From: an uncultured Bacteroidales bacterium | Lineage (GTDB): Bacteria; Bacteroidota; Bacteroidia; Bacteroidales; Paludibacteraceae | NCBI GenBank assembly: GCA_946059305.1 | Contig: CAMGMU010000007.1 | Coordinates: 1-48,074, forward strand | Length of the DNA stretch: 48,074 nt | Direction of reading: 5' to 3' | In this document: positions 1 through 48,074 of the stretch, piece after piece | How the letters are laid out: every line of letters starts with the position of its first letter | Numbering within the stretch: the first letter of the stretch is position 1 | Position numbers and translations under genes: made by a program | Notes under the pieces: generated by a model | Seen by the model: only the letters and a program-made list of their open reading frames with translations | What the model was told of the DNA's origin: nothing | Database searches by the model: none

Positions 1-55
1 CGGCCGTTCCAGAGGCGCTTCGCGCGTTCCAAAAGGCCTAAGGCCGTTGTTCTTT
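1..55. repeat. GTTCCA-spaced hairpin array, partial
   Basis: GTTCCA occurs at 6-11 and 26-31, with a degenerate GTTGTTC at 46. Between them lie short self-complementary blocks: GCGC-TTC-GCGC and GGCC-TAA-GGCC. The 20-bp period is the same as in the arrays at 261-355 and 444-469. The array runs off the left edge of the window, so its full extent is unknown. Confidence 0.7.
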
Positions 56-92
56 TAAAAAAAACCAACCTGTCTATTTTATTCTTTATATC

Positions 93-251
93 ATGGCAAA
101 GAAAAATAAGAAAGTAAACGCATGGCAAATCATAGCAGCCGTGTTTCAAGCCCTCGCAGCCCTCTTCGGCTCGCTCAAGAAGTCGCACGACTCTGCTAAA
201 TCAGAGTCTGACTCGGCCAAAGCAGAGGACCCCTCTAACTCCCCTTGTTAG
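93..251 (+). CDS. small smalltalk-like protein (52 aa)
   Basis: ATG at 93 opens a 52-codon frame ending in TAG at 249-251. The protein starts MAKKNKK, then has a short hydrophobic stretch WQIIAAVFQALAALFGSL (about residues 11-28), then a hydrophilic Ser/Asp/Lys-rich tail. The basic start plus single W-Q-I-I helix resembles the tiny Bacteroidetes 'smalltalk' proteins, which are usually about 30 aa and often sit near HU-like DNA-binding proteins and amidases. That neighbourhood would lie left of the window and cannot be checked. The tail is longer than is usual for that family, and its last codons run into a GC-rich inverted repeat (CTCCCC/GGGGAG), so read-through into repeat DNA may have extended it. 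Function is unknown. The match is from memory of a short motif and is tentative. Confidence 0.5.
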   Translation: MAKKNKKVNAWQIIAAVFQALAALFGSLKKSHDSAKSESDSAKAEDPSNSPC

Positions 252-260
252 GGGAGGACC

Positions 261-355
261 GTTCCAAGTAGAGCCTTCGGCTCTGTTCCAGAAGCCTGCG
301 GCTGTTCCAATTGCCCTTCGGGCGTTCCAGATGCGCTTCGCGCGTTCCAGGGGCG
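261..355. repeat. GTTCCA-spaced hairpin array
   Basis: GTTCCA starts at 261, 285, 304, 324 and 344 (spacing 24, 19, 20, 20). Each interval holds a different perfect mini-hairpin: AGAGC-CTTCG-GCTCT, AGCC-TGC-GGCT, GCCC-TTC-GGGC and GCGC-TTC-GCGC. The spacer is conserved while the stem sequence varies and compensates. The array follows directly after the small protein gene at 93-251. Confidence 0.8.
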
Positions 356-387
356 GAGCGGCGGATGGAGCGGAGCGGATATAGGAC

Positions 388-480
388 GGAGATATTATCT
401 CCTACCAACAAACAATACAAGGGCCGCAAGAGCCTTGCGGGCCGTTCCAGGGGCCCGGAGGGCGTTCCAGGTTTCCGAAG
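388..480 (+). repeat. dispersed repeat element, copy A (palindrome plus hairpin array)
   Basis: The element begins with the 15-bp palindrome GGAGATATTATCTCC (388-402). A shared block with ACAATACAAGGGCCGCAAG follows, then a long hairpin (GCCGCAAG/CTTGCGGGC), then GTTCCA-spaced small hairpins at 444 and 464. A second copy lies on the minus strand at 47800-47972 with the same order: palindrome, ACAATACAAGGGCCGCAA block, hairpins. Two copies in one 48-kb window suggest a multi-copy genomic element. No protein is convincingly encoded. Confidence 0.75.
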
Positions 481-512
481 GCGACGAATAAATTCTGCTG
501 AGTAAAAAAAAG

Positions 513-545
513 AAAATCCCATCGCGAAAGCGGTGGGATTTTTCT
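513..545. terminator. bidirectional intrinsic terminator
   Basis: Stem AATCCCATCGC (515-525), GAAA loop, GCGGTGGGATT (530-540), 11 pairs with one G-T wobble. T-runs flank it on both strands: TTTTT at 539-543 on plus, and the complement of the A-run at 503-516 on minus. It lies about 70 bp beyond the stop of the minus-strand LruC gene and probably ends that transcript and anything arriving from the left. Confidence 0.8.
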
Positions 546-616
546 TTCCAAAAGTTCACAAAGTTCACACATTTTAGAGTAAGGGTGTCTACTAATTTCA
601 GGATAAGACAAGGGGG

Positions 617-2599
617 TTATTTCCAGTAATCAAAGACTAAATAGGAAACGGGGTGGGTATACCAGTTCCAATATTCTGGCTCATAAACGTTTCTGCCCCA
701 GGAGCCGAGCAAGGGATAAGCTTTTTCTACTTTTTGCTGCTCGAGCGGCCAGTTCCATTCACCAGCCACGCAAAGCACCTGTGGAATATCCTGTTCTTCA
801 CCGAGCATGATACTGCTATTGATGGTTATTAGTTCGCCTTTCTCGTCAGTAATCTTGATGGAAAAGAGGTCGCGATGGTCAGCCATAGTGTAGCCTTCGG
901 GCCAAGAAAGTGGCTGATCAGGAGATAGCCGCACTTTATTACGCCGCAAGCCATTGAGCTTGGTGTTCACCATATTCCTAGGATCAACACCAAAGAGCTG
1001 GTGTGCCTCACCAAGTAATTGGTTACCATAGTAAATGTAGGTGTTGCGTTCAGCACCCGTAGCAAGCAGATATACAGCAACCGTATGTTCTGTCGTATTG
1101 GGCACCACTTGGAGGACCACATCGTTGAAATCGAAATCGACATCCGTTCCGGCATTTTCGAATGCCAAAATCCACGATTGCAGATTTTCTGTACCCGTCT
1201 CGCTTTCGGGGGTTTCGGGCGTTGTATATATGGGATTTTTCTCTATCGTTCCCTGATTTTTCTCGCTTTCGAGTGTTTCCTCAGTAAATTGAGGGCGATA
1301 TTGTCCGCCTTTCGCGTTTGATAGCACAAAGGTCACGTCGTTACAGTCGAGATCACCGCTGTTGTCGGCCGAGTCATCAAGGCCCATGAAGGTAAAATTA
1401 TCGTATATAGCAAATGCGCTACGATGTTTACCTCCGTTGTTCATAGGCGCGTACGAGAAATTCAACTGATTGGCCGGCAGTCTGTCTGAAGGCACACCAA
1501 GATTGAGGAGCTTATCGCGTTGGTCGGTTGAAAGGCTTCCATTGGTTTTCAGATAAAAGCCAAACTTCTTCCCATTAGGCACGGTGATTTTAAAGGTGAG
1601 CCCGCGTACGGCACTGATTTGGTCGCCGTAGGCTTTACTAACGAGCAACGTGTTGTAGGCATCATCACCGTGGCGGCGTGCATCGGCTGCTTGAGATGAG
1701 GTGATATTGGGCAAGCCATCGCCGTCCTTATAGTCAAAGTTAGCATCGTGCCACGTTTCCGTGTTACCGTTAAGCTGATATTGCACCTTAGCCTTTCCGT
1801 TGAGATAGTCATAATAGATAGCTTCTGAAATATCATGATATTCGATATCGCTGTAGCTGTTTTCTGAGTGGGTGTAATATCCAAGTACGCGCGAGGCTGT
1901 TGTTCCCGTATAGCCATAAATGAAAGAGATATAGACTTCTTCGCCACCGGTATATTCACCGCCGGCAGCTATGCTACCGCGCGCCATGATTTCGTAGTCA
2001 ATCAGTGCCGTTTGCTTAATGCTTGCATTTTGCGACTCAACAAGTGCGAAGGCGATGTCGCTCCATGCCCATGAGCCTAAGTTGAGATAACCTTCATCGG
2101 ACAAAATGCTATTACCGTAGAGCCCGGTATGGTTTGCGGCTCTGGCGGCCGGAGCCATCTGCCTACTGAATGCCTGAGTGGACGTGCCGTCAAACGATAC
2201 CTTTTCCAATTGGTGAAGGTCACCCGAAAGACGGATGCATTGGTATTGTTTGGATACACTGCCGTTGTCGAATACAAGTCCGAAACTGCCAATGCCTTGC
2301 GGCACATCGATCAGCATGACGTCATTGTCGTGTACTTGTTTTTTTCCGAGTACAACGGGCACATTGTCGCCAATGGTTTGCGCAGTTAGCATACCCTCTC
2401 CTTTTACCGAGAGGTCCAGCTGCATCGATACAGAGGTCATCCACGTCTGGTTGGTGTCGGCCTCGCCGTCAATCCAGAGAGTAGTGGTACTGGGGTTGGG
2501 GTCTGGAATATCCAAACCCGGGTCCTTGCTGCACGAGCTCATGCCTGCGAGCAATATCACAGAGAGCGTTTGTGCGAAGCAGATTTGCTTAAGTTTCAT
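617..2599 (-). CDS. LruC domain-containing lipoprotein A
   Basis: This is a surface-type lipoprotein of about 660 aa. The ninth codon of the longest frame (ATG at 2599) is preferred because MKLKQICFAQTLSVILLAGM-SSC then forms a clean lipoprotein signal. The longest frame starts at 2623. The C-terminal half carries the LruC/DUF4842 signature: an acidic motif DLDCNDVTF, then SWILAFENAG and VDFDFNDVVLQV, ending in a Trp-rich segment (VAGEWNWP, EPEYWNWYTHP). The repeated D-x-D-x-N-D pattern looks like calcium-binding loops, which is inference. It is clearly paralogous to the gene at 3168-5096 (shared blocks such as ILGYY.HS and GDDAYN). A transposase remnant lies between it and that paralogue. 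Function is unknown; a cell-surface adhesin or matrix role is only a guess. Confidence 0.8.
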   Translation of the reverse strand: MKLKQICFAQTLSVILLAGMSSCSKDPGLDIPDPNPSTTTLWIDGEADTNQTWMTSVSMQLDLSVKGEGMLTAQTIGDNVPVVLGKKQVHDNDVMLIDVPQGIGSFGLVFDNGSVSKQYQCIRLSGDLHQLEKVSFDGTSTQAFSRQMAPAARAANHTGLYGNSILSDEGYLNLGSWAWSDIAFALVESQNASIKQTALIDYEIMARGSIAAGGEYTGGEEVYISFIYGYTGTTASRVLGYYTHSENSYSDIEYHDISEAIYYDYLNGKAKVQYQLNGNTETWHDANFDYKDGDGLPNITSSQAADARRHGDDAYNTLLVSKAYGDQISAVRGLTFKITVPNGKKFGFYLKTNGSLSTDQRDKLLNLGVPSDRLPANQLNFSYAPMNNGGKHRSAFAIYDNFTFMGLDDSADNSGDLDCNDVTFVLSNAKGGQYRPQFTEETLESEKNQGTIEKNPIYTTPETPESETGTENLQSWILAFENAGTDVDFDFNDVVLQVVPNTTEHTVAVYLLATGAERNTYIYYGNQLLGEAHQLFGVDPRNMVNTKLNGLRRNKVRLSPDQPLSWPEGYTMADHRDLFSIKITDEKGELITINSSIMLGEEQDIPQVLCVAGEWNWPLEQQKVEKAYPLLGSWGRNVYEPEYWNWYTHPVSYLVFDYWK

Positions 2600-2617
2600 A
2601 TTTGTTAGTAGTTTTTC

Positions 2618-2648
2618 TTGCATATGTCCACAATTTTATGTAACTTTG
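2618..2648 (+). promoter_or_regulatory. Bacteroidetes promoter facing the transposase remnant
   Basis: TTG at 2618-2620, 20-bp spacer, TAACTTTG at 2641-2648. It points rightwards into the transposase remnant at 2682 and overlaps the 5' end of the oppositely oriented LruC gene A. It is probably the original transposase promoter. Confidence 0.6.
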
Positions 2649-2681
2649 CACTCGAAAATCTTGCAGAAAATCCAAGTTCGT

Positions 2682-2849
2682 ATGATAGGAAAATCGCCAT
2701 CCCGTATAGAGCCGGAACTATTCCGTCCTCAGTTGTCCAGTTTCATTGACATGAGCCACGAGTTGGTTCTGCTGTCCAACCAAATAGACTGTATGACAAT
2801 TTTAAACTACCTATATCAGCCTATGCTCCAAGTTGCGTACCAAAGGTAG
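2682..2849 (+). pseudogene. IS5-like transposase N-terminal remnant
   Basis: A 55-codon frame starts MIGKSPSRIEPELFRPQLSS and continues FIDMSHELVLLSNQID. This is the characteristic N-terminus of a Bacteroidetes IS5-type transposase family (M-I-G-K-S-P, L-F-R-P, D-M-x-H-E-L-V-L-L, K/Q-I-D). After IQID the usual Trp is lost (TGT in place of TGG, or a 1-base loss), similarity ends and a stop follows at 2847. The DDE catalytic region is absent. It sits in the upstream region of the minus-strand LruC gene A, so the insertion probably separated that gene from its promoter. Family assignment is by motif memory only. Confidence 0.65.
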
Positions 2850-3137
2850 AAATTAAGGAACGACTAGTTAGTAGTATAGTGTGTAGTAAGTAGTGCAAAT
2901 TTTCATTTGCGGTGCAAAATTAGTATAAAAATCTTAAAATTGCATTAGCAATTCATAAAAACAAGCCTATTTTATACGAAATTACAAGGATATTTTGCTG
3001 AAATTACAAGATTTTTTCCACATTCCGCGACTATTTCTCCACATCCACGCACCCTTCTCCACGGATAAACAGGATGCACACTTATTGCACATGTATGCAG
3101 AACTCATGCAGAGTTTGTGAAAATTTTCTTATCCTGA
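2850..3137. other. gene-free AT-rich spacer
   Basis: No coding frame is seen. It holds a small hairpin GCAAAT-TTTC-ATTTGC (2895-2910) and, on the minus strand, TAATTTTG (2915-2922). The latter could be the -7 element for LruC gene A, but no TTG lies at the right distance upstream, so that promoter is only a candidate. Confidence 0.4.
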
Positions 3138-3160
3138 AAAAAGTATGCAGACCGTCTGCT
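3138..3160 (-). terminator. weak candidate terminator after LruC gene B
   Basis: On the minus strand GCAGA-CGG-TCTGC is followed shortly by a T-run (A-run at 3138-3143 on plus). The stem is only 5 bp, but it lies directly after the stop of the gene at 3168. Confidence 0.35.
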
Positions 3161-3167
3161 TTGATCT

Positions 3168-5096
3168 TCAATAGTCCACTACTTTGCCATACTGGCTCGC
3201 ATTGTACCAGCTCCAATAGTTGAGCTTGGTGCAATCCTTGGCCCAAAGCGGGAAAACGGAGTAAGCATCAAAGATGTGCGTGTTCTCCCTGGGCCAATGC
3301 CAGTCGCCGGCAACGAGTAGCGCTTGCGGCATCAATCCGGGCAGGTCATTAAGGGTGATGAAATCAGAGCAGTCGGTGCATTCACCGCGCTGCACCTCGA
3401 TGAAGAACCGATGGGCATCGGTATTGACAGTATAATCCATTGGCCATGCCACATTGGCAATCTCTACAAAGTCAACGCCTGCATAAGAATTGTCGGTGTT
3501 GATTGTTTTGTCAGCCGCGCCTCCAAGGAGATTGTGGATTTCTCCGAGGTTCACATCGCCATCCGGTCCTTCGTAATGCAAGAACATGCGCGAGGTGCAG
3601 CCCGCTGCCAGAACCCACACACGGCAAGTTTGCTGCTCGTAGTCAGGTTGGAATCGAATCACGGCATCGTTGAAGTCAAAATCCGCTTTGCGTGCCACAT
3701 CCTCGAAAGCCAAAGTCCAGGAGAGGCGGTCTGCATAGTTAACCATTTCTGACAAATCAGGGTCAACAATATCAGGCTTATAAATATCCAGTTTAGCCGT
3801 GACGCAAAATATCAAGTCGTTGCAGTCGAGGTCGTTGCCCCTGCAGTCGTTCTCCATTCCCATCCATATAGAATACGGACGCTCTTCTACGAAGCTGCGG
3901 AAGTTTCCTTCTGGGTTGATACTATTCATGCCTTCTGCCGAAAAGCTTGTGCCTTTGAAATTCTCGCGGCTGGTATATGGCCGGACTCCTTGCTTAATGA
4001 GGCGGTCGTATTGCTCGGGGGCTGGCTGCATTTCCCAACGGTCGTAAAAGCCGATGCGCATGCCCTGGGGCACATCAATGGTGAAGGTAGCCCCTCGCAC
4101 CGTTGTGACACTGCCGTTCTCCCCACCTGAATAACGATTGAGCACAGCCATCATATTGTAGGCATCGTCATCCCTACGGGCAAAGGTGGGCGGTGCGCGG
4201 TCATAGAGGTCATACATATCGAAATTGGCATCGTACCAATGTTCGGTTTCCAGTCCGTAGCGTGCTGCAGCAATGGTATCTACCTGATACTGCACCTTAG
4301 CAAGATTATCGATGTAATCATAAAGCTCCGTCTCGGTGATATCTACGTATTCAATATCTTCATACGTACCTGGCGAGTGGTAGTAATAGCCCAAAATATG
4401 CGACGTAGTAGAAAGGCAGTTGCCAGCAATCATCGTAATCTCAAACGGGCCATTTGACTCAAATTCGTAATTGCAATTCAGCCCCATCACCTCCTTTACG
4501 TTTCTACCCTCCACCTTCATCTTATTGATCATGTAGTTGCAATCGGTCATGTGATCCGTGCCAAGTTGGAAATACGTAGCATTGCCTGCAACGCTTGGTC
4601 CGTAAAGCGAAGAGCGGTCTGCAGCACGCGCAGCCGACGATTCAGGGGTCATCAGCGCGGGAGCAATCTGCATATCGGAATCTTCAGAGGTGAAGCTCAG
4701 GCTGATTTCTTCCGTCAGTTTGCCTGAGATAAGTACGGAAGAGGTGTACAATTTCTTGTGGTATTCAGCCACCATATATATATTACGATTGCCCGTTTGC
4801 GGCACGGTAAGTATCGCTTCACCGCTGTTTTCCAAAACCGCATAATCATAGAGGGTGCCCTCAGTTGGGGCAGAGAGCGCCCATAGTTTGACGGGTGCAT
4901 CGGTCGTGACATATACTTTCAGCTCCACCGCTGTTTTCCACCATTGCAGTGTGCTGACGTCTCCCCCGAGCGAGGCAATGAAAGAAGCCTGGGTACGTTC
5001 GTATTCGCTGTAGCTTTCAGAACTGCAGTTGGTTAGCGCTATGCCCCCGGCGAGGGCAAACAGGCTGAAAAAAGTCTTTCTAATCATGTTGCTCAT
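3168..5096 (-). CDS. LruC domain-containing lipoprotein B
   Basis: About 642 aa when started at ATG 5096. That start is chosen because it overlaps the upstream stop as ATGA (5093-5096), has GGAGA about 8 nt upstream, and leaves a standard lipoprotein signal MIRKTFFSLFALAGGIALTN-C. The longer frame from 5135 would add a charged leader. The C-terminal region has the LruC/DUF4842 hallmarks: NDLDCNDLIFCV, LSWTLAFEDVARKADFDFND and VAGDWHWPREN, ending in a Trp-rich YWSWYN motif. It is paralogous to the gene at 617-2599. Translational coupling to the OmpA-like gene suggests they act together at the outer membrane. The substrate or partner is unknown. Confidence 0.82.
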   Translation of the reverse strand: MSNMIRKTFFSLFALAGGIALTNCSSESYSEYERTQASFIASLGGDVSTLQWWKTAVELKVYVTTDAPVKLWALSAPTEGTLYDYAVLENSGEAILTVPQTGNRNIYMVAEYHKKLYTSSVLISGKLTEEISLSFTSEDSDMQIAPALMTPESSAARAADRSSLYGPSVAGNATYFQLGTDHMTDCNYMINKMKVEGRNVKEVMGLNCNYEFESNGPFEITMIAGNCLSTTSHILGYYYHSPGTYEDIEYVDITETELYDYIDNLAKVQYQVDTIAAARYGLETEHWYDANFDMYDLYDRAPPTFARRDDDAYNMMAVLNRYSGGENGSVTTVRGATFTIDVPQGMRIGFYDRWEMQPAPEQYDRLIKQGVRPYTSRENFKGTSFSAEGMNSINPEGNFRSFVEERPYSIWMGMENDCRGNDLDCNDLIFCVTAKLDIYKPDIVDPDLSEMVNYADRLSWTLAFEDVARKADFDFNDAVIRFQPDYEQQTCRVWVLAAGCTSRMFLHYEGPDGDVNLGEIHNLLGGAADKTINTDNSYAGVDFVEIANVAWPMDYTVNTDAHRFFIEVQRGECTDCSDFITLNDLPGLMPQALLVAGDWHWPRENTHIFDAYSVFPLWAKDCTKLNYWSWYNASQYGKVVDY

Positions 5097-6793
5097 TTTA
5101 GAATCTCCAAATAATTGTCGTCTCTTAATTTCCATTTCACTTTGCCCTCCATAGCATCCATCACATCGTTGAGGTATTGCACCTCCTCGCCCGTGCCTGC
5201 TTTTTTCAGATACTTACGTGCGTCTTGCAAACGCCGCGAATGAATGCACGCGCAGGCAGCATTATAGTTAGCCAGCGAATCGCTGGGGAAGCGCTCAGCG
5301 GCAATCAGCAATGCATCACGCCAGTCGTCGGAACCTTCGTCATAGCTTTGCGCCACGCCGAACATCTCCAAGTGGCTCAACACCTCAGGATGGGTATAGA
5401 TAAGCTGGCGCGCTTCTGCATTGGAATACGCTCGCACAGTGTATTCTATTACGTAGTCCGTATGGCGCAGCCCCGGATAAACGTGTTTGAGCAGCCATTT
5501 ATACGGCTCGCCGCCGCCTATCTTTTTCAGCAAGCGCTCTTTCTCATCGGGGTCCATTACACTGTCAATCACTGCAAGCAGTTCTTCGCTGTGGCGAAGT
5601 ACGGCGGGAGGCGCGATGGGTGTTTCGAGAATGGCGGCACTCTCATACCAGATGTCGCCTTTCACTCTGCGGCGGTTGCCTGCAGCGATGAAGGAGCGCA
5701 GGTTCGGCCAATCCTCTGGCGTAAACGCCGTTGTGAAAACCGCAGCCGGGAGACTGTATTTGCCTTGGAGGTACGCTTTCAGGGCCTCTGTACGCCCTTG
5801 GGCGAGACGCGTATTGTTGGCATACGGGCTTTCGGGTGATGCATATCCATGGAGGGTGATGCTAAGCACTTCAAAGGATGGGTCGAAGAGCGCACTGTCA
5901 ATCGTGTTATTAATGCGCTTCAGTTCATCGGGGTTACGGCGGTAGTCAGGATAAATAACCGTTTCGTTGACCGGGAAATCCAGGAACGCACGACCTTTCA
6001 AGCACCGCACTTTGCCTTCCTCTGGATCCGGATTCAGGAGCGGCAAGGTAGGGATTGTGCGCAGACGAGAGTCGTAGTTTACTGGGAAGGCGGGCTCAAT
6101 CTGCTTCTTGCTGCGCGGCACGAGCATGTAAGTAAAGCCCAATTTAAGGTTACTACGCATATCGAGCGGAGCACCATCCTTAACGCCATTGAAGTGGTCG
6201 ATAAAGAAGTTATGACTCAGCTCCGCTCCAAGAAGCCAGTTCTTTGACAAAGCATACGTGGCAGTCAGTCCAGCTCGGAAGGCAAAGCACACAGTACTGT
6301 TTTTAGAATAGGCAACGGTGTAAGAAAGCGGCACATCCTTGGGGAAAGCAAACGTGTAGGCAGCGCCTATGCCGCCAAATAATTTCAAATTAAATGGCGG
6401 ACGCTGCTCGCGAGGCTTACGCTTGCAATTACTATCGGTGAGGTCGATGGTGGCATCAGCAAACGCCTCCACACTATGCCAGCCCCAAACATCGCTGTAC
6501 TCGCAAGGCGGCACGTTGCGGCTCTTATTGTGGTTGAAGCGCAAGGCGGTTCGCCACCCCCATAGGGGAGTCCATTCTTTACCAATGCCAAAAAACACAC
6601 CGCCCGACCACGGGTATTTCGAAAACTCCGACCAGGGCAGATTTTCGTTGGCCGACTTATTGATACCGGCATACAACTGAAAATAAAGCGGATCAATGAG
6701 TTGTATATTGGTCGTATCGGCCTCTTCCTCGGCATATAGGCCGAGGGGAAAGAGAGAAAAGATGAATAATAAGATATGCTTAACTATCTTCAT
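5093..6793 (-). CDS. OmpA-like outer-membrane protein with barrel and tetratricopeptide-like tail
   Basis: 566 aa with signal peptide MKIVKHILLFIFSLFPLGLYA. Residues of about 30-230 are rich in alternating aromatic strands (FFGIGKEWTPLWGWRTALRF, LGAELSHNFFIDHF, LKLGFTYMLVPR), as in an 8-stranded barrel. A periplasmic OmpA-like part follows (about 265-400: SITLHGYASPESPYANNTRL, then QGRTEALKAYL), the usual peptidoglycan-binding pattern. The C-terminus (FPSDSLANYNAACACIHSRR, then LQDARKYLKKAG) looks like one or two TPR helices. The same arrangement is found in Bacteroidales fimbrial and surface-adhesin loci. It is translationally coupled to LruC gene B and lies 40 bp downstream of wecB, so it may be read from the polysaccharide operon. 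No separate promoter was seen in the gap 6794-6833. Confidence 0.8.
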   Translation of the reverse strand: MKIVKHILLFIFSLFPLGLYAEEEADTTNIQLIDPLYFQLYAGINKSANENLPWSEFSKYPWSGGVFFGIGKEWTPLWGWRTALRFNHNKSRNVPPCEYSDVWGWHSVEAFADATIDLTDSNCKRKPREQRPPFNLKLFGGIGAAYTFAFPKDVPLSYTVAYSKNSTVCFAFRAGLTATYALSKNWLLGAELSHNFFIDHFNGVKDGAPLDMRSNLKLGFTYMLVPRSKKQIEPAFPVNYDSRLRTIPTLPLLNPDPEEGKVRCLKGRAFLDFPVNETVIYPDYRRNPDELKRINNTIDSALFDPSFEVLSITLHGYASPESPYANNTRLAQGRTEALKAYLQGKYSLPAAVFTTAFTPEDWPNLRSFIAAGNRRRVKGDIWYESAAILETPIAPPAVLRHSEELLAVIDSVMDPDEKERLLKKIGGGEPYKWLLKHVYPGLRHTDYVIEYTVRAYSNAEARQLIYTHPEVLSHLEMFGVAQSYDEGSDDWRDALLIAAERFPSDSLANYNAACACIHSRRLQDARKYLKKAGTGEEVQYLNDVMDAMEGKVKWKLRDDNYLEILK

Positions 6794-6833
6794 AACGTAT
6801 TGATGTTATCCTTAGGCTAACGTCGTAAGCATC

Positions 6834-7937
6834 TCAATGCAAAGCATCAATGATGCGGTCACATGCCTTGCCATCGCCATACGGATTGATGGCTCGACTC
6901 ATGCGTTGGTAAGCCTTGGGGTTATCCAGAAGTTCTGACACCTCGCTAATGATGCGCTCGCTGTTTGTACCCACCAACCGTGCAGTACCTGCATCAATAG
7001 CTTCGGGGCGTTCGGAAGTGTCGCGCATCACCAGTACGGGCTTGCCCAGTGCCGGAGCCTCCTCCTGAATACCACCGCTATCCGTGAGCACGAGCGTGGA
7101 ACTGGCCATGAGGCGCACGAAATCAGGATAGTCGGGCGGCGACATGAGTAGCAGGTTGGGATATGCTGCAGTATCACCGAGAGCGCTCTGCAGGGCTTGG
7201 CGCACATTGGGGTTGGGGTGAACGGGAAAGACGAATGTTACATCAGGGTATTTCAGGAGCAGTACCTTGATGGCATGAAAAGCTTCAGCAAATCCTTTTC
7301 CGAAGTTTTCACGGCGATGTCCCGTAATCAGCACCATGCGGCCCATATCGGTGGTCATATCCGCCTTACCTATGCGCTGCACAGCCAGATGCAAAGCATC
7401 AATCACCGTGTTGCCCGTTACAACTATTTTATCGGGGCTAATGCCTTCGGCAAGCAGGTTACGCCGGCTTTGCTCCGTAGGTGCGAAATGCCAGGCGGCA
7501 ATCCGCGCTGTGATTTGCCTATTGACTTCCTCCGGCCACGGACTATAAATATTATGTGTGCGCAATCCCGCCTCTACATGTCCTACAGGGATTTGGGCAT
7601 AATAGGCAGCGAGGGCGGCAGCCATAGAGGTGGTGGTATCTCCATGCACCAAAACGATGTCGGGCTGAGCCTGATTCAATACGTTGCTCATTCCAGTCAG
7701 TACACGTGTGGTTACATCATTCAGCGTCTGCCCCGGCATCATGATATCCAAATCATAATCAGGGGTGATGCCGAAGAAATGCAGCACACTGTCAAGCATT
7801 TCACGATGCTGCCCTGTGACGCAAACCAAGGTCTGGAAGCGAGTGGGCAATGCTTGCAAGGCAAGAACGAGCGGTGCCATCTTGATAGCCTCAGGGCGTG
7901 TGCCAAATACCAGCAATATTTTTTTCTTCAGTTCCAT
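6834..7937 (-). CDS. wecB: UDP-N-acetylglucosamine 2-epimerase
   Basis: 367 aa, normal for the non-hydrolysing epimerase that interconverts UDP-GlcNAc and UDP-ManNAc in the cytoplasm. Family motifs run in order: VFGTRPEAIKMAPLV (residues 10-24), TGQHREML, HGDTTTSMAAALAAYY, HVEAGLRT, PEEVNRQ, GHRREN and, near the C-terminus, DSGGIQEEAPALGKPVLVMR followed by TSERPE. It starts 6 nt after the stop of the dehydrogenase gene upstream in the operon, so the pair supplies UDP-ManNAc and then UDP-ManNAcA. It is the last biosynthetic gene of the polysaccharide locus. Confidence 0.95.
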   Translation of the reverse strand: MELKKKILLVFGTRPEAIKMAPLVLALQALPTRFQTLVCVTGQHREMLDSVLHFFGITPDYDLDIMMPGQTLNDVTTRVLTGMSNVLNQAQPDIVLVHGDTTTSMAAALAAYYAQIPVGHVEAGLRTHNIYSPWPEEVNRQITARIAAWHFAPTEQSRRNLLAEGISPDKIVVTGNTVIDALHLAVQRIGKADMTTDMGRMVLITGHRRENFGKGFAEAFHAIKVLLLKYPDVTFVFPVHPNPNVRQALQSALGDTAAYPNLLLMSPPDYPDFVRLMASSTLVLTDSGGIQEEAPALGKPVLVMRDTSERPEAIDAGTARLVGTNSERIISEVSELLDNPKAYQRMSRAINPYGDGKACDRIIDALH

Positions 7938-7943
7938 AAATTC

Positions 7944-9152
7944 TTACAAACGATACACCTTATCTGAGAGCGGACAGAAATTGTGGCAATCGAGTATCAC
8001 CTTGCCTTCAAGCCTATCCCATTGGCGGGTAATATGATCGTGCTTCACCATGAGCACAACAAGGTCGATATCTTTCAAAAACGCATCAAAGTTGGAGATC
8101 TGGCTCTCACACACGGCTCGGTGTTCGAGATACGGATCGTAACATTTGAGCGGAGTGCCGAGATGACGCTCTTGCTCTTCGAGCAACTGCAACGTAGGCG
8201 ACTCACGATAGTCATCGACATTCTCTTTATACGTTATGCCGTAAAGCCCCACGCGGTGCGAATCCGTTATGCCGCTTTGAGCCATTACTTCTCGTATGCG
8301 ACGCAAGACGAAAAGGGGTTGGCTATCGTTGGTAAACATACATGCTCCGATTACTTTTGTAAGTTGGGGGAATAAGCCTACCAGAAACCACGGATCAACG
8401 GGGATGCAATGTCCACCCACACCTGGGCCGGGATTTAAGATATTTACGCGGGGGTGCTTGTTGCAGATGTTGATAATATTAAACACATCCATCCCCTCGT
8501 GGTTGCAGATGCGCGAGAGTTCGTTGGCAAAAGCGATATTTACGGCTCGGTAAGCATTCTCCACCACTTTCGTCATCTCTGCCGAACGGATATCGGTAAT
8601 CGCGATATCGCCCTTGCAGAAGGAGGCATACAGCTGCTTAATCTTTTCTCCCTGCTCGGGGCTGTCAACTCCGATGGTACGGTTGTTATGGACCAATTCG
8701 TAGATCATGTTGCCCGGTATAATCCTTTCAGGGGCGTGCGCCAAGTGAATGGATGTATCGTGCAAGAGTGGACGGATTTCGCCGTCGATAGTGCCAGGAG
8801 GAATGGTGGATTCTATCACTACAATTGCATCTTTCGGTGCTACTTTCTGCAAGGTCTCTACGGCAGCCACAACAAAGGAAACATCAGCCTTCTTGGTGTA
8901 TTTGTCGTAAGGAGTAGGTACAGAAACGATGTATATCTCGGAGCGTTGATAGTGCGTAGAAAAACGAATTCCGCATGCGCAAGCTTGCTTGAAAAGGTTG
9001 TCCAACCCTTTTTCTTCAAAGGTCAGTTCGCCTGCATTGAGCTTGTTCACCAATGCCTCTTGCAAATCCGTGCCTACCACTTCTACGCCGTGGGCTGCAA
9101 GCATCAGCGCCGTAGGCAGACCTATATATCCTAATCCAATTACGTTAACCAT
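7944..9152 (-). CDS. wecC: UDP-N-acetyl-D-mannosamine dehydrogenase
   Basis: 402 aa, UDP-glucose/GDP-mannose dehydrogenase superfamily. The N-terminal Rossmann motif is VIGLGYIGLPTALMLAAHGV, the middle domain has HAPERIIPGN, and the catalytic cysteine lies in PGVGGHCIPVDPWFL. The C-terminal domain includes YGITYKENVDDYRESP. It oxidises UDP-ManNAc to UDP-ManNAcA with two NAD+. Pairing with wecB (6 nt apart) and a WecG-type transferase upstream supports the ManNAc dehydrogenase assignment over UDP-Glc dehydrogenase, but substrate specificity is inferred from context. Confidence 0.92.
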   Translation of the reverse strand: MVNVIGLGYIGLPTALMLAAHGVEVVGTDLQEALVNKLNAGELTFEEKGLDNLFKQACACGIRFSTHYQRSEIYIVSVPTPYDKYTKKADVSFVVAAVETLQKVAPKDAIVVIESTIPPGTIDGEIRPLLHDTSIHLAHAPERIIPGNMIYELVHNNRTIGVDSPEQGEKIKQLYASFCKGDIAITDIRSAEMTKVVENAYRAVNIAFANELSRICNHEGMDVFNIINICNKHPRVNILNPGPGVGGHCIPVDPWFLVGLFPQLTKVIGACMFTNDSQPLFVLRRIREVMAQSGITDSHRVGLYGITYKENVDDYRESPTLQLLEEQERHLGTPLKCYDPYLEHRAVCESQISNFDAFLKDIDLVVLMVKHDHITRQWDRLEGKVILDCHNFCPLSDKVYRL

Positions 9153-9248
9153 TTATATCTTAAAAATTATCGTATTATTGTTATTTCTAATGTACACTTT
9201 TTGCATGCTTATCACCATGCGAACCGTTTAACTGAGACCATCTTTGCT

Positions 9249-9947
9249 CTAAAACTTTTTGGCAGCAATCCAGTAGGCAAACTTCATGAGCGGCAGCTGG
9301 CGCTTGATGCGTGATGGCTGATGCAGCAAGCGATAAAGCCATTCGACATGGCATCGCACCCACCTATCTGGAGCACGCTTAACGCGACCAATATACACAT
9401 CAAAACTGCCGCCCAACCCTTGATATATAGCCTTGTGGTGCTGTTGCATCTCTTCCATAAGGAGTTCTTGGCGCGGTGAGCCCATCGCCACGAAAACAAT
9501 GTCTGGCTTCTTCAGTACTATGTCAGCGAGCAGGGCGTTTTTCTCACCATCCGAAGAGAGGTACCCATTGCGATATCCCACGATATTGATGCCGGGATAA
9601 TCGTTCCGCAGTTGGGCTACGGTTGCATCGATGACTTCCTGCGTACCGCCCACAAGATAAAAACTTTTGCTACTGTAGCAGCGGCGCACGATATTGAGCC
9701 ACAATTCGCAACCCGCCACTTTAGCCACGTGCTTGAAGCCCATACGATGCAGGGCGAGCACTGGGCCAATGCCATCGCAGTACCCTATGTTGTGGTTGAT
9801 GAGGTGGCGCAACTGAGGGGTGGCGTTGAGCACCTTCTCGGCATTGATTGCCACGAGAATACCGGGGTGGCACAATGCAAAGTCTATGATTTGCTCTGGA
9901 GAGTCAAACGGATAGACCTCAATTCCTTTCAAATTAATCTTTTTCAT
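9249..9947 (-). CDS. WecG/TagA/CpsF-family glycosyltransferase
   Basis: About 232 aa (the start at 9947, MKKINLKG, is preferred over 9953). Family signatures are YCDGIGPVLALHRMGF, VFVAMGSPRQELLMEEM and LGGSFDVYIGRVKRAPDRW, followed by a basic C-terminus (LHQPSRIKRQLPL). WecG adds ManNAcA to GlcNAc-PP-undecaprenyl in enterobacterial common antigen, and TagA adds ManNAc in teichoic acid. With WecB and WecC just downstream, transfer of ManNAcA (or ManNAc) onto the lipid-linked first sugar is the likely job. It overlaps the stop of the upstream GT4-GT4 fusion by 14 nt. No initiating phospho-sugar transferase is present in the window. Confidence 0.88.
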   Translation of the reverse strand: MKKINLKGIEVYPFDSPEQIIDFALCHPGILVAINAEKVLNATPQLRHLINHNIGYCDGIGPVLALHRMGFKHVAKVAGCELWLNIVRRCYSSKSFYLVGGTQEVIDATVAQLRNDYPGINIVGYRNGYLSSDGEKNALLADIVLKKPDIVFVAMGSPRQELLMEEMQQHHKAIYQGLGGSFDVYIGRVKRAPDRWVRCHVEWLYRLLHQPSRIKRQLPLMKFAYWIAAKKF

Positions 9948-12009
9948 TTCCATAAACAGTATGTATTACTGCCTTATATTGTGCTATCATTTGCTCCTCG
10001 CGAAACAGCTCCTCATATTTGGCTCGCGCCGCTTTCGAAAGGGTAGTATAAACCGTATCGCAGGGCTTGGGCAGACTTCCTATGCCAGCAGCAAGGTCGT
10101 CAAGACTTCTGAAAACATATCCCGTGCGATGGTCTTCGTTGACTTCAAGCACAGATGGGATATCGTTGGTAATCATCGGAACCCCAGCTCGGCAGGCTTC
10201 GAGGAGCGTGAGCGGCAAGCCTTCTTGCTCAGAAAAGAGCAGCAAGTAGTCGTAATGCTCCAAAAGGTCATGCGTGGGCACATAGCCCAAATATTTCATT
10301 TGCCCGTCTTTTTCTACCGCTGCTTTTAGCAGCATGGCATCGGGGCCATCACCGGCGAAATGCAACTGCATATACTGTGGCAGCCTGCCGCACAGGGCTT
10401 CTGCCAAAGCAACCTGACGCTTCACACTGCAAATCCTGCCTATATGGAGCACTTTTATCTCCTTACTTGGCCGGGACTGTAGTGCTGAAGCCGAGCAATC
10501 AGGAATGCCGTTGTATATGACATGGACATGTTGCTCAGGCACATGAAAAAAGCCTACAAGGTTGCGCTTTACAGTCTCAGACACCGCAACATTGTGCTCT
10601 GGAAAAAGGCAAATCCAGCGCAGGTTGTTAAACACACTGTGCGCCACGTGTATTACCTTTATCTGCCTTAGCAGCAAGAATTGCCATAGCAGGAGTTTCA
10701 AGGTTGTTTTGCGGTGGTGTGAGATAAAGACAGTGCGGCGATCTGCAAGGCGGAGCACCGTGCGCCAGGATAATTGTTCATACCTCACTCCTTCAGCGTA
10801 TTGCGTAGGCACTTGTGCGCAAGACGTTTCGATAAGCACAATCGGTTTTTCGGTGTTCAGATGCCTTGCTAACTGGATGGTCACGTTTTGTGCTCCGCCT
10901 ACGTTGCTGAAATACGGATATACCGAAACAACCCTCGGTATCTGCGGCATAATACAGTGCTCGCGGAGGTCGCTCTCAAATTTTGCCGCAACCTTCGATG
11001 CCAAGAAATGCTGTGCAGCATACGCACTATTATTTCGACTGATGCGATGACACGCTTCAGGGTGCGTTGCCAACCATACAATCTTGGTGGCTATATCTTC
11101 GGGGCGGTGCGAAGGAATCAGAAATCCCATCTCACCATTGGTAAAAAAGTCTTTAATGCCACCATAAGGTGTGCTGATAACGGGCAAACCAAATGCCATC
11201 GCTTCGAGCACGGAGGTCGCCATCCCTTCACCGTAGGAAGGCAGGATGTAGATGTCACCTGCTGCGTATGCCTGCCGTTTGCGCTCTCCGTAAACCGCAC
11301 CTTGAAAGAGCACGCAATCACCCAATCCGATTCTCTCTACATACGCTTTCACATCGTTCACTACTGCCGCATCTTCGCTTTTGCCGCAAATAGTGAGCGT
11401 AAGCTCCGGCAGACTTTTCTTAGCAAGGGCGAAGGCATCTATTGCCTCATATATGCCCTTGGCACGGTCGATACGGGCGAGATAAAGAAGATTATTCACC
11501 TGCCCCACCCGCTCGTTGGCATCAAATCCTTCCAAGAGCGCATCATCCACAACCGTGGAACCGAGCAACACGGGTACATCGATGCCCATGGATTGCAACT
11601 GCTTGCGGAAGTCACTGCTTAGCACGTAGATGAAAGAACATTTGCCATATACCCGGCGAACCATGTCTGGTGAAGCGATGCAACGCTCGGCAAACTGGCC
11701 GTCCCAACCGTGGAACCACGCCACGACTTTGCGTCCAAAAGCTTTTGCCAATAGCAGATACACACCATCGCGCACAAGTTGGTAGGGGCGAAACGATGGG
11801 TTGACCACCACCACGTCGGGGCGAAAGAATATAAGCTGCCAGATATAGGCCAGCAAATCGGGCAGTAGGCAAAGCGCTGCAGGAACACCCGGACGTTTGC
11901 CGTAGCGGGCATAACGTACCTCGGAGGTCCAATGCGGTTGCAGCCCTTTATAGTGGAACGACACACCGCCCGTTAGCTTTGATGATGGTGCTGCTATAAG
12001 GAGTTTCAT
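9934..12009 (-). CDS. tandem two-domain GT4 glycosyltransferase fusion
   Basis: 691 aa, about twice a normal GT4 enzyme. Domain 1 (about 1-350) starts MKLLIAAPSSKLTGGVSFHY and has the donor-site motif EGMATSVLEAMAFGLPVIST. Domain 2 (about 354-691) restarts with RVVSVYPYFSNVGGAQNVTI and has EQEGLPLTLLEACRAGVPMI. Both keep the glycine-rich acceptor loop and the E-x7-E donor motif, so both look catalytically intact and could add two successive sugars. The frame is continuous, with no sign of a lost stop. It overlaps the next gene, as is normal in this operon. Donor sugars cannot be told from sequence. Confidence 0.85.
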   Translation of the reverse strand: MKLLIAAPSSKLTGGVSFHYKGLQPHWTSEVRYARYGKRPGVPAALCLLPDLLAYIWQLIFFRPDVVVVNPSFRPYQLVRDGVYLLLAKAFGRKVVAWFHGWDGQFAERCIASPDMVRRVYGKCSFIYVLSSDFRKQLQSMGIDVPVLLGSTVVDDALLEGFDANERVGQVNNLLYLARIDRAKGIYEAIDAFALAKKSLPELTLTICGKSEDAAVVNDVKAYVERIGLGDCVLFQGAVYGERKRQAYAAGDIYILPSYGEGMATSVLEAMAFGLPVISTPYGGIKDFFTNGEMGFLIPSHRPEDIATKIVWLATHPEACHRISRNNSAYAAQHFLASKVAAKFESDLREHCIMPQIPRVVSVYPYFSNVGGAQNVTIQLARHLNTEKPIVLIETSCAQVPTQYAEGVRYEQLSWRTVLRLADRRTVFISHHRKTTLKLLLWQFLLLRQIKVIHVAHSVFNNLRWICLFPEHNVAVSETVKRNLVGFFHVPEQHVHVIYNGIPDCSASALQSRPSKEIKVLHIGRICSVKRQVALAEALCGRLPQYMQLHFAGDGPDAMLLKAAVEKDGQMKYLGYVPTHDLLEHYDYLLLFSEQEGLPLTLLEACRAGVPMITNDIPSVLEVNEDHRTGYVFRSLDDLAAGIGSLPKPCDTVYTTLSKAARAKYEELFREEQMIAQYKAVIHTVYGNEKD

Positions 12010-12043
12010 TGATAATTTGATAATGCGATAATAATATATTTGG

Positions 12044-12463
12044 TTACTGGAGCAACTGCCCGTATTTCGTAGTCTTTATTCCCTCTCGGATAACCTTTGC
12101 CGGATTGCCCGCCACAATAGAGTTATTTGGAGGATTTTTGGTAACTACGCTTCCTGCTCCTACTATTACGTTGTCACCAATGGTCACACCGCAAAGCACC
12201 AAAGCGTTCGCGCCGATAAAGCACCGCTTGCCGATGCGCGTATCGGCGTGCAACTTGAGGCAATAATCGTGTGAGAGGATGCGTGCACCGGAAGCGATGT
12301 AGCTTTCCTCGCCTATATGGATGCCTCGGGGGTTCACCCTATCGAGGTGACACCCGAACGACACAAGCGCCGTGGGGTGAATATCCATTTTGAGCCAGCG
12401 TGTCTGATAGAAATATCGGAGACGGCAGACTGCCAACCTTATATAATCTCTTAATGGTAACAT
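12044..12463 (-). CDS. hexapeptide-repeat acetyltransferase (WcaF/LbH type)
   Basis: 139 aa. Left-handed beta-helix repeats are visible as I-G-x-x-x-x-I steps: IHIGEESYIASGARILS, TRIGKRCFIGANALVLCG, VTIGDNVIVGAGSVVTKN, SIVAGNPAKVIREG. The active-site His is probably in SHDYCLK. Enzymes of this type O-acetylate sugars or lipid-linked oligosaccharides with acetyl-CoA. It lies 5 nt after the polymerase gene and just before the GT4 fusion, so it probably decorates the polysaccharide repeat unit. Acceptor unknown. Confidence 0.85.
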   Translation of the reverse strand: MLPLRDYIRLAVCRLRYFYQTRWLKMDIHPTALVSFGCHLDRVNPRGIHIGEESYIASGARILSHDYCLKLHADTRIGKRCFIGANALVLCGVTIGDNVIVGAGSVVTKNPPNNSIVAGNPAKVIREGIKTTKYGQLLQ

Positions 12464-12468
12464 CTGAT

Positions 12469-13656
12469 TTATTGTTTACTATTGTATTCTTCGTCGAGCA
12501 GGCAAAAGGTGAGGGCGTAGAGCAAGTCAGTGTGAAACATCGTGCCACCTTGCGTCACCTGAAAGGAAAAGTTCATCACCCAAAGCGCGAGAGCAAGCCT
12601 ATATGTTGGGCACATCTTGCGACATCGAATATACACAAAGAGTGAGATGAGCATCACGAGCATCAGCAGCAGACCTACTATGCCGTTGCGAGCCAGCATA
12701 TCCACAAAGCCGTTGTGTGCGCCAACGCGATTGCGCGTTTTGAGCTGAATGTAGTCCATCTCATCTTGTGTGGACATGCCGATAATCTGCTCCAAGAGTG
12801 TGCCGTTGGCATATCGCTCGAGAGCTGCTGCCGAGTATTCGCTGCGCCCAGAGTCGATATTCATCTTCTCGTGAGTTTGCAGGTTGTTACCTAACACGCG
12901 GTCACGGAACATCTCATTAGTAACCATCATATACGACAACCCGCCTGCAAGTACAGCACTCACGCTTGCAATTCCTACCCATTGGCGCATGGACGTGTCT
13001 TTCGGCCAGAATAGCACGAAGATGGCTAAGAGGCACATCAGCCAACCCGTGCGGGCAAAGCCCAGATACATGGCATAGGCAGCGATACACAATAGAGCGA
13101 TATTGTAGGTCTTTGATGTACGGCTTTCAAACCATCCTGACTTGAAATAATGCAGAATCACGGTGATACAAATACCCATAATCACCGACATGGCGTGCTG
13201 GTTTTGAAATATACCGGAGTAAGCCACGAAAGTGCCGTAGTCGTGTCCCGAACTGAGCATCGGCAGCCCAAGAAACATGGGAATATTTGTCAGAACGAAA
13301 TATTGGCATAACGTGAGTAGCGTCTTCACCAATGTTTCCTTTTCCTTAATCCGCGCTTGCGCAAAGCTGAACAGCAACGGAAGGAAGAGAAACTTGATGC
13401 TCGCCTGCATATTTGTCATGAAGTCGGTCACCGTGCCTGCGTTGAAGATACTCTTTAGCGAAATCCAATATTGCGTTTGTGCCCACACAGGCGCACGCTT
13501 GGTTCGAAACTGGAAAACAAAATACAGCAAATAAGCTGCCAACGGCAGTTTCCAGAGTTGCGAAACAGGCATGCCGCCCAAAATTACCGGCTCGGAATAG
13601 AAGAGCAGGAAAAAGGGCACGAATAGCAGACAATATGTAGAAAGTTTCAGCGGCAT
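12469..13656 (-). CDS. O-antigen ligase/polymerase-family membrane protein (Wzy-like)
   Basis: About 395 aa if started at ATG 13656 (MPLKLSTYCLLFVPFFLLFY). The longer frame from 13737 would add a charged 27-residue leader overlapping the upstream gene by 91 bp. There are roughly ten hydrophobic segments, a large loop (about 240-310) and the conserved polymerase/ligase-type motif VGAHNGFVDMLARNGIVGLL. In a Wzx/Wzc/Wza locus this is the expected Wzy, joining undecaprenyl-linked repeat units at the periplasmic face. Sequence alone does not separate polymerase from WaaL-type ligase. Confidence 0.8.
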   Translation of the reverse strand: MPLKLSTYCLLFVPFFLLFYSEPVILGGMPVSQLWKLPLAAYLLYFVFQFRTKRAPVWAQTQYWISLKSIFNAGTVTDFMTNMQASIKFLFLPLLFSFAQARIKEKETLVKTLLTLCQYFVLTNIPMFLGLPMLSSGHDYGTFVAYSGIFQNQHAMSVIMGICITVILHYFKSGWFESRTSKTYNIALLCIAAYAMYLGFARTGWLMCLLAIFVLFWPKDTSMRQWVGIASVSAVLAGGLSYMMVTNEMFRDRVLGNNLQTHEKMNIDSGRSEYSAAALERYANGTLLEQIIGMSTQDEMDYIQLKTRNRVGAHNGFVDMLARNGIVGLLLMLVMLISLFVYIRCRKMCPTYRLALALWVMNFSFQVTQGGTMFHTDLLYALTFCLLDEEYNSKQ

Positions 13657-14579
13657 TGTTGCGGTAATCGTACATATACATATCTTTTCAGCAGGAACCA
13701 TTGTTGTCCGCGGTCTAATAAGCGGAAGTTGCTCCACGAGGCGATGTAGCGATGCATGCCGTGCTTTTTGAGCAGGCGTGTAACTTCAGCACGGGGCACG
13801 CGCTCGGCGTATAGACACATCATCTTAAAGGTGCATCGGTGCAACGCCTGCTCCTGCAGTTCTTCGTAAGGCATACAGCAGTCGGTCATAATCTTGTTGG
13901 CGATGATGATGCTTTCTGCTTCTTTGAGCGTATAGGTGGCATGGGTGGAGGACTGCTTATTCTCAATGTACAGATACACCGTTGCAGCGATGGTCCGAAG
14001 ACGATGGGCTTGCTGCACGAGTTGGTAGATCAAACAACCATCCTCACTGATGGTTACCCCTTCGTAGAATTTCAGCTGAGGCGTGCGGAAGAGTGTCGTC
14101 TTAAAGAGTTTACCGCACAGGCTGTGCTTCAGTTGCTCGGTGAGCAGACTATGGTAAATATCCGAGTGCGAAGCAGTGTCAAGGGGCTCGTTGGCTATCA
14201 TTTCCGTCCGGCCATCTGCGTATATTTTCAAAATACTTCCGCATACTATATCGGCATCGCCTCTCGCCTCTACGAGACGCTGTACAGCATCAGAAGTCAA
14301 TTCATCATCGGCATCGAGAAACAGAAGGTATTCGCCTGTTGCAGCCATGCAACCATTTCGGCGTGCGAGCATACATCCTTGATTTCGTTCATGCTCTACT
14401 ATTCTGATGCACGGATTGTCCTTCCTATAAAGGTAGAGCATGTCGCGCGAACGATCGGTAGAGGCATCGTCCACCAATACGGCCTCTACGTCAGGATAGG
14501 TCTGCCGCAGCACGGAGCCGATGCAGCGCTCAAGCGTGCGCTCGGCATTATAGACTGGAATGATAATTGATACTTTCAT
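13647..14579 (-). CDS. GT2-family glycosyltransferase
   Basis: About 310 aa from ATG 14579, which overlaps the upstream stop as ATGA. The longer frame from 14618 adds an unlikely polar leader. The GT-A fold motifs are SIIIPVYNAERTLERCIGSV, EAVLVDDASTDRSRDM and the D-x-D-like LFLDADDEL. The C-terminal part (LKKHGMHRYIASW) is typical of Bacteroidetes polysaccharide GT2 enzymes. It is an inverting transferase on the cytoplasmic face. Sugar and linkage unknown. Confidence 0.88.
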   Translation of the reverse strand: MKVSIIIPVYNAERTLERCIGSVLRQTYPDVEAVLVDDASTDRSRDMLYLYRKDNPCIRIVEHERNQGCMLARRNGCMAATGEYLLFLDADDELTSDAVQRLVEARGDADIVCGSILKIYADGRTEMIANEPLDTASHSDIYHSLLTEQLKHSLCGKLFKTTLFRTPQLKFYEGVTISEDGCLIYQLVQQAHRLRTIAATVYLYIENKQSSTHATYTLKEAESIIIANKIMTDCCMPYEELQEQALHRCTFKMMCLYAERVPRAEVTRLLKKHGMHRYIASWSNFRLLDRGQQWFLLKRYVYVRLPQQCR

Positions 14580-15415
14580 ATTGTTTTGAGCGTTATTTCT
14601 GCTGCTTGCTTGGTCCAACCCTTGAATTTGCGTTTACGCGTAAGACGGGTGAAGAAGGGAAAGCCACCCAGCCATGAAGCTATTGTGTCCGAAATCTGCA
14701 AACGGTACACCTTTGCCCGGGCAATGCGTATCTCCTCATCTGGCGCTCCGAGGCAGCGCAATATCTGCAAGCGCTCCTGCCATGCGAGGAGCAGACTGCT
14801 GTTCGACACCCCTTCCTCGCACTCGAAGAGCGATACAAAGCCAGGATAAACAGTGTACGTACCGCCATTGAGCAGCAATTTCTGAAAGAAATAATAGTCA
14901 GAGGCTATCTTCAGATTTTCTGGATAGGGATTGGCGAGCATAGCAGACCGACGGATAAATGCTGAGGGGTGAGACAGGTTGGCATCTTTCCAGACATTGC
15001 CTATGGGCTCCGTTGCAGGTTTGTCGTAATAGGCATCTTGAGTGAAGCAACGCGTGCCACCTACTATGACGTCCTCTCCTTTATCTTTGTACCAAGTGAA
15101 GACGTCGGCCACGGCATTGTCGTTGAAGAAATAGTCACCGGCATTTCTAAACAGCAGCCAATCACCCGTAGCCGCATGAGCACCTTTATTCATCGCGTGG
15201 TAGATTCCGCGGTCGGGCTCCGATATGGTGTAGGCGAGGCGGTCGGCATAGCGGGCTATGATGCCTGCGGTGCCATCCGTACTGCCCCCGTCAATCACGA
15301 TGTACTCAAGATTGGGGTAGGTCTGACGCAACACGTTTTGCATCGTCCTTTCTACAAGGGCGGCGCAGTTGTAAGTCACGGTGATGACTGATATTTTGGG
15401 TTGCATTTTCTGCAT
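14576..15415 (-). CDS. GT2-family glycosyltransferase
   Basis: About 279 aa from ATG 15415, one base after the upstream stop (TAAGATG). ATG 15406 (MQPKISV) is also possible. Motifs are ISVITVTYNCAALVERTMQN, YIVIDGGSTDGTAGIIARY and DRGIYHAMNKGAHAATGDWL, the WcaA/WcaE-like subgroup with G-G-S-T-D-G. The D-x-D position reads FRNAGDYFF, common in this subgroup. It acts in assembling the repeat unit. Sugar specificity unknown. Confidence 0.87.
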   Translation of the reverse strand: MQKMQPKISVITVTYNCAALVERTMQNVLRQTYPNLEYIVIDGGSTDGTAGIIARYADRLAYTISEPDRGIYHAMNKGAHAATGDWLLFRNAGDYFFNDNAVADVFTWYKDKGEDVIVGGTRCFTQDAYYDKPATEPIGNVWKDANLSHPSAFIRRSAMLANPYPENLKIASDYYFFQKLLLNGGTYTVYPGFVSLFECEEGVSNSSLLLAWQERLQILRCLGAPDEEIRIARAKVYRLQISDTIASWLGGFPFFTRLTRKRKFKGWTKQAAEITLKTI

Positions 15416-15416
15416 C

Positions 15417-16652
15417 TTACAGCATGATTTTTTGATACAATTCAATATATTTATCCGCCACGACCTGCGGTTGAAACATGTTGCATGCTTCCTGCCGGAT
15501 GACGTCCTTGTCGTAGGTGCGCGTCAAAACGTTTTGGAGGGCGCAGGCAAGCCCGTCACTGTCACCGATGGGGCAAAGGGCACCATTGCGCTCGCTGATG
15601 ATTTCGGGGGCAATGCCTACGGGCGTGCTCACTACGGGCGTGCCGCAGTATAGGGCTTCTACCACAGTCTTGCCAAACGACTCCTGATGAGACGGGCTGG
15701 CAAATACATCTGCTGCGGAATATACCGAAGAGAGTTTATCTACCGAGTCAATCCGTCCGAGGAAGTGCCAGTTTGACGGCAGCGAACCCACATAATCATT
15801 GTTTCCCACGCATAGCACGCTGAGGGGTTTGTTGCTCTCCTTCTGCATGCGTTGAACGGCCATAATAAGCTCTTTAAAGCCTTTGCGTTCATCTCTGATG
15901 TCGCAACACACAAAGGCAATGACAGCTTCATTTTCCCCGATGCCTAATTTCTTGCGCGCCTCTGTGCGGTTTTGTGGGCGGAAGTTGTCAGCGTTGATTG
16001 CATTGGGTATTATCGTGATGGGGCGGCCTGCAAAGCATTCGTTGCTGAGAAAGAAATCGTGCATTTTATTGGAAAGCGCAACGAGGTGCAACGGCTCGTA
16101 ATCTTCAATAGCTTTTTTCTTAATGGCTATAAACTCTTCCTCGATAGCAGCGAAGTAGGGGTAGAACTTTTCTTTTTCGGAAGTATAATGGAAGCCACCC
16201 AGCCCAGGATTCTCGTCTCTCATTGTCCATACGATGGGTTTTCGCATTTTTCGGAAGAAACTTTCGTAGTCAAGAAAGTCAGCCACATAATGGAGGTTGA
16301 TGACGTCGGCTTCTTGCACCAGCGGGTGGTCAGTGATGTCATAAGGCGTGACGGGAATGGAGTATTGTGTCCAATGACTGCTTCGAATGAGGTAGAGCTT
16401 TCTTTTGTATTGGTCATAGCGGTTCAAGCAGATTCCGAAGTGGCGTGCCGCTTTTTGCAGGTATTGCAGCGCGCAACTCTTTCCCCACATGTATTGGTTA
16501 GGGGCGGTTTGAACCACGGTTTCCAAATTTGTACGCTTGAATCCTACAAGCACCTTGCTGTCAACGCCCCGCTCGAGGAGAGCGCGGTGTTGGTTAAGCA
16601 TGCCTTCGCCTGCTCCACCTCGGTCAGTCAGTGCTATATGAAGAACTTTCAT
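15417..16652 (-). CDS. GT4-family glycosyltransferase
   Basis: 411 aa. The N-terminus MKVLHIALTDRGGAGEGMLN has the acceptor-side glycine loop. The C-terminal Rossmann domain contains AVIAFVCCDIRDERKGFKEL and the donor-binding motif SHQESFGKTVVEALYCGTPV. It is a single-domain-pair GT-B retaining transferase. It starts 18 nt downstream of the flippase gene and is nearly fused to the following GT2 gene, consistent with one polycistronic mRNA. Substrate unknown. Confidence 0.88.
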   Translation of the reverse strand: MKVLHIALTDRGGAGEGMLNQHRALLERGVDSKVLVGFKRTNLETVVQTAPNQYMWGKSCALQYLQKAARHFGICLNRYDQYKRKLYLIRSSHWTQYSIPVTPYDITDHPLVQEADVINLHYVADFLDYESFFRKMRKPIVWTMRDENPGLGGFHYTSEKEKFYPYFAAIEEEFIAIKKKAIEDYEPLHLVALSNKMHDFFLSNECFAGRPITIIPNAINADNFRPQNRTEARKKLGIGENEAVIAFVCCDIRDERKGFKELIMAVQRMQKESNKPLSVLCVGNNDYVGSLPSNWHFLGRIDSVDKLSSVYSAADVFASPSHQESFGKTVVEALYCGTPVVSTPVGIAPEIISERNGALCPIGDSDGLACALQNVLTRTYDKDVIRQEACNMFQPQVVADKYIELYQKIML

Positions 16653-16670
16653 TGTGGTAGTAGTTTTTGT

Positions 16671-18182
16671 TTAATTTTTACAAATAATTTGCACGATTTT
16701 GCGCCGCTCACTGTGCTTCATTCCTATTGTCCATACGAGGGCAGCGGTGAGTAGCAGGCAGAGGGCAATGCCGCAAAGTCGATGCAAGGGTGCGGTGATG
16801 CCGAGCTCAGTATAGGCCCAAAGCACGACAGACATGATGAGAGCGATGATGCCAGGACGCACATACGCCTCACGAGCATACTGCCATGAGTCAAAGCCCA
16901 GCAATCGGCGCATCAGTATCAGTTTGATGACCCGAGCCAAAGCATCGGCTATGATGAAGAGTAGGAGCAGCGATATGGGAGGGTAGCCAAGGCTATACAG
17001 CAGATATCCTAATGGCAAGCACAGCAGCAGCAGCGCAGACATCACTATCTTGAACCATTTGATGCGCCCAGAGGCATTGACGAGGTTGTAGATTCCACCG
17101 CAGGTGACCGATACACCACCGATGATAATATTGAAGAAGGTAAACTCCACTGCACCTTCTGGCACTTGTCCAAGCCATACGTGCAACAAGAACTCCAGTT
17201 CGATGAGAATAGGAAAGCAAATGAGTTCGAAAAGCAATATGGTGAAGCGTCCGAGCTTGTTGCACAGATAGGTGTATCGAGGTTTGTCGCCGGCAGCGTA
17301 GGCCTGAATGATTTGCGGTGCAGAAGCCGCATCGAATTTAGTGGAAAAATCTGCCACATACGTGTTCACCGTTTTGCTGATTGCGAATGCGCCATTTACC
17401 TTTGTACCGAAAAAGGCGTTGATGAGCAAGTCAGTGCCAGAAGTCCGCGCAACGTATGCCATAGTGGCAAGCATGTTCCAATTATTAAACACGAGCACTT
17501 CACGGTATCTATGCCAGCCGCGCACATACTGCAGGCGAATGGTTTCATGCCAATACTTATGAGCATAAAGGTGATAAACCGCAAACGTATTGACCGTTGT
17601 GAGGCCGTAAATCACAGCATATAAGCGCAAGGCATACGGCCCGTCGTAGAGAGAGAGGAGCAAGATACAGCCGAGGCGCACGAAACTGTTGGCTATGTCG
17701 AGCGCTGTAAGAAAACCAAAGCGCTCGTGGGCACTGAAGAGGCTTTGATAGGGACTGTTGACGATGCCGAGGCATGCAGTGGCAATAGAAATATGATATA
17801 CGATAAGCGCATCATCCATTTTCCCGTCTGCAATATTCAGTTTATGTCCGATATACCATAATCCGAGGGTTTCTGCCAAGAGAACTACAATGAAAGCGAG
17901 AGCGATGTGCAGCAGCAGGCAGATGTTGAACGTGGCGTTGGGGTTACCCTCGGGGCTACCCATCTCGGTGTTCAGGAAGCGTGCTGTAGCTTTCGAGAGC
18001 GAACCGCTGATAAAGGTAAACATAGCCAACACACCACCTACCACGGTAAATAGCCCGAAATCCGACACACCGAGCACCTCGAGTACAAGGCGTGAGGTAT
18101 AGAGGCCTATCACCGTCATAGTGAAAAGCCGCACATACATATAGACTGAATTTTTGGCGATGCGCCGGTTAGTAGTAGTCAT
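16671..18182 (-). CDS. polysaccharide flippase (Wzx-like)
   Basis: 503 aa with about 12-14 hydrophobic helices. It begins with RRIAKNSVYMYVRLFTMTVI and GLYTSRLVLEVLGVSDFGLF, the standard opening of Bacteroidetes MATE/MOP-superfamily polysaccharide translocases. SGSLSKATARFLNTEMG is also typical. It moves undecaprenyl-PP-linked repeat units across the inner membrane. It sits between the tyrosine-kinase gene and the glycosyltransferases. A second, unlinked flippase is at 35781-37058. Confidence 0.88.
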   Translation of the reverse strand: MTTTNRRIAKNSVYMYVRLFTMTVIGLYTSRLVLEVLGVSDFGLFTVVGGVLAMFTFISGSLSKATARFLNTEMGSPEGNPNATFNICLLLHIALAFIVVLLAETLGLWYIGHKLNIADGKMDDALIVYHISIATACLGIVNSPYQSLFSAHERFGFLTALDIANSFVRLGCILLLSLYDGPYALRLYAVIYGLTTVNTFAVYHLYAHKYWHETIRLQYVRGWHRYREVLVFNNWNMLATMAYVARTSGTDLLINAFFGTKVNGAFAISKTVNTYVADFSTKFDAASAPQIIQAYAAGDKPRYTYLCNKLGRFTILLFELICFPILIELEFLLHVWLGQVPEGAVEFTFFNIIIGGVSVTCGGIYNLVNASGRIKWFKIVMSALLLLCLPLGYLLYSLGYPPISLLLLFIIADALARVIKLILMRRLLGFDSWQYAREAYVRPGIIALIMSVVLWAYTELGITAPLHRLCGIALCLLLTAALVWTIGMKHSERRKIVQIICKN

Positions 18183-18215
18183 GAAAGCAGGTTTAATCTT
18201 TATTATGGGGTCAAA

Positions 18216-20339
18216 CTACGACTTCCAATATGAATTGCAGTTGCTGAATTGGTAGCCATAGCGGAAGTCCAGGTTAGAGGCATTGAGGATTACAGAGAGG
18301 TGCTTATATCGCTCGTTTGCCACATCCGATTCCAGTTTGGGGAGACGATTGCGAGCAAAAATTCCTGCCCGTATGATGAAGAGCGTCATGTCAGCATAAG
18401 ATTTGATAATGTCAACATCGGCGAGGATTGACGCCGGAGGGCAGTCAATCAATACGAAGTCGTATTGCCCTCGCACCCTCGCAATAAGCTGCTCAAGGCG
18501 CTTACTTGAGAGGAGCTCCGTGGGGTTCGTTGGTATCGTGCCCACAGGCAAGATGTGGAGGTTAGGATATTCTTCCGACTGCACGATGAGCTCGCTAAAG
18601 TTGTCATGCTTTCCTCCGAGGTAGTCAGCAAGTCCTGCGGAGTGGGCGCCAAACGTGCGGGAGGTCGTGGCATGGCGCATATCCCCGTCAATGAGCAGCA
18701 CGTTACGCTCTTTGATTGCCAAAGCAATGGCTACGTTGATGGAGATGAAGCTCTTGCCGGTACCGGAATCGTCAGAGGTGACAATATATACATTGTTTGC
18801 TTGCCCCTTGCCGGTACCAAACTCCAGGTTGGTGCGGATGATGCGAAAAGCTTCGTTGATGAGGTTTTGATTGCCTGGGTGTACCACAACCATGTCAGTT
18901 GACTCTTGCCGCTTGTTTTGGCGCGCGAACACAGCTAACCATCTCTGCCACCTTCCCTGCGGATGGAAGTGGAAGAAAGGTACTTCGCCGATAACAGGGA
19001 GTGCGGTCTTGTTCTCTATATCGTAACGATTGCGCACGGTAGTGTTTAGGCTTTCTTTCACAAAGAGCACTGTCACGGGCATCACAAGGGCTATGAGCAC
19101 TGCTACGAAAATCACCATCCGCTTATTCGGCGAAGTGGGCTGGTCGCTGCCATGGGGCATGTCGATGAGCTGCGTGTTGAACGAGGTATAAGATTTTTGG
19201 ATCTCGTTCTCCTCTTTCTTTTGCAGCAAATAGAGGTAGAGGCTTTCCTTTACCTTTTGTTCGCGTTCGACTGACAGGAGGTGCTTGGCCTGCTCGGGAG
19301 TGGAAGAGAGCTTGCTGCTTGCCGTGCCGTTGAAATCATGAAGAGATTGAAGTTGAATGTCAATAGTCTTGATTTGATTGGTGATGGTGGCAAATATATT
19401 CTTGCGCACGTCTTCCAGTTCTGCTTCTTGCTTGATGATAAGAGGGTTTTGTGTAGATGTGCCGTGGAGGTTGCTCTTGAGCTGTATGAGCATCGAGTTA
19501 TACAGGTTGATTTGCGTTTCCGCCACCGCGTTGTTGATGCCTGAGTTAGTGGGCAACAATTGGTTGTGCATCGATTTATCACGAAGAATGTCGAGGATAT
19601 ACTCCGCCATCGCTTTCTGATTGGTAAGGCGCAATAATTCCGCATTGGATTGGCTTTGTTGTTGCAGGTAAATTTCGCTCACCTGCTCGATACTCGTGAT
19701 ATTATTGCGCATTTTGAAAACGGAGATACTGTCATCCACGTTCCCCAGTTCTTTTTCCAAGAGCGTAAGCCGTTCTTGAATAAAGTGTAATGCGTTGGTG
19801 GTAACAAGTTGCTTATCGGCCACCCATTGCTCGTTGTACACCTGCACTGCCATGTTCAGCACGCGCTCAGCAGTGACGGGTGAGAGATCTGTATACGTGA
19901 TATTAATGATAGTAGACTTGTCGTTCTCAACCTTAGTTTTCAGTCTGCTGCGTACAGCTTCGGCTTTGCGTAGGGCTGCAGTGTCAGAGGTGCATTCGTT
20001 AGGGAAAAGGCGTCGGCATACTTCCGTGAGAACACGCAGTGAGGTGAGCTCGCGCTGCACGTTGGCCACATTGGTGCTCTGCTGCATGAGGCCGATGCTG
20101 TTGAATTCTTCATCCGACGTGATTTTCAACGCGCTCTTACCCATTTGTTCCTGCTTGACGAGCACAGTGGCCTTGCGGGTATAGAGGGGAGGTGTGACGA
20201 TAAGGTAGCAAACAGCTATACCGAGGCAGAGGCAAAGCGAGAAGACGAACCAACGGCGGTGGGCGATACAGATGCGCCACAGGTCGGTAAGTGTCATGAA
20301 GTCTTCTGCACTGGACTGACGGTTATTTGGTGCGTTCAT
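18216..20339 (-). CDS. Wzc-like chain-length regulator and tyrosine autokinase
   Basis: 707 aa. A Wzz domain is flanked by membrane helices (about 33-53 FVFSLCLCLGIAVCYLIV, and about 410-430 MVIFVAVLIALVMPVTVLFV). Between them is a long coiled-coil periplasmic region. A BY-kinase domain follows at about 490-690 with Walker A SDDSGTGKSFISINVAIA, Walker A' NVLLIDGDMRHATTS and Walker B YDFVLIDCPPA. The C-terminal tail has only a few tyrosines (FRYGYQFSNCNSYW), fewer than in E. coli Wzc. It controls polymer length and export together with the Wza-like lipoprotein encoded 36 bp upstream. Confidence 0.92.
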   Translation of the reverse strand: MNAPNNRQSSAEDFMTLTDLWRICIAHRRWFVFSLCLCLGIAVCYLIVTPPLYTRKATVLVKQEQMGKSALKITSDEEFNSIGLMQQSTNVANVQRELTSLRVLTEVCRRLFPNECTSDTAALRKAEAVRSRLKTKVENDKSTIINITYTDLSPVTAERVLNMAVQVYNEQWVADKQLVTTNALHFIQERLTLLEKELGNVDDSISVFKMRNNITSIEQVSEIYLQQQSQSNAELLRLTNQKAMAEYILDILRDKSMHNQLLPTNSGINNAVAETQINLYNSMLIQLKSNLHGTSTQNPLIIKQEAELEDVRKNIFATITNQIKTIDIQLQSLHDFNGTASSKLSSTPEQAKHLLSVEREQKVKESLYLYLLQKKEENEIQKSYTSFNTQLIDMPHGSDQPTSPNKRMVIFVAVLIALVMPVTVLFVKESLNTTVRNRYDIENKTALPVIGEVPFFHFHPQGRWQRWLAVFARQNKRQESTDMVVVHPGNQNLINEAFRIIRTNLEFGTGKGQANNVYIVTSDDSGTGKSFISINVAIALAIKERNVLLIDGDMRHATTSRTFGAHSAGLADYLGGKHDNFSELIVQSEEYPNLHILPVGTIPTNPTELLSSKRLEQLIARVRGQYDFVLIDCPPASILADVDIIKSYADMTLFIIRAGIFARNRLPKLESDVANERYKHLSVILNASNLDFRYGYQFSNCNSYWKS

Positions 20340-20375
20340 ACGCTATGTTTTTTGACGAATATGGGGTGGATGATA

Positions 20376-21209
20376 CTATTTAATCACCAACGATGTGATG
20401 GTGGTAAGGAGCGAGGCAATGGATATCCAAATAGCGGGTGTAGCAAAGGTGTTGCCCACCGATAGTGCCTCGCGCTTACGCTTGTTGTTGGGCGAAACAT
20501 ACACAAGGTCGTCTTGCTGAAGGTAATACGCTGGCGATGCCAAAAGGGTCTGCATGTTGGTCAAATCTACGTGATACACTTGGTTCACACCATCGACCTG
20601 ACGACACACCATCACGTCTTCACGGCGACCATTGATTGTCAGATCGCCAGCACCTGCTATGGCATCAATGATGGTAAAGTGATCTTTGGTCACGTTGATG
20701 CGTCCAGCACGATTCACCTCACCGAGCACGTTTATTCCGATATTGAGGTACTCCACGGTAACGATGGGATTATCCACCAGTTTGCGGTCAGAGAGGCGAT
20801 CCTGTATGTATTGGGCCAATTCTTTGCGGGTCATGCCTGCTACAGAGAGCTTGCCGAGCACTGGAAAATCAATGGTGCCTTGACTGTCTACTGTGTAGGC
20901 AATGGGCTGGTTGTTCGAATAGCTGCCACCAGCAGTAGTGACGGGAGCAACAGCCGAACCGAGTGTATGCGACAAGTTGCTGCGAACGGTCAGCGTGAAC
21001 TGCTGGTCGAGCATGGGATTCTGGCTGTTTACCACGATGTTAATTTTATCTTCAGGACGCAGTCTGAATTGCTCCACGGCATTTACAGCCATGTTGTTGA
21101 GCGCGGCGGCATCTTGGAAATATGTAATATTCTTCGGCACCTGGCACCCAACTAACAGCATGACGGTTATTACGCAGAGGGCGGCACGATGAAATAATAT
21201 TTTCAACAT
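20376..21209 (-). CDS. Wza-like polysaccharide export lipoprotein
   Basis: 277 aa. The lipoprotein signal is MLKILFHRAALCVITVMLLV-GC. A Poly_export domain (EQFRLRPEDKINIVVNSQNP, IDFPVLGKLSVAGMTRKELA) is followed by an SLBB-type domain (INVLGEVNRAGRINVTKDHF, TIIDAIAGAGDL), then a C-terminal hydrophobic helix (IWISIASLLTTITSLVI), the usual Bacteroidetes short form. It forms the outer-membrane export channel. It is the first gene of the locus. Its start is about 80 nt after an intrinsic terminator in the long leader, so expression probably depends on read-through. Confidence 0.92.
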   Translation of the reverse strand: MLKILFHRAALCVITVMLLVGCQVPKNITYFQDAAALNNMAVNAVEQFRLRPEDKINIVVNSQNPMLDQQFTLTVRSNLSHTLGSAVAPVTTAGGSYSNNQPIAYTVDSQGTIDFPVLGKLSVAGMTRKELAQYIQDRLSDRKLVDNPIVTVEYLNIGINVLGEVNRAGRINVTKDHFTIIDAIAGAGDLTINGRREDVMVCRQVDGVNQVYHVDLTNMQTLLASPAYYLQQDDLVYVSPNNKRKREALSVGNTFATPAIWISIASLLTTITSLVIK

Positions 21210-21704
21210 TTTGCTATGGTTTGTATCATGATTATCCGTTCTTAATCGGTAACCTTACTTTGCTCTATACAGAACATCGCTATTGACACAAAAAAAGCGT
21301 GGAACTCATTCTGTCATCAGTTCCACGAATCGAGGCCTTTGCATTGCCTTACTATATAGAACCGACAACGCGAAGTCCACGCCGAATATGTATATACTGC
21401 ACCAATTAAATATACGCGTGCACACACGCATATACACTAGAAAGTGCAGGGTACAACATACCCCGTAAACATTCATCGTTGCTGAGTTCTGATATAGTAA
21501 TCTGAAAGTTGCGAAGTTTCGATTCGTCAGAACAGAGCGCTTTATGAACGCTTTTACTATGTCTTGTAGGTTATCCTACTTGTCCCGCTTTAGGTTAAAT
21601 GAGAGCGACACTTCCCTCCCACCCTCGGCGTGGACTCTCACGGTTTTACATCTCGTGAGCGATGCGACTCAGAATAGCCCACAAAGGAGGTGACATTCCA
21701 AAAT
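21210..21704 (-). ncRNA. structured leader RNA of the polysaccharide operon
   Basis: The promoter at about 21711-21741 drives a transcript of about 490 nt before the first codon at 21209. Visible stems (plus coordinates) are: CTCACG/CGTGAG at 21637-21642 with 21654-21659; GTAGG-TTAT-CCTAC at 21566-21579; GTTCTGA/TCAGAAC at 21486-21492 with 21527-21533, enclosing CGAA/TTCG at 21512-21526; GGGTA-CAACA-TACCC at 21449-21463; and a 10-bp stem TATACGCGTG/CACGCATATA at 21411-21434. The leader ends in a terminator at 21290-21327. No convincing ORF is present. It may be an attenuator, an antitermination target or a separate small RNA. I do not recognise it as a named family. Confidence 0.6.
21290..21327 (-). 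terminator. intrinsic terminator inside the polysaccharide-operon leader
   Basis: On the minus strand a 9-bp perfect stem CGTGGAACT/AGTTCCACG with a 12-nt loop is followed by C and a run of seven T (A-run at 21290-21296 on plus). It lies between the promoter and the first gene with the same orientation, so it must be bypassed for the operon to be expressed. Confidence 0.85.
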
Positions 21705-21710
21705 CGACCG

Positions 21711-21741
21711 CAAAGTTACAAAGATTTTTTTATAAAACAAA
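21711..21741 (-). promoter_or_regulatory. Bacteroidetes promoter of the polysaccharide operon
   Basis: On the minus strand a TTTG element is followed by a 19-bp spacer and TAACTTTG (complement of CAAAGTTA at 21711-21718). The predicted start is about 21704. The upstream side is an extreme A/T tract (21721-21780), like an UP-type element. Confidence 0.75.
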
Positions 21742-21939
21742 AAAAAAGTAAAAAAAATCAAAAAAAAAGTAAAGTTATTATCTAATAACGCATATTTTCC
21801 CCGTGAAATAACTGCCCTTTGGCAAAGGAATGTGACTTTGTTTTGCGGGACAAGCGAAACAGCACTATCGGTAACTATCCGACATTATCCTGCAATAAAC
21901 AGCCTTAAGCGGCATTATTCGTCACGGGCCAGACACAGT

Positions 21940-22200
21940 TTCTCCGTTTCACCTCCGTTCATTTTCCGTTCATTCTCCGTTCATTCTCCGTTCATTCTCC
22001 GTTCATTCTCCGTTCTACTCTCGTTCGATATTCGTTCTACATTCGTTTGTTCTCCGTTATTTCTCCGTTCCACAACGGAAACAAACGGAAAAAAACGGAG
22101 AGCAAACGACTCCGAAGCGAAGAAGAAGCGAAGAAGAAGCAAACTTGCGGCGAATTTACAGCGAACTTGCGGCGAACTAGCGGCGAATTTGCAGGCAGCA
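21940..22200. repeat. 11-bp periodic low-complexity tract with an internal inverted repeat
   Basis: Consecutive 11-mers run across the region. The left half has about five near-identical TTCATTCTCCG units and then degenerate ones (TTCTACTCTCG, TTCGATATTCG). The right half has AAGAAGAAGCG twice, then AACTTGCGGCG, AATTTACAGCG, AACTTGCGGCG, AACTAGCGGCG. In the middle, CGTTTGTTCTCCGTT reappears inverted as AACGG-rich sequence ending CGGAGAGCAAACG, giving an imperfect hairpin of about 70 bp around 22050-22110. A 127-codon frame crosses the tract but has a repeat-driven composition and is not accepted as a gene. Confidence 0.7.
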
Positions 22201-22355
22201 TTAGGTGTCTTATAGGAGGTGGATTTTTCGCAAAGTCTGCATTAAGACTACATTAAGTCTGCAATAAGTATGCAACCGGTCTATCAAAACAGCGAGGATA
22301 AGCCCCACTCGGCTCGCCCAAAGAAGAGGGAGGCAACTACCTGTTTCTACAGAGG

Positions 22356-23336
22356 TTACCAGATGCGGGTGAAGCAGCACTTGAGGAAACGACAGAGATA
22401 GTCCTGCCAGTTGGCCCAAGTATGGCCGCCAGCAGACTCATAATAGAGATACTCGATATGATTCCGTTCGAGCCACTTGCGGTAGTCCTGGAGCTGGTCG
22501 TAGAGGAAATCATCTCTGCCGATGGCAATCCAATACATGGGCGGCATCTGTCCTAAATAACGCATGTCCTCCATCCAATGGGCATAGGCGGGTGAGCTAT
22601 ACGGCAGCTGCTCATCGAACCCAACCGTTCGATAGGGCGACTTGGGATCGGGCTTCGTCTTACCACCCACGAGATCGGTCGTCTCACGAGGCAGAATAAC
22701 CGGCGAAAAAAGGCCGATATAATCAAACGAACTCATCAGATAATGGCTCACATGCATGGTATGAAATCCGCCCATCGAGAGGCCCGCAATCGCACGATGT
22801 TTCTCGCGCGAATCAATAAAATACTTACGCTCCACCTGGGTCATGAATTCCGGGAAATGCTCCTCCCAATACCCCGACATCTCATAGGCTTGCTCCTGCT
22901 CGCGCGTAAGTTTCTTCCAATGATGCTGCCCATCCTCTACCGAAAACGGTTGACCATCGGGCGTCACGTTGGGTGCAGCCATCAAGGCTCTGCGTTCCTC
23001 CAATGGGATACTGCCCAGGAAATTATCAGGCATCACGATAATCATCTCTGCAATCATATCCTCTCGATGGAGCGAATCCATCCAATGGAGCAGCCTACCG
23101 GAGGTGCTCCAATCGTTTTCAGAACCGAACATCCCATGCTGAAGATAGAGCACGGGGAAACCCCTGCGAGAGCCATCGTGAGCACGCTCGGCATAGTTAT
23201 GCGGGAGATAAACAACACACGGCACTTCGAGGATGGTGTCGCGAACAAGAGTCCCCACTTTCGGGGCAGCAAAAGTAGTGTTGCAAACGTTTGCAAACAC
23301 CAGCAAAACAGCTAATTTGGAAAGTATGCGCTTCAT
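22356..23336 (-). CDS. secreted esterase-family alpha/beta hydrolase
   Basis: About 326 aa from ATG 23336 (MKRILSKLAVLLVFANVCNT, signal peptide). The longer frame from 23369 starts upstream of the promoter -7 element and is rejected. Motifs of the putative esterase (esterase D/feruloyl-esterase-like) family are: VYLPHNYAERAHDG, VLYLQHGMFGSENDW, nucleophile elbow GLSMGGFHTMH, and catalytic His in SAGGHTWANWQDYL. It probably cleaves acyl esters on plant polysaccharides or other substrates in the periplasm. The substrate is not determinable. It is monocistronic with its own promoter and a very short 5' UTR. Confidence 0.85.
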   Translation of the reverse strand: MKRILSKLAVLLVFANVCNTTFAAPKVGTLVRDTILEVPCVVYLPHNYAERAHDGSRRGFPVLYLQHGMFGSENDWSTSGRLLHWMDSLHREDMIAEMIIVMPDNFLGSIPLEERRALMAAPNVTPDGQPFSVEDGQHHWKKLTREQEQAYEMSGYWEEHFPEFMTQVERKYFIDSREKHRAIAGLSMGGFHTMHVSHYLMSSFDYIGLFSPVILPRETTDLVGGKTKPDPKSPYRTVGFDEQLPYSSPAYAHWMEDMRYLGQMPPMYWIAIGRDDFLYDQLQDYRKWLERNHIEYLYYESAGGHTWANWQDYLCRFLKCCFTRIW

Positions 23337-23355
23337 GATAGTTTGAATTTTTCTG

Positions 23356-23387
23356 CAAAGGTACAACAAATAATTGGAATGGCCAAA
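23356..23387 (-). promoter_or_regulatory. promoter of the esterase gene
   Basis: Minus-strand TTTG (23384-23387), 20-bp spacer, TACCTTTG (23356-23363). The predicted start is near 23349, only about a dozen bases before ATG 23336. This fixes the start codon choice. Confidence 0.75.
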
Positions 23388-23511
23388 TTTTCTGCAAAAA
23401 AGAACCTTACGAATCTGCGGATTTGTTTAAAAAAGCCTGCGCTGTACTCGATTTTTTTGACCGCATAAAACGCACTCTTCACCTGCCGAACTAAAATAAA
23501 TCGTTTTTTTC

Positions 23512-23542
23512 TTGCGTATGTGCGGAAAAAAGCGTACCTTTG
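23512..23542 (+). promoter_or_regulatory. promoter of the methylmalonyl-CoA operon
   Basis: TTG at 23512-23514, 20-bp spacer, TACCTTTG at 23535-23542. The transcript should start near 23548, giving a 5' UTR of about 125 nt that contains a small hairpin (TATGAATA/TATTCATA-like, about 23575-23597). It is divergent from the esterase promoter at 23356-23387. The region 23370-23672 holds no other gene. Confidence 0.75.
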
Positions 23543-23672
23543 CAGCGATTTTGCATTCTTGCGAAATCAGCATGTATGAATATTCCTATTCATAAATGAA
23601 TAAAACACATAAAATACAGCATAAACGCATATAATTCAACATAAATTACTAACTTTATAAATTTTTACCATT

Positions 23673-24086
23673 ATGAATCCAACTCACATTGAGCATCTTG
23701 GTATCGCCGTAACCTCATTAGAGGAGGCAATGCCGTTTTTCGAGTTTTTGACGGGCCAAAAATGCTACTCCATTGAAGAAGTAGCCGACCAGAAAGTTAA
23801 GACCGCTTTCTTCAAAGTAGGCGAAGTAAAAATCGAGCTTCTTGAGGCTACGAGCCCCGAGTCGTCGATTGCCAAGTTCATTGAGAAGAACGGTGGCCGC
23901 GGCGGTGTTCACCACGTAGCTTTCAACGTAGAGAGCGTAGAAGAGGCCCTCAAAGAGGCTGAAGCAGCTGGCATCCAGCTCATCGATAAGTGCCCTCGTC
24001 CGGGTGCAGAGCATCTGATGATTGCTTTCCTCCATCCGAAATCCACCAAGGGTATCCTCACCGAACTCTGCGAACAACCTAAATAA
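23673..24086 (+). CDS. mce: methylmalonyl-CoA epimerase
   Basis: 137 aa, normal length. VOC-fold protein beginning MNPTHIEHLGIAVTSLEEAM (metal-binding His in HIEHLGIAV), with VKTAFFKVGEVKIELLEATS, GGVHHVAFNVESVEEAL and a final GILTELCE carrying the metal-ligand Glu. It interconverts (R)- and (S)-methylmalonyl-CoA, linking B12-dependent mutase to the decarboxylase encoded directly downstream. It is first gene of a five-gene plus-strand operon for the succinate-propionate pathway. Confidence 0.95.
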   Translation: MNPTHIEHLGIAVTSLEEAMPFFEFLTGQKCYSIEEVADQKVKTAFFKVGEVKIELLEATSPESSIAKFIEKNGGRGGVHHVAFNVESVEEALKEAEAAGIQLIDKCPRPGAEHLMIAFLHPKSTKGILTELCEQPK

Positions 24087-24150
24087 TTTTAATTGAAGAA
24101 CAAGGTCAAGCTCAGCGTTTTGAGCTTGACTGTTCGTAACAGACTATAAT

Positions 24151-25713
24151 ATGGCAACAAATTCAGAAAAACTTCAGAAGCTCATCGAGAAGCGTGAGCA
24201 AGCTATGGCAGGCGGTGGTGCTGCAGCCGTAGAAAAACACCACGCCAAAGGCAGCTACACGGCTCGTGAGCGTATCAACAAACTGCTCGACGAAGGCAGC
24301 TTCGAAGAGGTGGACATGTTCCTCACTCACCGCTGCACCGACTTCGGAATGGAGAAGAAAGTGTTCTTGGGCGATGGCGTAGCTGTTGGTTCAGGTACGA
24401 TTGACGGCCGTTTGGTCTTCGTGTTTGCGCAGGATGCTACCGTAATCGGCGGCTCGCTCTCTGAGACGATGGCTCAAAAGATCTGCCACGTGATGGACCT
24501 CGGTATGAAACTGGGTGCACCGATCATCGGTTTGAACGACTCGGGTGGCGCACGTATTCAGGAAGGTGCTTGCGCACTGGCAGGTTACGCAGAGATCTTC
24601 GAGCGTAATATCCTTGCATCGGGCGTTGTTCCGCAGATCTCCGTTATCTTCGGCCCCTGCGCCGGTGGTGCCGTTTACAGCCCTGCCCTCACAGACTTCA
24701 TCATGATGACCGAGCAGAACTCCTATATGTTCATCACCGGTCCGAAGGTAGTGAAGTCGGTTACGGGTGAAGACGTAACGGTAGAGCAGCTCGGTGGCGC
24801 TAAGGTACATGCTACCAAGTCGGGCGTTACCCACTTCGTAGCTGCTACGGAAGACGAGGCATTGGCAGAGGTTCGCCGCCTGGTAAGCTTCATTCCGCAG
24901 AACAACATGGAAGAGGCTCCGCGCGTAGAATGCACCGACCCGATTGACCGCGTAGAAGACAGTTTGAACGACCTCGTACCCGCTGACCCCAACAAGCCTT
25001 ACAACATGAAGGATATCATCAACCTGATTGTGGATAACGGCGACTTCATGGAGGTTCAGAAAGATTATGCAAAGAACATCATCTGCGGTTTCGCTCGCTT
25101 CAACGGCCGATCTACGGGTATCATCGCCAACCAACCGAGCTGGATTGCCGGCGTATTGGACTGCGATGCTTCTCGCAAAGCCGCTCGCTTCGTTCGTTTC
25201 TGCGATGCCTTCAATATTCAGATTCTTACGCTCGTTGACGTTCCGGGCTTCCTCTGCGGTACGGGTCAGGAGTATGCCGGCATCATCGACCATGGTGCTA
25301 AGCTGATGTTCGCCTTTGGCGAGGCTACCGTTCCTAAGGTAACCATAACGATTCGTAAGTCTTACGGCGGCAGCCATATCGTGATGTCGTGCAAGCAGCT
25401 TCGTGGCGACTACTGCTACAGCTGGCCGAATGCAGAGATTGCCGTAATGGGTGCATCGGGCGCAGTAGGTGTGCTCCACGCTAAAGCCATCAAGGCTATC
25501 GAGGATCCTGCAGAGCGCAAGGCCTTCATCGCTGAGAAAGAAGCAGAATACAAAGACAAGTTCGCGAGCCCATATCAGGCAGCTAACCGCGGCTATATTG
25601 ATGACGTTATTGAACCGCGCAACACGCGCAAGCGCATCATCAAAGCCTTCGAGCAGCTCCAGACCAAGAAGCTCACCAACCCGCTCAAGAAGCACTGCAA
25701 TATTCCTCTTTAA
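24151..25713 (+). CDS. mmdA: methylmalonyl-CoA decarboxylase/carboxyltransferase alpha subunit
   Basis: 520 aa, standard for the acyl-CoA carboxyltransferase family (PccB/MmdA). The N-terminal crotonase-like half has SYTARERINKLLDEGSFEEV, GLNDSGGARIQEG and FGPCAGGAVYSPALTDF. The C-terminal half has VDVPGFLCGTGQEYAGIIDH, GAKLMFAFGEATVPK and RKSYGGSHIVMSCKQLRGDY. Within an operon that also encodes a sodium pump beta subunit and a biotin carrier, it is the carboxyltransferase of methylmalonyl-CoA decarboxylase, moving CO2 from (S)-methylmalonyl-CoA to biotin and releasing propionyl-CoA. A propionyl-CoA carboxylase role is possible, but no biotin carboxylase gene is present. Confidence 0.93.
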   Translation: MATNSEKLQKLIEKREQAMAGGGAAAVEKHHAKGSYTARERINKLLDEGSFEEVDMFLTHRCTDFGMEKKVFLGDGVAVGSGTIDGRLVFVFAQDATVIGGSLSETMAQKICHVMDLGMKLGAPIIGLNDSGGARIQEGACALAGYAEIFERNILASGVVPQISVIFGPCAGGAVYSPALTDFIMMTEQNSYMFITGPKVVKSVTGEDVTVEQLGGAKVHATKSGVTHFVAATEDEALAEVRRLVSFIPQNNMEEAPRVECTDPIDRVEDSLNDLVPADPNKPYNMKDIINLIVDNGDFMEVQKDYAKNIICGFARFNGRSTGIIANQPSWIAGVLDCDASRKAARFVRFCDAFNIQILTLVDVPGFLCGTGQEYAGIIDHGAKLMFAFGEATVPKVTITIRKSYGGSHIVMSCKQLRGDYCYSWPNAEIAVMGASGAVGVLHAKAIKAIEDPAERKAFIAEKEAEYKDKFASPYQAANRGYIDDVIEPRNTRKRIIKAFEQLQTKKLTNPLKKHCNIPL

Positions 25714-25725
25714 CAGACAATCATT

Positions 25726-26127
25726 ATGAATATCTTACTTGCAGTAACAGCTGATACATGGATCATTACCGGTCTTGGTTTTGGTATCGTGCTCGCGTTG
25801 CTCGTTTGCCTCATCTATATCCTCAAGTTCTTCGGCTTCGTAATGCAGAAGGCTACCGGAGGTTGCAAGAAAGAGGCAAAGGCAGCTCAGCCAGCGCGCG
25901 TAGAGCCGAAGACCAAGGTGTCGCCTGTGCCGACCGACGAAGGCACGATGGCGGCTATCGCCATGGCATTGAGCGAGGCAAGCGACGACGATAAGGTGGC
26001 TATCGCTATGGCGCTCCACCTCTATTATGGTCACGCTCACGACTTCGTTGACACCAACCTCACCATGACCGCTAAGCCGACCGCATGGAACAGCAAAGTA
26101 TTCGGCATGAACAACGCCGGATTTTAA
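25726..26127 (+). CDS. OadG/MmdD-like small membrane subunit with C-terminal extension
   Basis: 133 aa. One membrane helix (WIITGLGFGIVLALLVCLIY, about residues 12-32) is followed by a Lys/Ala/Pro linker, as in OadG gamma subunits that hold the decarboxylase complex together. A C-terminal region of about 65 residues is longer than in classical gamma subunits and contains MAAIAMALSEAS and then VAIAMALHLYY, a repeated A-I-A-M-A-L. Position between mmdA and the biotin carrier gene strongly supports the call. Role of the extension unknown. Confidence 0.85.
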   Translation: MNILLAVTADTWIITGLGFGIVLALLVCLIYILKFFGFVMQKATGGCKKEAKAAQPARVEPKTKVSPVPTDEGTMAAIAMALSEASDDDKVAIAMALHLYYGHAHDFVDTNLTMTAKPTAWNSKVFGMNNAGF

Positions 26128-26172
26128 TCATTCAAAAAATCGGCCAAACGGCCACAGTATAAAAACACAATT

Positions 26173-26622
26173 ATGGCAAAAGAATTTTCTTTTAAGATCA
26201 ACGGCGCTGAATATAAGTGCGCTGTAGAAGAGATTGAAGCAGGCCTCACCGAGGTAACTGTAAATGGCAAAAAATATACGGTAGAAACCGAGAAGCCGGT
26301 AGCTCCCGCACCTAAAGCAGCTCCTAAAGCAGCACCCGCTGCCGCTGCTCCCGCACCTGCTGCCCCTAAGGCTGCCGCTCCCGCTGCTCCTAAGGCTGCT
26401 GCCGCTGCTGGCGCTCAGGTTAAGAGCCCGCTGCCCGGTTCGGTAGTGAAGGTTTGCGTTAACGAAGGTCAAGACGTGAAGAAGGGCGACACCCTCCTCA
26501 TTCTCGAGTCCATGAAGATGGAGAACCCGATTCTTGCAGAGCAGGATGGTAAGGTAGCTCAGGTAGCTGTAGCTGCCGGTCAGACCGTAATGCAGGACGA
26601 CCTGCTCGTAGTACTCGCATAA
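26173..26622 (+). CDS. biotin carboxyl carrier subunit
   Basis: 149 aa. An N-terminal segment ([20 protein letters not shown]) and an Ala/Pro-rich flexible linker (about residues 45-80) precede the biotinyl domain with the motif [12 protein letters not shown]115 is the biotin attachment residue. It shuttles carboxyl groups from MmdA to the membrane subunit MmdB. The linker is a GCT/CCC-rich simple-sequence stretch, usual for this family. Cotranscribed, 45 nt after the gamma-type gene. Confidence 0.95.
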
Positions 26623-26638
26623 TTTTCATAAACACATT

Positions 26639-27814
26639 ATGGATATTATCAATTTCTTCCAAGGCATGGGTTTCATGCAGATAGACTGGCAGCAGGCAGT
26701 GATGCTCCTCCTGAGCTTCTTCCTGCTCTGGCTGGCTATCCACAAGAAATATGAGCCGCTACTGCTCCTCCCCATCGCATTCGGAATGCTCTTGACCAAT
26801 CTGCCGGGTGCGGGCATGTTCCACAGCGAGTTGTGGACGGCTTTCCTCGATGAGAGTTCGCCCGCTTACCACTCATACGGCGCCATCATGAAGGAGGGCG
26901 GCCTCTTGGATGTGCTCTATATCGGCGTTAAGGCAGGCGTTTACCCCTGCTTGATCTTCATCGGTGTAGGTGCCATGACGGATTTCGGTCCGCTCATTTC
27001 CAACCCCAAGAGCCTCATCCTCGGTGCGGCTGCTCAGATTGGTATCTTCGTGACGTTCCTTTGCGCAAGCTTTATGGGCTTTACGCCTGCTGAAGCCGGT
27101 TCAATCGGTATCATCGGTGGTGCTGACGGTCCTACCTCGATTTTCCTCACCTCTAAGTTGGCTCCGCATTTGCTGGGCCCGATTGCTATCGCTGCTTATT
27201 CGTATATGGCCCTCGTACCGGTTATTCAGCCGCCTATCATGCGTGCCCTCACCACCAAGAAAGAGCGCGCTATCAAGATGGGGCAGCTCCGTCCGGTATC
27301 TAAGACTGAGAAGATCGTGTTCCCGGTAATCATCACGGCTGTGGTAGCGCTCATCCTCCCGGATGCCGCTCCGCTGATTGGCTGCTTGATGCTCGGTAAC
27401 CTGATGAAAGAGTGCGGCGTTGTAGATCGTCTGTCGAAGACCGCTCAAAACGAGCTGATGAATATCGTTGTGATCTTCCTCGGCTTATCAGTAGGCGCAA
27501 CGGCAACCGGTGCATCGTTCCTCAACGTTAAGACCATCATGATCCTCGCCATGGGTATCGTTGCCTTTGGTTTGGGTAGTGCAGGTGGCGTTTTGCTCGC
27601 TAAATTCATGAACCTCTTCCTCAAAGAGAAGATCAACCCGCTGATTGGTTCGGCTGGCGTATCGGCAGTGCCGATGGCTGCTCGCGTATCGCAGACAGTT
27701 GGTCAGGAAGAGAACCCGAGCAACTTCCTCCTCATGCACGCTATGGGTCCGAACGTAGCTGGCGTAATCGGCTCGGCTGTAGCTGCCGGCGTACTCCTTA
27801 CGATGCTCGGATAA
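26639..27814 (+). CDS. mmdB: sodium-translocating decarboxylase beta subunit
   Basis: 391 aa, about 10-11 membrane segments. Family hallmarks: [20 protein letters not shown], the essential Asp loop [20 protein letters not shown], and the C-terminal [20 protein letters not shown] then [20 protein letters not shown]. It decarboxylates carboxybiotin and exports Na+, so propionate formation is coupled to energy conservation. It is the last gene of the operon and is followed by an intrinsic terminator at 27844-27878. Oxaloacetate decarboxylase is the alternative, but the epimerase gene in the operon favours methylmalonyl-CoA. Confidence 0.93.
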
Positions 27815-27843
27815 GAGGAATTGGCTATTATGGCCGAACAGAT

Positions 27844-27878
27844 AAAAGTCCTCGGCATGCGGCCGGGGACTTTTTCTT
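27844..27878 (+). terminator. terminator of the methylmalonyl-CoA operon
   Basis: AAAAGTCC, CGGC, ATGC loop, GCCG and GGACTTTTT form a stem with small bulges followed by a T-run, 30 bp after the mmdB stop. Confidence 0.8.
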
Positions 27879-27917
27879 CCTTACTGCCCTAAGGAGGGGT
27901 GGCAAGTTCCTCATTTA

Positions 27918-27971
27918 CGAAAAACCATCGCTCTTGTATCTCTCCCACCGTTGCGAAAAACCATCGCTCTT
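27918..27971. repeat. 18-bp direct repeat upstream of the GH3 gene
   Basis: CGAAAAACCATCGCTCTT occurs at 27918-27935 and again at 27954-27971, 36 bp apart. It lies 60-115 bp before the GH3 start, where an operator could sit. It may instead be a simple duplication. Confidence 0.6.
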
Positions 27972-28032
27972 AGCATAAACCTCTGCACTGAGGGTAAACA
28001 TTTACACTTCATTGTCATTTCCATATTCAACT

Positions 28033-30300
28033 ATGCGCATTCGTCACACCTTATATATTATTATAGTAGGCACCATCATGCTTTCCTGCAAAAACCATAC
28101 GAATACCGTAATCCACGACGGTTATACAACTGTGGAACAAACGCAAGGTCCTACTTTGGGCTACTCCCCCGAATCGGGCATCAGTCTCATTGAGCAAGAC
28201 GGGCTGCTCTTTAAGGATTTAGACCGCGATGGCGTCATCTCGCCTTATGAGGATTGGCGCTTGGGTGCAGACCAACGCGCAGCCGATTTGGCTACTCGAC
28301 TCAGTATCGAAGAGATTGCCGGTTTGATGCTTTACAGCTTGCACCAACCCATTCTATCAGAAGAGTTGACCGACGAACAACGACATTTCCTCATCGAAGA
28401 CAACCTGCGGCATGTGTTGGTAACTACGGTAGCCTCCAAGCGGATAGCCGCTCGCTGGAGCAATAAGGTGCAGGCCCTCTGCGAGGGTATCGGTCATGGT
28501 ATTCCTGCCAACAACTCCTCCGACCCGCGTCATATAGCCGTCTCCGATGGCGAATACAATGCGGGTGCAGGTGGCGAGATCAGCTATTGGCCCAACGAAA
28601 TCGGCATGGGTGCCACCTTTGATATCGCGCTGGTTCGCCGATTTGGCGAGATAGCCTCTGCCGAATACCGTGCGCTCGGTATCACGACTGCGCTCTCCCC
28701 GCAAGTAGATATAGCTACCGACCCTCGTTGGCGTCGATTCTACGGCACGTATTCCGAAGACCCGGCCCTCAACACGGCCATCGCCGAAGCATACTGCGAT
28801 GCGTTTCAGACTACCCCCGGCGAGAAGGATGGCTGGGGACGCGAATCGGTGAATGCAATGGTGAAGCATTGGCCGGGAGGCGGCAGCGGCGAAGGAGGTA
28901 GAGATGCGCATTTCTGCTTTGGTAAGTATGCCGTTTATCCCGGTGGCGCCTTCGCGCAACACCTGAAGCCGTTTACGGAGGGTGCTTTCCGCTTGACAGG
29001 TCCTACTAAAACAGCTTCAGCCGTGATGCCCTATTACACCATCAGTCATGGCATTGACCCTTCCGGCGAAGAGAAAGGAAATAACTTCAGCCGATATATC
29101 ATCAGCGACTTACTGAGGGGGCAATATGCCTACGATGGCGTGGTGTGCACCGATTGGGCAGTCACACATGATAATCCCGCAGTGGGGCTCCACAGCGGCA
29201 AGCCATGGGGCGTAGAGACGCTCACTCCGGCTGAGCGCCATTATGAGGCTTTACGCGCTGGAGTCGATCAGTTTGGCGGCAACAACGAGAAGCAACCCAT
29301 ACTCGATGCCTACCAGATGTGGGTAGAAGCGGAAGGCGAAGAGGCAGCGCGCAAGCGCTTTGAATTATCGGCTAAACGACTGCTGCTCAATATCTTCCGC
29401 TGCGGACTCTTCGAGAATCCGTATGTGGATCCCGACTATGCAGAAACGTTTGTTGGCAATGCGCAGTTTTGCAAAGAAGGGTATGCGGCACAGCTCAAGA
29501 GCATCGTGATGCTCAAGAATGCAGGCAATGTGATTCGTCCGGCTGCAGAGGGTGCCAAGCCCAAAGTATATGTGCCGGAGCGCCATTTCCCGGGCGTTCG
29601 TCAGTTCTTCGGTGGATGGGCAGAAGAGAAATGGGCAGTGCCTGTAGAGCGCAGGCTATTGGAGAAATATTTTGAGGTAGTAGCATCTCCAGAAGAGGCT
29701 GACATGGCCCTCTGCTTTATCCATTCTCCTCAAGCTGACTTCGGTTACAGCATCGAAGACGCCGAGCAGGGCGGCAATGGGTATATGCCCATCACGCTCC
29801 AATACGAGGATTATACGGCTGCTTCTGCTCGCGAACACAGTATAGCAGGCGGCGACCCCAAAGAGGCATCGGCCGACCGCGGTTATAAGGGCAAGACGGT
29901 GAGCACCTACAACCGCGACGATATGCTCATGGTGCAGCAGATGCGTCAGCGGATGGGCAGCAAACCCGTAATCACGATAGTGGAGACGGAGCGCCCGTTT
30001 GTAGCTGCTGAGATAGAGCCCTATACCGATGTGCTCCTAATCACGTTCAGCGTCAGCAATCAGGCCGTATTGGATATCATCACCGGCAAAGCAGAGCCTC
30101 AGGGCTTGCTGCCGATGACCATGCCGCGAGACATGCAGACCGTAGAAGCGCAATGCGAAGACCTGCCCCACGATATGGTGCCCTATGTAGATGCAGCCGG
30201 CAACAGCTATACCTTCGCTTTCGGACTCGATTGGAAAGGACGTATAAGCGACCATCGTACGGAGCGTTTCCCCTACCAACCGGCTGAAGATATGCACTAA
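28033..30300 (+). CDS. glycoside hydrolase family 3 lipoprotein
   Basis: About 755 aa from ATG 28033. The frame can be extended to 28012, but MRIRHTLYIIIVGTIMLS-C is then a clean lipoprotein signal with the lipidated Cys at residue 19. GH3 N-terminal domain: GITTALSPQVDIATDPRWRR, substrate-binding K278-H279 in MVKHWPGGGS, and nucleophile D374 in YDGVVCTDW. The C-terminal GH3 domain follows (SIVMLKNAGNVIRP, then VSNQAVLDIITGKAEPQGLL and PMTMP). It probably removes terminal beta-linked sugars (glucose or xylose) at the cell surface or in the periplasm. The variant KHWPGGGSGEGGRDAH loop differs from the common KHFPGHG. Exact substrate not predictable. Confidence 0.9.
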   Translation: MRIRHTLYIIIVGTIMLSCKNHTNTVIHDGYTTVEQTQGPTLGYSPESGISLIEQDGLLFKDLDRDGVISPYEDWRLGADQRAADLATRLSIEEIAGLMLYSLHQPILSEELTDEQRHFLIEDNLRHVLVTTVASKRIAARWSNKVQALCEGIGHGIPANNSSDPRHIAVSDGEYNAGAGGEISYWPNEIGMGATFDIALVRRFGEIASAEYRALGITTALSPQVDIATDPRWRRFYGTYSEDPALNTAIAEAYCDAFQTTPGEKDGWGRESVNAMVKHWPGGGSGEGGRDAHFCFGKYAVYPGGAFAQHLKPFTEGAFRLTGPTKTASAVMPYYTISHGIDPSGEEKGNNFSRYIISDLLRGQYAYDGVVCTDWAVTHDNPAVGLHSGKPWGVETLTPAERHYEALRAGVDQFGGNNEKQPILDAYQMWVEAEGEEAARKRFELSAKRLLLNIFRCGLFENPYVDPDYAETFVGNAQFCKEGYAAQLKSIVMLKNAGNVIRPAAEGAKPKVYVPERHFPGVRQFFGGWAEEKWAVPVERRLLEKYFEVVASPEEADMALCFIHSPQADFGYSIEDAEQGGNGYMPITLQYEDYTAASAREHSIAGGDPKEASADRGYKGKTVSTYNRDDMLMVQQMRQRMGSKPVITIVETERPFVAAEIEPYTDVLLITFSVSNQAVLDIITGKAEPQGLLPMTMPRDMQTVEAQCEDLPHDMVPYVDAAGNSYTFAFGLDWKGRISDHRTERFPYQPAEDMH

Positions 30301-30354
30301 TCAGCGGAGGGTAACCACAATAATCGATTATTAGCGTTTTTTTACCCACCACAA

Positions 30355-31656
30355 ATGAAGATATCGTTTCACACATTAGGATGCAAACTCAATTTCGCCG
30401 AGACGTCGGCTATTGGTAAGCAACTCCTCGAACGCGGGCATCAGCGCGCGAAGAAAGGAGAGGCTGCTGATGTGTGCATTCTCAACACCTGTTCGGTAAC
30501 CGATGTAGCTGATCAGAAAGGGCGTCAAGCTATTCGCCGTTTGCATCGCGAAAATCCGGATGCTACGCTAATCGTAACGGGTTGTTATGCGCAACTCCGT
30601 CCGGAAGAAGTGGCGTCGATAGCGGGGGTGGATTACGTAGTGGGGGCCAACGACAAGCACCTCATTCCCGGCATTGTAGCAGCAATAGAATCCTTGGCTG
30701 ACGATGCCCCCCACCCTTGCGAGATTGCCGTTACGGACTTGGCGCAACCCAACGGACGACTCTCCGAAGAAGGACTCGCTTTTCATCCCTATTATTCGCG
30801 CGACGACCGCACCCGCTGTTTCCTCAAAGTGCAAGACGGCTGCGACTACTACTGCACGTACTGCACCATCCCCATGGCGCGAGGTAAGAGCCGCTGCGGC
30901 AGCATCGAGAGCACGGTGAAGATGGCGCAACAAGCAATCGATGAAGGGGCGAAAGAGATCGTGCTGACGGGCGTCAATATCGGCGATTTCGGGCGCTCCA
31001 CCGGCGAGACATTCATCGACCTGCTCCGGGCGCTCGACAGGGTTACGGGCGAGGTGCGCTACCGCATCTCTTCGTGCGAGCCCAACCTGCTGTCTGACGA
31101 TGTGATTGAGTTCGTAAAACACAGTCGCCATTTCGCCCCCCATTTCCATATCCCTCTCCAGAGCGGAAGCAACGAGATGCTGAAAATCATGCACCGGCGC
31201 TACGATCGCGAGCTCTTTGCCGAACGCGTAGCGCATATCCGCAGGGTGATGCCGAATGCGTTTATTGGTGTGGATTGCATGGTGGGCGTTCGAGGCGAGA
31301 CAGAGGCGATGTTTGAAGACTACAGGCAGTTTATCGCTGCGCTCGATGTGCAGCAATTGCATGTATTTCCTTATTCAGAGCGCGCGCATACGCGTATGGT
31401 GGAGATGGATTTGCCGCGCGTGACACCGCAAGAGCAGAAACGCCGGGTGGAGGTGCTCATGCAACTATCTGAGCAGAAACTGCGAGCATTCTACGAGCGC
31501 CATCGTGGGGAACAAGCGGTAGTGCTCTGGGAGTCCGGCCGCGAGAAAGATGAAGAGGGCAACCGACTCATGGCCGGGTGGACAGAGAATTATATCCGCG
31601 TATCAGCCCCATTTGACAAACAGAAAATCAACACCTTCTGCCATATCACTATCTGA
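30355..31656 (+). CDS. mtaB: tRNA t6A37 C2-methylthiotransferase
   Basis: 433 aa, methylthiotransferase family. The N-terminal UPF0004 domain starts ISFHTLGCKLNFAETSAIG and has the cluster cysteines in LNTCSVTDVA and VTGCYAQLRPEE. The radical SAM cluster is in CDYYCTYCTIPMARG. A TRAM-like C-terminus follows (RHRGEQAVVLWESGR, WTENYIRVSAPF). The TLGCKLN opening and domain order fit MtaB, which makes ms2t6A in tRNAs reading ANN codons, rather than MiaB or RimO. 55 nt after the GH3 gene and on the same strand, but functionally unrelated. Confidence 0.93.
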   Translation: MKISFHTLGCKLNFAETSAIGKQLLERGHQRAKKGEAADVCILNTCSVTDVADQKGRQAIRRLHRENPDATLIVTGCYAQLRPEEVASIAGVDYVVGANDKHLIPGIVAAIESLADDAPHPCEIAVTDLAQPNGRLSEEGLAFHPYYSRDDRTRCFLKVQDGCDYYCTYCTIPMARGKSRCGSIESTVKMAQQAIDEGAKEIVLTGVNIGDFGRSTGETFIDLLRALDRVTGEVRYRISSCEPNLLSDDVIEFVKHSRHFAPHFHIPLQSGSNEMLKIMHRRYDRELFAERVAHIRRVMPNAFIGVDCMVGVRGETEAMFEDYRQFIAALDVQQLHVFPYSERAHTRMVEMDLPRVTPQEQKRRVEVLMQLSEQKLRAFYERHRGEQAVVLWESGREKDEEGNRLMAGWTENYIRVSAPFDKQKINTFCHITI

Positions 31657-31683
31657 CGCTCAGCGAGTACGGCAACAAGGATG

Positions 31684-31731
31684 TACGCAATAAGGAGTTT
31701 ACGCAATAAGGAGTTTACGCAATAAGGAACG
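31684..31731. repeat. 16-bp tandem repeat, three units
   Basis: TACGCAATAAGGAGTT at 31684-31699 and 31700-31715, with a third unit diverging at its end (31716-31731). The last unit forms AATAAGGA/TCCTTTATT with the bases that follow (to about 31745), which may act as a weak terminator for mtaB. Confidence 0.7.
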
Positions 31732-31814
31732 ATGCTCCTTTATTCTCCACATAAATCATAGCAATATTCATTGAGTGAGTGGGATTTTTCGCCCACCTAT
31801 AGCATTTTATATTC

Positions 31815-32093
31815 ATGGATCCATTTACTATTACTTCTTCAATTGCGGGCATCTGTATGGCCGTTTGCCAAGTTCCGCAAGCTGTTCGCATCATCCGAAC
31901 GCACGACACAAGCAGCATATCCCTTACGATGCAGGTCATCCTTACGGCGGGTATTCTGTTTTGGTTCGTTTCGGGCATTATCCTCTCCGTGAGGAATTTT
32001 TGGGAAGGTGTACCTATGTGGTTGAGCAACGGATTCTGCCTCATTTTCTGCCTGTATATCTTAATCATGTGCATTTATAACAAAACAAAATAA
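31815..32093 (+). CDS. SemiSWEET-type PQ-loop small transporter
   Basis: 92 aa with three hydrophobic helices (about 5-25, 38-60, 66-88) and the PQ motif P21-Q22 in AVCQVPQAVRIIRTHDTSSI, followed by SLTMQVILTAGILFWFVSGI. This is the half-size bacterial homologue of SWEET sugar transporters, which works as a dimer of three-helix bundles. The substrate (often sucrose or glucose in known members) is not predictable. A GTGGG/CCCAC hairpin lies at 31779-31796 before the start. Its stop is only 4 nt before the YeiH-type gene, so the two are very likely cotranscribed. Confidence 0.82.
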   Translation: MDPFTITSSIAGICMAVCQVPQAVRIIRTHDTSSISLTMQVILTAGILFWFVSGIILSVRNFWEGVPMWLSNGFCLIFCLYILIMCIYNKTK

Positions 32094-32097
32094 CGAT

Positions 32098-33192
32098 ATG
32101 AATCAGAAAATCGTAAACGCACTTTACGTAGCAATTGTAAGCATTCTCGGTATTAGTCTGCTGATTGGTTTTGCCCAGGAAATTGGCTTGTTTGATTTGG
32201 GTTCTTGGTCGTGGATAGGCCATTGGGTTACCTCTCCGATTGCATTGGTTATTGGTTTGGTGTTTGCCCTCGTTTTTGGCAAAGCCTATCCGGATTTCAA
32301 CAAGACCATGTCCAAGAAACTGCTCCAATATTCGGTGATTGGTTTGGGTTTTGGCATGAACGTATATAAGGCCGTGGAGTCGGGCGCCGAAGGAATGGCA
32401 TTCACCATCATTTCGGTGTTTGGCACACTGCTGATTGGTTGGCTGATTGGCCGTAAGATGCTTAAGGTGGATGCTCAAACGAGTTACCTCATTTCGGCAG
32501 GTACAGCTATCTGCGGTGGCAGTGCCATCGCTGCCGTAGGCCCTGTGATCAAAGCCAAAGCAGAGTCGATGTCGGTTGCGCTTGGCGTAGTGTTTATCCT
32601 CAATGCCATCGGCCTCTTTATTTTCCCCTCCATAGGCGATGCTATCGGTATGACGATGAAGCAGTTTGGTATGTGGGCTGCTATTGCCATCCACGACACG
32701 TCATCGGTAGTAGGTGCCGGCGCAGCTTACGATGCGATGCATCCGGAGCTGATGGCAGCAGAGGGCGTAAGCGCACTCGAAGTGGCTACTACCATCAAAC
32801 TTACCCGTGCACTTTGGATTGTAGTATTGGCGCTTATCACGCCTTTCCTTTTCCGCAAGAGCTTAGCCGCAGCTGATGGCGCCAAAGCCAAGCCTTGGTA
32901 TAAAACCATCCCGATGTTTATTATTTGGTTCATCGTAGCCATATTGTTCAACACCTATATCTTGAGTAATGCCGCCCTTATTGGCGAGAGTGCTGCTCAG
33001 GTAGGTTCGATGATTGGCGGCGGCATCAATAAGCTCGCCAAGCACATGATTACACTCTCCCTCTTCTTTATCGGTGCATCGCTCACGCGTGAGACGCTCA
33101 AAGCAGTGGGCATTCGGCCGCTCATTCAAGGTGTACTGCTCTGGATCGTCATCTCCTGCTGCTCACTCGCGTATATCCTTATGGTTGGATAA
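32098..33192 (+). CDS. YeiH/UPF0324-family membrane protein
   Basis: 364 aa with about 10-11 membrane segments. Family motifs: IGLGFGMNVYKAVESGAEGM, LISAGTAICGGSAIAAVGPV, AIAIHDTSSVVGAGAAYDAM and, near the C-terminus, MITLSLFFIGASLTRETLKA. The family is annotated as putative sulfate exporter, but this is weakly supported experimentally. It is coupled to the SemiSWEET gene (4-nt gap) and followed by a very strong hairpin at 33225-33272. Confidence 0.87.
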   Translation: MNQKIVNALYVAIVSILGISLLIGFAQEIGLFDLGSWSWIGHWVTSPIALVIGLVFALVFGKAYPDFNKTMSKKLLQYSVIGLGFGMNVYKAVESGAEGMAFTIISVFGTLLIGWLIGRKMLKVDAQTSYLISAGTAICGGSAIAAVGPVIKAKAESMSVALGVVFILNAIGLFIFPSIGDAIGMTMKQFGMWAAIAIHDTSSVVGAGAAYDAMHPELMAAEGVSALEVATTIKLTRALWIVVLALITPFLFRKSLAAADGAKAKPWYKTIPMFIIWFIVAILFNTYILSNAALIGESAAQVGSMIGGGINKLAKHMITLSLFFIGASLTRETLKAVGIRPLIQGVLLWIVISCCSLAYILMVG

Positions 33193-33224
33193 ACAGCCCC
33201 ATAAGAAAACACAATAAGGAAGAT

Positions 33225-33272
33225 AATATACTAAAACAGGCTCCTCCAATAGGGAGCCTGTTTTAGTATATT
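33225..33272. terminator. 20-bp perfect inverted repeat after the YeiH-type gene
   Basis: AATATACTAAAACAGGCTCC (33225-33244) is exactly complementary to 33253-33272, with an 8-nt loop. The TTTTAG of the right arm gives a T-tract after the GC core, so it should end transcription in both directions. The core CAGGCTCC/GGAGCCTG is shared with the terminator at 35571-35601. Confidence 0.8.
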
Positions 33273-33380
33273 GATAGACTCCTACATGCAGCCATTCTTA
33301 CAAAAAAATACGTTAATAATGCAAAACGATTACCATATACGATGAGCAACCTAAAAAAACGAAAGAAAAACAGATAATAA

Positions 33381-33412
33381 TTTGGTTATTCCAATTATTT
33401 ATAGTAACTTTG
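33381..33412 (+). promoter_or_regulatory. promoter upstream of the cobalamin riboswitch
   Basis: TTTG at 33381-33384, 20-bp spacer, TAACTTTG at 33405-33412. The predicted start is near 33418, just before the riboswitch aptamer. Confidence 0.8.
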
Positions 33413-33440
33413 CAGTCGGTTTCAAAGAAACCATCCACAT

Positions 33441-33607
33441 AGTGCATTCAGGTGTCTGGCTTCACGGCCAGACTTAATAGGGAATCAGGTGAGAATCCTG
33501 AACAGTCCCGCTGCTGTAAGTTTCTACCCACAGTTGCCCATTACGCCACTGACGAAATACGTTGGGAAGGCGGGTAGCCGAAACGAGTCAGAAGACCTGC
33601 CTGTTTG
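33441..33607 (+). promoter_or_regulatory. cobalamin riboswitch aptamer
   Basis: Hallmarks in order: AGGTGTCTGGC, TTAATAGGGAATCAGG, GTGAGAATCCTGAACAGTCC, CGCTGCTGTAAG, GCCACTG with GGGAAGGCG, and the B12 box AGTCAGAAGACCTGCC at 33586-33601. This is the class I adenosylcobalamin-type architecture. It lies on the transcript of the T9SS protein at 33765 and should shut that gene off when B12 is plentiful. Confidence 0.95.
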
Positions 33608-33690
33608 TATGTCATAGAACTCTCGAGGAAAGAGTAACGGACACAATGGCTGCCATCCCGCATGGGGTGTGTGGTGTTGCGCGTTTGGTT

Positions 33691-33725
33691 ATCCATTTCT
33701 CTACGTTCTGAGAAGTGGATTTTTT
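33691..33725 (+). terminator. riboswitch-controlled intrinsic terminator
   Basis: ATCCATTTCTC (33691-33701) pairs with GAGAAGTGGAT (33710-33720), 11 pairs with one wobble, followed by TTTTT (33721-33725). It sits between the B12 box and the start codon at 33765 and is the expected expression platform. Confidence 0.85.
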
Positions 33726-33764
33726 GTGTGCTTAACAACAAATAAATAACCAAAACAAACAACA

Positions 33765-35552
33765 ATGAAACGAATTTTTCTCTTTTTTATGCTCGTTATT
33801 GCCGCATTCGGTATGCGAGCTCAGAAGGCAGCTTATACGATAAGTCTGCCGGAAGCAGTATGGAATTTCGATGATTACGAAGGCACCAAACCATCAGTTA
33901 GTTCAAACTCGTATCTCGTTCCGCAAAATTGGATTGTAGGCAACGGTGGCAGTTCAAAAAACTCACCTGCATATTGCCCTTTTATCTATCCATACACAGG
34001 AGATGCCACCTCTTCGTATGGCTACGATGGTCGTCTTTGCATGCGTATGTATCACAATGCCTCCGCCAGCAGAACGGCCCCATTTGCAGTGCTCCCGCTC
34101 ATCCGCGATGTGGACTACTCGCAACTGCAACTTACGTTTATGGGCAAAGGCGAACAAAGTAGTGGTTCATACACCTATTCAAACCGCCTTCGCATTGGGT
34201 ATATCAATTCGCTGGCAGATACATTGAAAGCCAATTTCAACGCGGCTGTGGTAAACTTCCACGATGAAGTACTCCCTACAAGTGGTTATCAGCAATATAC
34301 CATTTCGCTCTCGGGAATCCCAACAGGTGCGCGCATAGTGCTCTACGATAATGATTCTACTGTCAATAATTCCATTTTGCTCGACAATATCCGTATCGTC
34401 CAAAAACCCAATACCACTATTGAGCCGGAGCCTTCGTCTGCTCCCAAGGTTACTGTATATGCCTACTATCCTGATTTGATTGCGCTCTTCAAATGGGATG
34501 TACTCCTCTCCTCCAATGCAGGAACAACATTCGTTGCAGCCGATATCCTGGATTCTATCAACACCTACGATCCGAATACGACCATAGATGGCATCCCAAG
34601 TGGTTTTATCAACGAAATCACTGTAGTCGCCCCCGATGGCGTAACCTACGATGGCGCGACAGCTGAAGCTGCTTCAGAAAGTGGCATGGGATATTGGATG
34701 TATAATCTCAACGACCGATTGGCCCCATCGGGTATTGCGGGCCAAACTATCGTTGCCGGAGATGTAATTTTTTGGGAGTTTAAAACGGATTGGAGCAACA
34801 TGGATGTCACGCAGTTGGCGAATGTGCCATCCAACGTTTATTCCGTAGATTTCGGTGTTGTCAATGCCGCTCCTATCCAGCACGATACGACCGCCATCAG
34901 CTGCGGAGCATTCACATGGGAGGGACAGACGTACACCCAATCGGGCGATTACAGCATCAACAAGCAAACAGCCAATGGCACGGAGCACTTAACCCTGCAT
35001 TTGACAATCAATCAGTCCTATCATTTCGATGAATATCTTACGGCTTGCGATTCAATAGAATGGAAGGGAACAACCTACACCGAATCGGGCGATTACACCT
35101 TCAGCGATACGACTGTCAACGGCTGCGATTCTACTACTGTACTCCATCTGACGATTAATAAGAGCACTTATGAAGAACGTTCTGAAACGCATACCGATAG
35201 TCTTATTTGGAACGGACAAATCCTCAAAGAATCGGGAGATTACATCTTCAGCGATACGACCGTAAACGGCTGTGATTCTACCATTGTACTCCATCTGACC
35301 ATAGAGCCAACCTCTGCACTGAGCAACACAACCCTTCAGGTTGCAGTATGGCCGAATCCTACCACGGAGGTTCTTCACTTACAGGCAGAGGGCGGAACAG
35401 AAATCTACATTTTCGACGCTACCGGTCAACTCGTTATTCGTCAAGTTTATGCAGATACCCTTAACGTGAGCACTTTGCCAAGCGGCATGTATCTCATCCG
35501 CTTACAGACAACTAACGGACAAACAGCCACCACGCCATTCATCAAGAAATAA
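33765..35552 (+). CDS. riboswitch-controlled T9SS-secreted protein with transcobalamin-like (DUF4430-like) domain
   Basis: 595 aa. Signal peptide at 1-20 (MKRIFLFFMLVIAAFGMRAQ). Residues about 30-212 look like a jelly-roll/cleaved-adhesin domain (AVWNFDDYEG, NSILLDNIRIV). Residues about 226-346 resemble DUF4430, the C-terminal fold of transcobalamin and intrinsic factor: VTVYAYY, FVAADILDSIN, GFINEITVVAPDG, then MGYWMYNLNDRLAPSG and IVAGDVIFWEFKTDW. Three repeats follow at about 375-415, 420-465 and 470-513 (CDSIEWKGTTYTESGDYTFS, GCDSTTVLHLTI). Residues 522-595 form a type A T9SS sorting domain (VAVWPNPTTEVLHL, IYIFDATGQLVIR, LPSGMYLIRL). B12 control plus this domain suggests cobalamin binding at the surface or in the medium. 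The domain call is by eye and binding is inference. Confidence 0.78.
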   Translation: MKRIFLFFMLVIAAFGMRAQKAAYTISLPEAVWNFDDYEGTKPSVSSNSYLVPQNWIVGNGGSSKNSPAYCPFIYPYTGDATSSYGYDGRLCMRMYHNASASRTAPFAVLPLIRDVDYSQLQLTFMGKGEQSSGSYTYSNRLRIGYINSLADTLKANFNAAVVNFHDEVLPTSGYQQYTISLSGIPTGARIVLYDNDSTVNNSILLDNIRIVQKPNTTIEPEPSSAPKVTVYAYYPDLIALFKWDVLLSSNAGTTFVAADILDSINTYDPNTTIDGIPSGFINEITVVAPDGVTYDGATAEAASESGMGYWMYNLNDRLAPSGIAGQTIVAGDVIFWEFKTDWSNMDVTQLANVPSNVYSVDFGVVNAAPIQHDTTAISCGAFTWEGQTYTQSGDYSINKQTANGTEHLTLHLTINQSYHFDEYLTACDSIEWKGTTYTESGDYTFSDTTVNGCDSTTVLHLTINKSTYEERSETHTDSLIWNGQILKESGDYIFSDTTVNGCDSTIVLHLTIEPTSALSNTTLQVAVWPNPTTEVLHLQAEGGTEIYIFDATGQLVIRQVYADTLNVSTLPSGMYLIRLQTTNGQTATTPFIKK

Positions 35553-35570
35553 AGCGTGCTTTAACACGAA

Positions 35571-35601
35571 TCAGGCTCCCAATGGGGAGCCTGATTTTTT
35601 T
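35571..35601 (+). terminator. terminator of the riboswitch-controlled gene
   Basis: TCAGGCTCCC (35571-35580), AATG loop, GGGAGCCTGA (35585-35594), then a run of seven T. Perfect 10-bp stem, 18 bp after the stop codon. Confidence 0.9.
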
Positions 35602-35673
35602 GAATAATAAAGGAAATGAATAAGGAAATGTGGAGGAAACTACTTTCTAAACTTATCCCGTCAAACAACAAAT

Positions 35674-35802
35674 GAAGCGAGTGAGTTAGTTCAATAGAAA
35701 GTTAGTCATGCGCTATTGAAGCGAGTGGGTTAAGTTCAATAGAAAGTTAGTCATGCGGTATTGGGGTTAGTGGTGCTCGTTCAGCAGAGAGATTGGTCAT
35801 GC
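35674..35802. repeat. 44-45 bp tandem repeat reaching into the 3' end of the flippase gene
   Basis: Unit 1 (35674-35717) and unit 2 (35718-35762) share GAAGCGAGTG, TTCAATAGAAAGTTAGTC and ATGCG. A third, degenerate unit (35763-35802) keeps TTAGTGG, TTCAGCAGAGAG and GGTCATGC and overlaps the last codons of the minus-strand flippase gene. Confidence 0.7.
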
Positions 35803-37058
35803 TTTCGGCAGAGCGAAATCAGCCAAATGAATTGGGCCAAGATAGCAGCAGAGCTGCCGATGCAGTAGCCGGCAATCGCCACCGTAAAACTGCCGCAAAC
35901 CACGCCTATTCCCACACCGGCAAAGCGGCATACTGCCAGCAGAATCTCAAACACAAGTCCTAATTTCTGCTGCATGAAAATATCGGATAAGAAACAAGTG
36001 GAAGCCGTAAGCGCAGTCATCAACAGCCACGGGAGCATCCATCGAATCATGTGTCCGGAAGCCATCCATTCTGCCCCCAGCAGCCAAGATGTTAACCACG
36101 GAAGAATGAAGAAAAGTCCGGCAAAAAGGGGCACCAGCAGTATCAACGCATAGATGGAGAACAAACGAATGAGCGGCCACACCGCCCGATGCGTGTTTAC
36201 TCTTTCAGCACAGTCTTGATACAGCACCTGATAGATGGCTTTCGTAATCATATTGATGGGCACAAAGCCGAGCAATATAGCCATGCTCCAAAGCCCCACA
36301 TCATACGCACCAAAACATGGCGTAAGCACAAACACCGGCAATTGTGCAGCTACGATATTCACCACATCGCGCGGGAGGGTATAGATAGGAAAATTGCGAT
36401 AGCGAGCCGCCACCTTACGAATACCCTGCGAATGAAACGACTCTCCAAAGATTTTTAAGTGTTTTTTGAAGGCTAAAGAAATGGAAACGAAGCATGCCAA
36501 AACGGGCGCAAACACTACCGCATAAATCATGCCACCGAAAACGTGTCCATAGCCTAAACCCAATTTTCCTCCCGCTGAGAGCACACTCTGCACATACTGA
36601 TAACCACTGATTCGGCTGAAGGCTTTGCGGCGAATATACCAATAATTGAGCATATTCCATAGCCCCAAAGCAAACACCATCAAGGGCATCAGCGGATAGA
36701 ATCGCGCCAATTCCGGGCTCTTAAACAGGGCAGCAATCGGTTCTCTGAACAAGACCGACACAGCAACTACAATCGTGCTCAGCGCGAGCAAACGAAAGCA
36801 TAACCGCATCACGTTTTGCGCATCTTGCTCATTATCCGGCAGCACAATCGCATAATGATACTCTATCGTAGTGAGCATCACCAGCACATTACCAATCTGC
36901 AAAAAAAGCGTCAGCAGTCCAAAATCGTCAGGCGAATACAGCCGCGTCAAAAGCGGATACACCAATAGCCCTATCAGCTGTGCCACCACGCTTGCCGACA
37001 ACAGATTGCCGGCATTGCGAATCAGCTCAGAGCGGAATATGTAAGAAAACGAACGCAA
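35781..37058 (-). CDS. orphan oligosaccharide flippase-like protein
   Basis: 425 aa, about 12 membrane segments, MOP/MATE superfamily (Wzx/RfbX type): LIRNAGNLLSASVVAQLIGL, LLTRLYSPDDFGLLTLFLQI and YHYAIVLPDNEQDAQNVMRL. It probably moves a lipid-linked glycan across the inner membrane. Unlike the flippase at 16671-18182 it has no glycosyltransferases beside it. Its last codons lie in a tandem repeat (35763-35802), so the C-terminus (KHDQSLC) may be a recent replacement. Downstream neighbour on the coding strand is the riboswitch-controlled gene in convergent orientation. Confidence 0.85.
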   Translation of the reverse strand: MRSFSYIFRSELIRNAGNLLSASVVAQLIGLLVYPLLTRLYSPDDFGLLTLFLQIGNVLVMLTTIEYHYAIVLPDNEQDAQNVMRLCFRLLALSTIVVAVSVLFREPIAALFKSPELARFYPLMPLMVFALGLWNMLNYWYIRRKAFSRISGYQYVQSVLSAGGKLGLGYGHVFGGMIYAVVFAPVLACFVSISLAFKKHLKIFGESFHSQGIRKVAARYRNFPIYTLPRDVVNIVAAQLPVFVLTPCFGAYDVGLWSMAILLGFVPINMITKAIYQVLYQDCAERVNTHRAVWPLIRLFSIYALILLVPLFAGLFFILPWLTSWLLGAEWMASGHMIRWMLPWLLMTALTASTCFLSDIFMQQKLGLVFEILLAVCRFAGVGIGVVCGSFTVAIAGYCIGSSAAILAQFIWLISLCRKHDQSLC

Positions 37059-37212
37059 TGAAGGATTGCTAAGATTATTGCGGATTGGTTTTATTAACGA
37101 ATGGCTTCTCTAAATTGGGAAAACATTAGAGGAGGGTTCTAATAATTCCCATATTCGAAGAGATAATGATTCATTGTGGGTAAACGTATTATAGCGAATT
37201 TGCGAACCCACC

Positions 37213-38331
37213 TTAATTATATCCATAAGCATCCACTTCAACGTAGAACTGCGCGACTGACTCTGCGTTTGGAGCGGTGTTTTTGGAAATATACGGATCG
37301 AGGTCAAAATCAATCGTGATTACGCCCATATCGCTGGGCAGATGTCGAATCGTCCAATAGTGCACATTGCAAGGCTGCCCCGGTCCCCAGCCGCAGCGAT
37401 CATACTTATAGGTGCCGGCTTGCTTATAGTTATCGGAATTTTCCTCGAAGAGATAACCCGTTTTCGCAAGCGTATCGCCATTGAACACAAAGCGATATTC
37501 GTTGTAATCAAACTCTGCCACATTAATGGGCTTGTAGCCTTGTCTGGTGGGGAAAGTGCCATTGCCCACTGTGAGCGCATCCTGCCCATGACCGGTGAAG
37601 CAAGAACGAATCACGATATTCTTCGTTCCACTCGGCACATGAATCACGCGTTTGCCCAAACGGGTAGAATCTTCAATCGAATGGTCTTCCACACCATACG
37701 CCCAAGAGCGATAACCGGTGTTGCCATTGACTGTGGAGTCATAAATCTTCTGATGCCAAGCGGGCTTCCCATTCGGATTCTTACCGCTGAAATAGCATAG
37801 CGAGAGCGCGCAAGCATGTGCCCGCTTCTCGGTAGCATCCCATCCGCAGTAGAAAATGCAGAACTCGGTTTCGCCTTCCAAGAGGGGCAGAAGCGGGGTT
37901 ACGTCGAGGTAAAACACCTTCTGCCAGTCGGACTTAAACGAGCCACCATAAGGCGTGATGCAGCGCGAGAGCTCGTACCATTCGCCTGTGGCCTTATCCT
38001 TCACCTTTATCATCGTAGTCATATCCCACTCTGCCGGACCGTTGTTCCATCCGCACATCGTGTAGCGCAAATAGCATTGTCCGAACTTGCTCACATCGCT
38101 CGGGAGAGCGAGCGTGAATGTAGAATCTTCTTCAAGGCTCCATCCGAAGAAATGCAAGCGCATCGTATCAGAATCCACGCACACAGCCTTCGTAATATCC
38201 AGCTCGGTTTCAAAATCCACTTGCGTCATCCAGCCGCGGTCATCATCGAGCGTTACTGTCATTTCGGCGTTGCGTTCGGGGTCACAAGCAAGCAGAAGAA
38301 AGGGTAAAAGGAGAAGGAAAAGTTTTTTCAT
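37213..38331 (-). CDS. peptide-N-glycosidase F-like lipoprotein
   Basis: 372 aa with lipoprotein signal MKKLFLLLLPFLLLA-C. The N-terminal half has FKSDWQKVFYLDVTPLLPLL then EGETEFCIFYCGWDATEKR, the PNGase F N-domain pattern. The C-terminal half has RSCFTGHGQDA, INVAEFDYNEYRFVFNGD and, most telling, AGTYKYDRCGWGPGQP, matching the G-T-W-x-Y-D-R-x-G-W-x-P-G motif of the PNGase F C-domain, followed by a final strand (ITIDFDLDPYI). PNGase F removes N-glycans from glycoproteins. As a lipoprotein this would let the cell use host or plant glycoproteins. I could not assign the catalytic Asp/Glu residues with certainty, so activity is not assured. Confidence 0.75.
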   Translation of the reverse strand: MKKLFLLLLPFLLLACDPERNAEMTVTLDDDRGWMTQVDFETELDITKAVCVDSDTMRLHFFGWSLEEDSTFTLALPSDVSKFGQCYLRYTMCGWNNGPAEWDMTTMIKVKDKATGEWYELSRCITPYGGSFKSDWQKVFYLDVTPLLPLLEGETEFCIFYCGWDATEKRAHACALSLCYFSGKNPNGKPAWHQKIYDSTVNGNTGYRSWAYGVEDHSIEDSTRLGKRVIHVPSGTKNIVIRSCFTGHGQDALTVGNGTFPTRQGYKPINVAEFDYNEYRFVFNGDTLAKTGYLFEENSDNYKQAGTYKYDRCGWGPGQPCNVHYWTIRHLPSDMGVITIDFDLDPYISKNTAPNAESVAQFYVEVDAYGYN

Positions 38332-38342
38332 AAAACGTTGAT

Positions 38343-38600
38343 TTATACGGATTTCTGTTCTTTATATGCTCGTAATGCACGTGCCAATTGATCAGGGCAG
38401 GATGTTCCCTTGTAGCCACATTGGATTCCGCTCAATTTGCGGATTACCTCATCAACATGTTGCCCTTTTACGAGCGTAGAAATACCCGTGAGATTTCCCT
38501 GACAACCGCCAAGGAAACTCACTTCATCTATCACGTCCTGCTCGTTGATATCCAACTCAATCAGCTGCGAACAGGTTCCGCGGGTTCGGTATTGGAAATG
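38343..38600 (-). CDS. TSCPD domain-containing protein (TIGR03905-like)
   Basis: About 85 aa from ATG 38600 (MHFQYRTRGTCSQLIELDIN). Five further codons to 38615 are possible. It contains VSFLGGCQGNLTGISTLVKG, GIQCGYKGTSCPDQLARAL and the eponymous T-S-C-P-D near the C-terminus. Such domains occur alone and at the C-terminus of B12-dependent ribonucleotide reductases, where they are thought to bind metal or nucleic acid through the cysteines. Standalone function is unknown. It lies between the PNGase F-like gene and the flavodiiron gene on the same strand. Confidence 0.88.
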   Translation of the reverse strand, partial: HFQYRTRGTCSQLIELDINEQDVIDEVSFLGGCQGNLTGISTLVKGQHVDEVIRKLSGIQCGYKGTSCPDQLARALRAYKEQKSV

Positions 38601-38655
38601 CATAAGCAAACTCAAATTTAATTCATGCGAATACGAATAAAGCCGCGATATAAAG

Positions 38656-39807
38656 TTATTCTAAAATAGCCTTTGCCAATGCTTCGAGTTGGTCGATATC
38701 GGCATCATGAAGCGAACTCTTGATGCTCACTACCGGTTCTACAATCTCCACATCCTTCATCGTAGAGATAATCTCGCGCATCTTTCTCGCAGCAACGGGA
38801 GCCCAGGTGCCGTTTTCGAGCAAGCCCACTCTACGGTTGCGATAGCCCTTGAGCTGCAGTTTCCAGAGGAACGTATGCATCGGAGGGAATATATCGCCAT
38901 CATAGGTAGCGCAGCAGCACACCATTCGTCCCATTCTAAACGCATCCTCAATCACTTCGGCCATATCATCTCTGCAGAGATCAGCTACGGCCACCTTTTC
39001 TACTCCGCGTGCGCGAAGCATCTCAGCCAGCAGATTGGCAGCCGCAGCCGTATTGCCGTGGATGGAAGCGTGAGCCACAAGTACGCCATTCGTTTCCACA
39101 TCATACGCGCTCCAGATAGTATAAAGACGCATCGCCTCTTCAAGTTTCTCGCCTTCCAAGACCGGACCATGAAGCGGGCAGATCGTATCCACCTCCAATT
39201 CTTTCACTTTATCGAGCGCCTTCTGCACCTGTACGCCATACTTACCGCAGATATTGAAATAATAACGGCGAGCCTCACAAGCCCAATCATCGGGGTCGGC
39301 ATCATACACGCCAAACTTACCAAAACCATCAGCCGAGAACAGCGTTTTCACTTCCTTCACGTAAGTCATCATCACTTCCGGCCAATGCACAAACGGCGCA
39401 GCAATAAAACAGAGCGTCAGCCCACCGAGGTCAAGCTCGTCACCATCATGAATAGCGCGCGTGCCCTCCATCGAGATGCCTTCGTTGAATTGCTGCATGA
39501 AAAGAAGGGCTTTGTCCGATGCCAAAATCTCCGTTTGCGGATACGCCTCACGGAAAGCGCGAATCGAACCGCTATGATCCGGCTCCATATGCTGCACAAT
39601 CAGATAATCGGGCTTGCGACCTTCCAGCGCAGCTGCCAGTTTCTCTAACCATTCGTCGGTCTTACGCGGGTCAACAGAATCCATTATTGCAATCTTCTCT
39701 CCAGCCAGCAGATAACTGTTGTAGCACATGCCTTCCGGCAGTTCATACTGACTTTCAAAGAGGTCCAGTTCGGCATCATCACAACCGATATACGTTACGG
39801 GTTTCAT
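38656..39807 (-). CDS. FprA-family A-type flavoprotein (flavodiiron protein)
   Basis: About 383 aa from ATG 39807 (MKPVTYIGCDDAELDLFESQ). The longer frame from 39879 begins inside the promoter and is rejected. The metallo-beta-lactamase-like diiron site is HMEPDHSGS (H-x-E-x-D-H), with further ligands in FVHWPEVMMTY and CPLHGPVLEG. A flavodoxin domain follows with FMN loop VLVAHASIHGNTAAAAN. It reduces O2 to water or NO to N2O, protecting a strict anaerobe. Monocistronic, with its own promoter. Confidence 0.93.
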   Translation of the reverse strand: MKPVTYIGCDDAELDLFESQYELPEGMCYNSYLLAGEKIAIMDSVDPRKTDEWLEKLAAALEGRKPDYLIVQHMEPDHSGSIRAFREAYPQTEILASDKALLFMQQFNEGISMEGTRAIHDGDELDLGGLTLCFIAAPFVHWPEVMMTYVKEVKTLFSADGFGKFGVYDADPDDWACEARRYYFNICGKYGVQVQKALDKVKELEVDTICPLHGPVLEGEKLEEAMRLYTIWSAYDVETNGVLVAHASIHGNTAAAANLLAEMLRARGVEKVAVADLCRDDMAEVIEDAFRMGRMVCCCATYDGDIFPPMHTFLWKLQLKGYRNRRVGLLENGTWAPVAARKMREIISTMKDVEIVEPVVSIKSSLHDADIDQLEALAKAILE

Positions 39808-39848
39808 ACTGAATATATATTTGAATAAATTAATATTGAACTTGGCTG

Positions 39849-39880
39849 CAAAGATACTAAAAAATATCCAATCACGCAAA
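39849..39880 (-). promoter_or_regulatory. promoter of the flavodiiron gene
   Basis: Minus-strand TTTG (39877-39880), 20-bp spacer, TATCTTTG (39849-39856). The start is near 39842, about 35 nt before ATG 39807. Divergent from the promoter at 39916-39947. Confidence 0.75.
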
Positions 39881-39915
39881 AAAAACAGTAATTTTTATAG
39901 ATTTTTATGCGCAAT

Positions 39916-39947
39916 TTTGCATAATCCACTTTTTTTACGTAATTTTG
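39916..39947 (+). promoter_or_regulatory. promoter of the RluA-family gene
   Basis: TTTG (39916-39919), 20-bp spacer, TAATTTTG (39940-39947). The predicted start falls at about 39952-39955, essentially on the ATG at 39955, which implies a leaderless or near-leaderless mRNA. Confidence 0.7.
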
Positions 39948-39954
39948 CAAACAA

Positions 39955-41454
39955 ATGAACACAAATGTCCATACTCTCGAGGTGTCAGACAAGGGTCAAC
40001 GCCCTGTCCGATTCACGTATCCTTTCAATTACCTTCCCCACCCTTGGGCGGAAGAAGCGGCAGAAGAAGTGATGCGTGAGGTAAGAGCGTATCAGCTCTC
40101 CAATCCGCAATCGGAGCTGTTCAGGCAGGGTAAAATGTTCGGTGTTTTGGTGGTAGAAGCGCCCGATGGCAGCATCGGCTATCTCCGCGCTTTTTCTGCT
40201 ATGCTTGATGGCTCGTATCACCACGAGGGCTTCGTTCCGCCCGTGGTGGATATCAGTCGGCCTGACGGCTTTTTCAAGCAGGAAGAGGCTCAGATAAGCG
40301 CCATCAACAAGCGTCTGAAAGAGGTAGAAGGCAGTCAGGTGGAGGAGTTGAAAAACGAACGGAAACAACGCAGTCAAGCCCTCCAGCGGTGGATGTTCAG
40401 CCAATACAAAATGCGCAACGCACAAGGGCAAACACGCGACCTTCTCGATATTTTCAAAAACGAGAAACCCATCCTTTCAGAAGAAGAATATTACGGCAAA
40501 CGCGCAATCAAATCGGCAGACCATCCCAATATGCCACCTTCAGGAGCCGGAGAATGTTGCGCACCCAAACTGCTGCAATTTGCATTTGCCAACAACCTCC
40601 GGCCGCTTTGCATGGCCGAGTTCTGGATGGGCGCATCCCCACAGAGCGAAATCCGCAAAGAGGGGCAATTCTACCCGGCTTGTCAGAGCAAATGCAAGCC
40701 CATCTTGCGCCACATGTTAGACGGCATTCCATCAGACGATGACCCGGCTCGCAAAAGCAACGAAGCGTTGGCCACACAAACGCAAATTCTATACGAAGAC
40801 GCGTATATGCTGGCCGTGAACAAACCCGCAGGGCTGCTTACCGTACGCGGCACAAACGGCGATTACAGCTTACTCGATTGGCTGCATAACCCTGATTATC
40901 GGCCCGTTCATCGCCTCGATATGGACACCAGCGGCATCGTGCTCATTGCCAAAACTTCCGACGCGTATATCCGTTTGCAACAACTTTTTCTGCGCCGGGA
41001 TATTACGAAGCGCTATGAAGCAGTACTCGAGCAGAACACGTACTTTGCACGACCATTTGTGTACGATGAACGTACGATGAACGTGCAATCAACGATGGAA
41101 GAGAGGCCGCCAATGAGCGGACAAATAGCCCTTCCGCTCAGCCGTGATCCCTTCGATAGGCCTCGACAACGAGTGGATGTTCAGCATGGCAAAACGGCCA
41201 TCACAGACTACCGCATTCGGGAGATTAGAGCAGACGGCACGATTTTTGTAGATTTCTTTCCGCGTACGGGTCGCACGCATCAGTTGCGCGTACATGCAGC
41301 TCATCCACAGGGACTCGATTCGCCCATTCTCGGCGACCGACTCTACGGAGACGGAAGAAAAGCGGCAAGGCTGATGCTCCATGCTGCCGAGCTGCAGTTT
41401 GTCCATCCGTTTACCAATCAACCCATTACTATTCATTGTCCATCTAATTTCTGA
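39955..41454 (+). CDS. RluA-family RNA pseudouridine synthase with long N-terminal extension
   Basis: 499 aa, much longer than the core RluA domain (about 220 aa). The C-terminal domain carries the catalytic Asp in HRLDMDTSGIVLIAKT and the fold motif FFPRTGRTHQLRVHAAHPQG. The N-terminal part of about 260 residues (FTYPFNYLPHPWAEEAAEEV, a coiled coil about 100-150, then PSGAGECCAPKLLQFAFANN) occurs in Bacteroidetes members and has a Cys-containing motif. It modifies U to pseudouridine in rRNA or tRNA; target unknown. The start agrees with the family opening FTYPF and with the promoter, leaving almost no 5' UTR. Confidence 0.9.
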   Translation: MNTNVHTLEVSDKGQRPVRFTYPFNYLPHPWAEEAAEEVMREVRAYQLSNPQSELFRQGKMFGVLVVEAPDGSIGYLRAFSAMLDGSYHHEGFVPPVVDISRPDGFFKQEEAQISAINKRLKEVEGSQVEELKNERKQRSQALQRWMFSQYKMRNAQGQTRDLLDIFKNEKPILSEEEYYGKRAIKSADHPNMPPSGAGECCAPKLLQFAFANNLRPLCMAEFWMGASPQSEIRKEGQFYPACQSKCKPILRHMLDGIPSDDDPARKSNEALATQTQILYEDAYMLAVNKPAGLLTVRGTNGDYSLLDWLHNPDYRPVHRLDMDTSGIVLIAKTSDAYIRLQQLFLRRDITKRYEAVLEQNTYFARPFVYDERTMNVQSTMEERPPMSGQIALPLSRDPFDRPRQRVDVQHGKTAITDYRIREIRADGTIFVDFFPRTGRTHQLRVHAAHPQGLDSPILGDRLYGDGRKAARLMLHAAELQFVHPFTNQPITIHCPSNF

Positions 41455-41461
41455 TTATCCC

Positions 41462-42436
41462 ATGCTTTTTCTTCAGGCAGATCTCACTACCCCTCCCGTC
41501 ATCAACCCCGACTCGCTTCAGCAACGCACGCAGATGATGATCGAGCAAGCCATCACCAACCCCGAAACGTTTTGGCATGACCTCATTCAGCAGGCTATCC
41601 ATTTCGGAATCAAAGTGCTGGCCGCCATCATCATTTACTTGATTGGCGCGTGGATTATTAGGAGGGTAAAGAACCTCCTCGCGAAAATCTTCATGCGTCG
41701 CCATACTGAACGCACGTTAGCTTCGTTCGTTACCTCGCTCGTGAGCATCATGATGACCATCATCCTCATCGTGATTACCGTAAGCACTCTCGGCATTGAC
41801 ACCACCTCGCTCGCGGCACTTCTCGCGGCCGGAGGTATGGCTATCGGTATGGCATTGTCTGGCACCGTGCAGAATTTCGCAGGCGGCATCATGCTGCTCG
41901 TTTTCAAGCCCTTCAAAGCAGGCGATTTCATTGAGGCACAAGGATATACAGGCACGGTTATGGCCGTTTCTATCGTTTCTACGAAAATCCTCACCACCGA
42001 CAACCGCGTGATTATCCTGCCCAACGGCACCCTATCTAACGGCACCATCAATAACTTCTCCGCCCAACCGCTCCGGCGAGTGGATATCAACGTGTCGGTA
42101 GCTTACGGCTCTGACGCCGACGCCTGCATTGCCCTCCTCCTCTCGATGATGAAAGAGGATAAACGCGTACTCTCATCGGCCGACAAACGACCCGTATCAA
42201 CGAGCTCATCAGCGGTTAACCTGCAAGGCATCCCCATACCGGACCCCTTCTGCGGACTATCTTCGCTTAATAGCAACGACATCACGTTCGTAACGCGTTG
42301 TTGGGTACGAGTAGAAGACTATTGGGACGTATATTTTGATCTGCAGAAACGCTTCTACACCGAGCTGCCGCAACACGGCTTCGACTTCGCATATCCGCAC
42401 ATGGACGTAAATATCATCAGCCAACCTCAAGCATGA
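41462..42436 (+). CDS. MscS-family mechanosensitive ion channel
   Basis: About 324 aa from ATG 41462 (MLFLQADLTTPPV), 7 nt after the upstream stop. The longer frame from 41381 overlaps the RluA gene by 74 bp and is unlikely. The N-terminal helices (GIKVLAAIIIYLIGAWIIRR, VSIMMTIILIVITVSTLG) are followed by the pore-lining TM3 with Ala/Gly packing: LAALLAAGGMAIGMALSGTV then QNFAGGIMLLVFKPFKAGDF. The beta and C-terminal domains follow. It releases solutes under hypo-osmotic shock. Its stop overlaps mutY as ATGA. Confidence 0.92.
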   Translation: MLFLQADLTTPPVINPDSLQQRTQMMIEQAITNPETFWHDLIQQAIHFGIKVLAAIIIYLIGAWIIRRVKNLLAKIFMRRHTERTLASFVTSLVSIMMTIILIVITVSTLGIDTTSLAALLAAGGMAIGMALSGTVQNFAGGIMLLVFKPFKAGDFIEAQGYTGTVMAVSIVSTKILTTDNRVIILPNGTLSNGTINNFSAQPLRRVDINVSVAYGSDADACIALLLSMMKEDKRVLSSADKRPVSTSSSAVNLQGIPIPDPFCGLSSLNSNDITFVTRCWVRVEDYWDVYFDLQKRFYTELPQHGFDFAYPHMDVNIISQPQA

Positions 42437-43422
42437 TTAACCATAGCGCCCTATATCATTGGTACGAATCCTCCAAGCGCGAGTTGCCTTGGCGCGACAC
42501 CACCAACGCCTACCGCATCTGGCTCTCAGAGATCATCCTCCAGCAAACGAGGGTGCAGCAGGGCATGGACTATTGGTGGCGGTTCGTAGAGCGCTTCCCA
42601 CAAGTGGAAGACTTAGCCAACGCCACCGAAGATGAAGTTATGCTCCTTTGGCAAGGCCTCGGATACTACTCCCGCGCCCGCAACCTCCACAAAGCCGCCA
42701 AGCTGATTGTCAGCAATGGTTGGGCACCCTTCCCTACCCGTTTTGAGGATGTGATTCAACTGCCGGGAGTAGGCGAATACACCGCTGGAGCCATCATGTC
42801 GTTTGCTTACAACGCCCCTTATCCGGCGGCCGATGGCAATGTGTATCGGGTGCTATCCCGACTCATGGATTGCGACGAGCCGTTCGACACGACCGCTGGC
42901 AAAAAGCGTTTCCGCCAATACGCGTGGGAGTTGCTCGATCGCGAGCAACCACGTTTGCACAACTCCGCCATCATGGAGCTCGGGGCGCTCTTCTGCACCC
43001 CCGGTCAGCCCGACTGCCCGCATTGCCCACTCTCCGGCAACTGCCGAGCCTACGCGAGCGGCACCGTCTGTCTCCTGCCCGTAAGAAAGCCGCGTACACC
43101 ACTCAAAGATCGGTATCTACATTACACCATCTACCTCAATCCAGACGGTTTCACCCTCCTCCACCAGCGGAAAGAGAAAGATATCTGGCACCATCTATGG
43201 GAGTTTCCGCTCGCGGAATGTGCATCATCCGAAGAGCTCGGACGAGAAGATTTTCGGCACGTGCTCTCCCACCAGCGACTGCACGCAAGATTCGATATTT
43301 GCCGAGTAAACGACTTGCCAACCCTCCCCGATTGCAGCACTATCCCCTTCTCGAGCATACATGAGTATGCCCTTTCCAGACTCACGCTTCGATTCCTCGA
43401 ATCAATAGAGCAACCACATTAG
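42433..43422 (+). CDS. mutY: A/G-specific adenine glycosylase
   Basis: 329 aa. The catalytic Glu is in LSEIILQQTRVQQG, the helix-hairpin-helix in LPGVGEYTAGAIMSFAY and the catalytic Asp in AADGNVYRVLSRL. The iron-sulfur ligands C-x6-C-x2-C-x5-C are seen as CTPGQPDCPHCPLSGNC. A C-terminal NUDIX-like 8-oxoG recognition domain starts near KDRYLHYTIYLNPDG. It removes A mispaired with 8-oxoguanine. It overlaps the mscS stop by 4 nt. Confidence 0.95.
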   Translation: MINHSALYHWYESSKRELPWRDTTNAYRIWLSEIILQQTRVQQGMDYWWRFVERFPQVEDLANATEDEVMLLWQGLGYYSRARNLHKAAKLIVSNGWAPFPTRFEDVIQLPGVGEYTAGAIMSFAYNAPYPAADGNVYRVLSRLMDCDEPFDTTAGKKRFRQYAWELLDREQPRLHNSAIMELGALFCTPGQPDCPHCPLSGNCRAYASGTVCLLPVRKPRTPLKDRYLHYTIYLNPDGFTLLHQRKEKDIWHHLWEFPLAECASSEELGREDFRHVLSHQRLHARFDICRVNDLPTLPDCSTIPFSSIHEYALSRLTLRFLESIEQPH

Positions 43423-43443
43423 TAACCCTAAAATTCCACTATC

Positions 43444-44763
43444 ATGAAACAAGAAGTTTATGACCTTATCCGTCAATTCAAGCAGTACGACGCATTTTGG
43501 GCTGTAGCAGAAAACGTAAAAGAAGATGCCGAATGCCAACGCATTTTCCAGCTTATTTTAGGCATTACCGATTTTGTTTGTGAGCTCGAAGGCGACCTCG
43601 AACAGATCAAACAGCAGGCCGACCAAGGTAATCCTTATATGGCTTACGCCTATGCACGCTACATGGATATTATCTCTCCTGACTCTAACTCCATTGATAA
43701 TGCCTACGACTATTACACCCGTGCTCAAGAAGGCGGTGTGCCGGATGCGTACGCACGACTGGCTGCTATGTTTAGAGATGGCGACTTGGGCGAAGTCGAC
43801 CTGCGCAAATATGAAGAGTTACTGAATGAGGGCATCGAACACGAGAGCTCGGCAGCGGCATACTTCATGCTTTTAGACATGGTGTATGGCAATAATAATG
43901 CGATAGTTGATCCTAAGAGAGCCTATGAGATGGCGGAGAACTTCACGAAAACGGGAGACTTCCACTATGGACGTTTTTACATCATTATGGGTAAGGCTGA
44001 CGAGAAACTAGGTCGCTATGCCAATGCCTCCAACAACTTCGAGTTGGCTACACAATATGGTTTCGCAGAAGGCTATTATTGGCAAGCACTATCCGAATGC
44101 ATGGATCCCAGAACAGGAGAGATAGTTGACAGAGACCGGTTTGGAGAGTTGATAGAGCTGGGCGAAGAAAATGGTTGCTCGAGCGCGAGTATAGCATACT
44201 TATGCATTCTTACAGAGGAGGAGTTTGAATCGTATTCCCAAGAGGATCAAGAGCAGCTGCATGAAGCGGTGGAATATGTCCTGAATACTGCGATTGAGAA
44301 AGGCAATGGCATGGCGGCTTATTTCTTAGGATTGAACTACGAAAGCGGTGGTTATGGGTTTGAAAAAGATGCTGAGAAGGCTTTTTCTTGCTATACTAAG
44401 GGAGCTATTTTGCATGATAACGACGCCAGCCGAGCGGCCGCACGAATGATACTCGAAGACCATACGGCACCTGAAGAATACAGCGAGGATTTCGGTTATG
44501 AATTGCTTTACAGAGCCCTTCAGCTCGGCAACGACTGCCTCAGAGATGTGATTGCGGCTTACTGCTCTGGGCACCTCACCGAGCATGCGGCTATGATAGA
44601 AAGTACGTATCTACCCATGTTTCATAAGCTGCCTAAAGAAGACGATAATGAAAGCTACGAATACGACGATGACGACGATGCGTACAACGACGATCACGAG
44701 TATCTCTACGATGGCGAGCAAGAAATAGGCGAAGACGATTGGAGCGCCCCTGCCAAAGAATAG
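43444..44763 (+). CDS. Sel1-repeat (TPR-like) protein with acidic tail
   Basis: 439 aa, cytoplasmic (no signal peptide). Sel1-like helices recur: GNPYMAYAYARYMDIISPDS, GGVPDAYARLAAMFRDGDLG, GNGMAAYFLGLNYESGGYGF then EKDAEKAFSCYTKGA. The last 40 or so residues are highly acidic (EYDDDDDAYNDDHEYLYDG). Sel1 proteins are scaffolds for protein complexes; the partner is unknown here. It lies 21 nt after mutY and may be cotranscribed. recA downstream has its own promoter. Confidence 0.8.
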   Translation: MKQEVYDLIRQFKQYDAFWAVAENVKEDAECQRIFQLILGITDFVCELEGDLEQIKQQADQGNPYMAYAYARYMDIISPDSNSIDNAYDYYTRAQEGGVPDAYARLAAMFRDGDLGEVDLRKYEELLNEGIEHESSAAAYFMLLDMVYGNNNAIVDPKRAYEMAENFTKTGDFHYGRFYIIMGKADEKLGRYANASNNFELATQYGFAEGYYWQALSECMDPRTGEIVDRDRFGELIELGEENGCSSASIAYLCILTEEEFESYSQEDQEQLHEAVEYVLNTAIEKGNGMAAYFLGLNYESGGYGFEKDAEKAFSCYTKGAILHDNDASRAAARMILEDHTAPEEYSEDFGYELLYRALQLGNDCLRDVIAAYCSGHLTEHAAMIESTYLPMFHKLPKEDDNESYEYDDDDDAYNDDHEYLYDGEQEIGEDDWSAPAKE

Positions 44764-44886
44764 GTTGGACCATCATATTTTGCATTCGCAAAAGGGATAA
44801 CACCATCAGCATTCACAAACTTTTTGAGTGCTGAGAAATATCTCTCATAAAAATAATCACAAAAAATAGGCTTTTTTTACACCATT

Positions 44887-44918
44887 TTTGCATATTTCGA
44901 TTATTTTTTGTACTTTTG
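44887..44918 (+). promoter_or_regulatory. promoter of recA
   Basis: TTTG (44887-44890), 20-bp spacer, TACTTTTG (44911-44918). The start is near 44924, about 30 nt before the ATG. No LexA-type palindrome was recognised nearby. Confidence 0.75.
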
Positions 44919-44955
44919 CAAAAAATATTACGCATAATCATTTTTATTTTCAATA

Positions 44956-45990
44956 ATGGAACCAAAAAACCAACCCAAAGGTAAGTCTGAGGCTCTCAAA
45001 GAAGCCTTGGAGAAACTTGAAAAATCCTATGGTAAGGGTATCGTAATGCGTTTGGGCGAAGACCATTTCGACGAGGTACCCGTAATCAGCACCGGCTCTA
45101 TCGGCTTGAACGTTGCCCTCGGAGTAGGCGGTTATCCGCGCGGAAGAATCGTAGAAATCTTCGGTCCTGAATCATCAGGTAAGACCACCCTCGCTATTCA
45201 TGCTATTGCAGAGGTGCAGAAGCAAGGTGGCATAGCTGCCATCATCGATGCTGAACATGCGTTTGACCGCTACTATGCCGAAGCGCTCGGGGTGGATGTT
45301 GACAACCTGCTTATCTCGCAGCCTGACTGTGGTGAACAAGCTCTCGAGATTGCCGACCAGCTTATCAGCAGTGCTGCTATCGACCTCGTTATCGTGGACT
45401 CTGTTGCGGCACTTACACCGAAAGCCGAACTCACGGGCGACATGGGCGACAACAAAGTGGGATTGCAAGCGAGACTCATGAGTCAAGCACTCCGTAAACT
45501 TACCGCAAGCATCAATAAGACCAATACATGCTGCATCTTCATCAACCAACTCCGAGAGAAAATCGGTGTGATGTTTGGCAGTCCGGAAACAACCACTGGA
45601 GGTAACGCACTCAAATTCTATTCATCCGTTAGACTCGATATTCGACGCTTCGGACAAATCAAAGATGGCGAAGACATAGTCGGCAACAACGTAAGAGTAA
45701 AAGTCATCAAAAACAAAGTGGCGCCTCCGTTTAAGAAAGCGGAGTTCGACATCATGTTTGGTGAAGGCATTTCCAAGACCGGCGAGATAGTGGATCTTGG
45801 CGTTGAATATGGCGTGATTAAGAAATCCGGTTCGTTCTTCTCATATGGTGACACCCGCTTGGGGCAGGGTCGAGAAAACGTGAAGGCCATGCTTTTGGAG
45901 AACCCCGACCTCATGGAAGAACTTGAAGAGAAGATTACCGAAGCCATCAAAACGGCTGAAAAAGAAGGCAGTAAACGTGCTAAAAAATAA
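44956..45990 (+). CDS. recA: recombinase RecA
   Basis: 344 aa, typical length. Walker [18 protein letters not shown], Walker [17 protein letters not shown], loop L1 [19 protein letters not shown] and L2 with [20 protein letters not shown], then [16 protein letters not shown]. The C-terminus is basic-acidic mixed ([13 protein letters not shown]). It catalyses homologous strand exchange and is useful as a phylogenetic marker for this genome. A plus-strand promoter lies just upstream, and the FAD oxidoreductase gene follows after 17 nt. Confidence 0.98.
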
Positions 45991-46007
45991 TTGAGTCCAC
46001 GTATCAG

Positions 46008-47702
46008 ATGACGCAAGTCAGTCTTATCTTATCGCCTGAGCAAGCGGCAAACAAGCAGTCTATTCAGAAGGCAGTAGCACGTCAGTTGCAGCTGCCTTCT
46101 GAGGCTGTATTGGCATGGCGCATCACCAAACGATCGGTGGATGCGCGCCAGCGAGACATAAAAATATTACTCACCATTCAGGTTTTTCTCTCGCCCGATG
46201 AGTCGCAACTGCCGCCGTATTCAGCACCCGTCTATCCCGATGTGAGCAAAGCACCAAGGCAAGTCATAATCATCGGAGCAGGGCCGGCTGGGCTCTTTGC
46301 TGCACTCACTCTCATCGAACACGGCATCCGACCCCTCATCATCGAACGAGGAAAACCCGTAAGCGAACGAAAAGTGGATATCGCTTGCATCAATAAAAAC
46401 GAAGGCATCCACCCCGAGTCTAATTACTGCTTCGGCGAAGGCGGTGCCGGCACGTTCTCCGATGGCAAGCTCTTTAGCCGATCCAAGAAGAGGGGAAACA
46501 TGCAGCGAGTTATGGAGATTTTCCATTATCACGGAGCCGATGATGCCATCCTCTATGAGGCACATGCCCATATCGGGTCAGACAAGTTACCCGGTGTCAT
46601 TCGCCACATGCGCGAGACCATCCTCAATTCAGGAGGGGAAATCCATTTCGGAGAAAAACTCACGGCCCTTCATCACGAAGCCGACCGCATCATTGCCACT
46701 ACCGAAAGCGAGCAAGGTCAGCACACCTACTCCCTTCCCCTCTCCGGCCTCCATCGGGGAGCCATCATCCTCGCCATCGGTCATTCGGCACACGACACCT
46801 ACCGCATGCTCGCTTCATCGGGTATACGGCTCGAACCGAAAGGTTTCGCACTCGGCGTACGAATAGAGCACCCGCAACATCTGATAGACGACCTGATGTA
46901 TCATCGCAGCCCCCTCCGCGCCAAAGGGCTGCTTCCTGCTGCCAATTACGCGCTCGTCACGCAAGTGAAAAATGCGTATGGGCAACGAGGAGCATACAGC
47001 TTCTGCATGTGCCCAGGTGGTCATATCGTGCCCGCAGGAAGCACCACGCATAGTGGCGTAGTAAATGGCATGTCGGCCTCACGACGCAACTCACCTTTCG
47101 CCAATTCAGGTATGGTTGTAGAACTCCATCCCGAGGATATGGTAGCGGATAAGAGCGCAGCCAACCATCCAGCAGAGAGCACAGCCAACCATCCAGCAGA
47201 GAGCACAGCCAACCATTTATCTGAGAGTACAATCATGGCCCTGCAATGCCTCGATTGGCAGGAAAAAGTAGAATTCAATAGTTGGAAAAATGGCGCTTAT
47301 GCAGCCGGAAAACCGGATAGTGCCATTGCTCCCGCGCAACGCATGCGCGATTTTGTAGAAGGTCATCCTTCGCGCGATCTACCCTTATGCTCCTATCTTC
47401 CTGGGTGTATCCCATCCCGATTGGATCAGTGGCTACCGCAAGTAGTCAGCTTAGCGCTCCGGCAAGCCTTCCGCGACTTTGATAAGAAATACCCCGGCTT
47501 CCTCACTAACGATGCCATTATCTTAGGCGTAGAGAGCCGAAGCAGCAGTCCGGTACGTATCCCCCGCGACCCGCATACGATGCAGCATCCTGATTTTCCT
47601 GGCTTGTATCCAGCAGGCGAAGGAGCAGGATATGCCGGAGGCATCACCTCCTCTGCTCTCGATGGTATCAATGCCGCTAATCAAATAGCTGCTTTGTACT
47701 GA
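46008..47702 (+). CDS. FAD-dependent oxidoreductase (COG2509-like)
   Basis: 564 aa. The N-terminal extension of about 85 residues (SLILSPEQAANKQSIQKAVA) precedes the dinucleotide-binding motif VIIIGAGPAGLFAALTLIEH. GEGGAGTFSDGKLFSRSKKR and the C-terminal GLYPAGEGAGYAGGITSSAL are signatures of the uncharacterised FAD-dependent dehydrogenase group common in Bacteroidetes. Substrate unknown. Odd feature: residues about 383-406 are three tandem copies of an 8-residue unit (STANHPAE-like) encoded by a 24-bp tandem repeat, probably in a surface loop. Likely cotranscribed with recA. Confidence 0.87.
   Translation: MTQVSLILSPEQAANKQSIQKAVARQLQLPSEAVLAWRITKRSVDARQRDIKILLTIQVFLSPDESQLPPYSAPVYPDVSKAPRQVIIIGAGPAGLFAALTLIEHGIRPLIIERGKPVSERKVDIACINKNEGIHPESNYCFGEGGAGTFSDGKLFSRSKKRGNMQRVMEIFHYHGADDAILYEAHAHIGSDKLPGVIRHMRETILNSGGEIHFGEKLTALHHEADRIIATTESEQGQHTYSLPLSGLHRGAIILAIGHSAHDTYRMLASSGIRLEPKGFALGVRIEHPQHLIDDLMYHRSPLRAKGLLPAANYALVTQVKNAYGQRGAYSFCMCPGGHIVPAGSTTHSGVVNGMSASRRNSPFANSGMVVELHPEDMVADKSAANHPAESTANHPAESTANHLSESTIMALQCLDWQEKVEFNSWKNGAYAAGKPDSAIAPAQRMRDFVEGHPSRDLPLCSYLPGCIPSRLDQWLPQVVSLALRQAFRDFDKKYPGFLTNDAIILGVESRSSSPVRIPRDPHTMQHPDFPGLYPAGEGAGYAGGITSSALDGINAANQIAALY
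47153..47224 (+). repeat. in-frame 24-bp minisatellite in the FAD oxidoreductase gene
   Basis: AGCRCAGCCAACCATCCAGC followed by AGAG occurs at 47153-47176 and 47177-47200, with a diverged third copy at 47201-47224. The unit keeps frame and encodes S-[AT]-A-N-H-[PL]-[AS]-E. Confidence 0.9.
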
Positions 47703-47768
47703 AAAAGGTTTACTCATTTACGGATATCGTTTCTTAATAATCGTACATTAACAAAATTTCTCGTTTCT

Positions 47769-47803
47769 GACCCCCTCTTCCCCCTAAGGGGGACGAGGGG
47801 GTC
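47769..47803. terminator. GC-rich nested hairpin after the FAD oxidoreductase gene
   Basis: Outer stem GACCCCCTC (47769-47777) with GAGGGGGTC (47795-47803), and inner CCCCCTAAGGGGG. There is no good T-run. It may stop transcription or may be the right-hand edge of the adjoining repeat element. Confidence 0.5.
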
Positions 47804-47972
47804 TTGGAACATTTGGAACGGCCCTTGGCCAAAGGACCGCGCTTTGGCGCTCTTGGAACCATTTGGAACTTTGGAACGGCCTTTGGCCAATGGACCGCGC
47901 TTTGGCGCTCTTGGAACGCCCGCAAGGTTTTTGCGGCCCTTGTATTGTTCATTGGCAGGAGATATTATCTCC
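47800..47972 (-). repeat. dispersed repeat element, copy B (inverted relative to copy A)
   Basis: Read on the minus strand it starts with the palindrome GGAGATATTATCTCC (47958-47972), then ACAATACAAGGGCCGCAA, a long hairpin, and GTTCCA-spaced hairpins (TGGAAC on plus at 47805, 47814, 47854, 47864, 47872, 47912). A 46-bp block is duplicated with a 58-bp period (47814-47859 and 47872-47917), containing GGCC/GGCC and GCGC/GCGC stems. Just upstream on the minus strand is TAACTTTG (47977-47984), a possible promoter -7 element without an obvious TTG partner. From here to 48074 nothing else is seen, apart from a GCCAT/ATGGC hairpin at about 47996-48015. Confidence 0.75.
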
Positions 47973-48074
47973 GTTGCAAAGTTACTAATTACACCAGCCA
48001 TAGGAGTTATGGCTGGCACTCGCTATCGAAGCCATATACGGATGGCTTCTTCATCTACTATCCCACTTTTGTGG

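Follow-up and report, generated by a model that had tools for sequence, protein, structure and literature searches.

The window (the whole stretch of 48,074 nucleotides analyzed here) carries a gene for a T9SS-tailed DUF4430 protein headed by a cobalamin riboswitch, and we consider it probable that this protein sits on the cell surface, catches vitamin B12 or related cobamides and hands them to BtuG and BtuB encoded elsewhere in the genome. With somewhat less confidence, we favor the broader view that Bacteroidales run a second, lipoprotein-independent B12 surface layer composed of T9SS arrays of transcobalamin-type domains and, elsewhere in the order, T9SS-tailed BtuH, BtuG, and DUF4465 modules under the control of cobalamin riboswitches, so that the bacteria would compete for the vitamin with a beta domain shared with animal intrinsic factor. 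The features of the locus are listed in Table 1.

Table 1. Features of the riboswitch-headed DUF4430 locus, in positions of the window.
Feature	Position	Strand	Basis and details
Bacteroidetes-type promoter, TTTG-N20-TAACTTTG	33381..33412	+	Pattern match
Cobalamin riboswitch aptamer (RF00174)	33433..33618	+	114.7 bits (gathering score 31.5), whole model (1-189)
Attenuator between aptamer and start codon	33691..33725	+	Hairpin of an intrinsic terminator followed by six T
Gene of the T9SS-tailed DUF4430 protein (P0001, 595 aa)	33765..35552	+	Open reading frame; dN/dS 0.18 against L007
Putative signal peptide, residues 1-20, ending in RAQ	33765..33824	+	Judged by eye from the sequence
N-terminal beta-rich domain, residues 21-215	33825..34409	+	Missing in the shorter relatives P0018, P0020, and P0022
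DUF4430 / transcobalamin-like domain, conserved block of residues 228-367	34446..34865	+	PF14478, invariant runs, hhalign
Three beta repeats in tandem, each about 45-48 residues long (372-416, 420-465, 469-514)	34878..35306	+	Sequence; strand pattern of the AlphaFold model
Type-A T9SS C-terminal sorting domain, residues 528-595	35346..35549	+	PF18962, TIGR04183
Intrinsic terminator past the gene	35569..35600	+	AATCAGGCTCCC-aatg-GGGAGCCTGATT, then T; read from the sequence

The initial annotation had placed a promoter, a cobalamin aptamer, and a terminator before a single gene, and all three elements were recovered. The aptamer is the sole Rfam match of the window, lies 146 nt from the start codon, and has counterparts scoring 115.6 and 107.3 bits upstream of the related genes at L007 and L008, respectively. 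The promoter matches the consensus of Bacteroidetes-type promoters, which by itself would be weak evidence since this loose pattern matches four times on the forward and three times on the reverse strand of the window; the element is identical in L007, and its TAnnTTTG part is kept in L008, 30 bases upstream of the aptamer. In the attenuator, an 11-bp stem (33691-33720) forms a hairpin of -14.8 kcal/mol that runs into the six T (33720-33725), and none of 200 shuffled sequences folded as stably as the region 33680-33730 (z = -4.79). This element is present in all three leaders of the window-type gene, with all 11 base pairs intact in L008, where both bases of one pair and a single base of two others have changed. 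The leaders of L031 (scanned as L020) and L034 also have a hairpin that leads into a T run, and no comparable attenuator hairpin was detected in the scanned leaders of L015, L017, L018, L021, L030, and L032, so control may be translational there. A second hairpin with a T run closes the transcription unit, which makes the gene look monocistronic. The pair of riboswitch and gene is kept in both genomic relatives and whole-gene dN/dS is low (Table 1), suggesting that the arrangement goes beyond chance. Cobalamin riboswitches are usually OFF switches through which cobalamin lowers expression. Judging from the parts of the leader and the known behavior of such riboswitches, plentiful cobalamin would make the aptamer favor the attenuator hairpin and thus stop transcription, and under cobalamin scarcity transcription would pass the attenuator so that the gene is made.

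The predicted protein begins with a putative signal peptide that contains no cysteine and hence no lipobox, which argues that it is not a lipoprotein. Its N-terminal beta-rich domain is possibly a jelly roll, and the tandem beta repeats, recognized in the sequence and in the strand pattern of the model, may be stalk-like. Between them, the resemblance to DUF4430 noted initially held up, with PF14478 scoring 26.7 bits (cut-off 23.8) at residues 303-340, where only positions 35-71 of the 72 in the model are aligned, and 28.5 bits in a six-frame search. The runs VYAYYPD, WMYNLND, and GDVIFWE are invariant among relatives. Whole-gene dN/dS against L008 is 0.15 with saturated dS, and for the DUF4430 part we obtained 0.41 against L007, based on few changes, and 0.13 against L008.

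AlphaFold models of P0131 and of the window protein are weak overall (mean pLDDT 55.9 and 51.6, respectively). With the P0131 model, VIA-align matched transcobalamin, at 11-15% identity in the alignments with animal transcobalamin and intrinsic factor, and also 3u7z, which is titled a putative metal-binding protein. No transcobalamin stood among the 50 VIA-align matches listed for the model of the window protein, a result that is uninformative about this fold since the DUF4430 stretch of that model has a pLDDT below 50. Among the 50 matches listed of the 1630 (E <= 10) that plain Foldseek produced for the P0131 model, there were sorting tails and various other beta-sandwich folds but no transcobalamin. 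Likewise, profile searches of the PDB did not reach transcobalamin, with one (A4) leading to sorting tails and one chance match and two others (A2 and A5) to chance matches only.

The C-terminal T9SS sorting domain claimed in the initial annotation is confirmed by PF18962 (43.3 bits) and TIGR04183 (48.5 bits), and the genome encodes both the translocon SprA and the sortase PorU. Among the three PF18962 tails found in this genome at E <= 0.001, one lies within the PorU match, and only that of the window protein exceeds the cut-off. A type-A tail together with PorU is the usual route to surface anchoring, and on these grounds we predict such anchoring for the window protein.

A protein database search with residues 224-370 returned 7 proteins at E <= 0.001, and a search of genome contigs found two related loci, L007 in a Bacteroidales MAG (93% identical in the DUF4430 domain) and L008 in Candidatus Colicola faecequi of the Paludibacteraceae (about 53-54%); no relative of the domain was found in 36 other genomes of the same genus plus two more. 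Judging by these relatives, the window itself likely belongs to the Bacteroidales. The next two genes of the window around the DUF4430 gene are also kept in L008 (63% and 68% identical), which favors inheritance in place. One gene nearby (37213-38331, reverse strand) encodes a 372-aa protein with a lipoprotein-like signal at its start, which the two halves of peptide-N-glycosidase F each match below threshold (E 0.018 and 0.051); its counterpart, 68% identical, lies directly downstream of the DUF4430 gene in L008.

The link between cobalamin riboswitches and T9SS-tailed DUF4430 genes recurs in several families of the order. Of 393 genomes sampled from the order, 15 contain PF14478, as do 2 of 395 genomes of a class sample (the window's own genome being counted in both), and larger stretches were taken for 13 of the 14 other genomes, with contigs of 3 and 5 kb for G386 and G047; G263 was read from 3-kb loci. 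Nine DUF4430 genes of the 393 genomes carry a T9SS tail, always above the PF18962 cut-off, and their whole-protein DUF4430 score passes the cut-off in seven cases and falls just below it in L030 and L031. Six-frame and whole-protein DUF4430 scores differ in both directions (21.9, under the cut-off, versus 29.4 for G385; 26.6 versus 23.1 for G376; 24.3 versus 20.2 for G156). All nine lie behind cobalamin riboswitches, eight of them directly (G000, G237, G137, G322, G385, G376, G156, and G254). In the ninth, G066, the riboswitch is located about 6.6 kb upstream, and genes for a TonB receptor, a DUF5074 protein, a T9SS-tailed BtuH-like protein, and a second DUF5074 protein lie in between in the same direction. 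These nine cases represent five genera in five families and are not all independent, with G237, G137, G322, and G385 belonging to genus g104 and G156 and G254 to genus g2.

Short DUF4430 proteins show similar surroundings. That of G078 lies immediately behind a riboswitch and is followed by a CobQ-type gene, those of G179 and G154 are part of a riboswitch-led run of TonB receptor, DUF5074, DUF4430, and cob genes, and that of G047 precedes CobU, DBI_PRT (CobT-type), and CobS at the contig end. No B12 context was seen within 3 kb in G263 and in G386, where the gene lies beside one of the DAHP-synthase family. In total, 13 of the 15 DUF4430 genomes show a B12 context and 9 have the gene directly behind a riboswitch, for which a rough model, in which kinship is disregarded and each genome is taken to have 2000 genes, gives a chance of about 4e-25 (calculated with 92 riboswitches; the riboswitch table sums to 93).

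This linkage bears on whether the protein might be a general surface adhesin that lies behind a riboswitch by accident, with a spurious DUF4430 match. Its repeats and N-terminal beta domain are indeed adhesin-like, the Pfam score exceeds the cut-off by just 2.9 bits, and the repeats are conserved as well as the DUF4430 domain, which is not above them in identity to L008 (54% versus 58% for the repeats). However, the L008 relative, with a T9SS tail of 43.4 bits, matches DUF4430 at 32.7 bits across most of the model (positions 11-71), hhalign ties the DUF4430 block of the window-type family to the tandem T9SS relatives (prob 96.3, E 1.7e-9), and riboswitch linkage is seen repeatedly in several genera at the accidental probability given above, so that we regard an adhesin as highly improbable.

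Several relatives extend the picture to tandem architectures. With the L021 protein as query, 1377 of 7997 scored candidates reached E <= 0.001, many of which may match through the tail alone, and among the 120 matches listed an HMM trained on these very sequences counted three DUF4430 copies in 85, two in 27, and four in 8. At L026 and L029, the DUF4430 gene is followed, with an overlapping start codon, by genes for three proteins, the first T9SS-tailed, the second with DUF5074, and the third a PF01497 binding protein. The T9SS-tailed protein has 326 aa (L029:4502-5482 and L026:5093-6073), its L029 version matches the LIC_13355 lipoprotein family below threshold (34.2 bits versus 120), and visual inspection suggests that L030 and L031 carry a comparable stretch joined to DUF4430 and L077 one joined to DUF4465.

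Elsewhere in the assembly, which is 95% complete, there is only one other cobalamin riboswitch, and it heads a DUF4465 (btuJ-type)-btuB-btuG operon. Its DUF4465 protein (149.1 bits) matches solved DUF4465 proteins, its TonB receptor is close to BtuB1 (414 bits), and its DUF5074 protein matches 8blw_B, the partner chain of BtuB1 (86.4 bits). The genome has two matches to methylmalonyl-CoA mutase, an enzyme that plausibly uses the vitamin; a search of the genome for the methionine synthase B12 domain found none. At 23673-27814, 6-10 kb upstream of the locus, the window encodes a methylmalonyl-CoA epimerase (138.4 bits, above the cut-off) and sodium-pump decarboxylase-type subunits, among which the mmdA-like one is below its cut-off; this epimerase/decarboxylase pathway is fed by the B12-dependent mutase present in the genome.

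The initial annotation had proposed that the protein might work by itself, perhaps as a cobalophore that is shed. Stand-alone action is not supported as the main reading, given the second riboswitch operon, and relatives of the window gene share operons with btuG- and btuF-like genes. Release into the medium, where the protein would be freed by the T9SS, bind a cobamide, and then be taken back, appears distinctly unlikely to us: a type-A tail with PorU points to anchoring, the relatives lie in gene runs that also encode importer components of the surface and the periplasm, and we know of no uptake partner for a whole carrier. In its favor, the gene looks monocistronic and a different contig carries the btuB-like gene, and vesicles with BtuJ of B. 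thetaiotaomicron were likened to siderophores by their authors in the excerpted text of PMC12751083.

Instead, we favor capture at the surface followed by handover. Guided by its signal peptide, the protein would reach the periplasm, from where the machinery of SprA and PorU would export it, cleave off its tail, and leave it on the surface. There, the DUF4430 domain would hold a cobamide like the beta domain of transcobalamin, possibly raised on the repeats as a stalk, and the bound cobamide would be passed to BtuG and BtuB for import. The isolated beta domain of human transcobalamin can hold cobalamin (PMC5599065). Rather unlikely, in our view, is that DUF4430 binds another ligand or a protein partner and serves as a surface docking or scaffold part of the B12 regulon and not as the cobalamin holder. 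The match to 3u7z would fit this, archaeal members may use a different metabolite as far as excerpted sources tell, and the open-access literature found, represented by partial texts, contains no test of a bacterial DUF4430. Against it, the domain itself shows a strong link to B12 loci, also in the case of short DUF4430 proteins next to CobU, CobT-type, CobS, and CobQ-type genes, and the fold match is to the cobalamin-holding domain.

Other B12-linked genes with unusual architectures were observed in the surveyed genomes. In three genomes of the same genus, a cobalamin riboswitch precedes genes for proteins of about 2070 residues (L072:4419-10628, reverse strand, in G007; L073:2331-8540 in G001; L074:1442-7633 in G022) that combine CUB-like PF00431 scores of 24.4, 27.8, and 30.8 bits, with no single stretch passing alone, with BNR_assoc_N and, at the C terminus, DUF4465 (about 144 bits). 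The genes of L072 and L073 are followed by a second riboswitch, accompanied by genes for a TonB receptor and a DUF5074 protein. T9SS-type tails also occur on other B12-capture modules behind or inside riboswitch-led loci (L033:3159-4355 and 4379-6043; L075:726-1958; L077:7407-9131). These are BtuH-like proteins in L033 (8blw_B 264.6 and 7biz 144.6 bits) and L075 (237.2 and 146.6 bits, with a tail of 23.2 versus a cut-off of 23), a DUF5074 protein in L033 whose tail is under the cut-off, and a DUF4465 protein in L077.

We take the transcobalamin-like SLBB clade delineated by Burroughs and colleagues to be Pfam DUF4430. For its secreted bacterial members, B12 scavenging by a transcobalamin-type beta-grasp domain was predicted in 2007, and in the excerpted text several are surface-anchored, one is joined to a beta-propeller, and operons with a second paralogue occur (Burroughs et al., PMC1796856). 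Those proteins differ from ours in having a Gram-positive anchor in several cases and in lying near CbiO/CbiQ-type transport genes, and the word "riboswitch" is absent from the text, the excerpt of which does not name the T9SS and mentions Bacteroidetes only for the other clade. The window protein and its relatives are distinguished by the T9SS tail, the cobalamin riboswitch, the tandem copies, and the btuB/btuG context. As judged by titles and abstract starts of the open-access literature, none of the DUF4430 papers concerns the T9SS or Bacteroidota, and no such system was among the matches listed for T9SS with cobalamin or transcobalamin with Bacteroidetes; the texts of the BtuG, BtuH, BtuJ, and DUF4465 papers mention neither DUF4430 nor the T9SS. 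We therefore regard the riboswitch-headed, T9SS-tailed DUF4430 arrangement as new, with secreted transcobalamin-like scavengers of bacteria already predicted.

Compared to animal transcobalamin and intrinsic factor, the window protein is bacterial, T9SS-tailed, and shares the low identity given above, and their N-terminal alpha6/alpha6 domain was not among its Pfam matches up to E 1; its sequence thus suggests a protein that may work like these carriers without being a member of their family. If this holds true, DUF4430 gains a function in Bacteroidota, the T9SS becomes tied to vitamin uptake, and bacterial relatives are at hand for asking how animal B12 carriers arose. The distinction from BtuG and BtuH drawn in the initial annotation stands as well: neither PF16819, the DUF5074 propeller of BtuG, nor the DUF4465 of BtuJ (PF14717) is matched up to E 1, a lipobox cysteine is missing, and phmmer up to E 10 found 8glk_D as the only match, with neither 7biz (cell surface protein) nor 8blw_B, both of which are matched by the BtuH-like proteins of L033 and L075. 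Like BtuG, BtuH, BtuJ, and BtuK of gut Bacteroides, the window protein is predicted to serve extracellular B12 capture from a riboswitch-regulated locus, which in their case lies beside BtuB (PMC6143338, PMC8941943, and PMC12751083, in excerpt). In the gut, where B12 is contested, a T9SS-delivered transcobalamin-type set would, if real, extend the list of capture modules described for Bacteroides, among which BtuG, BtuJ, and BtuK are, according to the same excerpts, lipoproteins with propeller, DUF4465, or other domains, whereas the window protein carries a DUF4430 domain and a T9SS tail.
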